From Verrucomicrobiota bacterium (lineage in GTDB: Bacteria; Verrucomicrobiota; Verrucomicrobiia; Chthoniobacterales; UBA10450): DNA of 43,812 bases. The DNA lies in assembly GCA_003218755.1 (NCBI GenBank), contig QHOK01000108.1:1-43812 (forward strand), in the 5' to 3' direction. A program made the translations under genes and the position numbers. Below the pieces are notes generated by a model, which did not search any database, was not told where the DNA came from, and saw nothing but the letters and a program-made list of their open reading frames with translations. Positions 1-43,812 of the stretch are shown here, in pieces (position 1 is the stretch's first letter; each line of letters begins with the position of its first letter).

Positions 1-1601
1 TTCACTCCCACCAGGAAAAAGGCGGCTTTAACGTTCGCTGCCTTGAGAATATCCAAAATCTTAGGCGTCCATCGCGGATCGGGACCGTCATCGAAAGTGA
101 TTGCGACCTGATGCGCGTCGCCGGTGCCCTGATGATAGAGTGTTGGGAATTCCGCAAACTTCACATACTTCGCAGTGAGGTAGCCCTCTGCGTCCACAGT
201 AAGCTTTCGCATCCCGTCCGTGCGATGCTCGTCAACAGTAACAATCTCGCCGTCTCCAACGTCAGCTATCGTGTCCGACGACTTTATCAATTCGAGCGAC
301 TGCCGCGTTTGATTGTCGAGCTTGAAGTCCCGCGTGACGCTTAACGCATCCCAGATTGCAGGGTCTTCGCTGCCGAGCCGATAAAGCGCGAAACCGCCGG
401 CCTTTTGATCGCGGACCTCGCGCAGTTGGTTAAGAAATGTTACGGCGTCCAAAAACCAGACGGCGTGTTCCTTGTCCTCATCCTGAAAATAAAAATACGG
501 GCTATAACTTGGCTCCTGCACTTGTACGCTCCCGATTTCCGCATCATTGGCGCGACTCATTGCTTCTGAAAAACTGATCAGCTCGCCCTTTTTCGCACCG
601 ATTGTCCAATCATATCCGTAGCTACCGATGGCGATGATCCATTGCTTGGTGTCGGACCCTTCCAGCAAAACGTGCAGCCAACCTTCAAACCATGAACGCG
701 ACGCCAGCGGACCCGGCGGATCGGTGTCCGATGTTTCATCGAACAACATCGCCACAAAACGATCCACATTGTCGGCGAGTGCATCGAAATCGATGTAATC
801 GAGCTCCTCCCCGGGCTGAACGCACAGCCATAGCTGCTTATTATCGTCGTGCAACGCGTCGGCGAACTTGTCCATAAACGCAGTGATGTCCTTTTTGTAA
901 ATCGGATCGATTTGCTGCCAGTCGACCACAACGCCGGAAGCCTTCGCATTGCGCAAGACGGAAAGCACACTTTGGATAAACCGATCCTGCCGTTCAGCTG
1001 GCCCGTGCGCCAGGTTTTCAATCGCTTCCGGCTGCCAGGTGTCGCCGACAAGATTCGTCAGCAGTGGCATCAGGGCGATCCCCTTGTTCGCAGTGAGCTT
1101 CAATAGCCGGGTGTCGCCGTCAATTTGCAGATCGCCCATCCCGTCGATCACGGTCATCCATTCCGGACAAACATGCGTAATCTGCGCCGCGTGTTGCTCG
1201 AGCGAAGTATAGCTGTAAGGGTCTCCATTAGCGTAGAATGCAAGTCGCACTTCGTTGTCGGGCGGTTTTTTCCGCGGCTTCGGCGAAGCTGTTGGCGCTG
1301 CGCCAGCAAGCTTTTTTGCCGCCTGTCGTGCCGCGCCAAATTTCTGCCAAAGTAGCGAGGCCGGAGATAACTGGCCGGCCGGATTTTCCTTTTGTAGCGC
1401 TCTTAATTGACCCTTTAACTGCCGCAGCGAAAACGGCACATTCATTTGCGGTGTGACAAATAGCGTTTGAACGAACAGAACCGCGCCAAGGAAAAACAGC
1501 ACTCCGCCGATGAGCAAAATCAGGCGCAGACGCGGCCAGCGTTTACCGGTGGGATCGGAGAACACGAAGGGTGTGACTTGTTCTGGAGGAAATTCAGGCA
1601 T
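1..1601 (-). CDS. GH18-like / polysaccharide deacetylase (NodB) membrane protein, 3' end outside window
   Basis: The reading frame is open from an ATG at 1601 to the window edge (533 codons seen). A membrane anchor lies at about residues 27-50, followed by a low-complexity Pro/Lys linker (about 100-116), a GH18-type TIM-barrel region (about 118-420) and the start of a NodB polysaccharide deacetylase domain (about 499-533) with the metal-binding motif FDDGPD. Proteins that join GH18, NodB and often a GT2 domain are known and are thought to act on beta-linked amino-sugar polymers at the envelope; the missing C-terminus may hold the GT2 part. In the GH18 active-site strand I read GVVVDWQQ at about 223-230, where a DxDxE pattern is expected, so the catalytic Glu appears to be Gln. 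The domain may therefore bind rather than cut sugar. Domain order is clear; substrate is not. Confidence 0.8.
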
Positions 1602-1740
1602 GCGGCGGCTATAATCGCTCAGACGTGGGAATAAGAAAATCCGATTCTGTTATTTGCTGTTGCACGTGGGAGTTCGGATGTTGAACCTTAATTCTTGAAT
1701 GCAGAATGCATATAGGTGTTGCACCGCTTTGTCGCTGTTT

Positions 1741-1815
1741 GTCATTCCGACCGAAGTGGAGGAATCTCTCGTAAATCAAATAATAAGAGATGTCTCGACT
1801 TCGCTCGACATGACA
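1741..1815. repeat. Family A interspersed repeat (GTCATTC...CATGACA)
   Basis: The element starts GTCATTCCGACCGAAG and ends GACTTCGCTCGACATGACA, so its ends are imperfect inverted repeats. Related copies are at 4142-4229, 16161-16194 (half) and 18885-18976. It sits just upstream of the carbonic anhydrase gene, in the 242-base gap after the GH18/NodB gene, and may fold as a hairpin in RNA. Similar phrases are common between genes in soil bacterial genomes; the function is unknown. Confidence 0.8.
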
Positions 1816-1843
1816 GGCGGATTTGGGCGTTTAACATCCTCAA

Positions 1844-2392
1844 ATGCATATAGAGCCAGATACATTGCCGACTGGACACGCCGGGATCGCTGCGCGTTTA
1901 AAAAAAGGTCCCGCAATTCACTCGAGCGCATGGATTGTCCCCGGCGCGACGGTCATTGGGGACGTTACACTCGAGGAGGAATCAAGCGTTTGGTACGGAG
2001 CCGTTCTACGCGGCGACATCAATCGCATCATTATCGGTCCGCGCTCGAACGTTCAGGACAATGCCGTCGTCCATCTCGACACAGGTTATCCCACAACGGT
2101 GGGCGAACTGGTCACCATCGGCCACAGCGCGATCGTGCACGCGTGCAACGTGGACAGTGAAGTGCTCGTCGGTATGGGCGCTATTATCCTTGACGATGTG
2201 GAAGTCGGCCCGCGCTCCATCATCGGCGCAAATGCGCTTATCACTGGCGGGATGAAAATTCCGCCCGGTTCCCTGGTGCTCGGATCGCCAGCGAAAATTC
2301 GCCGGCAACTGACGCTCGACGAACAGAAGGACATAGCGCGCTGGGCGTGGAGCTACGTCGAAACAGCGAAACAGTTCCGTGAACTTTGCTAA
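1844..2392 (+). CDS. Gamma carbonic anhydrase family protein
   Basis: A 182-residue left-handed beta-helix protein of the gamma carbonic anhydrase/YrdA/PaaY type. Hexapeptide repeats run from about residue 25 to 150 (for example GATVIGDVTLEE, SNVQDNAVVH, GHSAIVHAC). Three histidines in the expected places (VVHLD, and the two in GHSAIVH) fit the Zn/Fe ligands of the family. Members either hydrate CO2 or are accessory proteins without proven activity, so the reaction is inferred. The ATG at 1844 follows a family A repeat closely; no strong Shine-Dalgarno is visible. The cupin gene lies 41 bases downstream on the same strand. Length is normal for the family and the protein is probably cytoplasmic. 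Confidence 0.9.
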   Translation: MHIEPDTLPTGHAGIAARLKKGPAIHSSAWIVPGATVIGDVTLEEESSVWYGAVLRGDINRIIIGPRSNVQDNAVVHLDTGYPTTVGELVTIGHSAIVHACNVDSEVLVGMGAIILDDVEVGPRSIIGANALITGGMKIPPGSLVLGSPAKIRRQLTLDEQKDIARWAWSYVETAKQFRELC

Positions 2393-2433
2393 AACGACTT
2401 GCCGCCATAAAATCGAGCAACAATAATGAATCG

Positions 2434-2928
2434 ATGAAAACCTTTGCCGGTTTCGCATTAGCTACCCTTCTGGCCGTGATCATCCCACAAGCGAGGTTAT
2501 CCGCCGAAGACACGCAATCCGCAGACATGCGCCTTTATCCTCCGACGACAATCGAATGGAAAGCCGGCCCGCCCTCATTGCCAGCCGGTGCGAAGATGGC
2601 CGTGCTGGAAGGTGATCCGACAAAAGAAGGTCCCTTTGTGATGCGACTTCAGTTCCCTGATGGCTATCATATACGGCCGCACACGCATCCGAAAACCGAA
2701 CGCGTGACGGTGATTTCAGGAACGATGTTCCTGGCAATGGGTGAAAATCTGGATCGCAGTGCAGCAAAAACCCTGCGCGATGGAACGTACGGCTTCTGGC
2801 CCGCCGGCGTGAAGCACACAGCCTGGTTCGAGAACGGGACGGTTATCCAACTCCATGGCATCGGGCCATGGCAGATTAATTACTTGAATCCTGCCGACGA
2901 TCCGAGGAGCGCAAAGAAATCCCCGTGA
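2434..2928 (+). CDS. Exported cupin-domain protein
   Basis: I chose the ATG at 2434 rather than the upstream TTG at 2386 because it gives a clean signal peptide (MKTFAGFALATLLAVIIPQARLSA, cleavage near residue 24) and avoids overlap with the gene before it. The mature part is a single small cupin: HIRPHTHPKTERVTVISG carries the two His and the Glu of the first metal motif, and GVKHTAWFENG carries the His of the second. Such proteins are common as periplasmic small-molecule or stress-linked cupins with no known substrate. The product is 164 residues. It may be co-transcribed with the carbonic anhydrase gene. The glycerate kinase gene converges from the other side, with a 5-base gap. Confidence 0.85.
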   Translation: MKTFAGFALATLLAVIIPQARLSAEDTQSADMRLYPPTTIEWKAGPPSLPAGAKMAVLEGDPTKEGPFVMRLQFPDGYHIRPHTHPKTERVTVISGTMFLAMGENLDRSAAKTLRDGTYGFWPAGVKHTAWFENGTVIQLHGIGPWQINYLNPADDPRSAKKSP

Positions 2929-2933
2929 GTGCG

Positions 2934-4112
2934 CTATAAGCTCTTAGCAAGTTCGCGCGCGTTCTCGCACACTAGTTCCGCTGCGCGTTTCATGTTTTCT
3001 TCCTGGCTCATTCCCGGCCGCGCGTTCTCGTAAACGCCATCGAAAATCTCGCGAACTTCTGGATCATTCGTTGTGTGGCCGACAATTGCGAAAACGGGCT
3101 TGCCGAGTTTCCGCGCCAGCCGCGCCACGCCGACAGGCGTTTTCCCTTCGAGCGTTTGCCGGTCCAGACTTCCCTCGCCTGTGATCACAAGATCGGCATC
3201 TTTGATTTTGGCTTCGAGGCCGACTGCTCCTGCGACAACGTCGAATCCCGGCCGGATTTTTGCGCCGCAAAAACTCAGCAGGCCAAAACCGAGTCCGCCC
3301 GCCGCGCCGGCGCCAGGTTCATTGCGATAGTCAAATCCAAATTGTTCGGCCACAACATCGGCCAGCCTGGTTAGCGCACGTTCCAAAATATCGATTTCGT
3401 TCTTCCCCGCGCCTTTCTGCGGACCAAACACTCGCGTCGCGCCGTTTGGTCCGAGTAACGGGTTTTTTACATCAACGGCGGCGATAATTCTCAGCTGTGG
3501 AGGCAGTCCCGAAAGCTTTCGGGACTGCGCCGTCGAATCTGCAGGCGACACGCCTGCCGCTACAGGAGTCTCAATTCTCGCCAGGTCTGCCAATTCGGTC
3601 ACCGCTCCTGTCAATTCCTTTGCGCCCGCAAAAAACCGAAAACCCAAAGCGCGCGCCATGCCGAAGCCGCCGTCGTTTGTCGCGCTGCCGCCAAGACCGA
3701 TGATGATTTCAGCCGCGCCTCGCCTCGCCGCATCCAAAATCATTTCGCCAACGCCAAATGTGGTGGCGACCTCGGGATTTAACTTGTTGGAATGCAAACG
3801 TCGCATTCCGGCGGCTTCACTCATCTCCACGATGGCGAGCTTGTCACGCCGTAGGCTTAGCGAAGGCGGATCAATCCAAGCGTAGCGGGCCTCGATCTCG
3901 CGGCCTAACGGATCGTGCGCTGGGCAGGTCACCCAGGAAGCGCCCAGCGCCTGAGCAATCACTTCAGCAGTTCCCTCACCGCCGTCTGCCATTGGAACGA
4001 TGTCGATCTTCGCGTCGTGCAAAACTTCGCGCAGGCCTGCGGCGATGTTCTCCGCCGCATCGCGCGCGCTCAGCGCGCCTTTGAATTTATCCGGGGCAAT
4101 CAGGATTCGCAC
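2934..4112 (-). CDS. Glycerate kinase (GlxK/GarK family)
   Basis: Phosphorylates glycerate with ATP, feeding glycerate into glycolysis or the serine branch. The N-terminus (MRILIAPDKFKGALSA), the VPMADGGEGT motif, the GLGGSATNDGGFGMARALG segment and the VITGEGSLDRQTLEGK block are diagnostic of the type I bacterial family. The start is a GTG at 4112. At 392 residues it is slightly long, because a palindromic repeat (about 3500-3566) lies in frame inside it and adds about 22 residues, reading roughly VAAGVSPADSTAQSRKLSG, between two normal parts of the protein. The insert falls in a variable loop before RIIAAVDVKNPLLGP, so activity is probably kept. It is separated from gatB by a family A repeat and may be transcribed with it. 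Confidence 0.92.
   Translation of the reverse strand: MRILIAPDKFKGALSARDAAENIAAGLREVLHDAKIDIVPMADGGEGTAEVIAQALGASWVTCPAHDPLGREIEARYAWIDPPSLSLRRDKLAIVEMSEAAGMRRLHSNKLNPEVATTFGVGEMILDAARRGAAEIIIGLGGSATNDGGFGMARALGFRFFAGAKELTGAVTELADLARIETPVAAGVSPADSTAQSRKLSGLPPQLRIIAAVDVKNPLLGPNGATRVFGPQKGAGKNEIDILERALTRLADVVAEQFGFDYRNEPGAGAAGGLGFGLLSFCGAKIRPGFDVVAGAVGLEAKIKDADLVITGEGSLDRQTLEGKTPVGVARLARKLGKPVFAIVGHTTNDPEVREIFDGVYENARPGMSQEENMKRAAELVCENARELAKSL
3500..3566. repeat. Palindromic repeat inserted in frame in the glycerate kinase gene
   Basis: Positions 3504-3527 form a perfect 24-base palindrome centred on GAAAGCTTTC. A second hairpin, GCAGGCG-ACA-CGCCTGC, is at 3541-3557. The octamer GCCGCTAC at 3556-3563 recurs in the repeat at 35921-35968. 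The whole block reads through without a stop in the gene's frame, which suggests insertion of a mobile or amplified palindrome tolerated in a surface loop. Confidence 0.75.
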
Positions 4113-4141
4113 AGTTGCAATTTCATCGCCTGTCCGATCTT

Positions 4142-4229
4142 GTCATTCCGAGCAAAGCGCAGCGCAGTCGAGGAATCTCTCGCTACTCAAAAAATAGCAA
4201 GAGATGTCTCGACTTCGCTCGACATGACA
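4142..4229. repeat. Family A interspersed repeat
   Basis: Begins GTCATTCCGAGCAAAG and ends GACTTCGCTCGACATGACA, with GAGGAATCTCTCG inside, closely matching 1741-1815. It fills the gap between the glycerate kinase start (4112) and the gatB stop (4244). An RNA hairpin here could weaken transcription passing from gatB into the kinase gene. Confidence 0.8.
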
Positions 4230-4243
4230 AAGGAGAAATACGA

Positions 4244-5698
4244 TTAGCGCTTCAGCTTTCGCTCTAAAATTTCTCCCGCCAGCTGGGGATTGGCTTTCCC
4301 TTTGGACAATTTGATCACCTGGCCCTTGAGGAAATTCAGCGACGCAACGTTGCCTCTTTTAAAGTCTGCGACCGGTTTTGGATTTGCCGCAATCACTTCA
4401 TCACAGAACGCTTCAATCGCGCTCAAATCGCTTAGTTGCTCGATCCCCTTTTCTTTCACAATCGCGGCTGCGCTCCTTCCGGTTGCAAACATCTCCGCGA
4501 ACACTTCCTTGCCTTGCTTACCGCTGATTTTTCCGCTGTCGATCAAATTGACTAATTCATCAAGCGCCTCCGGTGGAATCGGACAATCGTCGATCGTCTT
4601 TCCAGCAGCGCCGAGGGCGTTCTGCAAATCGTTTAGAATCCAGTTTGCGATGTTTTTCGGTTTCTTAGCGCCCTTGGCAGCCGCTTCAAAATATCTGGCC
4701 AGCTCAAGATCGTTCGCCAGCACGCCTGCGTCGTAGGGGCTCACTTGATACTGCTCGACGAAACGCGCGCGCTTCGCTTTTGGTAGTTCCGGCACGCGCT
4801 CGCGCACATCGGCCAGAAGAACTTCAGTTTTCACCGGTAGCAGATCGGGATCTGGGAAATAGCGATAGTCGTGTGCGAACTCTTTTGTGCGCATGAGAAA
4901 GGTTTCGCCAGCGACATCGTCCCATCCACGCGTCTCCTGCTCGAGTCGTTCGCTGCTCTCCAGCAAGCTGGTTTGACGCTGAATCTCGTAAGCAAGGGCG
5001 CGCCGCACACCGCTGATCGAGTTCATATTTTTGATCTCAATTTTTGCTCCGAGTTCGGTTTGCTTTTCAGATCGCACCGACACATTACAGTCGCAGCGGA
5101 GCTGCCCCTTCTCCATGTCGGCGTCGCTTACGCCGCCGTAGATCAGGATTTGTTTCAGCGCCGTCAAAAACGCGAACGCCTCTTCCGGCGAATTAATCTC
5201 CGGTTGCGTCACGATCTCCATCAACGGCGTGCCGGCGCGATTGAAATCAATCCCAGTACTGTTCTCGAAATGGAAACTTTTCGCCACGTCTTCCTCGAGA
5301 TGGATCCGCACCAGATGCACTTCCTTGTCGCGGGTTGCGATATTTTTCTGGGCGTCTTTCGGATAAGCCAGGTCGTGCAACGGCACGCTGCCATTCGTGC
5401 AAAGCGGCATGTCGTACTGCGAAATCTGATAGTTTTTCGGCATGTCGGGATAGAAATAGTTTTTGCGGTCGAATTTGCAGATCGGCGCGATGTCGCATCC
5501 CAGCATGAGCCCGGTTAGCACCGTCAGGCGCAATGCTTCATGATTCATCACTGGCAATGCGCCAGGGAGACCGAGGCAGATCGGACAAGTGTGCGTATTT
5601 GGTTCGGCTCCAAATTCAACTGGAGAAGCGCAAAACATCTTGGAGCGCGTCTTAAGCTGAACATGCACTTCAAGGCCGATAGTAGCGAGGTAGTTCAT
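4244..5698 (-). CDS. gatB: Asp-tRNA(Asn)/Glu-tRNA(Gln) amidotransferase subunit B
   Basis: Kinase and tRNA-binding subunit of GatCAB, which turns misacylated Glu-tRNA(Gln) or Asp-tRNA(Asn) into Gln-tRNA or Asn-tRNA. Recognised from GLEVHVQLKTRSKMFC near the N-terminus, YFYPDMPKNYQISQYD, the zinc-region cysteines in THTCPICLG, and the C-terminal YqeY-like tail with NWILNDL. Its 484 residues match the family. The ATG at 5698 directly abuts the cvpA stop at 5699, and cvpA overlaps aroC, so this is the third gene of an aroC-cvpA-gatB operon. gatA and gatC are not in the window. An asparaginyl-tRNA synthetase is encoded at 14.8-16.2 kb, so the complex is probably needed mainly for Gln-tRNA; that is inference. 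Confidence 0.97.
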   Translation of the reverse strand: MNYLATIGLEVHVQLKTRSKMFCASPVEFGAEPNTHTCPICLGLPGALPVMNHEALRLTVLTGLMLGCDIAPICKFDRKNYFYPDMPKNYQISQYDMPLCTNGSVPLHDLAYPKDAQKNIATRDKEVHLVRIHLEEDVAKSFHFENSTGIDFNRAGTPLMEIVTQPEINSPEEAFAFLTALKQILIYGGVSDADMEKGQLRCDCNVSVRSEKQTELGAKIEIKNMNSISGVRRALAYEIQRQTSLLESSERLEQETRGWDDVAGETFLMRTKEFAHDYRYFPDPDLLPVKTEVLLADVRERVPELPKAKRARFVEQYQVSPYDAGVLANDLELARYFEAAAKGAKKPKNIANWILNDLQNALGAAGKTIDDCPIPPEALDELVNLIDSGKISGKQGKEVFAEMFATGRSAAAIVKEKGIEQLSDLSAIEAFCDEVIAANPKPVADFKRGNVASLNFLKGQVIKLSKGKANPQLAGEILERKLKR

Positions 5699-6634
5699 TC
5701 AACGTTGCGCGGGCTGCTGAGATTTTGTCGCATAATCAAGCGCGGCGTGAAGATCGAATTTCTTGATGCCTTCGGCTAGCGCCGGATCATTTGCCGCATC
5801 GATGATCCGCGGATCCTGAAGAAGATCGAGAAAACGCTTCTGCGCGATCATTTCGGAAATTTCCGGGTCGCCACGTAAAGCAACAATTTTCGGATGCTCG
5901 CTCAACTCGCGCGCCCCCGGAAACGACAGAAATCTCTGCGCGCGTTCCGGATTGGAAAATACGGCAGCCACTTTCGCCAGTGTGTCATAACTCTTTTGCG
6001 AAACGGGGTCCATCTGCTTGACCGCGTTTCCAAGCCAACCGAGTTCAAGCGAATTTTTTAGCCGCGCTAGAGACGCGGCAAACGCAGCAGATTGTTCATT
6101 TCGGTCTCCCAGAAACTGCCGCCGAACCTCTAGAGCATGAGACGTGGCATCCGGACCGGCGTGCACGGTAGCTGATCCGCTGCGGACCTGCGCGTCTGCC
6201 ACCGCGCCAACAGCGCGCACGCTCACCACGATCAGCCACAGAGCAAAGAAACCGAAGAACAATCCGACGATGGCCCCCGCAAATCCGTGGATCAGTTGGA
6301 CGATTCTGGGATCTTGTTCGCCGGTCCGTTTGAACAAAATTGTTCCCATGCTGCTCACCACAGCGTACGCAACGAATGCCAGCGTTGCGCCGCCCAGTGC
6401 CGAGAGAACGAAGTCAGGCATTTTCAAAACTGGGCGGGCGATCGGAACAAGTAACCTGCCGCCGAAAAACGCGGCCGCATACGCAGCGACAAGCGCAGCG
6501 AGTCGCATCAATTGGCGAAACAACCCCAGGCGCCAGCCACGCACGACTTCGAACAAAACCAACACCACTGCAAAAGAAAGGAAGACCCCCTGCCAAAGCG
6601 GCGAACCACGTAGCGCTTGAGGTTCAGGCGTCAC
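5699..6634 (-). CDS. CvpA family inner-membrane protein
   Basis: A 311-residue protein starting at a GTG (6634) that overlaps the aroC stop codon by four bases (GTGA), so translational coupling is likely; longer frames that start further upstream run into aroC. Four hydrophobic segments near the N-terminus (about residues 13-32, 42-60, 70-92, 110-140) contain the CvpA pattern ([21 protein letters not shown], then a GGRLL...GATLAFVAY block). CvpA proteins are linked to colicin V production and envelope homeostasis, but the mechanism is unclear. The C-terminal half (about 150-311) is soluble, helical and alanine-rich, longer than in classical CvpA, and of unknown role. Ends right at the gatB start. 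Confidence 0.8.
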
Positions 6635-7722
6635 TGCGACCGACCACCGATCGCTTGCTGCCGCAGCGCATGATCGCAAAGGACGAGCGCGACCATCGCT
6701 TCCACTATTGGCACTGCTCGAGGAAGAACGCACGGATCATGGCGTCCCCGAGCTGCGAGCGCGCTTTCCTTCTTGGAACTGGTAACGGTTTTCTGCTGAA
6801 GCGCGATTGTAGCCGGCGGCTTAAATGCAACGCGAAACCAAATGTCTTCGCCATTGCTGATCCCGCCTTGCACGCCGCCGGAGTTGTTTGTCGTTGTCCG
6901 TATTCTTTTGTCGCGCATTTCAAATGGATCATTGTGCTGCGAGCCGCGCATTCGCGTCGCCGCAAATCCAGAGCCAATCTCAAAACCTTTTGTTGCCGGT
7001 ATGCTCAGCATTGCTTTCGCCAAGTCGGCTTCGAGCTTGTCGAAAACAGGCTCTCCGAGCCCGGGTGCTATCCCACGCGCGACGCACTCAATCACACCTC
7101 CGATTGAGTCGCCTTCGTCTCGGACTTGCTCGATCAGCGATATCATCCGTTTCGCTGTCGCAGCGTCCGGGCAGCGGACGATATTTTTCTCCACGTCCTT
7201 CATCTTCACAGTGGAGCGATCAATTTTCGCAACGATATCGTGAATTTGCCTCACGTAGGCGACAATCTCGAAATCGGCATACAACGTGGACAATACCTTT
7301 TTCGCAACTGCGCCTGCGGCGACGCGGCCAATCGTTTCGCGCGCAGACGCGCGACCGCCGCCCTGCCAATTTCGGATTCCGTATTTGGCCTCATAAGTGT
7401 AATCGGCGTGTGACGGTCGAAATTTGCCTGCGATCTCGCTGTAATCTTCAGGCCGAGCGTCCTTGTTCCGAACTGCAAGTGCGATAGGAGTGCCGAGCGT
7501 CTTTCCTTCGAAAACGCCGGAGAGAATCTCGCACCGGTCTTCCTCTTTCCGCTGTGTTGTGAGTTTGCTTTGACCCGGACGCCGCCGATCCAGCTCTCGT
7601 TGAATTTCGGCTTCGGAGATGTCGATTTTCGGCGGGCAGCCGTCGATCACCACGCCGATGCCGCCGCCATGCGATTCGCCAAAGGTGGTGACGCGAAAAA
7701 GCTGGCCGAAGGTGTTGCCCAT
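6631..7722 (-). CDS. aroC: Chorismate synthase
   Basis: Last step of the shikimate pathway: converts EPSP to chorismate with reduced FMN. All signatures are present: [17 protein letters not shown] near the N-terminus, [25 protein letters not shown] as the second signature (shown here only in part: [16 protein letters not shown]), the third in [12 protein letters not shown], and [20 protein letters not shown]. Length (363 residues) is normal. The ATG is at 7722, and the stop overlaps the GTG start of cvpA. First gene of the aroC-cvpA-gatB operon. A repeat-rich gap of 91 bases separates it from the cystathionine lyase gene. Confidence 0.97.
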
Positions 7723-7732
7723 TTACGAGCAT

Positions 7733-7808
7733 TGTAGCACAGGCATGTTGCCTGCGGGGCCAATGGGCGTCTCGCCTGCTAATGGACGGCTCGGCGATCC
7801 GTCCCTAC
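7733..7808. repeat. Family B palindromic repeat (ends CGTCCCTAC)
   Basis: Contains the hairpins AGGCA-TGT-TGCCT (7741-7753) and GGACGG-N9-CCGTCC (7784-7804) and ends with CGTCCCTAC (7800-7808). The same right-end nonamer (CGTCYCTAC) closes the repeats at 30664-30727 and 35921-35968. It lies between aroC and the downstream gamma-lyase gene on the minus strand and may act as a terminator for the latter's upstream neighbourhood, but no U-tract is evident. Confidence 0.65.
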
Positions 7809-7813
7809 GATTC

Positions 7814-8974
7814 TCAAATCGCTTCGAGGGCGATCTTCAAATCGTCAATCAAATCGCGCACGTCTTCGATGCCAACCGACAACCGGACCAGTGAATCACT
7901 GATTCCGAGTGCTTCACGCTGCTCCGGCGGAACAGAGCTGTGCGTCATGAGTGAAGGATGATTGATCAGGCTTTCTACGCCGCCGAGGCTTTCGGCTAGT
8001 GCAAACAGGTGCGTGTTTTCTAGAAAGCGTTTCGTTCCGGCAAGATCAGTCTTTAATGTTATCGTCACGATTCCACCGAACCCACGCATCTGCTGACGTG
8101 CCAGATCGTGCTGTGGATGGGATTTTAGGCCCGGATACCGAACGGATTTCACCTCTCGCTGCTCCTCCAGCCAGCGCGCAATCTCGAGCGCGTTCGAACA
8201 ATGCCGCTCTATGCGGAGGGCCAGCGTTTTCAAACTGCGCAGCACGAGAAAGCTGTCGAATGCGCCGGCGATTGCGCCGACCGAATTTTGCAAAAATGCA
8301 ATTTGATCGGCGAGTTCTTTGTTTTCGCCGACTACGACCACTCCGCCAACTAGGTCGGAATGGCCGTTCAAGTATTTGGTTGCAGAATGCACAACCATGT
8401 CGAACCCGGTCTCAATTGGGCGTTGGATCCACGGGGTCGCAAATGTGTTATCGCAAACTGAGATGATTTTGCGCGTCCGCGCGATTTTCGCGATCGCTTC
8501 GAGATCAATCAGCTTCAGCAATGGATTGCTCGGAGTTTCGATCCAAATCATGCGCGTGTTTGGTTTCGTTGCGCGCTCGAGATCTTTCGTGTCGGTCAAA
8601 TCGACATAGGTAAAATCAAGATTGGCCGAGCGACGGCGCACTCGGTTGAACAACCGGAACGTGCCGCCGTAAAGATCGTCACTTGCAACGATGTGGGAGC
8701 CGCTATCGAGCAGCTCGAGCACTGTCGCCATCGCGGCGAGGCCGGAGGCAAACGCGAATCCACGGGTGCCGCTTTCCAAATCGGCAATGCATTTTTCATA
8801 TGCGAGCCGAGTTGGATTGATCGAGCGCGCGTAGTCATAGCCTTTGTGCTTTCCAGGGCTTTCCTGCACGTATGTCGATGTTGCATAAATCGGCGTCATC
8901 ACCGCCCCGGTGGAGGGGTCGGGCTCCTGCCCCGCGTGAATGGCGCGCGTGGCAAATTCGTGTTGCTTTTTCAT
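7814..8974 (-). CDS. Cystathionine gamma-lyase / gamma-synthase family PLP enzyme
   Basis: A 386-residue fold-type I PLP enzyme of the Cys/Met metabolism family. Seen: YARSINPTRLAYEKCIADLESG, the substrate/PLP block ASDDLYGGTFRLFNR, VCDNTFATPWIQRP and the Schiff-base lysine in HSATKYLNGHSDLVGG, plus the C-terminal LSVGIEDVRDLIDDL. MetB (gamma-synthase) and gamma-lyase cannot be told apart safely by eye. The neighbouring cystathionine beta-synthase gene, 97 bases upstream on the same strand, favours gamma-lyase: homocysteine plus serine to cystathionine, then cysteine and 2-oxobutyrate. Start at the ATG at 8974. Cytoplasmic tetramer by family. Confidence 0.93.
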   Translation of the reverse strand: MKKQHEFATRAIHAGQEPDPSTGAVMTPIYATSTYVQESPGKHKGYDYARSINPTRLAYEKCIADLESGTRGFAFASGLAAMATVLELLDSGSHIVASDDLYGGTFRLFNRVRRRSANLDFTYVDLTDTKDLERATKPNTRMIWIETPSNPLLKLIDLEAIAKIARTRKIISVCDNTFATPWIQRPIETGFDMVVHSATKYLNGHSDLVGGVVVVGENKELADQIAFLQNSVGAIAGAFDSFLVLRSLKTLALRIERHCSNALEIARWLEEQREVKSVRYPGLKSHPQHDLARQQMRGFGGIVTITLKTDLAGTKRFLENTHLFALAESLGGVESLINHPSLMTHSSVPPEQREALGISDSLVRLSVGIEDVRDLIDDLKIALEAI

Positions 8975-8990
8975 GGTCAGTGTTCAGGCG

Positions 8991-9070
8991 TCTACAGATT
9001 ACACCGATTTCCGCAGATTAAAGACGGCCGCATTCTGAAAGCGGTGAAAACCTGCGCAATCTGTGGATGC
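8991..9070. repeat. Degenerate CAGATTA/AATCTG repeat
   Basis: The gap between the two transsulfuration genes contains the related words ACAGATTACACC, CGCAGATTAAAG and GCGCAATCTGTGG, two direct and one inverted. It is a simple interspersed repeat of a kind common in large soil bacterial genomes. No hairpin with a U-tract is seen, so it probably does not separate the two genes fully. Confidence 0.5.
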
Positions 9071-9071
9071 C

Positions 9072-10406
9072 CTAGACAAATTCTCGTTCGGGCGCCGTGG
9101 CCGATCTTGGCATGTGAAGGCGGAGATAAGATAGCAAATCGGTGCGCGTAATCAGCCCCAGAAATTTGTCGTCCTCCATCACAATAGCGACCCGGCCACG
9201 GTCGAACACGTCGAGCAAGTCTTTAATCTTTGCGTTCGGCGGCAGCGTTTCCAACCGGTCGGTCATCGCGTTTTCCACTGGATCATTAAAGTGCGACGGG
9301 GAGCGGTGCACTTTCACCAGCAGGTCAGATTCGTCGATGATGCCGATGGCGCGTCCGTTTTGATCAACAACGGGAAGCTGTGAGACGTCTGAGTCGCGCA
9401 TGCGCTTAAACGCCGTCAGCAGGGAATCGTGCGGCCCGACCGTGATCACCTCGCCAGCTTCGTATCGATGCGAAATCAAATCGCTCAAATCGCCGTGCGG
9501 TGGCCGGTGGATGAATCCCTGCTCGGCCATCCAGAAGTCGTTGTACATTTTCGAGAGATACTTGTTGCCGGTGTCGGGGACCAGACTGACGACACGTTTG
9601 GCTTTCGTTTGTTCCCGGCAATAACGCAGCGCGCCGGCGACCAGCGTCCCGGTGGACGAGCCGCCGAAGATTCCTTCCTTGCGCAAAAGCTCACGAGCCG
9701 TCGCGAAACTTTCTTCGTCATCAATCTCAAACGCATCTGTCACCAGCGACATGTCCGCGATTTCAGGAATGAAATCTTCGCCGATGCCTTCCACAGCCCA
9801 GCTTCCCGATTCCAGGAGCTTCCCCGTCTTGACGTACTCGTATAGAATGGAGCCCGTCGGGTCGGCCAGAAGCATCTCGATGCCGCGACGGGGTTTGACG
9901 CGATTGAAGAACCTGCCAAGGCCGGTCAGCGTTCCCCCGGAACCAACTCCCACGACGATGGCATCGACGTCGTGTCGCATTTGTTCCCAAATTTCGGGAC
10001 CGGTGGTGCGCTCGTGCGCCAGAGGATTCGCCGGATTTCCAAATTGATTTACGTAAAAGCCGCCCGGAATTTCCTGGGCCAGTCGCGCGGCCATGTCCTG
10101 ATAATATTCGCGATAGCCTTTGGCACCGGCCACGAGCGCGAGACCCAGACCGGTGTTCCCTGCAGTGGCCTCAACGACAGTGCCACCAGGCTCCAATTTT
10201 CCGTCGGCCTCAGCCGCTTCGATCATTGAGAGCGCGATTCTGTCCTTGATCGAACCGCCGGGATTTTGATTTTCAAGCTTCAGAAAAAGCTGACACGGGC
10301 CAGTGTCAAACTGCGTAATCTCCACAAGCGGCGTGTCGCCAATGAGCGACAGAATTACGGGTGGTTTATTCTGCGCAATCGACGGGGCTGCAGAACTTTC
10401 AATCAT
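9072..10406 (-). CDS. Cystathionine beta-synthase with internal deletion
   Basis: Condenses homocysteine (or O-acetylserine) with serine-type substrates in transsulfuration. A fold-type II PLP domain is followed by two CBS domains (about residues 320-440). Seen: PLP lysine in NPGGSIKDRIALSM, the loop ATAGNTGLGLAL, the phosphate loop GVGSGGTLTGLGRF, FGGSSTGT and VPDTGNKYLSKMYNDFWM. Between AGAKGYR and EYYQDMAARLAQEIPGG (junction near 10109) the expected block of about 36-38 residues, normally of the type LILVxPDKMSxEK...RALGA, is missing while the frame is kept. That block is part of the PLP-domain core, so the protein as written is doubtful as an enzyme. Its start overlaps the end of the thioredoxin-like gene by eight bases. 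Real deletion or assembly collapse are both possible. Confidence 0.88.
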   Translation of the reverse strand: MIESSAAPSIAQNKPPVILSLIGDTPLVEITQFDTGPCQLFLKLENQNPGGSIKDRIALSMIEAAEADGKLEPGGTVVEATAGNTGLGLALVAGAKGYREYYQDMAARLAQEIPGGFYVNQFGNPANPLAHERTTGPEIWEQMRHDVDAIVVGVGSGGTLTGLGRFFNRVKPRRGIEMLLADPTGSILYEYVKTGKLLESGSWAVEGIGEDFIPEIADMSLVTDAFEIDDEESFATARELLRKEGIFGGSSTGTLVAGALRYCREQTKAKRVVSLVPDTGNKYLSKMYNDFWMAEQGFIHRPPHGDLSDLISHRYEAGEVITVGPHDSLLTAFKRMRDSDVSQLPVVDQNGRAIGIIDESDLLVKVHRSPSHFNDPVENAMTDRLETLPPNAKIKDLLDVFDRGRVAIVMEDDKFLGLITRTDLLSYLRLHMPRSATAPEREFV

Positions 10407-10923
10407 GCAAAGCGTGCTCGATAGACGGTTCGCCTTTGTGCGACCATTCCGACTGGCTGTCTTCGAGAAATTGTTGGAGCACAGGAAAACGGATTTCGCC
10501 GTAATTTAATGCGTAGCGGAGATCGCCGCCTTTGTAAATCCAAGTCGTCGGGATCCACGAGAGCGGCAAGCCAGCGAATTGTTTGATCTTGTTTTCGCCA
10601 CGACGCGGGCCCGGATCTGCAAGAATTGTCACGTTTGATTGATCGGCAATATTGAATTTTTTTAGCATCGCCCGTCCGTCCTGGCCATCGTTCCAGACGG
10701 AAACGAAATTAAATTTCACATTCGGATTGTCCTTAACGATTTTGGTCCAGCCGCCGTTTTTGAGTTCTGCCTGACAGTTCGAGCACCACGGCGCCCAAAG
10801 ATGAACGACGGTGAGATCAGACGATTTGATCGCGGTGAGGACTATTTGTTCAGCCGGAGATTCAGCGCGGAGCGAAGTGGCTGCGATGAGGGCAATCAAT
10901 ATTAGGAATCGGACTATCGACAT
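10399..10923 (-). CDS. Exported thioredoxin-like protein
   Basis: A 174-residue protein with a signal peptide (MSIVRFLILIALIAATSLRA, cleavage about 20) and a thioredoxin fold. The motif VVHLWAPWCSNCQAELKN carries the redox pair Cys-Ser-Asn-Cys, and SWIPTTWIYKGG holds the conserved cis-proline region. This fits a periplasmic TlpA/ResA-like thiol-disulfide protein. The CSNC pair differs from the usual CGPC or CxPC, which may alter redox potential. The stop region overlaps the CBS start by eight bases, so it is the first gene of a thioredoxin-CBS-gamma-lyase operon. The link to sulfur amino acid metabolism is contextual only. ATG at 10923. Confidence 0.85.
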   Translation of the reverse strand: MSIVRFLILIALIAATSLRAESPAEQIVLTAIKSSDLTVVHLWAPWCSNCQAELKNGGWTKIVKDNPNVKFNFVSVWNDGQDGRAMLKKFNIADQSNVTILADPGPRRGENKIKQFAGLPLSWIPTTWIYKGGDLRYALNYGEIRFPVLQQFLEDSQSEWSHKGEPSIEHALHD

Positions 10924-10995
10924 GTTCCCCTAAAGGGTAAAGGCGAAACGCCCAACGCTCAACGCCGAACACCCAAGGCCGAACAGACGCAGTGT

Positions 10996-11024
10996 TTGAC
11001 CTCCGCTCCTAAGTTGGCTACTGT
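10996..11024 (+). promoter_or_regulatory. Probable sigma-70 promoter of rpsA
   Basis: TTGACC (10996-11001) and TACTGT (11019-11024) are 17 bases apart, close to the housekeeping consensus, and point toward rpsA. Initiation would fall near 11031, just before the hairpin at 11033-11059. Confidence 0.55.
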
Positions 11025-11032
11025 GGCGTCCC

Positions 11033-11059
11033 GTTTCCGCTGCTTAGCTGCGCGGAAAC
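11033..11059 (+). promoter_or_regulatory. Hairpin at the predicted 5' end of the rpsA leader
   Basis: GTTTCCGC (11033-11040) pairs perfectly with GCGGAAAC (11052-11059) around an 11-base loop. It sits at the very start of the predicted transcript. In other bacteria S1 represses its own mRNA by binding leader structure, so an autoregulatory role is possible; nothing in the sequence proves it. Confidence 0.4.
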
Positions 11060-11110
11060 ATCGGCGTTCGATTGACCGCCGCTGTACCCACAGGAGACCC
11101 ACTTACTTTT

Positions 11111-12838
11111 ATGATTCAAATGCAGGACGTGATGTCGAAGGCGATGCCCGACTTTCGCGAGGGAAGCATCGTCAAAGGCCGGATCTTGGAAATTCGACCG
11201 CGCGAAGTGCTGGTCGATGTGGGATACAAGTCCGAGGGCGTCATTCCGTTGACCGAATTTGAGGATCTCGAATCGTTAGAAGTGGGCGACGAGGTAGACG
11301 TCCTTCTGGAACGGCTAGAAAACGAAGAAGGGATGGTCGTTCTCTCGAAGGAGAAAGCCGCTTACCGCCAAAACTGGAACAAAATCGTTGGTGTTTTCGA
11401 AGGCGACGGCCTGATCAAAGGCAAGGTGAAATCGGTGGTCAAGGGCGGCCTTATGGTCAACATCGGCGTCGAAGCGTTTTTGCCGGCGTCCCAGATCGAC
11501 GTCGTTCCGCCAAAGGATTTGCAGCAATTCGTTGGCAACACCTACGATTTCAAAATTGTTAAACTCAATGACGACCGCAAAAATGTCGTGCTCAGCCGGC
11601 GCGAGGTGATCGAGCAGGAGCGCAGCGAGAAACGACAAAAATTCATGGACGGCGTGAACGTGGGCGACCGTGTCACTGGCACCGTGAAAAACATCACCGA
11701 CTTCGGCGCATTCATCGATCTCGATGGCATGGATGGTTTGCTGCACGTCACGGATATGACTTGGGGCCGGCTCGGCCATCCCAGCGAGTTATTGAAGGTC
11801 GGTCAGCCGTTGGAAGTCGTCGTGCTCGACATCAACAAGGAAAAAGAGCGCGTCTCGCTGGGACTCAAACAAACTCAGAAGAATCCATGGGACCAGATCG
11901 AAGAGCGTTTCCCGGCTGGCCAGCGTATCAAGGGCAAGATAACCAACCTCGTTCCCTACGGCGCATTTGTTGAGATCGAGGAAGGCGTGGAAGGCCTCAT
12001 CCACGTTTCCGAGCTTTCGTGGACAAAACGGATCATGCGACCCTCCGATATCCTCAGCGTCGGCCAGGAAGTGGAAGCCGTGGTGCTAGGCGTGAACAAG
12101 GAAGAACAGAAAATTTCACTGGGCCTGCGTCAGCTCGAACCGAATCCGTGGGATGAAATCGAAAAGAAGTTCACCATCGGTAGTCGGGTGAAAGGCAAGA
12201 TTCGCAACATGACCGCATATGGCGCGTTCGTAGAGCTGGAGGAAGGGATCGACGGCATGATTCACGTGTCCGACTTAAGCTGGACTCGCAAGATCAATCA
12301 TCCCAGCGAGATGTTTAAGAAAGGCGATGAAGTTGAGGCTGTCGTCATCGACATCGACAAAGTAAACCAGCGGATCAGTCTTGGGATCAAACAGCTCACC
12401 GAAGATCCGTGGAAGACGATTGATGAGAAGTACAAGATCGGCGATCTAGTGAAAGGCAAAGTGACCAAGCTCGCTAGCTTCGGCGCGTTCGTGCAACTAC
12501 AGGATGATATCGACGGGCTCGTGCACATCTCGCAATTGAGCGAAGACCACGTCGCGAAAGTGAAGGATGTCCTCAAAGTTGGTCAGGAAGTCGAAGCGCG
12601 AGTCATCAAAGTGGACAAGATCGAGCGCCGCATCGGCTTGTCGATCAAAGCGGCCAACTATTCTGAGGAACAACTCCGGAAGGAAGTAGAGTCTTTCGAC
12701 ACGTTACGTCCCGGCGAAGACATGGTCGGTCTGGAAAAAGCTTTCGCCGCCGCCGAACAGGAAGAATATCGTCCCGGGGATTCAAGAAGAGCCGCAAAAG
12801 AGCCGAACGAACCAAAGCGCGAGGGAAAGAAGAAGTAG
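11111..12838 (+). CDS. rpsA: 30S ribosomal protein S1
   Basis: Six S1 (OB-fold) repeats follow one another: about residues 18-85, 100-170, 188-258, 275-345, 362-432 and 450-520, each with the pattern G(x)VKGK(I/V)xxxxxxGAFV...GLIHVSxLSW. S1 binds mRNA and helps load it on the 30S subunit. Length (about 575 residues) is normal for a six-repeat S1. The charged tail (SRRAAKEPNEPKREGKKK) is species-specific. I prefer the ATG at 11111; a TTG at 11072 in the same frame would add 13 residues, but AGGAG at 11092-11096 favours the ATG although its spacing (14) is long. Single gene with its own promoter. Confidence 0.96.
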   Translation: MIQMQDVMSKAMPDFREGSIVKGRILEIRPREVLVDVGYKSEGVIPLTEFEDLESLEVGDEVDVLLERLENEEGMVVLSKEKAAYRQNWNKIVGVFEGDGLIKGKVKSVVKGGLMVNIGVEAFLPASQIDVVPPKDLQQFVGNTYDFKIVKLNDDRKNVVLSRREVIEQERSEKRQKFMDGVNVGDRVTGTVKNITDFGAFIDLDGMDGLLHVTDMTWGRLGHPSELLKVGQPLEVVVLDINKEKERVSLGLKQTQKNPWDQIEERFPAGQRIKGKITNLVPYGAFVEIEEGVEGLIHVSELSWTKRIMRPSDILSVGQEVEAVVLGVNKEEQKISLGLRQLEPNPWDEIEKKFTIGSRVKGKIRNMTAYGAFVELEEGIDGMIHVSDLSWTRKINHPSEMFKKGDEVEAVVIDIDKVNQRISLGIKQLTEDPWKTIDEKYKIGDLVKGKVTKLASFGAFVQLQDDIDGLVHISQLSEDHVAKVKDVLKVGQEVEARVIKVDKIERRIGLSIKAANYSEEQLRKEVESFDTLRPGEDMVGLEKAFAAAEQEEYRPGDSRRAAKEPNEPKREGKKK

Positions 12839-12942
12839 CGCGATCCCCAGACATACCAGAGAAGGAACGTTCGTTGAAAGTGTCTTCGATCTCAGTAACC
12901 TAATCGCGTCTGCTAGATGCAAGCGCCAGCCAAGATCAGAGA

Positions 12943-13635
12943 TCAGCCGGCGTTGGGTCTCTTCAATCGAACGAAGATTCCAATGTGAACGGCGAACAGC
13001 AGCGGAACCAGGAAGCCCGGAATTAAAAGCCACGGCAAAGTTGTCATGATCGCGGAGCTCGGCTCGGCTAAAATCAGGTGCTGTAGGCCGGGCGATGAAA
13101 GTACACCCAGTCCGACAGCAGCGATCAAATCGAGGGCGCCAATCAAATTCCAGATCCATAGGATCGGCCTAGTCATCACGCCGCGTCGATAAGCCAGCAA
13201 GGCCACAAGCGGAGCGGTGGCTCCAACAAAAATATCGCCCCAACCAGCAATCGGCGCGAACGGCGCGGGCAAACGATGGGCCGTGTAAAGAACTACGAAA
13301 CTAATACCGAGCAGGCGAACCGTGTGCACGCTCACGAGTAGCCACAGCGGCACACGATGGAACCCTTCGCGCAGCGAGTGTACGCGCGCGACAAGAATGT
13401 AGAGAATCGCGATCGGCAGCGCCACCGCAACGCCAAGGCCGGGCGCCCCTAGCCCGTGCTCGTAATATAAAGCTCGCGTCGCGGCCAGAATTACGACGAC
13501 TACGAACCACGCACTGAGCCAAGCGGCGATGCGAACTCGCATGGCCGTGTTCAAACCTAATCCGCTTGATAGCGCAGCAATTACGATAGCCGCCGAGGCA
13601 GTTAGTTCAATGCAACCGATAAGATCAATACTCAT
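12943..13635 (-). CDS. Seven-helix membrane protein of unknown function
   Basis: A 230-residue very hydrophobic protein; I count about seven transmembrane segments (near residues 8-27, 35-55, 65-85, 97-117, 127-147, 155-178, 195-218). No catalytic motif is recognised. Short polar loops (RVHSLREGFHR, AYRRGVMTRP) suggest a small integral membrane protein. Its start lies 121 bases downstream of the marR stop on the same strand, and the gap carries a palindrome identical to the one at the marR promoter together with a -10-like TATGAT, so it is probably a target of that regulator. A transport or stress role is a guess. An AAGGAA-like Shine-Dalgarno precedes the ATG at 13635. Confidence 0.75.
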   Translation of the reverse strand: MSIDLIGCIELTASAAIVIAALSSGLGLNTAMRVRIAAWLSAWFVVVVILAATRALYYEHGLGAPGLGVAVALPIAILYILVARVHSLREGFHRVPLWLLVSVHTVRLLGISFVVLYTAHRLPAPFAPIAGWGDIFVGATAPLVALLAYRRGVMTRPILWIWNLIGALDLIAAVGLGVLSSPGLQHLILAEPSSAIMTTLPWLLIPGFLVPLLFAVHIGIFVRLKRPNAG

Positions 13636-13721
13636 GAGTTGTGCCTTTTTTTTCCTTCATTTCTTTTCCCCAGGTGTGCCGCTGTAAGACCAGCCGCGAC
13701 ATCAATAGCTAGTCTCTTCTG

Positions 13722-13752
13722 ATCATAGGTGTATATACACACGTCTTCGCAA
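13722..13752 (-). promoter_or_regulatory. Promoter and MarR operator of the membrane-protein gene
   Basis: On the minus strand TTGCGA (13747-13752) and TATGAT (13722-13727) are 19 bases apart, and the perfect palindrome GTGTATATACAC (13729-13740) fills the spacer. The same 12 bases recur at 14182-14193 over the marR promoter. A repressor bound here would block polymerase. The 19-base spacer and weak -35 box make the promoter itself uncertain; the operator is clear as sequence. Confidence 0.6.
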
Positions 13753-13756
13753 AAAA

Positions 13757-14179
13757 TTATTTCGTCAGTACCATCGGACGAGACTGTAAACCAAAGCGTC
13801 TCAGGATAGGCTCAACGCTCACGTCCGCTCGCTTCCAAACTGTCAAAGCGGTTGAAGCCTTATTCAGTCCCTTCGGAGTAAGCGTCATCTTTCGCACGCG
13901 TTCATCATCATGCGGGCACGCGGAAATCCACCCCTGGTCCTCGATTAAACGCAAAGTTCGCGACAGAGTGGTTCGATCGAGGCCCAGTTGCGCCGACAAC
14001 TCAGAGATCGAGAGTGGTCCTGTCTGCGCCAGTGTCGCGAGAACGGTGAATTGGGTCGCACGAAGGCCGCTACTCCGGAAATGTTTCTCGTAGTGTTGCG
14101 TCACGGCCCGGCTGGCGCGACGCAAAGCCGAACAGGCGCACATGCGACAGGCTGCAAAGGATCTGGAAGAAGCGGACAT
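13757..14179 (-). CDS. MarR family transcriptional regulator
   Basis: A winged-helix repressor of 140 residues. The DNA-binding core is LSISELSAQLGLDRTTLSRTLRLIEDQGW (recognition helix about LDRTTLSRTLRLIEDQ), followed by the wing with the usual basic/acidic hairpin CPHDDERVRKMTLTPKG. The N-terminus has several Cys (CRMCACSALRRASR), which could sense oxidants or electrophiles as in OhrR-type MarR proteins, although that is inference. I chose the ATG at 14179, because the longer TTG start would put the promoter -10 box and operator inside the gene. Perfect palindromes at its own promoter and at that of the downstream membrane gene suggest autoregulation plus control of one target. Confidence 0.9.
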   Translation of the reverse strand: MSASSRSFAACRMCACSALRRASRAVTQHYEKHFRSSGLRATQFTVLATLAQTGPLSISELSAQLGLDRTTLSRTLRLIEDQGWISACPHDDERVRKMTLTPKGLNKASTALTVWKRADVSVEPILRRFGLQSRPMVLTK

Positions 14180-14212
14180 GCGTGTATATACACGCTTGAT
14201 CGCAATCGTCAA
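14180..14212 (-). promoter_or_regulatory. marR promoter with overlapping operator, leaderless
   Basis: On the minus strand TTGACG (14207-14212) and TATATA (14185-14190) are 16 bases apart. The 16-base perfect palindrome GCGTGTATATACACGC (14180-14195) covers the -10 box and directly touches the ATG (14179). The A of the ATG is six bases past the -10 box, so the transcript would begin at or very near the start codon. Confidence 0.65.
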
Positions 14213-14364
14213 GCGACTGTCTTGGCGAAGGGGTCTGTCCGCGCTCGCCTGCCCTTCTCCCTAGTGAAGCAGCTCCAGAGTGAAGAAAAGCGTTACGATG
14301 TGCGAAGGAGCCGCTAGATTAAATGTTGCCCTAGCAAGCTGTGCCGAAGAGGATTCCGACCGTT

Positions 14365-14703
14365 ATGCGATTCATTTTGCGCCGACATATATCCGGCTTA
14401 CGAATAATCGCATCGGCAGTTTTGCTGTGCCTGATAGCCGGCTGCGGGAATCCAACCATTATTGGCAAATGGCGCATGTCCGGAGGTTCAAATGAAACAG
14501 TTTGGGAATTCTCGAAAAATGGCGTGGTCCTTGTCGGGGACATGCGAGGCATATACAAATTCGGCGACCAGGACCGAATCAAAATTCAAACGCGGTTCGC
14601 CAATACAGTTTATGAGGTGAAAATTTCGGGCGACCAGATGGTCCTGCAAGAGCCAGGCGGTTCGAAGCTCGAATTCACCAGAATAAGAGAAGCCCGGCGG
14701 TGA
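14365..14703 (+). CDS. Small predicted lipoprotein
   Basis: A 112-residue protein with a basic N-region, hydrophobic stretch and lipobox LIAGC (Cys at about residue 29), so probably exported and lipidated. The mature part is a small beta-rich domain: GKWRMSG, ETVWEFSKNGVVLVGD, GIYKFGDQDRIKIQ and MVLQEPGGSKLEFTRI, reminiscent of the short lipocalin-like domains that read as G(K/T)W...FxxDGT...GxYxx. Function unknown. I prefer the ATG at 14365 to the GTG at 14341 in the same frame, since the first gives a more usual signal peptide. No operon partner; the asnS gene converges from the right. Confidence 0.7.
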   Translation: MRFILRRHISGLRIIASAVLLCLIAGCGNPTIIGKWRMSGGSNETVWEFSKNGVVLVGDMRGIYKFGDQDRIKIQTRFANTVYEVKISGDQMVLQEPGGSKLEFTRIREARR

Positions 14704-14726
14704 TTTCTGGGTAGGTGAACAGCAAG

Positions 14727-14757
14727 AGCTTTCTTGGCTGCGCCCAGAATGACAAAG
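14727..14757. repeat. Partial family A-like repeat
   Basis: AAGAGCTTTCTTGGCTGCGC followed by CCAGAATGACAAAGG resembles the right half of the family A repeats (…GACATGACAAAGG at 4142-4229). It fills the gap between the convergent lipoprotein and asnS genes. Too degenerate to be sure. Confidence 0.4.
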
Positions 14758-14760
14758 GGG

Positions 14761-16152
14761 TTAGAACTCGGCGCTGCCAGGTGTGCGTGCGAATGGAATC
14801 ACGTCGCGGATGTTCGGGACACCGGTGATGAACATCAGCATTCGCTCGAAGCCGAGGCCGAACCCGGAGTGCGGTACCGTGCCGTAGCGCCGCAGATCGA
14901 GATACCATTTGTAATCGGCGGGATCCATTCTGTGCCGGCGCATATTTCCCTCCAGCATTTCGAGCCTCTCTTCACGCTGGCTGCCGCCGACGATTTCCCC
15001 GATGCCGGGCACGAGCAAATCCATTGCCGCGACTGTTTTTCCATCGTCGTTTAAACGCATGTAGAAAGGTTTGATCTCCTTCGGAAAATTGAAAACCGTG
15101 ACCGGACATTTGAAATGTTTTTCGGTCAACCAGCGCTCGTGCTCCGATTGCAGGTTCAAGCCGTAATCGATCGGGAACTCAAATTTTGCGCCGCTGTTTT
15201 TTAGAAGATCGACAGCGTCGCTGTAGGTGGTGCGTTGAAACGGCAGCTCAATGACGAAATCGAGTCGGGAAAGCAACTCTTTGTCCACGAATCTGGCGAA
15301 AAGTTCCATCTCGTCGGGGCAATGCTTTTTCGCATCTGCGATCAAATACTTAACGAACTCTTCCGCGAGATTCATGTTGCCGTTCAAGTCGCAAAACGCC
15401 ATCTCCGGCTCGATCATCCAGAACTCGCTGGCGTGGCGAGATGTGTTTGAGTTTTCAGCGCGGAAGGTTGGACCAAATGTGTAAACTTTCGACAAAGCCA
15501 GCGCGAACGCTTCCGCTTCCAACTGGCCGCTCACAGTCAAATAGGTCGGGCGGGCGAAGAAATCCTGCGCGAAATCAATCTCCCCGTTTTTCCGCGGCGG
15601 ATTCTTAAGGTCGATCGTGGAGACGCGAAATAATTCCCCTGCACCCTCGCAATCGCTGCCGGTGATAATTGGGGTGTGGACATACACGAAACCGCGTTCC
15701 TGGAAAAAGTGGTGAACAGCAAAGGCCAGTCGGCTGCGCACGCGAAAAATGCTACTGAAAAGGTTTGAGCGAGGGCGGAGATGAGCGACCTCTCGGAGAA
15801 ACTCAGGCGTGTGCCCCTTTTTCTGGAGCGGATAGGAATCGTCTGCCGTTCCCACAATCTCGATGTTGTCCGCGACCAGTTCCCATTTTTGTCCTTTACC
15901 CTGCGAAGCGACCAGCGCGCCAGTCACACTAATTGACGCGCCGGTCGTGACCCGTTGAACCGCAGGATAATTCGACAACGTATTTCTGGCGATAATCTGA
16001 AGATTGCGCAGCGATGACCCATCATTCAGCTCGATGAACGAGAAATCTTTTGAATCGCGCCGTGTGCGCACCCATCCCTGGACCTGAATTTCGGCAATGG
16101 GAGTGCTGCTTTGCAAAGCATCCGTGATCGAGGTCGGAGAAAGCTGCGTCAT
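14761..16152 (-). CDS. asnS: Asparaginyl-tRNA synthetase
   Basis: Class II synthetase that charges tRNA(Asn). An N-terminal OB-fold anticodon domain (VQGWVRTRRDSKDFSFIELN) leads to the catalytic core with motif 2 (FRAENSNTSRHASEFWMIEP, where the Asn-type SNTSRH run separates AsnRS from AspRS) and motif 3 (GFGLGFERMLMFITG). The length of 463 residues matches the E. coli enzyme. I chose the ATG at 16152; the frame stays open upstream, but those 32 extra residues (…VIPSEVEESLGVN) are only the translation of a family A repeat. The presence of AsnRS implies that GatCAB serves mainly glutamine. speA lies 99 bases upstream. Confidence 0.97.
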   Translation of the reverse strand: MTQLSPTSITDALQSSTPIAEIQVQGWVRTRRDSKDFSFIELNDGSSLRNLQIIARNTLSNYPAVQRVTTGASISVTGALVASQGKGQKWELVADNIEIVGTADDSYPLQKKGHTPEFLREVAHLRPRSNLFSSIFRVRSRLAFAVHHFFQERGFVYVHTPIITGSDCEGAGELFRVSTIDLKNPPRKNGEIDFAQDFFARPTYLTVSGQLEAEAFALALSKVYTFGPTFRAENSNTSRHASEFWMIEPEMAFCDLNGNMNLAEEFVKYLIADAKKHCPDEMELFARFVDKELLSRLDFVIELPFQRTTYSDAVDLLKNSGAKFEFPIDYGLNLQSEHERWLTEKHFKCPVTVFNFPKEIKPFYMRLNDDGKTVAAMDLLVPGIGEIVGGSQREERLEMLEGNMRRHRMDPADYKWYLDLRRYGTVPHSGFGLGFERMLMFITGVPNIRDVIPFARTPGSAEF

Positions 16153-16160
16153 GTTTACAC

Positions 16161-16194
16161 CGAGAGATTCCTCGACTTCGCTCGGAATGACAAG
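16161..16194. repeat. Half copy of family A repeat next to the asnS start
   Basis: CGAGAGATTCCTCGACTTCG followed by CTCGGAATGACAAG matches half of the family A element in inverted orientation. It ends nine bases from the asnS start codon, so it occupies the place of the ribosome-binding region and part of the leader. It also extends the open frame upstream and could mislead gene callers. Confidence 0.75.
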
Positions 16195-16251
16195 TTGCAC
16201 GAAGCGGTTAACTCGCCTGCGTGCCGGTCGCGAGCTCGGCGCCAACAAAAA

Positions 16252-18207
16252 TTAACTTAGCGGCAGCCAATTGCCTGGTTGAGGCGGCGCTTTAACGCCA
16301 TTGAGGGAGAGGTAGGTATATTCCTGCAAAAGCCGCTCGTAATCGTCCAGTAGTTTCATCGCATCGTTAGGCTTAAGGCGATCGGTCTTGATTGCGTCAT
16401 CGACCTCCGACTTCAGCAATCGCATCAACTCAACTTTGTCCCACTGCGTCATCGCCAGAACTTCTCCAATGGTGCTGCCCTCGATCACCTCCTCAATGTA
16501 CCAGCCGGATTCCTCATCAGGATCGAGGAAAACATGCACCTCCGTGACGCGACCGAACAAATTGTGCAGATCACCCATGATGTCCTGGTAAGCGCCCACC
16601 ATAAAAACGCCGAGATAATAAATTTCTCCCGGGTGAATCCGGTGCAGCGGCAGCGTTTCCTTTACATCCTGTAAGTCGGTGAACTTGCAGATCCTGCCGT
16701 CCGAATCGCAGGTAATGTCCACGATGGTGCCGTGGCGATCCGGCGGCGTGTTGAGACGATGGATCGGCATGATGGGAAACAACTGGCCCAGCGCCCAGTG
16801 ATCGAGCAGTGACTGGAACACGGAAAAATTGCAGATGTACTGATCGCCCAACGTCGTTTCGAGCTGCTTCACTTCGTCGGGTACATAACGCAGGCCACGA
16901 TGCATGTTGACGATTTGATGCGCGACTTGCCAATAGACTGTGTCGATCTTTGCCTTCGATTCGAGATCCAGCAGGCCGAGATCGAACGTTTGCTGCGCTT
17001 CCTCCTTTATCTGTTGGATGTCGTGCAGGCTCTCAAGGCGATTTCCGCGCTTTAAGCGCTGTTTCACGTCGAGGATGTCGCCCACCAATTTGTGGTCCTT
17101 CTCGCTGGCTTCGACCTTGAGCTTCGGCGCAGTTTTTTCGATCGAGCTAAACGCTTCCAGCACCAGCACCGAATGGTGCGCGACGATGGCGCGCCCGCTT
17201 TCGCTCACAATGGTCGGATGCGACACGTCTTCGGAATCGCACACGTCCATAATGTTCCAGACCACGTCGTTGGCGTATTCCTGAAGTGAATAGTTCGTCG
17301 AGCTATCGAAATCACTGCGCGAGCCATCATAATCCACGCCGAGGCCGCCACCGACGTCGAGGTAACCCAGTTGGTGACCGAGTTTGCACAGCTTTGCGTA
17401 ATAGCGCGCGCCTTCGCGCACAGCTCGCTTGATGGTTGAGATATCCGGCACCTGCGATCCGACGTGGAAATGAAGAAGCTTGAGGCATTGCGTCAGCCCT
17501 GCTTCTTTCAACATCTGACTCGCAGCAACCAGATTAGTGGTATCGAGACCGAATTTGGCGTTCTCGCCGCCACTTGGCGACCACTTGCCGGAGCCTTTGC
17601 TATGCAAGCGAGCACGAATGCCAATGTAGGGCTCGACTCCAACCTCGTTGGATGCGCGAATGATCTGCTCCAGTTCTTCCAGTTTTTCCGCGACGATAAT
17701 GACCGATTTGCCAAGTTTGCGCCCAAGCAGCGCGATGCGAATGAAAGCGGCATCTTTATAGCCGTTGCAGATGATCAAACTCTCAGGGTCTTTCTGCATG
17801 GCGAGCGCAGCAACCAGCTCCGGTTTGCTGCCTGCTTCGAGCCCAAAATGAAATTGTTCGCCTGCGGCGACAATTTCCTCGATAACCTCGCGCAGCTGAT
17901 TGACTTTAATGGGAAAAACGCCACGATACTGATTGCGATAACCGAATTCAGAGATCGCGCTTTGAAAAGCGCGATTAATTGACTCGACGCGGTGCCGGAG
18001 CAGATCCTGAAACCGAATCAGCAATGGAAAACCGAGGTTTCTCACGCGCGCTTCATTGATTATTGCTAGAAGGTCGATGGAACCTCCATTCTCCTTTAAC
18101 GGCCTCGCTTCGACGTTGCCGCCGCCGTTGACGGTAAAATAACCCTCGCCCCATCCATCCACGTTGTATGTTGTGATGGCGGACTCAAGGTCCCACTCAG
18201 TTTTCAT
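16252..18207 (-). CDS. speA: Biosynthetic arginine decarboxylase
   Basis: PLP enzyme (fold type III, alanine-racemase-like barrel) that turns arginine into agmatine for polyamine synthesis. Key parts: FPIKVNQLREVIEEIV with the PLP lysine, GLEAGSKPEL, ICNGYKDAAFIRIALLGRK, GSGKWSPSGGENAKFGL, the HFHVGSQ glycine-rich region, DVGGGLGVDYDGSRSD, and near the C-terminus DITCDSDGRI with the active-site Cys, and FFMVGAYQ-like FMVGAYQDIMGDLHNLFG. I selected the ATG at 18207 because AGGA sits six bases upstream; an ATG at 18267 in the same frame has no Shine-Dalgarno. The product is 651 residues, usual for SpeA. asnS follows 99 bases downstream and may be co-transcribed. Confidence 0.96.
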   Translation of the reverse strand: MKTEWDLESAITTYNVDGWGEGYFTVNGGGNVEARPLKENGGSIDLLAIINEARVRNLGFPLLIRFQDLLRHRVESINRAFQSAISEFGYRNQYRGVFPIKVNQLREVIEEIVAAGEQFHFGLEAGSKPELVAALAMQKDPESLIICNGYKDAAFIRIALLGRKLGKSVIIVAEKLEELEQIIRASNEVGVEPYIGIRARLHSKGSGKWSPSGGENAKFGLDTTNLVAASQMLKEAGLTQCLKLLHFHVGSQVPDISTIKRAVREGARYYAKLCKLGHQLGYLDVGGGLGVDYDGSRSDFDSSTNYSLQEYANDVVWNIMDVCDSEDVSHPTIVSESGRAIVAHHSVLVLEAFSSIEKTAPKLKVEASEKDHKLVGDILDVKQRLKRGNRLESLHDIQQIKEEAQQTFDLGLLDLESKAKIDTVYWQVAHQIVNMHRGLRYVPDEVKQLETTLGDQYICNFSVFQSLLDHWALGQLFPIMPIHRLNTPPDRHGTIVDITCDSDGRICKFTDLQDVKETLPLHRIHPGEIYYLGVFMVGAYQDIMGDLHNLFGRVTEVHVFLDPDEESGWYIEEVIEGSTIGEVLAMTQWDKVELMRLLKSEVDDAIKTDRLKPNDAMKLLDDYERLLQEYTYLSLNGVKAPPQPGNWLPLS

Positions 18208-18323
18208 TTCAATTCCTACCCAGCCGCGAATGTTCGAAAACGCATATTCAATCAGCGCGTCGAACATTCAAGCCCGCCACACCAAAAATTTCATGTCACT
18301 CATATGTGCCATGCGACCGATGA

Positions 18324-18349
18324 GGCGGACGTGACGTGTACAGTCCGCC
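18324..18349. repeat. Inverted repeat in the speA/DUF151 divergent region
   Basis: GGCGGAC (18324-18330) pairs with GTCCGCC (18343-18349) around a 12-base spacer that itself holds GTGACGTGTAC. It lies between two divergent genes and could be an operator, a leader hairpin or one more interspersed palindrome; nothing decides among these. Confidence 0.4.
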
Positions 18350-18386
18350 GCTTGTGTTTCATTTTCGCGCAGGTACCGTTGCGTCG

Positions 18387-18857
18387 ATGAACAAGACGGT
18401 GATCGAGGTGCAGGTTCGGGCGGTTTTACCTACAAGCGGTGGGTGCGCAGTGTTTATCGGCAATAACGAGAAAGTGTTCATCATCTACGTCGATCACACG
18501 GTGGGCAGCGCGATCACCATGTTCATGCGGCAGATCACCAAGGAACGCCCCCTCACCCACGATTTGATGGGACATTTAATGACGGCCCTCGGCGCCAAAG
18601 TCGATCGAGTGATTATCAATGATCTGAAAAATGCCACTTATTACGCGCGGGTCATCATTCGTGTCCAAAACGAGTTGGAGCAGAAAAAAATCATCGAGCT
18701 GGATGGCCGGCCAAGCGATTGCATCGCAATGGCCACCCAGCAGAAGGCGCCCATTTATGTGAGTCACGAGGTCTGGGACGAAGTGGACGACATGAGCGAC
18801 GTCCTGCGCAAGATGGAGGAAGAGGGACTGAGACCGGAATCAGAAACGGAAGAGTGA
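18387..18857 (+). CDS. Bifunctional nuclease family protein (DUF151)
   Basis: A 156-residue protein of the BFN/DUF151 family, whose plant and Thermotoga members have been reported as nucleases or as small beta-alpha proteins of unclear role. Typical text: PTSGGCAVFIGNNEKVFIIYVD near the N-terminus, RPLTHDLMGHLMTALGAKVDRVIINDLKNATYYARV, and the signature DGRPSDCIAMATQQKAPIYVS (given in pieces: RPLTHDLM, INDLKNATYYA, RPSDCIAMA). The ATG at 18387 matches the usual family start (MNKTVIEVQV); the frame is open 17 codons further upstream. The tail is acidic (SDVLRKMEEEGLRPESETEE). Divergent from speA. Cytoplasmic; function in this organism unknown. Confidence 0.9.
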   Translation: MNKTVIEVQVRAVLPTSGGCAVFIGNNEKVFIIYVDHTVGSAITMFMRQITKERPLTHDLMGHLMTALGAKVDRVIINDLKNATYYARVIIRVQNELEQKKIIELDGRPSDCIAMATQQKAPIYVSHEVWDEVDDMSDVLRKMEEEGLRPESETEE

Positions 18858-18858
18858 A

Positions 18859-19009
18859 GAACGTTGAAGCGTTAAACGGGTATTGTCATTCTGAGCGAAG
18901 CGAAGAATCTTCGATTAATTCTTCCGGCAAACCCTAAGGGGCCAATCAGAGATGTTTCGCTTCGCTCAACATGACAGCGACAGTCCCATCCGCTTTAACG
19001 CTTCGACGC
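18859..19009. repeat. Nested inverted repeats: family C arms around a family A repeat
   Basis: Outer arms are GAACGTTGAAGCGTTAAAC (from 18859) and CGCTTTAACGCTTCGACGC (18991-19009), imperfect inverted copies. Between them a family A element runs from GTCATTCTGAGCGAAG (18885) to GCTTCGCTCAACATGACA (18976). The pair of convergent genes (DUF151 and ptsI) ends on either side, so the block may act as a bidirectional terminator. Confidence 0.7.
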
Positions 19010-19014
19010 TGGCT

Positions 19015-20687
19015 TCAGCCCAACAAATCGCCGTAGCGCTTGTCCGCTAGTTCCAGGCAACGCGCCAGAATTTCCGACGCTGTGTCGAGCTTGAACGTTT
19101 CCTCAACCAGCTCGCGACATTCCGGAATGGTGAGACTCTGCACGGCGCGCTTGACCCTCGGCACCAGGATCGCGGCGGCGCTGAGCTCGTCCATGCCGAG
19201 ACCGAGCAAGAGCGGGACGAGCGCGATATCTCCTGCCATTTCCCCGCACACGCCAACCCAGAGATTGTGGGCGTGGGCCGCGTCGGCGATCATTTTGAGC
19301 AAACGCAGTACTGCCGGATGGGTCGGTTCGTAAAGGTGCGCGATCTTCTCGTTCACGCGATCGACCGCAAGCGCATATTGAATCAGATCGTTTGTTCCGA
19401 TACTTAAAAAATCGACCTCGGGTGCGAGCACGCTTGCGCAGATGGCTGCGCTTGGGATCTCTATCATCGCGCCAACCTCGAGTCGTTCGGCCATATCGAT
19501 TTTGGAGCTGCGCAATTCCTCTTTGCATTCATCGAGCACCGCGATCGCCCGGCGCAATTCATCCAACCCGGAGATCATCGGAAACATGATTTTTACGTTG
19601 CCGACGGCGCTGGCACGGAGAATAGCGCGCAACTGCGTCTTGAAGATGTCTATATTCTCAAGACAGAAACGGATCGCGCGCCAGCCAAGAAAAGGGTTCA
19701 ACTCATCGGCGATATCTACTGTACCCGGAGCCAATTTATCGCCGCCGAGATCAAACGTTCGAATAATCAGCGGATCCGGCCGGACGCGCTCCGCGACTTT
19801 TCGATAAATTTCGTATTGTTCGTCCTCGCTTGGCAGAGTAGGTCGGTTCAAATACAGAAACTCGGTGCGATAAAGTCCGACGCCCTCGGCGCCATTGGCC
19901 TCCACGGCATCGACATCTTGTGGGAGTTCGATATTTGCCGAGAGCACAATGTGACGGCCATCGCGCGTGGTTGAGGTTGTCTCGCGCAGCTCTTTCAGTT
20001 TCGCCGTGACCTTGGCTCTTCTTGATTCGATCTCCGCGTACTGCGCAAGGATTTTTGGTGTCGGATCCACGATCAACCAGCCGTCATTCCCATCAAGGAG
20101 CACGTGCTGGCCGGTCTCGAGTTTTGCAGTGATATCGTGCAAGCCGACTATCGCCGGGATATTGAGTGAACGCGCTAGAATCGCCGTATGCGAGGTGCGG
20201 CTCCCGAGATCGGTCGCGATCCCGAGCACGTTGGCTCGGTTGATACTTGCGGTGTCCGAAGGAGTAAGATTATGCGCAATCAAAATGTGCGGTTCGGTCA
20301 GGGCAAGAAATGTCTTCGGAGCTTTACCCTGGAGGTTGCGAATTACCCGCTTTGTCACGTCCTGGATATCGAGCGCGCGCTCTCGCAGGTAGGGGTCGTC
20401 GATTTTATTCAGGGTCTCGGCATACCGCGTGGCGACTTCCTGGAAAACCCATTCCACATTGCGATCGATTCTGCAATGCGCTGCTGCATCTGCAGAATCT
20501 GCATGCGCGTTTGAATAAGGGCCGTTTCGAAGCGCGCGATTTCATCCGTCACTTGGGAAGGCGCAATGCGGTAACGCACGACCTCCTCCAGCTCATCGCG
20601 GGCGACATGGACCCTGCCGCGGGCGATTCCGGGCGAGACGCCAGCTCCTTCAAACCGAATTTCTTTTGGCGCATTGTCGCCGCTCAT
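19015..20687 (-). pseudogene. ptsI: PTS enzyme I, frameshifted with internal deletion
   Basis: Enzyme I passes phosphate from PEP to HPr. The N-terminal piece begins at the ATG at 20687 (EIRFEGAGVSPGIARGRV...) and runs to about 20465; the remainder (NVEWVFQEVATRYAETL... to the stop at 19015) is in another frame. The C-terminal part has the phospho-histidine site GSRTSHTAILARS, GAEGVGLYRTEFLY, FDLGGDKLAPG, NPFLGWRAIRFCL, FSIGTNDLIQYALAVDR-like LSIGTNDLIQYALAVDR and VCGEMAGD. At the junction (about 20460-20475) the expected IFDAHLL-type segment of about 30-35 residues is absent and the frame shifts. As written, no full enzyme can be made, although a restart at ATG 20457 would give a C-terminal fragment without the complete HPr-binding domain. 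It follows ptsH in the same direction. Assembly error is an equally good explanation. Confidence 0.85.
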
Positions 20688-20750
20688 CCACTTGGGAGAG
20701 TAAGGCAGATGTCAAACTCGCGAAAGCTTTGCTGCGTAAAGGCCGCATTA

Positions 20751-20790
20751 GTCCCACTAGTTCTTATGTGTCGTATGCGACATATGGGAC
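20751..20790. repeat. Interrupted palindrome between ptsH and ptsI
   Basis: GTCCCA (20751-20756) and TGGGAC (20785-20790) are inverted, and inside them ATGTGTCG and CGACATAT pair with one mismatch around TATG. It lies three bases after the ptsH stop on the minus strand and 63 bases before the ptsI start, so it could fold in the mRNA and lower ptsI expression relative to ptsH. Confidence 0.6.
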
Positions 20791-20793
20791 GAA

Positions 20794-21105
20794 TCAATCT
20801 TCGTTGAAGCGCGCGTTGATCAGTTGCTCCAGCTCCTCCATCGCTTTTTCGGCATCCGGGCCTTCGCAACGAATACGCAGCTTCGATCCCTGCCCAGCGG
20901 CCAGCATCATCAGCCCCATGATACTTTTGCCGTTTACCTCCTCGCCTTCTTTCGATACCCAAATTTCCGAGCGGTGCCGGCTGGCAATGCGCACAAACAT
21001 GGCGGCCGGCCGGGCATGCAGCCCGAGCCGATTCACGACCGGAATTTCTTTCTCGATCTTCTGGATAGGTGCCGAGCGGTTCGCTCTTCGATACAACAAT
21101 GCCAT
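20794..21105 (-). CDS. ptsH: HPr phosphocarrier protein
   Basis: A 103-residue HPr. The active histidine is in NRLGLHARPAAMFV and the regulatory serine is in VNGKSIMGLMMLAAGQG, the site used by HPr kinase. There is a short extension at the N-terminus (MALLYRRANRSAPIQKIEKE) before the usual EIPVVNRLG start. Its ATG (21105) overlaps the hprK stop by one base (TAATG), so the two are translationally coupled. With hprK next door and ptsI broken in this sequence, HPr may act mainly in regulation through Ser phosphorylation; no EIIA, EIIB or EIIC gene is in the window. Confidence 0.95.
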   Translation of the reverse strand: MALLYRRANRSAPIQKIEKEIPVVNRLGLHARPAAMFVRIASRHRSEIWVSKEGEEVNGKSIMGLMMLAAGQGSKLRIRCEGPDAEKAMEELEQLINARFNED

Positions 21106-22103
21106 TACGTCGGTCCTTTTTGCTCCATCAGTCCGAGCAGCTTCGCGTTGAAATCAACGGCTGCATTTTGGCCCAGACCTTTCAATTTTTCGTCCATCGC
21201 CGCGACCTCGATCAAGCGCGCCATGTCCCGGCCGGGTCTCACCGGAATAGTCACATGTGGCACTTTAAGACCGAGGATTTCGTAAAATTCACGATCCAGC
21301 CCGATCCGATCAACCTCATCTACGTCCTGCCAGTCCTTCAGCGTGACAACAAGGTCGAGACGCTTTTCGACTCGGATACTGCCAATCCCGAAAACCTTCG
21401 CTACATCGATAATGCCGATGCCGCGCACTTCCATGTGGTTGCGGGTAAGCTCGGGCGCCGTCGCCATAAGCTCGCGTCCCTCGAGCATCGTAATCCGGGT
21501 GACGTCATCAGCCACCAGGCTGTAACCACGTTCGATGAGGCCCAGCACACACTCGCTTTTTCCGATGCCGCTGGCTCCGCGAATCAAAACGCCAATGCCA
21601 AGGATGTCGACCATACTACCGAATTCAGTCACTGTCGGCGAAAAATCCATCTCCAAAGCAATTGTAGCCGCGTTAATGAATTTCATCGTGATCATCGGAG
21701 TGCGGAATACCGCGATTTTTGCTTCCGCTGTGACTGCAAGCAACTCCGGCGCAAGATGAAACCCGCGCGACATCACCAGACAAGGGATCTTGCGCTCGCA
21801 TAATTCGCGAAATCTCTTTACCCGAACGCTCGACAGCAAACTTTTTAGATATGAATGCTCGGCCGCTCCCAATACCTGAACGCGTTTCTCGGCGAAATAC
21901 GTGTAGAATCCGGAGAGCGCGAGGCCGGGACGGTTAATGGTTGGCTCACGAATTTTCCGATGAAACCCGATTCGCGGTCCCTCGAGTTTCATCTGCAGTT
22001 TTTCCGCGTGACAATTGTAAAAGCTCTCAACCGTGACAACCGGAACGCTCTTCTGCTGATCGCTTGAGGATGTAATCGTTTGCGTCCCGTGTCGTTCCGC
22101 CAT
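21105..22103 (-). CDS. hprK: HPr kinase/phosphorylase
   Basis: Phosphorylates HPr on the regulatory Ser with ATP or pyrophosphate and also reverses this. Seen: the N-terminal domain (…RKIREPTINRPGLALSGF), the P-loop GASGIGKSE, the catalytic acidic VADDVTRI and the family signature EVRGIGIIDVAKVFG, then PVRPGRDMARLIEVAAMD in the C-terminal loop. The length of 332 residues is slightly above the Bacillus enzyme (about 310) because of an N-terminal tail of about 22 residues (MAERHGTQTITSSSDQQKS), so the true start could be later. ptsH follows with a one-base overlap. Forms hexamers in the family. Confidence 0.95.
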   Translation of the reverse strand: MAERHGTQTITSSSDQQKSVPVVTVESFYNCHAEKLQMKLEGPRIGFHRKIREPTINRPGLALSGFYTYFAEKRVQVLGAAEHSYLKSLLSSVRVKRFRELCERKIPCLVMSRGFHLAPELLAVTAEAKIAVFRTPMITMKFINAATIALEMDFSPTVTEFGSMVDILGIGVLIRGASGIGKSECVLGLIERGYSLVADDVTRITMLEGRELMATAPELTRNHMEVRGIGIIDVAKVFGIGSIRVEKRLDLVVTLKDWQDVDEVDRIGLDREFYEILGLKVPHVTIPVRPGRDMARLIEVAAMDEKLKGLGQNAAVDFNAKLLGLMEQKGPT

Positions 22104-22186
22104 CAGACGTAACTTCTAGCGTGAATACCGCGCATTTCCAATAAGCATCGCGTGGCTGGCACCTCATGCCGGCTGCCAATCGATCG

Positions 22187-22675
22187 TTAGTATTTCGCGA
22201 TGCTCTCGACCCGTTCGTTAGTCAGCCGCGCGTCGACCGACCACTTTTTTCCTGCGCCCACAATCAGCAGAAACAGGCTGCCGACCAACATGCAAAAATC
22301 CGTGCGCGCCTCGTGGGCCATGCTCCAGAAACCGTAGTTCGCCAATTTCGGCAGACTGAATCGCCAAATTCCGTGACCGAGCAAGATCGGGAGTTTCGTT
22401 GAAACAATCGCTACGGAAATGTCGATTATGAGCGGGATCGCAGCGAGCCGCGTCAGCAGTCCGATAAGCAGTAACACGCCGCAAACAATCTCCACGCGGC
22501 CGACGAACGGACCCACAACGTCCGGCGCAGGAATGCCGATCATTGCAAAACGCCCAGCACCCTGCGCATCGGGGAAAAGAAGTTTCTGAAGTCCTTCCGA
22601 CAAGAAAACCGCGCCTACCAGGAGCCGAACCAAGAGCGTTGCCGGCGGCGCGGTGGTGCGAAGTAATTTACTCAT
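22187..22675 (-). CDS. DoxX family membrane protein
   Basis: A 162-residue inner-membrane protein with four transmembrane segments (about residues 12-30, 55-75, 80-98, 125-145). The DoxX pattern is visible: LLVRLLVGAVFLSEGLQKLLFPDAQGAGRFAMIGIPAPDVVGPFVGRVEIVCGVLLLIGLLTRLAA in pieces such as VGAVFLSEGLQKL and GRVEIVCGVLLLIGL. DoxX proteins take part in thiol or quinone-linked redox reactions in some organisms; no enzyme activity can be read here. Its ATG overlaps the hemerythrin-like stop by four bases. Last gene of the riboswitch-headed operon. Confidence 0.88.
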   Translation of the reverse strand: MSKLLRTTAPPATLLVRLLVGAVFLSEGLQKLLFPDAQGAGRFAMIGIPAPDVVGPFVGRVEIVCGVLLLIGLLTRLAAIPLIIDISVAIVSTKLPILLGHGIWRFSLPKLANYGFWSMAHEARTDFCMLVGSLFLLIVGAGKKWSVDARLTNERVESIAKY

Positions 22676-23376
22676 GTTTTGGGCGTGAATTGGGACAGCT
22701 CGTAAATGCGGAGTTTCTTTTCAATCTCGGCAACGCGATCGACAACTTTGAAGAATCCATCTTCGCCGAAGAGTTCGTCCTCTTTCTTCTCGAAATCTTC
22801 GCCGAGCGAATCGAACTCGTGTGCGCTCACAATTCCGCGAAAGGCAGGAAACAAGACAGTGTCCTCGCGCGCTTCGTGCGGGTTATACATGCGGATGAAT
22901 TGGCGCATCGAATCGGCAAGCTTCCGTCGATCATCTGCGTTCTTGAGCGCCTGGCTTGTCGCGAGATGCATCGTGATATCGGTCAGCCGCCGCCCAGCCT
23001 GGTGCTGCTGCAAAAGCACATCCACAAGATCGACAAGTTTGTTGGCCTTCTTGAAGCGGGGGAAAAGAAAATCCTCCTCGAGTTTCTCGTGATAATCTTC
23101 AACAAACTCGCGAATAATTTTCGCGGAGTCAGCCAGCGGCTCGGGCGGCAAATCCTCTTTGCTATCTATCCGCCGGATAGCTTCGCCGTAAACAAGCAGA
23201 ATGCGTTTGAGCACGCCATGTTCACGCATCAGATCCTCCGGCGGCGATATTTCTTCATCTTTCTTTCCTTCTTCTTTTGCCACGGAATTGCTAAGCGCAG
23301 CAAATCCCGACGTTGCAAGAATCACTCCGCTCTTCTTCAAGAACTGTCTCCGGCTCGGTTGACCACTGGTTTTCAT
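22672..23376 (-). CDS. Tat-exported hemerythrin-domain protein
   Basis: A 234-residue protein. The N-terminus has a twin-arginine signal, SRRQFLKKSGVILATSGFAA, so it is folded in the cytoplasm and exported. The rest is a four-helix hemerythrin-like HHE domain with ligands at REHGVLKRIL, DYHEKLEEDFLFPRF, QQHQAGRRL and YNPHEAREDTVLFPAF, which would hold a di-iron site. Tat export fits metal loading before transport. I start at the ATG at 23376, which has GGAG six bases upstream; the TTG at 23388 is unlikely. Its stop overlaps the doxX start (ATGA). Role could be O2, NO or peroxide sensing or iron handling; this is inference. Confidence 0.88.
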   Translation of the reverse strand: MKTSGQPSRRQFLKKSGVILATSGFAALSNSVAKEEGKKDEEISPPEDLMREHGVLKRILLVYGEAIRRIDSKEDLPPEPLADSAKIIREFVEDYHEKLEEDFLFPRFKKANKLVDLVDVLLQQHQAGRRLTDITMHLATSQALKNADDRRKLADSMRQFIRMYNPHEAREDTVLFPAFRGIVSAHEFDSLGEDFEKKEDELFGEDGFFKVVDRVAEIEKKLRIYELSQFTPKT

Positions 23377-23394
23377 AAACTTCTCCAAACTTGT

Positions 23395-25482
23395 TTAAGT
23401 GACTTTTGAAAAATTTGGCGACGATGCGTCGGCTGACCACGCATCCAGAACATCTTGAGCGTCCCATCCGCACAAAATCTCTAGATCATTTTGAATCGCT
23501 GATTTGTCGGACAAACCCGCCGCGATAGGCGCAGCTTCAAAGCGCGCGCGATGCATGTCGGCGAATATAGTGAACGCGTTGCGCAGTGTGCTGATGCTCT
23601 GCTCCATCCAGCGGCGAAGACGATTTGCGTAAAGACTCAGAAATTCCAGCAGCGCGCGATCGTATTGCTGCTCGAGCTTTCGTTGAACGTGCGATGCTAT
23701 TACGCCTTTGCCAAACAATGATATCACAGTCGGCTTCTCGACAACGATGGTTTTGGAGATTTCGCTTACGTCCACCATCGGCATGCCGGCGGGTTTGGGC
23801 AACTCATCGGGAACTCCATTTCCAGAGGTCGATGTAACCACCTGCATCGCCTTTGCCAGTGCCTCGCGTGTCTGCTCAATCGAACGCAGGGTGGCAGCGA
23901 CAGGTTCGGCAATGAGGCTGGTAAGCGTCTCGGAAAAAATTGATGCTGCACTCGCATCGTCCGAATCGATCAATCCTGCTGCGATTCGTTGTGCAGCGAT
24001 ATCGATAATTGCTCCGTGCATCTTCGTAATTTTTCGGGTTAGAAAAAACGATTCACCTTGAGCTCGCTGCAAGAGGCGGTCGCCTTCGCGCAATGCTTCT
24101 CTATTTTGCTCGGGCAAGGTGCTACTCACGCCATGAACAGCTTCAGCTTGCAACCTGCGTTCCAAAGCGCCAATCACACTTTCGCGCAACCCGCCGATCT
24201 TTCGCTTTTGGGAAACAACGGCCAATTGGTGATGCTGCGCGAGAAACGGGCGCAGCTCGCTTTCGAACCATCGATCGCATAATGCTGCATGCGTGCCGAA
24301 CACGCTGACCGCATGCACCGGCGGAAGGACGCAAAGCTGATTATGAAGATTTGATTTTATGTATGAAATCATTTGTTCCCGGTCAGCAGCGCTAAAAAGG
24401 TCGGCTTTGCTAATGAGAACCATGGCGCTCGCGCCCGCCTGGTAGAGCGCTTGTACCACAACGAGATCATCCTGGGTAAGGCCATTACTCGCGTCGATCA
24501 AGATTATGCCGACATCGCACCGTGGAAGGTATGCTATCGTCTCCTCCGCGCCCGCAATCGCCAACGAGCCAAGACCCGGCGTATCCACGAACGTGACGCC
24601 TTCTGCCAGACGATCGGACGGCAGCTTAACAAAGATGCGTGTAACATGCTTCTTGTTGCCGGGATTTTTCTGCTCCGTCGCAAACTCAGCCAGCTCTGAC
24701 AATGGAATGATTTGCGGCTGCGCTTCGGCAAATTCAATTCCGGCTTCGGCCACTGGGCCATGGCTGATGCGAGTTGGGATTGCCGTGACCGGTGTAACAC
24801 CGATCGGGAGCACGTTTGTTTGTAAAATGTAATTGAGGAGTGATGACTTGCCGGATGAAACTCTCCCGAAAACGCCGACCTCAAAGGCTGCCGATTCCAT
24901 TCGGTCAAGCAGCATGCTCAGCGTCCCGCGAAATTCGACAAGACCATGCGCCGTGACGATTCTTTCGATCTCGCTGAGCAAACGAATCTCGTCACTAGTT
25001 TTGCCTAATTGTTGGAGACGCTGTTGCAAATCGCCTCCGGCGCCTCGTCCCAGAAAGCTCCGCAGCTTGCCGACCAGTCCATCCAGCTCGGCACGGATTC
25101 GGTCCAATCTATTGGCGGCCTCCGTAGAAAGAGGGCCATAGGCGCGCATTCGTTCCGGCGTGAGCTCGTTGAGTGAGATTGAGCAGTACATCAGGTTAAT
25201 CGCGGCGGCCCACACGGCGCCCGAGTGCGGCTCGGGCGGCGGAATATTGAGCTCCTCCATGACACGGCGCATCGCTTCGCGAACCCGGACGATGTAATCG
25301 TGGGTCACCTTGCGTTGGATTGGCGTCGTGTCGTCGGAGTGTCTTCGGAAAGGCGACAACGAACCAGCATCGGCCATCGTGTGCTCAGCCTCCGAGAGCA
25401 ACTTGTCAATGTACTGAAACGTCGTGCGCACATGCCGCTGATGATGCTCGCTAAAGGGGTGTGCCTTTGTCTCTTCACTCAT
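23395..25482 (-). CDS. Dynamin-like GTPase
   Basis: A 695-residue bacterial dynamin-family protein. After a helical N-terminal part (about 1-190), the GTPase domain has the P-loop GRVSSGKSSLLNYIL (about 215-230), the G2 threonine region (VTPVTAIPTRISHG), G3 in FVDTPGLGSLA, and G4 in LISKADLF. A long helical region (about 440-690) likely forms the stalk; it holds a hydrophobic segment (VEKPTVISLFGKGVIASHV) that may touch membrane. Bacterial dynamins remodel or repair membranes. The start codon overlaps the antiporter stop by four bases (ATGA), so the two proteins are made together. It is unusual to find such a gene under a fluoride riboswitch. Confidence 0.87.
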   Translation of the reverse strand: MSEETKAHPFSEHHQRHVRTTFQYIDKLLSEAEHTMADAGSLSPFRRHSDDTTPIQRKVTHDYIVRVREAMRRVMEELNIPPPEPHSGAVWAAAINLMYCSISLNELTPERMRAYGPLSTEAANRLDRIRAELDGLVGKLRSFLGRGAGGDLQQRLQQLGKTSDEIRLLSEIERIVTAHGLVEFRGTLSMLLDRMESAAFEVGVFGRVSSGKSSLLNYILQTNVLPIGVTPVTAIPTRISHGPVAEAGIEFAEAQPQIIPLSELAEFATEQKNPGNKKHVTRIFVKLPSDRLAEGVTFVDTPGLGSLAIAGAEETIAYLPRCDVGIILIDASNGLTQDDLVVVQALYQAGASAMVLISKADLFSAADREQMISYIKSNLHNQLCVLPPVHAVSVFGTHAALCDRWFESELRPFLAQHHQLAVVSQKRKIGGLRESVIGALERRLQAEAVHGVSSTLPEQNREALREGDRLLQRAQGESFFLTRKITKMHGAIIDIAAQRIAAGLIDSDDASAASIFSETLTSLIAEPVAATLRSIEQTREALAKAMQVVTSTSGNGVPDELPKPAGMPMVDVSEISKTIVVEKPTVISLFGKGVIASHVQRKLEQQYDRALLEFLSLYANRLRRWMEQSISTLRNAFTIFADMHRARFEAAPIAAGLSDKSAIQNDLEILCGWDAQDVLDAWSADASSPNFSKVT

Positions 25483-26762
25483 TTTTTTGCATCGCCGTTA
25501 TCCCCGACATCCTCCACGCTTAGTACCCGTATACGCTTGCGGTAGAGGTGTCCCCACGCATGCATCATCTCCACAGTCGGCTGGAAAAATTTCTGTGCGA
25601 TCAGCGTCGGCACAAATGCGCTCAAGATGACAACACTGACGAGAATCGTGTACTGATTCTGGTCGATGATCCCGTTTTGCAGGCCATACAACGAGGAAAT
25701 CGTTCCAAAGGTGAGCCCCGTGGCCATCAGCAGCGTCGTGTAGCTCGCTTCCTTGATCTTCATGTAGTGCAATCGAGCGAGCGGAAAGACGCCGGCGATT
25801 TTGGTCACCATCTTCAGGCCGAGGAACACGCTGATCACCACCAGTCCTGACCAGAGCGCGGGCAATGAGACGTAGAGTCCAGCCTTGATAAAATAGAAAG
25901 GCGTGAAGATCGCAAAGGCGATGCTGCGCATGCGACGAACGAGCGTTTTGTCTCGAAGAAATACGCCTGCAACGACAAGACCAAGAAGATAGGCTGGCAG
26001 AACGGCTTCGCTTTTAGCTGTCGTGGCAAGGCCGCCGAGAAAGAACAGGACAAAGAAGATAAATTTTACTTCGGGTTCGCTTACCTGCGTTGCACCCAAG
26101 CGAGTGATGATCGCTTGCGTCCACCGTGGCATGAACCACAGAACGATCAACGTCACGATCACAAATAGCAGCAGCCAGAGATTGTAGTTAGCGAACAAGG
26201 TCCCGAGCGCCAGCACGGTTCCGAAATCCGTAATGAAGCAAGCGGCCAAGATCATCTTGCCCATGGCAGTGTCGCCGAATCCGCCCTCGATCATCACCGC
26301 GTAAACGACCGCGACGGAGGTGGTGGAAAGCGCGATGCCAGCGATTTGCGCCTGGTGCAGAGGCCAGCCGAAAACGAATTGGGCGAAGAGCCACACGACA
26401 GCAAATGGAATGGCAAATGAAAGAACACCGATGAGCACGCTTGCACGCCAATTGGCCTTTAGGGAGACGGGATCGATCTCCGCGCCAGCGAGAAACGTGA
26501 GCACGCCACTGCCGAGCAATGCCAGGAAGTTCGTCCATTCCGTCGATTGTAGAACGTGATGGAGATGTCCCGCGCCGGTACCGGCGCTGGCAATGCCGAC
26601 ATGCAACATGCCGCCCTCCAACCCGACAGCGAGATTGCCAGCGACAACGCCAACCAGAATTTCGACCAATGCGACCGAAATTCCGGTCCGGATCGAGATC
26701 AGGCTGGCAATGAGCGCGAGGCCCATCCAGACAGCGGCTATAAACCAAATATTTTCAAACAT
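25479..26762 (-). CDS. Cation/proton antiporter (CPA/Kef-type), fluoride-riboswitch controlled
   Basis: A 427-residue polytopic protein with about 12 hydrophobic helices and the Na+/H+ exchanger fold: VALVEILVGVVAGNLAVG, LALLGSGVLTFLAGAEIDP, IAGIALSTTSVAVVYAVM and the acidic CFITDFGTVLALGTL, which holds the likely ion-binding Asp. No C-terminal TrkA-N domain is present, so it is a bare transporter core. The ATG at 26762 follows a GGAAGGAG ribosome site (26767-26774) buried in a hairpin that is part of a fluoride riboswitch. Antiporters are known targets of that riboswitch class besides Fluc/CrcB and CLC-F, so it probably helps the cell live with fluoride, either by exporting it or by handling linked H+ or Na+. 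Not tested by the sequence. Confidence 0.9.
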   Translation of the reverse strand: MFENIWFIAAVWMGLALIASLISIRTGISVALVEILVGVVAGNLAVGLEGGMLHVGIASAGTGAGHLHHVLQSTEWTNFLALLGSGVLTFLAGAEIDPVSLKANWRASVLIGVLSFAIPFAVVWLFAQFVFGWPLHQAQIAGIALSTTSVAVVYAVMIEGGFGDTAMGKMILAACFITDFGTVLALGTLFANYNLWLLLFVIVTLIVLWFMPRWTQAIITRLGATQVSEPEVKFIFFVLFFLGGLATTAKSEAVLPAYLLGLVVAGVFLRDKTLVRRMRSIAFAIFTPFYFIKAGLYVSLPALWSGLVVISVFLGLKMVTKIAGVFPLARLHYMKIKEASYTTLLMATGLTFGTISSLYGLQNGIIDQNQYTILVSVVILSAFVPTLIAQKFFQPTVEMMHAWGHLYRKRIRVLSVEDVGDNGDAKK

Positions 26763-26766
26763 TAAA

Positions 26767-26845
26767 CTCCTTCCGCTTGGAAGGAGTCATTAGCTCACGC
26801 GGTTTCCCCAGCTTTGACTCTGGGAAGGCAAACTCCATTGCCTTG
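26767..26845 (-). promoter_or_regulatory. Fluoride riboswitch (crcB motif) with SD-sequestering platform
   Basis: Reading the minus strand from about 26845 down: hairpin GGCAATGGAGTTTGCC (26827-26842) with loop ATGGAGTT; hairpin CCCAG-N8-CTGGG (26807-26824); then GAAACCGC (about 26799-26806); then AGCTAATGACTCC (26783-26795). These match the fluoride aptamer, in which the GGAGT loop pairs with the 3' ACTCC as a pseudoknot. The same CTCC strand continues as CTCCTTCC (26779-26786) and pairs perfectly (8 bp) with GGAAGGAG (26767-26774), the antiporter Shine-Dalgarno. Fluoride-stabilised pseudoknot and SD hairpin are mutually exclusive, which predicts translation ON with fluoride. Confidence 0.85.
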
Positions 26846-26850
26846 GTCGG

Positions 26851-26878
26851 AGTCTACCCCCCTCTCTTGTCACTTCAA
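26851..26878 (-). promoter_or_regulatory. Probable promoter of the riboswitch operon
   Basis: On the minus strand TTGAAG (26873-26878) and TAGACT (26851-26856) are 16 bases apart. Initiation would fall a few bases downstream, right at the 5' edge of the aptamer (about 26845), which supports both calls. Confidence 0.5.
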
Positions 26879-26930
26879 CTAGAAGTTATCCTCAGTGCGA
26901 TTGCGTCGTAGCACGTGCGGCGAACACAAT

Positions 26931-27716
26931 CTACATTTTGAAACGTTCGCCGAGATAAAGCTGACGGCTGATAGGATCGTTGATGAGAAAATCTTTTGTG
27001 CCTTCGCTTTCCACACGACCATCGTAAATCAGGTAAGCGCGGTCCACGATGGAGAGCGTCTCACGCACATTGTGATCCGTGATCATGATAGCTAATCCCG
27101 ATTTGCGCAGGTTCACGATAATCTGTTGCACATCATAGACGGCAATGGGATCCACGCCGCTGAACGGCTCGTCGAGCATCAACAACTTCGGTTGTGTGAC
27201 CAGCGAACGCGCGATGGTTAAACGTCGTTTCTCGCCGCCGCTCAGGGTAAGCGCGATATTTTTCGCGATCCGTTCAATGCCAAACTGGTGCAGCAGTTGA
27301 TCGCAGCGATTCCGCCGCTCCGCTTTGCTCATCGGAAGCGTTTCCAAAATCGCGAGGATGTTTTGTTCCACCGTCATCTTGCGAAAGATCGATTCTTCCT
27401 GCGGCAAATAACCCATGCCGAGGCGAGCGCGCTTGTACATCGGATAATCCGTGACATCGGTGTCCGAAAAAATCACGCGACCGCTGTTTGGCCTGACCAG
27501 ACCAACGATCATGTAAAAGCTGGTCGTTTTACCCGCGCCGTTTGGCCCAAGCAGTCCCACGATTTCGCCGGCACGGACATGCATGTTGATCCCGTTCACC
27601 ACTGCCCGACCGCCGTAAATCTTAACCAGCTCGTCAGTGGTCAGGACAATCTCCGCCTTCGTCGTCACCGGTGAAGGAACCTTGGCTGTCGAAACCGGCG
27701 CAGTTTGACTGATCAT
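26931..27716 (-). CDS. lptB: LPS export ABC transporter ATPase LptB
   Basis: Cytoplasmic ATPase of the Lpt bridge that drives lipopolysaccharide to the outer membrane. Walker A GPNGAGKTT, ABC signature LSGGEKRR, Walker B LMLDEPFSGVDP and H-loop ITDHNVRET are all present. The LptB-specific stretch KRARLGMGYLPQEESIFRKMTVEQN distinguishes it from other ABC ATPases (shown in part: GYLPQEESIFRKMTVEQN). A 24-residue N-terminal tail precedes the usual start. The ATG (27716) overlaps the lptA stop by four bases. Last gene of kdsA-lptC-lptA-lptB, so Kdo synthesis and LPS export are co-expressed. LptF/G/D are not in the window. Confidence 0.95.
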   Translation of the reverse strand: MISQTAPVSTAKVPSPVTTKAEIVLTTDELVKIYGGRAVVNGINMHVRAGEIVGLLGPNGAGKTTSFYMIVGLVRPNSGRVIFSDTDVTDYPMYKRARLGMGYLPQEESIFRKMTVEQNILAILETLPMSKAERRNRCDQLLHQFGIERIAKNIALTLSGGEKRRLTIARSLVTQPKLLMLDEPFSGVDPIAVYDVQQIIVNLRKSGLAIMITDHNVRETLSIVDRAYLIYDGRVESEGTKDFLINDPISRQLYLGERFKM

Positions 27717-28453
27717 GGTGTCGGCAGGGCCGGTGCTGCCACGGATTGAGACGGAGCGGGTGACGCCTGGGCTGCGCTTGGTGTCTGGGAGGGACTTGCT
27801 TGTCCCTTTTTTTGATCGTTTGGCTGCTGGACAATCTCGGTGCGACTGGGGCCATGCGTCCTTAGCTGACTGTTCTGACTGATAACCATCACCGTATCGG
27901 GACTAGTCGCTACGTGCAGGTTCGGCCCCTCCTGGACACGCGGTGTCCCCGCCAATTCGACGTCTCCAGTAGAAGCTGTATAGATAGCTTTATCGGCGCG
28001 GCCAACAGCGCGGGTTGGTGGTCCGCCATTTGCGTCGGGGCGGTCGCGAATCAGGCCAACGTTTCCTTCAGCGATGGCTTTCTCCAAGCTTTGGTTTTGT
28101 CCCTTTGTAATGAACACGGTCAATTTGTCAGATTGAAGATTGAAACGCGGATCGACCACCTTCACACGGCCGCTAAAGATGCCCATGTTCTTGGTTGAAT
28201 CAAAAACAGCCTCATCCGAGTAGATTTCCGTCGTCGTTGGTTCATTGGACTGCGCCCCTGCAGTGCTCGATCCAAACAAGTTCGTCCCGGATGACTTGTC
28301 TTGCTTTTTCTTGTCTTTGTTTTTCGCTTTCGCTGGTTTCTCTGCCTTTTTGGTTGGCTCGGGCGAACCTGCGAGTGTAGCGGCAGCCTGTCCAAGCGCG
28401 CGGGCCCCGATTGCACATGCCATAAACAAGACCAACACTATTAATTTTTTCAT
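27713..28453 (-). CDS. lptA: LptA/OstA-like periplasmic protein
   Basis: A 246-residue protein with a signal peptide (MKKLIVLVLFMACAIGARALG), a Lys-rich linker (about 35-55), an OstA/LptA domain (about 75-205; EIYSDEAVFDSTKNMGIFSGRVKVVDPRF, then ITKGQNQSLEKAIAEGNV) and a Pro/Ala/Ser/Gln-rich tail (about 210-246). LptA forms the periplasmic bridge that carries LPS. Family assignment rests on the OstA pattern and on the place between lptC and lptB with four-base overlaps on both sides. The tail is longer and more low-complexity than in E. coli LptA. Confidence 0.85.
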   Translation of the reverse strand: MKKLIVLVLFMACAIGARALGQAAATLAGSPEPTKKAEKPAKAKNKDKKKQDKSSGTNLFGSSTAGAQSNEPTTTEIYSDEAVFDSTKNMGIFSGRVKVVDPRFNLQSDKLTVFITKGQNQSLEKAIAEGNVGLIRDRPDANGGPPTRAVGRADKAIYTASTGDVELAGTPRVQEGPNLHVATSPDTVMVISQNSQLRTHGPSRTEIVQQPNDQKKGQASPSQTPSAAQASPAPSQSVAAPALPTP

Positions 28454-29082
28454 TCCGTCGTGTTGGGTTTTGCCGTCAGATGAGATTTGTCAGTAATGAC
28501 CATCTTTACATTTCCGATCAATCGTCCGGTCTTCGAGTTCGTATCAAACTGCACTGAATCACCAACGATATTGAAATCTGACCGTCGAATCGTTGTGCGC
28601 TCCTGCGAGCTTAGAATTCGTGTCTTCAAGTCGAGCACCGACGTGTGCATGTCGATTTGCAGATCAGGCTGACTCTCTGGAGTATAAGTCGTAATTTTAA
28701 GATGTTGAAAACCGACGTGCTCCTCATCAATCCGGTGAGCCGTTCCTGCTTCAAATCGTCCTCTTAGGCGACCGTTGGCATCGAAATCTGGCAATACAAG
28801 GCCTTTGGCTTCATGCCCAATTGGCAGCGGAATGTTCGTCAAGCTTTGTTCGCCGGGAGACGAACTCGGCGTCGCCGAGGCGAGCGCTCTCTTTTTGCGA
28901 CCTTTCGACTGACCGGACGCTTGAGGAGCCGCTATTGCAACGCACATCAAGACCGGCGCCAACCAAATCGACAAGACCCGCCGAAGATAGGAGCGGTTCG
29001 CCCGAACCGCCCGCTTTCTCGACGCGATACCCTTGTTACCCGGGCGATTGAGATCAATCACCCCTACCTGAGACGGCAGCAT
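28450..29082 (-). CDS. lptC: LptC-like LPS export protein
   Basis: A 210-residue protein with a basic N-region, one hydrophobic segment (about 34-58; RVLSIWLAPVLMCVAIAAP) and a beta-rich periplasmic domain. The domain (about 88-205) reads as successive strands: GLVLPDFDANGRLRGRFEAGTA, VGFQHLKITTYTPES, LQIDMHTSVLDLKTR, DFNIVGDSVQFDTNSKTGRLIGNVKMVI (in pieces here), as in LptC/YrbK or LptA relatives. LptC links LptBFG to LptA. Sequence identity to LptC is weak, so the call leans on context. Its 5' end overlaps kdsA by 29 bases and its stop overlaps the lptA start by four. Confidence 0.72.
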   Translation of the reverse strand: MLPSQVGVIDLNRPGNKGIASRKRAVRANRSYLRRVLSIWLAPVLMCVAIAAPQASGQSKGRKKRALASATPSSSPGEQSLTNIPLPIGHEAKGLVLPDFDANGRLRGRFEAGTAHRIDEEHVGFQHLKITTYTPESQPDLQIDMHTSVLDLKTRILSSQERTTIRRSDFNIVGDSVQFDTNSKTGRLIGNVKMVITDKSHLTAKPNTTE

Positions 29083-29887
29083 GAATAGCCTTTAACACGC
29101 GCAGGTGCTTCGGCAAATCCTTTAGGGGAATCTGATTTGGGCCGTCCGATAACGCGCGACCGGGGTGCTCGTGCACCTCCATGAAGATTCCGTCGCATCC
29201 GGTTGCCATCGCCGCTCTGGCCAGCGTCGGCGCCAGAATACCGTCCCCCGATGTGGAGTCCCCTGCTCCACCCGGCCTCTGCACCGAGTGTGTCGCGTCA
29301 AAGATGACGCGATATCCGGCTTCGCGCATCCAATAGAGCGAGCGCATGTCGGCGACGAGGTTGTTATAGCCGAAAGTGGTTCCGCGCTCGGTGAAACAGA
29401 ATCGTGAGTTACCAAACGCGATCAGTTTCTCGGCAATGTTTCGCACGTCCCACGGAGCGAGGAACTGACCTTTCTTTACGTTGACTGCGCGACCCGTTTC
29501 TGCAGCAGCGCGCAACAGATCCGTTTGCCGGCAAAGAAACGCCGGGATTTGTAACATGTCGATTTTTTCGCCGGCGATCTCCGCTTCATTCGGGGCATGA
29601 ACGTCCGTGGTCACTGGTATTTTTAAGTCGCGCCCGATCGCTGAAAGAATCTTGCTTCCTTCGCGTACGCCAATTCCGCGAAACGAACGCACCGAACTTC
29701 GATTTGCCTTGTCGTACGAGGCCTTAAAAATGAAATCAGCATCTTCGGCGGAGCAGATCTCAGCGATCTTCTTCGCCATGCGCCAGACAAACTTCTCCGA
29801 CTCAATGACGCACGGTCCAAGAATAAAGACGGGACGTTTGCCGCCAATGGTGACTTTTCCGACCCGCAATGGTTTTGACTTGGCCAT
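29054..29887 (-). CDS. kdsA: 3-deoxy-8-phosphooctulonate synthase
   Basis: Condenses PEP with arabinose 5-phosphate to Kdo-8-phosphate, the first committed step to the LPS inner-core sugar. Seen: ILGPCVIESEKFVWRMA, FKASYDKANRSS, GIGVREGSKILS, TDVHAPNEAEI, LQIPAFLCRQTDLL, VKKGQFLAPWDV, CFTERGTTFGYN, DATHSVQRPGG and MEVHEHPGRALSDGPNQ. The Cys in GPCVIES, where E. coli KdsA has Asn, points to the metal-dependent class of the enzyme (as in Aquifex). Length (277) is normal. The first gene of the kdsA-lptCAB operon; start at the ATG at 29887. Confidence 0.97.
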   Translation of the reverse strand: MAKSKPLRVGKVTIGGKRPVFILGPCVIESEKFVWRMAKKIAEICSAEDADFIFKASYDKANRSSVRSFRGIGVREGSKILSAIGRDLKIPVTTDVHAPNEAEIAGEKIDMLQIPAFLCRQTDLLRAAAETGRAVNVKKGQFLAPWDVRNIAEKLIAFGNSRFCFTERGTTFGYNNLVADMRSLYWMREAGYRVIFDATHSVQRPGGAGDSTSGDGILAPTLARAAMATGCDGIFMEVHEHPGRALSDGPNQIPLKDLPKHLRVLKAIHAAVSGRGD

Positions 29888-29893
29888 TAATCT

Positions 29894-29955
29894 CTAAGGA
29901 AAGCAGGAACGCGGGAATTTTAAAGGCTTCCTTCCTGCTTTCCTGTATTCCTTAG
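29894..29955. repeat. Family D inverted repeat (AAGGAAAGCAGGAA / TTCCTGCTTTCCT)
   Basis: CTAAGGAAAGCAGGAA (29894-29909) is inverted as TTCCTGCTTTCCT (29932-29944) followed by ATTCCTTAG. TTCCTGCTTTCCTAATTC also occurs at 32703-32720. One arm forms the kdsA leader and the other encodes the C-terminus of the YwaF-like protein (SLRNTGKQEGSL) and its stop region. Confidence 0.7.
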
Positions 29956-30654
29956 TGATTTGCCTGTTGCAAGATCGACAATGGCAAATGGCGCATACAA
30001 CCCGAGAAAAAACAGCAGTGCGACTGCGTGCAATTGCAGAAGGTAAAGCGGGCGCGAATCGGAGAGAAAACTCAAAATAGAAAACGCCTCCGGTTTGTGC
30101 AGCAGAAATCCATAGTTAACGCCAGTGAGCTCATCGACGATAAGCGTCACCACAAAGTAAAACTCCGACCACAGCCACACGCGCACGATCGACATCGGAT
30201 AGGGCCGGTATCGCCGGGTCAGCATCAGGAAAACCACACCCACGATGATACCGCAGTGGGAAGTAAAAAAACTGATGAACCGCCAATCTGGAAAGCCGAA
30301 GAGCAGATTTGGCGTGAGGACGGCTTGCAACGTGCCGCCGATGCCCCAGAAGTATGCCACCTCGAACCATCGCTGGCTGCCTGTCCACATTGCCACGATC
30401 ACAACGACCATGCCCCAGTCGCACATTTGCAACGGCAACATTTGTCGCCAGTCCACAACGCCTTGGCTGCGGATAAAAAGCAAATAGACGACGTAGTTCA
30501 AAACGAGCACGGCTGAGAGCACACCGATAATCACGTTTTCAAGCCGCTGCGATTTTGTGCGCCGCACAATCGCCGCAAGCACGAACGGCAGCACGACTGT
30601 GAGGAAAATGACAGTGAGATGCGGCAAACCGTACGGTTGAAATTGAGGCTCCAT
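29920..30654 (-). CDS. YwaF-like (TIGR02206) integral membrane protein
   Basis: A 244-residue protein with about seven transmembrane helices. Conserved words of this family are visible: HLPLQMCDW-like MLPLQMCDWGMVVVI, GGTLQAVLTPNL, FPDWRFISFFTSHCGI and TGVNYGFLLHKPEAFSILSFL. The role of YwaF proteins is unknown. I start at the ATG at 30654; an upstream TTG would add nine residues and read into a palindromic repeat. The last dozen codons are formed by the family D repeat, which seems to have replaced the native end. kdsA lies downstream on the same strand but is separated by the repeat. Confidence 0.85.
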   Translation of the reverse strand: MEPQFQPYGLPHLTVIFLTVVLPFVLAAIVRRTKSQRLENVIIGVLSAVLVLNYVVYLLFIRSQGVVDWRQMLPLQMCDWGMVVVIVAMWTGSQRWFEVAYFWGIGGTLQAVLTPNLLFGFPDWRFISFFTSHCGIIVGVVFLMLTRRYRPYPMSIVRVWLWSEFYFVVTLIVDELTGVNYGFLLHKPEAFSILSFLSDSRPLYLLQLHAVALLFFLGLYAPFAIVDLATGKSLRNTGKQEGSL

Positions 30655-30663
30655 GCGTTGTTC

Positions 30664-30727
30664 TAGCGGCGGTTGTATCAACCGCCGGTTCCGATGGGAA
30701 GGCGCTCGCCGCGGCGAGCGTCTCTAC
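30664..30727. repeat. Family B palindromic repeat with two hairpins
   Basis: GGCGGTTG-TAT-CAACCGCC (30668-30686) and CGCTCGCC-GC-GGCGAGCG (30703-30720) are perfect hairpins; the element ends CGTCTCTAC (30719-30727), as at 7800-7808 and 35960-35968 (CGTCCCTAC). It lies between the Usp stop (30756) and the YwaF-like start (30654) on the minus strand and could terminate or attenuate transcription. Confidence 0.75.
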
Positions 30728-30755
30728 AAATCATGCGCAAGCTATGCTATTCAAT

Positions 30756-31583
30756 TCACCGAATCACCCAGAGATTGCACGGAATAACGTCGGTAACCCA
30801 AGCGATGTTGCTGGGAGGTGGTTGGCTGCCTTCGCCCTTTTTCTCCAGTGGAACGACAAGCAAATCCGCTTTCACCGATTGAACAAAATCGGAGGCAGCC
30901 AAACCAGTGTTTCCACGAATGCATCGCGCTTCCATCGGGATCTCGGTTTCACCAGCTGACAAAACGAATTTCTCCAGCGCCTCTTCTTCCTCATCCTTGG
31001 TTTGAGGCTTTTCACCCTTCTCGGGATCCGCACGAATCGACGCGCGGGCCTGATCGAACGTGGTAATGATGCGGATAACATAAAGCCGTTCGCACGATTC
31101 GGCCGCGGCAAGCGGCAGCGTTCTTTTCAAAGCCTGCAAGCCCTGCCTGGAATAGTCGGCAACGAAAACGATCCGGCGCAGCGGTTTGGGTTTCACAGCA
31201 GGCCTCGTGAAGAGCACAACCGAGCAGGGCGCTTCTCGCACAAGGCGGCGCGCGACATTACCCAGAAACGGATGCAACACCACCTCCTTTTCCAGCGCGC
31301 CAGCGACGATCATGTCGATCTTCTCACGAGTGAGCGTACGCAGAATAGCTTCGGCCGGGTCTCCCGGTTGATAGTGAATCATTGAATCGGCGGGAAGGTG
31401 CAGTTCCGTGAGCGCATCGCTAAACTTCTTTGCCGTTTCTTCATTTCGCTCGCCCACATAGATCAGATGAAGATCGGCCAGAAAACGTTCTCGGATTCGC
31501 TTCGCTTCGGCAAGCACCTGTTTGAATCGCGGCGAAAACGTCGTGGCCACGGCAATGATTTTGTATGGCGATGGATTAACCAT
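30756..31583 (-). CDS. Tandem universal stress protein (two Usp domains)
   Basis: A 275-residue protein with two Usp domains: about 8-145 (KIIAVATTFSPRFKQVLAEAKRI ... MIVAGALEKEVVLHPFLGNVARRLVREAPCSVVLF) and about 155-275 (RRIVFVADYSRQGLQALKRTLPLA ... DLLVVPLEK ... VIPCNLWVIR). The first has the GNVARRLVREAPCSVV end typical of the ATP-binding type; the second ends without the glycine-rich G-S loop, so it may not bind ATP. I use the ATG at 31583 since it starts right before KIIAV; the longer frame is unsupported. The role is probably stress tolerance. It is divergent from coaD, with 117 bases between. Confidence 0.85.
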   Translation of the reverse strand: MVNPSPYKIIAVATTFSPRFKQVLAEAKRIRERFLADLHLIYVGERNEETAKKFSDALTELHLPADSMIHYQPGDPAEAILRTLTREKIDMIVAGALEKEVVLHPFLGNVARRLVREAPCSVVLFTRPAVKPKPLRRIVFVADYSRQGLQALKRTLPLAAAESCERLYVIRIITTFDQARASIRADPEKGEKPQTKDEEEEALEKFVLSAGETEIPMEARCIRGNTGLAASDFVQSVKADLLVVPLEKKGEGSQPPPSNIAWVTDVIPCNLWVIR

Positions 31584-31700
31584 GAGACCTGTTGAACTGT
31601 CGCGCTCCACGGAAATTCGGCAAGGTAGCGACGGCCCGCTCGGCAGGCGCGTCCTACCAATCCGCTTTTCATTTCCAAGTTCCTCTGCGAATTTTCGCAG

Positions 31701-32177
31701 ATGCGACGCGCAATCTATCCGGGCAGCTTTGATCCGGTGACCAACGGTCACCTGGATGTGATCGAGCGTGCGAGAAAACTATTCGATGAAGTCGTTGTGG
31801 CTGTGGCTCACAACGACGAGAAGCAACCGCTTTTCTCGCTAAAGGAACGGCTCGATTTGCTGCGGGAGACTGCCGGTAGAATCGACAACGTGCGAATCGC
31901 TCAGTTCAAGGGGTTACTCGTCGAGTTCGCCAATGCAGAAAAAGCCGGAGCGGTAATCCGCGGTTTGCGCGCGGTCTCTGATTTTGAATTCGAATTTCAA
32001 ATGGCGCTGATGAATCGGCAACTGAACGCCGCGGTAGAAACGATTTTCCTAATGCCGAAGGAGGAATACACATATCTTAGTTCTCGCATTGTAAAAGAAA
32101 TTGCGCGCCTCGGCGGCGATGTCTCGAATTTTGTTCCGGCTTGTGTGGCCAAAGCGCTGAGCAGGAAATTCAGTTGA
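31701..32177 (+). CDS. coaD: Phosphopantetheine adenylyltransferase
   Basis: Converts 4'-phosphopantetheine plus ATP to dephospho-CoA. The nucleotidyltransferase motif is in AIYPGSFDPVTNGHLDVIERA (TxGH-type: TNGH) and the second in the C-terminal EYTYLSSRIVKEIARLGGDVSNFVP (ISSTxxR equivalent: LSSRIVKE). VIRGLRAVSDFEFEFQMALMNRQL is diagnostic. The length, 158 residues, is normal. ATG at 31701. The DUF177 gene begins 23 bases after it, and with rpmF-plsX-fabH it forms a lipid and CoA-linked run on the plus strand. Confidence 0.96.
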   Translation: MRRAIYPGSFDPVTNGHLDVIERARKLFDEVVVAVAHNDEKQPLFSLKERLDLLRETAGRIDNVRIAQFKGLLVEFANAEKAGAVIRGLRAVSDFEFEFQMALMNRQLNAAVETIFLMPKEEYTYLSSRIVKEIARLGGDVSNFVPACVAKALSRKFS

Positions 32178-32199
32178 CCAACCCCGAACACTTCGACTC

Positions 32200-32649
32200 A
32201 TGAAAGTGCATCTGAAACAAATTCCAGCCCATGGCCTACATCTGGAAGGGGAGGAGGATTGCCCAATCCAAGAACTGGAATCAGAGGGAATTCGTTGCGC
32301 TGAGCGCCTGCGGTACGACATTGATCTGGGTGTTGCAGGCGGCGGCCTATGGGCAAATGGCTCGCTGTCGCAGCCAGTAGAGCTGCGGTGCGTATCGTGT
32401 CTGGAAAAATTTGTGCACGAAATCCGAGTGCCTGCCTTCGCGATGCACATGGAACTCCACGGGCCGGAGACTGTCGATCTTACCCCGTTTATTCGCGAGG
32501 ACGTTTTGCTAAACCTGCCGGCGCATCCGCATTGCGACAAGGATGGCGATCGAATCTGCAAAGCGAGGCAACTTGAAAAGCGCGAGCAGGAAGCGCAAAG
32601 CAAGTCAGACTGGAGCGCGCTGGACAAGTTGAAAATTGAGAATCGTTAA
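32200..32649 (+). CDS. YceD/DUF177 family protein
   Basis: A 149-residue protein of the YceD family, which nearly always precedes rpmF and is linked to 23S rRNA maturation in E. coli and plants. The Cys pair in RCVSCLEKFVHEI (about residue 66-69) and the later DGDRICKARQLEKREQEAQSK mark the family, together with PHCDKDG as the C-terminal Cys region. The start is the ATG at 32200 with a MKVHLKQIP beginning. Followed by rpmF after 78 bases that contain part of the family D words (TTTCCTGCTTTCC). Confidence 0.9.
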   Translation: MKVHLKQIPAHGLHLEGEEDCPIQELESEGIRCAERLRYDIDLGVAGGGLWANGSLSQPVELRCVSCLEKFVHEIRVPAFAMHMELHGPETVDLTPFIREDVLLNLPAHPHCDKDGDRICKARQLEKREQEAQSKSDWSALDKLKIENR

Positions 32650-32727
32650 ATCGAGATTCGTTACATCGGCATCGATTCACGATTCAGATTGTCTTTTCGT
32701 GATTTCCTGCTTTCCTAATTCGCTTCC

Positions 32728-32910
32728 ATGGGAGTTCCAAAACGCAAAACATCTAAAATGCGGTTACGCATGCGCAAAGCAGCGAACCGCTGGCATGCGG
32801 CGCATCTGAACAAGTGCCCCCAATGCGGAAGCACCGTCCCGTCGCATATCGCCTGCCCATCGTGCGGCTATTACCGCGGGCGACAGGTGTTGACGCTCGA
32901 AAGCAAATAA
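32728..32910 (+). CDS. rpmF: 50S ribosomal protein L32
   Basis: A 60-residue L32, recognised by MGVPKRKTSKMRLRMRKAANR and the zinc-ribbon cysteines CPQCGS...CPSCGYY (four Cys, so the zinc-binding form). Usual length. Lies in the classic DUF177-rpmF-plsX-fabH order. Confidence 0.97.
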   Translation: MGVPKRKTSKMRLRMRKAANRWHAAHLNKCPQCGSTVPSHIACPSCGYYRGRQVLTLESK

Positions 32911-32957
32911 GACGTTAAGCTCTTAAAGCGGCTGCAACTAAAACGCTTTAACGTTCT
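32911..32957. repeat. Family C inverted repeat (GACGTTAA.../...TTAACGTTC)
   Basis: GACGTTAAGCTCTTAAAGCG and CGCTTTAACGTTC are imperfect inverted copies between rpmF and plsX. Related words occur at 18859-19009 and 34953-35024. Might be a hairpin that affects the transcription ratio of rpmF and plsX. Confidence 0.55.
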
Positions 32958-33006
32958 TCATTTTCATTTTGCATTCGGGGACTAAAGTTCGCAAAGTTTC
33001 GCACTA

Positions 33007-33964
33007 ATGAAGATCGCCCTCGACGCGATGGGCGGTGACTTTGGCCCGCCTAATCTTGTTGCCGGTGCAGTTATGGCGCTGCGTGATTACCGGCAGATCA
33101 ACAAACTCTATCTGGTGGGAGACTCCACCGAGATCGAGAACGAGTTAGGTAAACATCAGTGCAACGATTCACGGATCGACATTGTGCATTCCACTCAGGT
33201 GGTAGAAATGAGCGATCGCGCGTGGACTGCCGTTCGCAGAAAGAAAGATTCTTCGGTCAGCCGGGCTGTCGATCTGGTGAAGCGCGGTGATGCGGACGCG
33301 GTCGTGAGCGCCGGGCACACCGGCGCAGCCGTCGCCGCGAGCATGATCAAATTGCGCACACTGGAAGGGATCGACCGGCCCGGAATCGCGGCGCTATTGC
33401 CTACGCAGTTCAATGTCTTTGTTTTGGTCGACGCTGGCGCGAACATCGACGCACGTCCGGAGCATCTTTTGCAGTACGGCATCATGGGCTCGGTTTACTC
33501 CAGCCACGTTCTTCGCTACAAACGGCCACGGGTCGGCCTTATCTCGTTAGGGGAAGAAGATGTCAAAGGCAACGACCTGACAAAGGAGGCCTTCAAAATG
33601 TTGAAGGCGAGCTCGCTGAATTTTCGCGGCAATATCGAAGGCCGGCATTTGTTCGAGGACCCTGTCGAAGTTGTAGTGTGCGACGGTTTTGTCGGCAACG
33701 TGATTTTGAAAACGTCCGAATCGATTTCAGTGGCGATTTTCAAATGGCTCAAACAGGAACTGACGCGCTCGAAAATTCACATGGTTGGGGCCTATCTGGC
33801 GCGGAAAGCATTTCGCCGCGCACGGCGCCAGCACGCCGTTGGCGATCAAAAACGCGCTGCGAGTGGCGACCGAGTCCATTGAACAGCAGGTGAACCCGCA
33901 TATCGTCGAGGAGATTCGCCGGTATCATGAAACGACAGCCCCGCTTGAGCCCGCGCTCCACTAA
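33007..33964 (+). pseudogene. plsX: Phosphate acyltransferase PlsX, frameshifted with internal deletion
   Basis: Makes acyl-phosphate from acyl-ACP for phospholipid synthesis. The first 285 or so codons are good PlsX: MKIALDAMGGDFGPPNLVAGA, AVVSAGHTGAAVAASM, GIDRPGIAALLPT, DAGANIDARPEHLLQYG, RVGLISLGEEDVKGN, NIEGRHLF and VVCDGFVGNVILKTSES. After KAFRRARR (about 33825-33835) the frame is wrong and ends at 33882, whereas the C-terminus (STPLAIKNALRVATES ... VNPHIVEEIRRYHETTAPLEPALH, in pieces) continues in another frame to the stop at 33964. The expected YxEYGGAPLLGVNGxxIIAHG block (about 25-30 residues) is missing. The shared GCGCACGGCGCC-like word at the junction fits deletion between short direct repeats. 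An assembly error would look the same. Confidence 0.85.
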
Positions 33965-34949
33965 AGCGCTGCGCACGGTCTCAATCATCGGCACCGGCAG
34001 TTACGTGCCCGAAAAGACTCTGACCAATGCGGATCTCTCGCGAATGGTCGATACGAGCGACGAGTGGATCACTACCCGCACTGGCATCAAGGAGCGCCGC
34101 ATTGCCGCAAAGGATGAAAACACCAGCGACATGGCGGCCAAAGCGGCGCTAAAAGCGCTCGAGCAAGCCAAGATTTCGGCCAAAGAGATCGATCTCATTA
34201 TTGTGGCGACTGCCACGCCGGACATGCTGTTTCCCGCCACCGCGTGCTTTGTGCAAAAGAAAATTGGCGCTACCAACGCCGCTTGCCTCGACATTTCCGC
34301 AGCTTGCGCGGGATTCCTTTTTGGCTTGGAGATCGCACAACAATTCATTACGTCTCATACACACGAAACCGTGCTTGTGATCGGAGCCGAGAAATTGACG
34401 TCGATCACTAACTGGACCGATCGCAACAGTTGCGTTCTTTTTGGAGATGGCGCTGGCGCCGCTGTCTTGCGCCATCGAGGCAGCGCTCATGGCGTCATCA
34501 GCACCCACATCGGCAGCGACGGGAGGTACACAGACATTTTGTTCATGCCGGGCGGTGGTTCGCGTTGCCCTATCACACGGGACAATGTGGACATGCATTT
34601 GGCCACGATCCATATGACCGGTAAGGAGGTGTACAAACAGGCCGTCACCGCCATGCTGAACGCAGCGAAAAAGGCTCTCGATCAAGCGGGGCTTTCCATC
34701 GAAGACATCGCTTGTGTCATTCCGCATCAGGCAAATCTGCGCATCATTGAGGCGATCGCCGATCGACTCGGCATTTCACGCGACAAAATGTTTGTGAATC
34801 TGGATCGCTACGGCAATACGTCCGCCGCGGCCGTAGCAATCGCACTCGACGAAGCGAATCGTAGCGGTCGGATCAAGCGCGGTGATTATGTTCTGATGGT
34901 CGTGTTCGGCGGTGGGCTCACTTGGGCGAGCACGCTTTTGGAATGGTAG
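33927..34949 (+). CDS. fabH: 3-oxoacyl-ACP synthase III (KAS III)
   Basis: Starts fatty-acid chains by joining acetyl-CoA to malonyl-ACP. The catalytic Cys is in DISAACAGFLFGLEIA, the His in VIPHQANLRIIEAIA and the Asn in DRYGNTSAAAVAIAL, so the triad is complete; also GTGSYVPEKTL, WITTRTGIKERR and FGDGAGAAVLR. The length, 340 residues including a 16-residue N-terminal tail, is near normal. The ATG at 33927 overlaps the true plsX end (33964), which suggests coupling in the original operon. Follows plsX in the usual order. Cytoplasmic homodimer. Confidence 0.96.
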   Translation: MKRQPRLSPRSTKALRTVSIIGTGSYVPEKTLTNADLSRMVDTSDEWITTRTGIKERRIAAKDENTSDMAAKAALKALEQAKISAKEIDLIIVATATPDMLFPATACFVQKKIGATNAACLDISAACAGFLFGLEIAQQFITSHTHETVLVIGAEKLTSITNWTDRNSCVLFGDGAGAAVLRHRGSAHGVISTHIGSDGRYTDILFMPGGGSRCPITRDNVDMHLATIHMTGKEVYKQAVTAMLNAAKKALDQAGLSIEDIACVIPHQANLRIIEAIADRLGISRDKMFVNLDRYGNTSAAAVAIALDEANRSGRIKRGDYVLMVVFGGGLTWASTLLEW

Positions 34950-34952
34950 TAG

Positions 34953-35024
34953 GCGTTAAACCGTTGAAGCGGAAGATTACCTGCCTACTATTCGGAACGC
35001 TCTAACGCTTTAACAATTCAACGC
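34953..35024. repeat. Family C inverted repeat
   Basis: GCGTTAAACCGTTGAAGCGG (34953-34972) and CGCTTTAACAATTCAACGC (35006-35024) are imperfect inverted copies that fill the fabH-tatD gap. The words match those around 18859 and 18991. Confidence 0.6.
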
Positions 35025-35030
35025 TGCAGC

Positions 35031-35894
35031 ATGTTAATTGAAACCCACGCCCATCTCGATTATCCCGATTTCGCTAACGATCTTAAGGATGTGCTTCGTC
35101 GCGCTGTCGACGCCGGTGTAACGCGCATCATCACGATCGGCACCTCGGTCGAAAGCAGCCGGCGCGCGATCGATCTTGCGGAAAAATATCCGGCTGTTTA
35201 CGCGGCCATTGGGGTTCATCCCACTTACGTTGAAGAGGCGGAGGAAGACGTTTTTACGCCGCTACGCGAACTGGCAAAGAACTCGCGCGTAGTAGCCATC
35301 GGCGAGACCGGGCTCGATTATCACCAGTTGCCGAGCGAAAAAGTGGCGAAAGAAAAGCAGGTCCAGGTCATGACAGCGCTGCGAACTGAGACCGATGAAG
35401 AAATCGAAGCACAAATTCGCGATGGCGCTTACAAATCGAAACAAGCGAGTTTATTTCAACAACAACTCGACCTCGCGGTGGAGCTGGGGCTCAACGCAGT
35501 GATCCATCAGCGCGATGCCTGGGAGGATACGCTCAAACTCATGCAGCCATACACGGGTAAATTGCGCGGCGTTTTTCATTGCTTCGGCGGCTCGCTCGAT
35601 CAGGCGAATGAAGTTCTCAATCTTGACCACCTCGTTTCGTTTACTGGAATTGTTACTTTCAAGAACGGCGCAGCCGTGCGAGAAGTCGCAGCACAAATCC
35701 CGCTCTGGAAATTCATGGTCGAAACCGATTGCCCATATCTGGCGCCAGTGCCCTTTCGCGCAAAGCGTTGCGAACCCGCACACACGCGCATCGTAGCGGA
35801 AACGATCGCGGCAGCGCGGGAAGTTCCATTGGAAGAAATTGCTGATGCAACAACCGAAACCGCGGAAAAGTTTTTCAGGTTTAATCGGCGATGA
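35031..35894 (+). CDS. TatD family hydrolase
   Basis: A metal-dependent TIM-barrel DNase/hydrolase of 287 residues. Metal and active-site ligands are in ETHAHLDYPDF (HxH), the Glu of GETGLDYH, His in AVIHQRDA, His in GVFHCFGGS and the Asp in VETDCPYLAP. TatD proteins act as 3'-5' exonucleases in DNA repair or degradation. An insertion of about 35 residues (QLPSEKVAKEKQVQVMTAL ... EEIEAQIRDGAYKSKQ) sits between GLDYH and LFQQQLDLAVELG; it is helical, charged and absent from E. coli TatD. The stop overlaps the next ATG (ATGA), so the L,D-transpeptidase gene is coupled. Confidence 0.93.
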   Translation: MLIETHAHLDYPDFANDLKDVLRRAVDAGVTRIITIGTSVESSRRAIDLAEKYPAVYAAIGVHPTYVEEAEEDVFTPLRELAKNSRVVAIGETGLDYHQLPSEKVAKEKQVQVMTALRTETDEEIEAQIRDGAYKSKQASLFQQQLDLAVELGLNAVIHQRDAWEDTLKLMQPYTGKLRGVFHCFGGSLDQANEVLNLDHLVSFTGIVTFKNGAAVREVAAQIPLWKFMVETDCPYLAPVPFRAKRCEPAHTRIVAETIAAAREVPLEEIADATTETAEKFFRFNRR

Positions 35895-36550
35895 GAATCG
35901 GGACGGGTAACGCGCCAACTGTAGAGACAGCCGCTACAACCACAGACGGCGCAGCGCGACGTCCCTACCTTCTCCTTTTGGCCCTTTTACTTGCTTCGTG
36001 CGCTGCGCCTGACACGCAGCATCAGATCGTGATCAGCACGCGCGAACAGAAGCTGGCCCTTCTCGACCGCGGCAACGTCATGGCCATCTATCCCGTTTCC
36101 ACCTCCAAGTTCGGTCTCGGCGATTGGCGAGGCAGCAGGTTTACGCCACTCGGTCAATTGCAGATAGCGGAAAAACTTGGCGGTAATGCGCCACCGGGCG
36201 CGGTATTCAAGGATCGTCGGCGCACCGGCGAAATTATCCAAGCCAACTCGCCTGGTCGTGATCCGATCGTGACGCGGATTTTCTGGTTGCGTGGACTCGA
36301 AGCGCAAAATGCCAACGCATTTGGGAGGGACATTTACATCCACGGCACGCCGGAGGAATGGAAAATCGGTTCGCCAGCGAGTTACGGATGCATCCGAATG
36401 CGCTCCAGTGACATCATACAATTATACAACATCGTGGGAGTCGGCGCCGCAGTAACCATTGTGAACGCGCCGCTCGCCACCGCTGTTCCCAGCCTCGTCA
36501 CGGCCCATTCAATGTCCGCCGCAAACCCGGCGCCGTTCGTGATGCGGTAG
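35891..36550 (+). CDS. L,D-transpeptidase (YkuD) lipoprotein
   Basis: A 219-residue protein. A hydrophobic stretch with lipobox (LLLLALLLASC, Cys about 37) predicts lipidation and export. The YkuD domain (about 50-195) has IYIHGTPEEWKIGSP and the catalytic motif SYGCIRM with the active Cys; the common SHGCIRM carries His where this has Tyr, a known type of variation. Family members cross-link peptidoglycan or attach lipoproteins to it. The region before the lipobox (about residues 10-26) is encoded by a family B repeat (35921-35968) read in frame, so the native start may have been changed. Start at the ATG at 35891, coupled to tatD. Confidence 0.88.
   Translation: MRIGTGNAPTVETAATTTDGAARRPYLLLLALLLASCAAPDTQHQIVISTREQKLALLDRGNVMAIYPVSTSKFGLGDWRGSRFTPLGQLQIAEKLGGNAPPGAVFKDRRRTGEIIQANSPGRDPIVTRIFWLRGLEAQNANAFGRDIYIHGTPEEWKIGSPASYGCIRMRSSDIIQLYNIVGVGAAVTIVNAPLATAVPSLVTAHSMSAANPAPFVMR
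35921..35968. repeat. Family B repeat inside the L,D-transpeptidase signal region
   Basis: The 48-base element has near-inverted ends GTAGAGAC (35921-35928) and GTCCCTAC (35961-35968), the octamer GCCGCTAC (35930-35937) seen also in the glycerate kinase insert, and GACGGCGCAGCGCGACGTC inside. Forty-eight bases is 16 codons, so it reads through in the gene frame. Confidence 0.7.
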
Positions 36551-36556
36551 GATCGT

Positions 36557-36603
36557 GATGCAGACAATCCTGTCTGCATCTACTCGCAGGCAGGATCGCC
36601 TGC
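36557..36603. terminator. Double hairpin between convergent L,D-transpeptidase and gmd genes
   Basis: GATGCAGACA-ATCC-TGTCTGCATC (36557-36580) is a perfect 10-bp hairpin, followed by GCAGGC-AGGATC-GCCTGC (36586-36603). They sit in the 58-base gap between two convergent genes, a natural place for a bidirectional terminator, although U-tracts are lacking. The words resemble those at 3541-3557 and 7741-7780. Confidence 0.6.
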
Positions 36604-36608
36604 GTCAC

Positions 36609-37622
36609 TCACGGCAGTTTGCCGAGACGTTCTCTGGGCGTATTGCGCGAGAGCAAATCCATGTCCGCGTCCACCATGATTCGCACCAACTCGTGAAATC
36701 GCACTTTGGGTTCCCAACCAAGAATTTTCTTCGCCTTCGAAGCGTCGCCAAGTAGAACGTCCACCTCGGCTGGGCGCTCATACCGCGGGTCGTGTTTTAC
36801 GAATTGTTTCCAATCGAGATCCGCATGAGCGAATGCGGCTTCGACAAACTCCTGTACCGTGTGGCTTTCGCCGGTAGCCAGGACGAAATCGTCTCCTTCG
36901 TCGTGCTGCAAAATTCGCCAGACGCCTTCGACATACTCAGGCGCATATCCCCAGTCACGTTTTGCATCCAGATTGCCGAGGAACAACTCCTTTTGTAGGC
37001 TGTGCTTAATCGCAGCGACTGCGCGTGAGATTTTGCGGGTGACAAAAGTTTCGCCGCGACGCGGGCTTTCATGGTTAAACATGATGCCGTTGCTCGCGCA
37101 AAGACCGTAGCTCTCCCGATAATTAACAGTCGCCCAATATGAAAAGACTTTGGCCACGCCGTACGGGCTGCGCGGCCAGAACGACGTTTTCTCAGTTTGC
37201 GGCGTTTGTTGGGCTTTACCAAACATTTCGCTGCTCGAGGCCTGAAAAAAACGGGAACGCAACCCGGCTTCCCGAATCGCCTCCAGAATGCGGATCGTAC
37301 CCACTCCGGTGACGTCGGAGGTATATTCCGGAATATCGAAGCTCACGCGCACGTGGCTCTGTGCACCCAGATGATAAATCTCGTCCGGCTTCAATTCGTA
37401 AAGGAGCTTCACAAGATTCACCGAGTCGCTGAGGTCCCCGTAATGCAGAAACAGTCGCACGCCGTTGACGTGGGGATCAGCGTAAAGATGATCAATGCGT
37501 GAAGTGTTAAACGTGCTGGCGCGGCGAATGATCCCGTGGACTTCGTAGCCTTTCTCAAGTAGCAGATCAGCCAGATAACTTCCGTCCTGGCCGGTGATGC
37601 CGGTGATGAGCGCCTTCTTCAT
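36609..37622 (-). CDS. gmd: GDP-mannose 4,6-dehydratase
   Basis: An SDR enzyme that makes GDP-4-keto-6-deoxymannose, the precursor of fucose, rhamnose and related deoxy sugars for surface glycans. Seen: NAD-binding [18 protein letters not shown], the catalytic region [17 protein letters not shown] and the YxxxK pair in [22 protein letters not shown], and the [17 protein letters not shown] block unique to Gmd. The start is the ATG at 37622 (MKKALITG); the longer frame adds only 17 residues that read a flanking repeat. The length of 337 residues is normal for the short form. It lies next to rph on the same strand. Confidence 0.96.
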
Positions 37623-37689
37623 TTGGGGCAATAATTGAAGGGCGTTTCTACGAAACGCCACCGAAATAATCACGGCGTGATTTTGGAGT

Positions 37690-37730
37690 GCGGCGACATG
37701 TCGCCGCTCAAAGCGCGGACATGTCTGCGC
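37690..37730. repeat. Two related palindromes with a GACATGTC core
   Basis: GCGGCGACATGTCGCCGC (37690-37707) is a perfect palindrome, and GCGCGGACATGTCTGCGC (37713-37730) is the same type with one mismatched pair. They lie between the rph stop (37757) and the gmd start (37622) on the minus strand and may attenuate rph-gmd read-through. Confidence 0.65.
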
Positions 37731-37756
37731 ATTCCAAACGCTGGCGCCCTAAATGA

Positions 37757-38506
37757 TCAGCTCTCTGGCGGCGTCACCATGATTCGCGCCAAAACAGCGC
37801 GCTGAGCGCCGATCAGTGCGCCGATACCTTTGCGTCCGAGAGCAAGCATTTCATCCAGCTGTAATCCGGCAAACGTCGCTTCTTCACCGGAAGCCTGTAC
37901 TTCTACGAATTCGCCGTCTTCGGTAGCCACAAGATTAAAATCAACGGTAATGAGCTTGTCCTCTTCGTAATTAAGATCCACAACGGCCTGTCCATCCAGG
38001 ATGCCGGCGCTCACTGCGGCGACCAATTTTTGCATCGGAGGTGCGTCGAGCTTTTTTTCCCGCACAAATTTCCGGCACGCTATTGCTAGGGCCAGGCTGG
38101 AACCGGTAATTGCCGTGGTACGCGTTCCGCCATCAGCTTGCAACACGTCGCAATCGATCCAGATCGTGCGCGGCCCAAGTTTTTCAAGATCCATAACCGC
38201 CCGCAGCGACCGGCCAATCAAGCGTTGAATCTCCACGCTGCGACCGTCAATGCGCCCTTTTGCAATATCGCGAGCTTTGCGTGGCTGAGTCGAATATGGG
38301 AGCATCGAATACTCGGCTGTGAGCCAGCCACCGGTAACCCCCTGCTCTTTCATCCAGCGCGGCACTCCTTCTTCGATTGTCACCGCGCAGATCACGCGCG
38401 TTTTACCCATTGAGACGAGCAGCGATCCGCTCGCATGCGGCGCGACATTCAACTCGAAATTTAGCGGACGGATCTCATCAGGCCCGCGGCCGTCGCTTCG
38501 CTGCAT
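37757..38506 (-). CDS. rph: Ribonuclease PH
   Basis: Phosphorolytic 3' exoribonuclease that trims tRNA ends. Diagnostic parts: RSDGRGPDEIRPLNFE, GKTRVICAVTIEEGVPRW, GWLTAEYSMLPYSTQPRKARDIAKGRIDGRSVEIQRLIGRSLRAV in pieces (EYSMLPYST, GRSVEIQRLIGRSLR), DCDVLQADGGTRTTAITG and EFVEVQASGEEATF. Its 249 residues match the family. The start is the ATG at 38506. The gmd gene follows after 134 bases holding the palindromes. Confidence 0.96.
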   Translation of the reverse strand: MQRSDGRGPDEIRPLNFELNVAPHASGSLLVSMGKTRVICAVTIEEGVPRWMKEQGVTGGWLTAEYSMLPYSTQPRKARDIAKGRIDGRSVEIQRLIGRSLRAVMDLEKLGPRTIWIDCDVLQADGGTRTTAITGSSLALAIACRKFVREKKLDAPPMQKLVAAVSAGILDGQAVVDLNYEEDKLITVDFNLVATEDGEFVEVQASGEEATFAGLQLDEMLALGRKGIGALIGAQRAVLARIMVTPPES

Positions 38507-38660
38507 CGGTTAGAACTTAGATGTAGCTGGCACTTTGTGCGACGAACATTTTTTACAGCACAGAGACTCCGGACACGAATCGCGTCCAACGCCACCAGCT
38601 ATCACCCGCGACTAATCGGCTTGACGCACTGGGCGGGCCATCGTTGCTTAAGCATTTTGA

Positions 38661-41600
38661 GTGAAAAATACCGCTGACACCCAGAAAGCGATTTGCATTG
38701 CCGGTGCTCACCGTTCAGGCACATCAATGCTCACTAGACTGCTGCATGCCTGCGGGCTGTACCTGGGAACGGAAAACGATTTGATGCCACCGCAGTCCGA
38801 TAACCCAGATGGCTTCTGGGAACATCTGGGTTTCGTGGCCTTGAACGACGACGTGTTGCACGAACTTGGCGGAGCTTGGGACCTGCCGCCCATGGTTGGC
38901 GAGAGCTTCACAAGCTCGCGACTAGATCCTTTGCGTCTCAAAGCGCGGTTGCTCATCGAACGATTTGACTCGGCAAGCGTATGGGGCTGGAAGGATCCTC
39001 GTAACAGTTTGACTCTGCCGTTCTGGCAACAGCTGTTTCCGAAACTTAAGACCCTCATCATGGTGCGTAACCCGCTCGAAGTCGCCCACTCGATGCGGAA
39101 ACGAAATGGAAGTTCTTATTCGTTCGGTTTGCGGCTGTGGGAAATCTATAACCGGCGCTTGATCGAGGCAGTAAATGGGGACGAGCGGCTCGTAACTCAT
39201 TACGATCTCTTTTTTCAAGACCCGGAATTCGAATTGCGGCGAATCGCGGATTTCATTGGTTTGTCCGACGCACAAGTACGTAGCGCTGCGGCATTGGTAA
39301 CAACGCGACGACGCCACATCCATTTCACGATCGAGCAACTGATCGATGCTCGCGTCTCGGAGGAAGTGATCGAACTTTATCGCGGCTTACTCGCCGAAGT
39401 ATTGTCGAGAAAAGCGAACAAAGGCCACGTGGCAAAAGCTTCGGCCGGCCGCGAAGACGTTCAGGGAACGAAACTACGCGAGACCGATTTGCTCCCAGGA
39501 GCAGTCAGCCGATTGAATACCTTCGTTCCGGAAAGGATCGCGCAGATTGAGGATCTCTACCGCGAGCTCCTTACGCAAGCCGAAGCGCGCCACAAATTGC
39601 AAGTCGAAGAACTCACGGCCGACCTTCGCGACAAAAGTATTAGCTTGGCGGAAAGCGAAGAGCGAGAAGGCGAGCTGCGACAGCGTCTACGCCTGCAACT
39701 GAAAGCCGCAGACAGGCTTTGCCGGTTTTTGGACGAGACTAATGACGCAGCGGCCCGGCTCCGTTCTTCGGCGCGCTGGCAGATTGCAAATCCCATTGCG
39801 GCCTTAAAGGCAAAACTTTCTTCCCGGAAGTCGCGAGCCTTATTGGGTTATGGGCATTTGGAAAAGATCGTCTCAGCATATCAAAAGTGGCGAGCCACGC
39901 ATCCCGAGGCGGCTGCAATTGATGATCAAATCCAAGCGCTGATTTCAGGCACACTTTCCGTCCCTGGGCAAAGAGTGGCACCTGCTGAACCTCCCGAGCC
40001 GACGCGTCCAATTGAGTTTCCGGTTCACCAGCAGGTCGAAATTTCAATCATCATTCCGGTTTTCAACCAGCTCCGTTTCACTCAAGCCTGTCTGGCCTCG
40101 CTTCAGGAGAATCAGGGAACGGAACGCTTTGAAGTGATTGTTGTGGACGATTGCTCGACAGATGGCACCGCTGAGGCTGTTGCGCTTATACCAGGGGTTG
40201 TTTATGTGCGCAACGGGACGAATTCGGGTTTCATTGCTTCGTGCAATCGCGGTGGCGAAAAGGCACGCGGCCAATATCTCGTCTTCCTTAACAACGACAC
40301 GCTTGTCAGGGCTGGCTGGTTAAAGGCACTCGTGGATACATTTGTCGAAGATCCGTACGCTGGCATCGTTGGGTCAAAGCTTATTTATCCCGATGGTCGC
40401 TTGCAGGAAGCAGGGGGAGTCATCTGGCGAGACGCATCGGGCTGGAACTATGGCAAGTTCGATGACCCCGCGAAACCGGAATACAATTATCTGCGCGAAG
40501 TTGATTATTGCTCAGCGGCAGCGTTGATGATTCCGAAATCTCTCTTTCAGAGCGTGGGCGGGTTCGATCCGCGCTACGCGCCTGCCTACTACGAGGATAC
40601 TGATTTGGCGTTCAAGGTCCGTCAAGCTGGTTACAAGGTGTTATATCAGCCACTGAGTGAGGTTATTCATTACGAGGGAGCAACTGGTGGAACCGACATA
40701 ACAACAGGGACCAAGAAGTACCAGGATATTAACCGCTCGACGTTCGCGAAAACATGGGCTGCGGAGCTCGTAACAAAACCAGCCAACGGCGACGCAGAAT
40801 TCCTCCGGCAGGCGCCCACGGGTCGAAAGAACATTCTGGTGATAGACCATTATGTTCCAAGCCCCGACCGGGATTCAGGATCGCTGCGCATGTTCCAAGT
40901 CCTCAAACTTCTCCGGCAACTTGGTCATCGCGTCACCTTCATTCCCGATAATTTAGCGAACGTGCCCGTTTACACACATAAGCTGCAAAAGCGCGGAATT
41001 GAAGTGGTCTATCATCCTTACGTCAGGAACGTGCGTGATTACCTCATTTCGCACGGTTGCGATTTCGATATCGTGGTACTAAGCAGGTGCGATTTTGCTC
41101 GCAAACATATTGCAGATGTCCGGCGGCACGCGCCGCGAAGCCGCATCATCTTTGACACTGTCGATTTACACTCGCTTCGTGCGCACAGAGAGGCTCAGAT
41201 CAGCGTCGATCCGGAGGCGCGAGAAAAAGCACGGCAGATAGAAGAAATGGAATATGATCTGATCCGCCAGGCTGATGAGACCTGGGTAACGAGCAGCGTT
41301 GAGCAGAAGCTCCTCCAGGAGAGATCGCCTGAAAAGTCGATTCAGCTAGTTTCGAACATTGTGGATATTCCCGGCTCGAGCACCCCTTTTGAGCTGCGCC
41401 GCGGCTTTCTTTTTATCGGTGGCTTCCAGCATACGCCCAACACTGATGCTGTTCTTTTTTTCCTGAGGAAGATCTATCCCATGGTGAAGGAGCGGCTGCG
41501 CGATGCCAAGTTCTACATCATTGGCGATAAGCCGCCGCCGGAAGTGGTTGCTTTAGCTGGCGAAAATGTTGTGATCACGGGATTGCAACGGGATGTCCGT

Positions 41601-41990
41601 CCCTTCTTTGAGAGCGTTAGATTATCGATTGCGCCATTGCGATTTGGTGCGGGTGTAAAGGGCAAAATCAATCAGAGTATGGCGTGGGGTGTGCCAGTCG
41701 TCGCAACCTCCGTGGCCGTGGAAGGCATGGAGCTTCGAAACGGTGAAGACATCTTGGTAGCGGACGAGCCAGAAAATTTTGCGCGGCTCATGGTTGAGCT
41801 TTACAAATCGGAGGACCTTTGGAATCGGATCTCTGAGAGCACCATTAAGAAAACACGCGCCCTTTATTCAGTCGATACCGCGCGAAAAAAGCTAGAGCTT
41901 TTGTTCAGCGATGAGCATCTCAGACGTTTAGAGCGATCTGCAGCGATTGCACAGCCGGACAAGCTGATTTTGGTTCCTACGAGTGAGTAA
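38661..41990 (+). CDS. Sulfotransferase-GT2-GT4 fusion protein
   Basis: A 1109-residue cytosolic protein with three recognisable parts. About 10-230: sulfotransferase-like domain with the PAPS P-loop in GAHRSGTSMLTRLL (15-28) and the 3'-phosphate site MVRNPLEVAHSMRKRN (about 133-148). About 285-370: a coiled-coil-prone, Glu/Arg-rich linker. About 458-700: a GT2 glycosyltransferase with ISIIIPVFNQLRFTQ, VVDDCSTDGT and FLNNDT (DxD site) and a conserved YYEDTDLAFKVRQAGY end. About 722-1085: a GT4-like domain with IDHYVPSPDRDSGSLRM and a nucleotide-sugar region near VITGLQRDVRPFFE ... APLRFGAGVKGKI. Probably builds and sulfates a surface glycan in one polypeptide. Starts at GTG 38661 with no clear SD; the stop overlaps the next gene. 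Confidence 0.88.
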   Translation: MKNTADTQKAICIAGAHRSGTSMLTRLLHACGLYLGTENDLMPPQSDNPDGFWEHLGFVALNDDVLHELGGAWDLPPMVGESFTSSRLDPLRLKARLLIERFDSASVWGWKDPRNSLTLPFWQQLFPKLKTLIMVRNPLEVAHSMRKRNGSSYSFGLRLWEIYNRRLIEAVNGDERLVTHYDLFFQDPEFELRRIADFIGLSDAQVRSAAALVTTRRRHIHFTIEQLIDARVSEEVIELYRGLLAEVLSRKANKGHVAKASAGREDVQGTKLRETDLLPGAVSRLNTFVPERIAQIEDLYRELLTQAEARHKLQVEELTADLRDKSISLAESEEREGELRQRLRLQLKAADRLCRFLDETNDAAARLRSSARWQIANPIAALKAKLSSRKSRALLGYGHLEKIVSAYQKWRATHPEAAAIDDQIQALISGTLSVPGQRVAPAEPPEPTRPIEFPVHQQVEISIIIPVFNQLRFTQACLASLQENQGTERFEVIVVDDCSTDGTAEAVALIPGVVYVRNGTNSGFIASCNRGGEKARGQYLVFLNNDTLVRAGWLKALVDTFVEDPYAGIVGSKLIYPDGRLQEAGGVIWRDASGWNYGKFDDPAKPEYNYLREVDYCSAAALMIPKSLFQSVGGFDPRYAPAYYEDTDLAFKVRQAGYKVLYQPLSEVIHYEGATGGTDITTGTKKYQDINRSTFAKTWAAELVTKPANGDAEFLRQAPTGRKNILVIDHYVPSPDRDSGSLRMFQVLKLLRQLGHRVTFIPDNLANVPVYTHKLQKRGIEVVYHPYVRNVRDYLISHGCDFDIVVLSRCDFARKHIADVRRHAPRSRIIFDTVDLHSLRAHREAQISVDPEAREKARQIEEMEYDLIRQADETWVTSSVEQKLLQERSPEKSIQLVSNIVDIPGSSTPFELRRGFLFIGGFQHTPNTDAVLFFLRKIYPMVKERLRDAKFYIIGDKPPPEVVALAGENVVITGLQRDVRPFFESVRLSIAPLRFGAGVKGKINQSMAWGVPVVATSVAVEGMELRNGEDILVADEPENFARLMVELYKSEDLWNRISESTIKKTRALYSVDTARKKLELLFSDEHLRRLERSAAIAQPDKLILVPTSE

Positions 41991-43278
41991 CACGGAGCGA
42001 GCCAGAGCGATCACAGGGAAAATCAGCGCTAACCCGAATCCCATCTCTTTTGGGCAAGGCTGCGTTGTGATTTCATGGGAAACGAGCGATCCCGGTGGAG
42101 CGGAGGTTCGTGTTTCAACCTCGCCCGGCGATGAAAAGCTGGTCAGCCAGGGCCAGTCAGGACGGACGGAGATCTCCTGGGTTGTAGATTCGACGGTGTA
42201 TGACTTTCGCCTTTACGCCGCCAGTCAGCCTGAGACGCCCATTGATTCGGTGCAGGTCAGACGCGACTTCGATTCCGCGCCCATGGTTCTGCGCGAGCTT
42301 GCGGACGAAGCGCTGCGCGGAAACATTGACATGGCAGAACTATCCCAGTTTATCGCAACGGTGATTCCTCATTGTCTACATCACGGAAAATTTCACGAGA
42401 TATTTCCGGTCTGGGAACGGCATGGCTTCCATGTGACGCCGGTGCACTTCTATCAACCGATCCCCGACACGCAGAGCTTGCCCGAAACGCTGTGGGATCG
42501 ACCGAGCAAACTGGCGGGCATCGACATGAACGACTCTGGGCAGCTCGATCTGCTGCGAAGGCATTTTCCAAAATTCCGGGACGAATATGAGCAGATTCCA
42601 ATCAAACCAACAGGTGAAGGGGGCGGTTTTCATCTTAATAACAGGCTCTTTGATGGCACGGACGCCCTAGTGGCTTACTGCATGGTTCGCCAATTTCAGC
42701 CACGCTTGATCATCGAAATCGGCAGCGGGTTGTCCTCCCTGCTCTTGGCCCAAGCGGCCGCGAGGAACAGCAGCTCTAATCTCACCTGCATCGAACCGTT
42801 TCCGCGCGAGCTTGTTCGAAAGGGATTTCCTGGCTTGCGATCGTTGATTGAGAAAAAGGTTCAAGATATCGATGTGGAGTTTTTCTCGCAGCTTGAATCG
42901 CGCGACTTGCTGTTTATCGACAGTTCTCATACGGTGAAAGTTGGCGGAGACGTCAATTATCTCTTTCTGGAAGTCCTGCCACGTCTCAACCCAGGGGTCA
43001 TTGTGCATGTCCATGACATCTTCCTGCCCTTTGAATACCGGCGTGATTGGGTGATGGATGAATTTCGCTTTTGGGGCGAGCAATACCTGCTGCAAGCGTT
43101 CTTGACTTTTAATTCAGAGTTCGAGGTCCTGATGGCCAATCGCTACCTGGCGCACAGATATTTGGAAGACCTCAAAGCTGCCTTTCCGAATTTGGGAAAC
43201 CTCAAGGCTGCCCTTCCGAATTCAGTTAGGTGGGGCGGAGGAAGTTTCTGGATGCGCCGAAGGCCTCCCGTAGATTGA
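41983..43278 (+). CDS. Putative SAM-dependent methyltransferase with beta-sandwich N-terminus
   Basis: A 431-residue protein. The N-terminal part (about 12-85) is beta-rich, with SFGQGCVVISWETSDPGGAEVRVS that resembles a fibronectin-type strand pattern. The later part (about 235-400) looks like a class I methyltransferase: IIEIGSGLSSLLLAQAA as the SAM loop, LLFIDSSHTVKVGGDVNYL and a VIVHVHDIFLP strand. A middle region (about 120-220) has no match that I know. Near the end a 30-base tandem duplication adds a second LKAA(F/L)PN. The GTG start (41983) overlaps the stop of the fusion glycosyltransferase, so both belong to one operon, and glycan methylation is the plausible role, though not proven. 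Confidence 0.78.
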   Translation: MSNTERARAITGKISANPNPISFGQGCVVISWETSDPGGAEVRVSTSPGDEKLVSQGQSGRTEISWVVDSTVYDFRLYAASQPETPIDSVQVRRDFDSAPMVLRELADEALRGNIDMAELSQFIATVIPHCLHHGKFHEIFPVWERHGFHVTPVHFYQPIPDTQSLPETLWDRPSKLAGIDMNDSGQLDLLRRHFPKFRDEYEQIPIKPTGEGGGFHLNNRLFDGTDALVAYCMVRQFQPRLIIEIGSGLSSLLLAQAAARNSSSNLTCIEPFPRELVRKGFPGLRSLIEKKVQDIDVEFFSQLESRDLLFIDSSHTVKVGGDVNYLFLEVLPRLNPGVIVHVHDIFLPFEYRRDWVMDEFRFWGEQYLLQAFLTFNSEFEVLMANRYLAHRYLEDLKAAFPNLGNLKAALPNSVRWGGGSFWMRRRPPVD

Positions 43279-43317
43279 GCCAATAACGTAGGAGAACGAG
43301 TTTTAAAAGAGCTTGAA

Positions 43318-43812
43318 ATGCAAGAGCAGCCACCAGCCGCCGGGAAGCCAGCCGGCTATACCGGCTTTTTCACAGACGCACATTGGTGGTTGTTTTGTCT
43401 TCTAATCCTGGTGTTGAACTTCCTTCTTCTTGCATTCGATCCTTTACCAAAACTATTTATGGGAGACTCAGGAAGTTACCTGTGGACGGCATTGTCCGGG
43501 TGGATGCCTCCTGATCGGTCATTTTTATACGGGTACGTCATTCGCTGGTCATCCCTTTGGACAGAAAGTCTGACTTCTCTACTCATTCTTCAGGCTTTTC
43601 TCGGCGCCATCACTGCAATCTTAGTTGCACTTGTCTGTCGATGGATTTTTGGGCTTGCCTCTCGCCTGTCCTACCTTTTCGGGCTCCTCTGTTCGCTCGA
43701 TCCATTGCAATTGGTGTGGGAGCGCTACGTTTCGACGGAGACGATTAGCCTTTTCTTCTATGGCCTTATGTTGCTCTTCTCCTTTTTATACCTGAAGCAG
43801 CGACGCCTTTGG
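43318..43812 (+). CDS. Polytopic membrane protein, 3' end outside window
   Basis: The frame is open from the ATG at 43318 to the window edge (165 codons). At least four hydrophobic helices appear: about residues 20-40, 82-105, 109-125 and 142-160. The first periplasmic-type loop holds GDSGSYLWTALSGWMPPDRS, with an acidic GDS pair where GT-C glycosyltransferases (PMT/GT39 and relatives) carry their catalytic Asp, so a lipid-linked sugar transferase is possible. The start lies 39 bases after the methyltransferase-like gene, so it is probably part of the same surface-glycan operon. Only the N-terminal third or so can be seen, so this stays tentative. Confidence 0.65.
   Translation, partial: MQEQPPAAGKPAGYTGFFTDAHWWLFCLLILVLNFLLLAFDPLPKLFMGDSGSYLWTALSGWMPPDRSFLYGYVIRWSSLWTESLTSLLILQAFLGAITAILVALVCRWIFGLASRLSYLFGLLCSLDPLQLVWERYVSTETISLFFYGLMLLFSFLYLKQRRLW

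Follow-up and report, generated by a model that had tools for sequence, protein, structure and literature searches.

Do antiporters that are driven by fluoride riboswitches only ease acid stress, or can they replace fluoride export? This question is raised by a locus in which a candidate fluoride aptamer precedes a cation/proton antiporter gene, and which in sister species holds the fluoride channel gene crcB. We analyzed it in a stretch of 43,812 nucleotides (hereafter the window) from a 2.6-Mb metagenome-assembled genome (293 contigs, 86.9% complete), which is most closely related to soil Chthoniobacterales (Verrucomicrobiota), Candidatus Udaeobacter among them. Among the associations of fluoride riboswitches, Na+/H+ antiporters rank second in frequency, after exporters (PMC11139923, citing Baker et al. 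2012), and pH/ion homeostasis has been proposed there as their role under stress. The first-pass annotation of the window had called this antiporter a good new example of such control; the control of Na+/H+ antiporters is indeed established (PMC11139923), hence the association itself is not new. The riboswitch is ordinary in kind, and the comparison among close relatives is the informative part.

A Fluoride Riboswitch Ahead of the Antiporter Gene

A search of the minus strand with the RF01734 model, which had been suggested as a check, gave a match above the gathering cut-off of the family (table 1; E-value = 1e-7 for the window). When the whole 2.6-Mb genome was scanned, this was the sole match (E-value = 1.5e-9). 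Every element of the aptamer layout described in the first-pass annotation was recovered, namely the GGCA/TGCC hairpin, its loop ATGGAGTT, the conserved words AAACCGC and AGCTAATGACTCC, and the pairing with ACTCC, which corresponds to a pseudoknot between GGAGU in the P1 loop and ACUCC (26787-26783). The 3' end of the aptamer lies 11 nt upstream of the antiporter ATG, a 5' UTR position, and RNA folding indicated a structure much more stable than shuffled sequences (z = -3.9). A chance match was considered and ruled out by the single genome hit, conservation, and covariation. By sequence, the element in front of the antiporter is a genuine fluoride riboswitch, and the window copy would be expected to bind fluoride.

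Table 1. Positions of the riboswitch, the promoter-like pair and the genes it precedes, with the fused frames of related loci
Feature	Position	Strand	Basis
-35-like hexamer TTGAAG	26873..26878	-	Sequence; TTGA-type hexamer at matching place in relatives
-10-like hexamer TAGACT	26851..26856	-	Sequence; TAGAGT-like in relatives
Fluoride riboswitch aptamer RF01734	26774..26851	-	cmscan, 39.8 bits against a gathering cut-off of 34
P1 stem AAGGCA/TGCCTT	26844-26839 / 26830-26825	-	Sequence
P1 loop ATGGAGTT; 5' pseudoknot strand GGAGU = 26836-26832	26831..26838	-	RF01734 alignment and sequence
Core word AAACCGC	26805-26799	-	Sequence
Shared strand GACTCCTTCC, partner of P1 loop (pseudoknot) or of Shine-Dalgarno	26779..26788	-	Folding and pairing; compensatory changes
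Shine-Dalgarno region GGAAGGAGTT, 3' arm of platform hairpin; three U after GGAG	26765..26774	-	Folding and pairing; CCTCC of genus
CPA2-type cation/proton antiporter, 427 aa, PF00999 only	25479..26762	-	Pfam, 8.5e-36; NapA/KefC profile and fold matches
Dynamin-like GTPase, 4-nt overlap with antiporter stop	23395..25482	-	PF00350; coordinates
Antiporter frame with 13 crcB-like codons (related loci)	L043:2962, L044:1913, L052:2962, L065:2962	+	Start resembles crcB

Compared with the crcB motif RNA (RF01734), the window RNA has the same sequence words, P1, pseudoknot, mutually exclusive downstream hairpin, and placement in the 5' UTR of a transporter gene. It differs in an extra hairpin inserted between P1 and AAACCGC, and in an expression platform that hides the Shine-Dalgarno (SD) sequence and has a very short U-run without a clear terminator.

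The transcript is predicted to start about 7 nt downstream of TAGACT, at the edge of P1, as had been proposed from the promoter-like pair TTGAAG-N16-TAGACT. As a lone consensus match this pair is weak and falls under the threshold of the promoter scanner; its position is conserved, with a TTGAT..TAGAGT-like pair at the corresponding place in many relatives.

Platform Hairpin and Its Conservation

Downstream of the aptamer, GACUCCUUCC-AAGC-GGAAGGAGUU may fold into a hairpin that competes with the pseudoknot. The first-pass annotation had described this competition as a perfect 8-bp complementarity to the SD with a GCTT spacer. The competing pairing was found again, at a length of 10 bp including one G-U; the 4-nt spacer was also confirmed, and reads AAGC on the coding strand, of which GCTT is the reverse complement. 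The ATG of the antiporter (26762) follows GGAG after a short spacing of 4 nt. The isolated hairpin has a predicted energy of -15.4 kcal/mol; without ligand, the SD is concealed in the minimum free energy structure and its G residues are unpaired with a probability below 1%. Opening the SD by force costs about 12 kcal/mol, in energies that leave out the pseudoknot and the ligand. Since the 16S 3' end in this genus carries CCTCC, SD-based control is plausible there.

We then analyzed the leader in 49 fetched loci encoding antiporter relatives, which extend from members of the window's own genus, at about 95% identity, as far as Gemmatimonadota, Chloroflexi, Desulfobacca-like, and Caldimicrobium records. 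An upstream fluoride aptamer on the same strand was detected in 45 of the 49. In 68 aptamer-platform leader rows, which include a few duplicate detections or near-copies, the pairing of the pseudoknot strand with the sequence downstream had a mean score of 7.2, compared with 4.4 (sd 1.1) after that sequence had been shuffled; the stem search takes the best register, so pairing percentages and counts are somewhat inflated. One stem position that is not part of the pseudoknot strand carried the pairs T-A, A-T, and G-C in 16, 10, and 10 of 54 sequences, respectively. Furthermore, P1 loop, shared strand, and SD-side arm covary to GAAGU/ACUUC/GAAGU in L071 and L072 and to GGCGU/ACGCC/GGCG in L074. 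Because all three strands change together in these loci, the three-strand competition itself is conserved. As had been claimed, the pseudoknot and the SD hairpin should exclude each other, ACUCC being common to both pairings. Fluoride-ON control of the antiporter, with the direction of switching predicted from these structures, is thus well supported by sequence, given that relatives maintain the hairpin through compensatory changes.

Translation or Transcription Control

SD burial suggests that the platform acts on translation. In the window, the letters after GGAAGGAG are UUUAAUG, and because the hairpin is thus followed by a run of only three U, translational control by SD burial is the likeliest level of regulation there, presumably the main one. 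An alternative is that the platform is chiefly transcriptional, the hairpin and its U-run forming an intrinsic terminator that fluoride prevents, with SD burial secondary. The hairpin was listed as terminator-like by the scanner, crcB RNAs often overlap with terminators (PMC2864571), and in many relatives the hairpin is directly followed, ahead of the ATG, by U6-U7, with which it could terminate transcription; in L071 and L072 the run reaches U9, far upstream of the antiporter. On the other hand, a run as short as that in UUUAAUG would probably not make an efficient terminator in the window, the SD itself forms the 3' arm and stands immediately ahead of the ATG, and four loci (L007, L041, L064, and L074) keep the SD-containing arm without any U-run. 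We therefore regard a chiefly transcriptional platform as unlikely. An SD-only mode, as first proposed, fits the window sequence but is specific to it, as relatives with U6-U7 could terminate. Likewise, SD burial is again predicted in the window, but the SD-based switch is not new in kind, given the report of a translational fluoride riboswitch from archaea (PMC11077080). Translational and transcriptional control by fluoride could be compared in the set of leaders that are nearly identical but differ in the presence of a U-run.

The Antiporter and the Downstream Gene

The protein encoded behind the riboswitch shares the NapA fold and profile similarity with the CPA2 antiporters NapA and KefC, both of which are matched by its family profile. 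A search of solved structures with the antiporter sequence alone found no match, and a profile search gave matches. The best alignment of its structure model (mean pLDDT 80) was with NapA (5bz2; Z = 40.8, rmsd 3.3 over 367 residues). Pfam detected PF00999 only in the 427 residues, in agreement with the earlier statement that a TrkA-N domain is absent; the TrkA_N/RCK domain that distinguishes KefC was not found in it. Relatives with intact frames are likewise short. In the profile alignment, Thr178-Asp179 falls on the Asp-Asp pair of NapA; nearly all relatives have the Thr, and Asp179 is kept. Because the position of the first aspartate is occupied by Thr178, transport by this antiporter need not match that of NapA.

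In-frame stops noted in outgroup antiporters proved to be normal C-terminal stops. The antiporter of L042 (L042:3001) has an in-frame TAG that ends the frame at codon 353, and this copy may therefore be truncated or misassembled.

The dynamin-like GTPase gene, which overlaps the antiporter stop (table 1), is likely the next gene of the antiporter transcript.

Exchange of crcB and the Antiporter at One Locus

A result beyond the first-pass annotation came from the genomic context in sister genomes. The locus has the order lptB-[riboswitch-X]-hprK; nine sister genomes have crcB-DUF190 as X, and others have the antiporter there. Among 35 genomes of the window's genus, crcB is present in 9, the orthologous antiporter in 19, and both in none (hypergeometric probability about 1.6e-4, with kinship ignored); the two never occur together because both occupy the lptB-hprK position behind the same riboswitch. 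The remaining 7 of the 35 have neither gene, and two of them (G159 and G171) retain the riboswitch. The leaders before the two genes are near-identical, reading GACTCCTTCC-AAAC-GGAAGGAGTT-TTTTAATG before crcB (L083) and GACTCCTTCC-AAGC-GGAAGGAGTT-TTTTTATG before the antiporter (L028). Comparison of these loci indicates that the leader persists and that the transporter behind it is in some cases a fluoride channel and in others a cation/proton antiporter, which belongs to a protein family unrelated to Fluc/CrcB (PF02537).

In a tree of the flanking genes, crcB and antiporter states interleave, requiring at least 3-4 changes; for example, L032 (antiporter) is sister to L087 (crcB) with support of 100/100. 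Exchange by recombination at the locus is likely, since the crcB of this genus forms a long branch away from the crcB of full operons, and the antiporter tree pairs the window with L033, in conflict with the flanking-gene tree. Related genera have a full crcB-DUF190-antiporter operon behind the riboswitch (L046, L048, L050, L053, and L057). A recent simple deletion of crcB from such a full operon was examined as the only history and found insufficient, considering the interleaved states, the long crcB branch, and the tree conflict. Deletion of crcB may well have happened elsewhere, as crcB-like starts are retained in other loci: in the neighbouring genus g14 the antiporter is fused in frame to a 13-codon crcB-like start (MLNSIWVSFGS...; table 1), apparently a crcB remnant joined to the antiporter, and stretches of about 200 nt with a crcB-like beginning were found in L040, L067, and L073.

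Neither crcB nor CLC was found in the window's genome, where at 86.9% completeness absence is not proof. Five antiporter genomes that are 90-96% complete (G161, G169, G172, G177, and G182) likewise yielded neither Fluc nor CLC, and CLC was not found in most antiporter genomes of the genus, the window's included. Like the riboswitch-controlled Na+/H+ antiporters covered in PMC11139923, the window's antiporter lies directly downstream of the aptamer and could serve in pH/ion stress; unlike them, it stands alone at a locus that holds crcB-DUF190 in sister species, in a genome (86.9% complete) with no Fluc or CLC found.

Proposed Mechanism and Physiological Role

We consider it very probable that the fluoride riboswitch switches the antiporter on as fluoride rises and that the antiporter relieves fluoride stress. 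In the absence of fluoride, GACUCCUUCC would fold onto GGAAGGAGUU and conceal the SD, as predicted by the conserved structure. When Mg-fluoride is bound, ACUCC would be kept in the pseudoknot with the P1 loop and the hairpin would be blocked. Ribosomes could then start on the antiporter and probably also on the overlapping dynamin-like gene, and the antiporter would relieve fluoride stress, most likely via ion and pH homeostasis. Because it lies at the locus that holds crcB in sister species, the antiporter is probably the fluoride-response transporter of the window's genome; the presence of crcB behind the same switch and in the same spot in those species suggests that it can stand in for the channel.

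How far such a substitution goes depends on what the antiporter transports. It may itself export fluoride, forming a third class alongside Fluc and CLC-F and replacing Fluc directly, which would agree with its holding the crcB position behind the same leader, with the co-occurrence of the two genes in 0 of 35 genomes of the genus, with the several antiporter genomes of 90-96% completeness in which Fluc or CLC was not detected, and with Thr178 beside the retained Asp179, by which NapA-like transport is not required. However, its fold and sequence are those of a cation/proton antiporter, and related genera have it beside crcB in one operon, as if accessory. To our knowledge, no cation/proton antiporter of this fold is known to move fluoride. 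A role in pH homeostasis would also suffice to explain its regulation (PMC11139923), and we find the exporter reading quite improbable. Another explanation is that the aptamer, left over from a past crcB deletion, is decayed or non-responsive and now serves only as a constitutive leader. Its score is modest (39.8 bits, compared with up to 61.6 bits in relatives), but the core words, P1, the pseudoknot, and the competing hairpin are all intact, and the compensatory changes in relatives point to selection on the platform, so that decay can be regarded as very improbable indeed. Returning to a responsive riboswitch that controls the antiporter, a more far-reaching proposal is that in these soil Verrucomicrobiota a short CPA2 antiporter has repeatedly replaced Fluc at one locus behind a preserved riboswitch/ribosome-binding leader and by itself suffices to make the cell resistant to fluoride, whether it is a fluoride exporter of a new type or makes an exporter unnecessary; we put this forward tentatively, as a conjecture that is rather unlikely in its full form. 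Comparison of loci in which the leader is kept and the gene exchanged makes the question of acid stress versus fluoride export testable.

Other Fluoride-Aptamer Loci

Additional fluoride aptamers were observed in the relatives. Several sister genomes have one or two dynamin-like genes downstream, some after a second fluoride aptamer (L090, L091, and L092), and the fluoride regulon may therefore include membrane-remodelling GTPases. In G177, a second aptamer (L090:5303-5393, minus strand) precedes a gene of the MFS family (PF07690; L090:3784-5052, minus strand), a possible further fluoride-response transporter. No obvious fluoride transporter is encoded in the operon that follows the aptamers at L091:8596-8654 and L092:1892-1948 (both plus strand); its products are a DUF6062-like protein, a small AAA ATPase, and a dynamin-like GTPase. 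Two Desulfobacca-like loci carry back-to-back divergent aptamers (L071:642-715, minus, and 819-885, plus; L072:600-673, minus, and 780-851, plus), one of which heads crcB, with the antiporter about 2 kb further on, while the other reads toward a dynamin-like gene. Finally, a c-di-AMP riboswitch (RF00379, 54.7 bits; L041:2633-2794, minus strand) adjoins a fluoride riboswitch-antiporter unit on the opposite strand.
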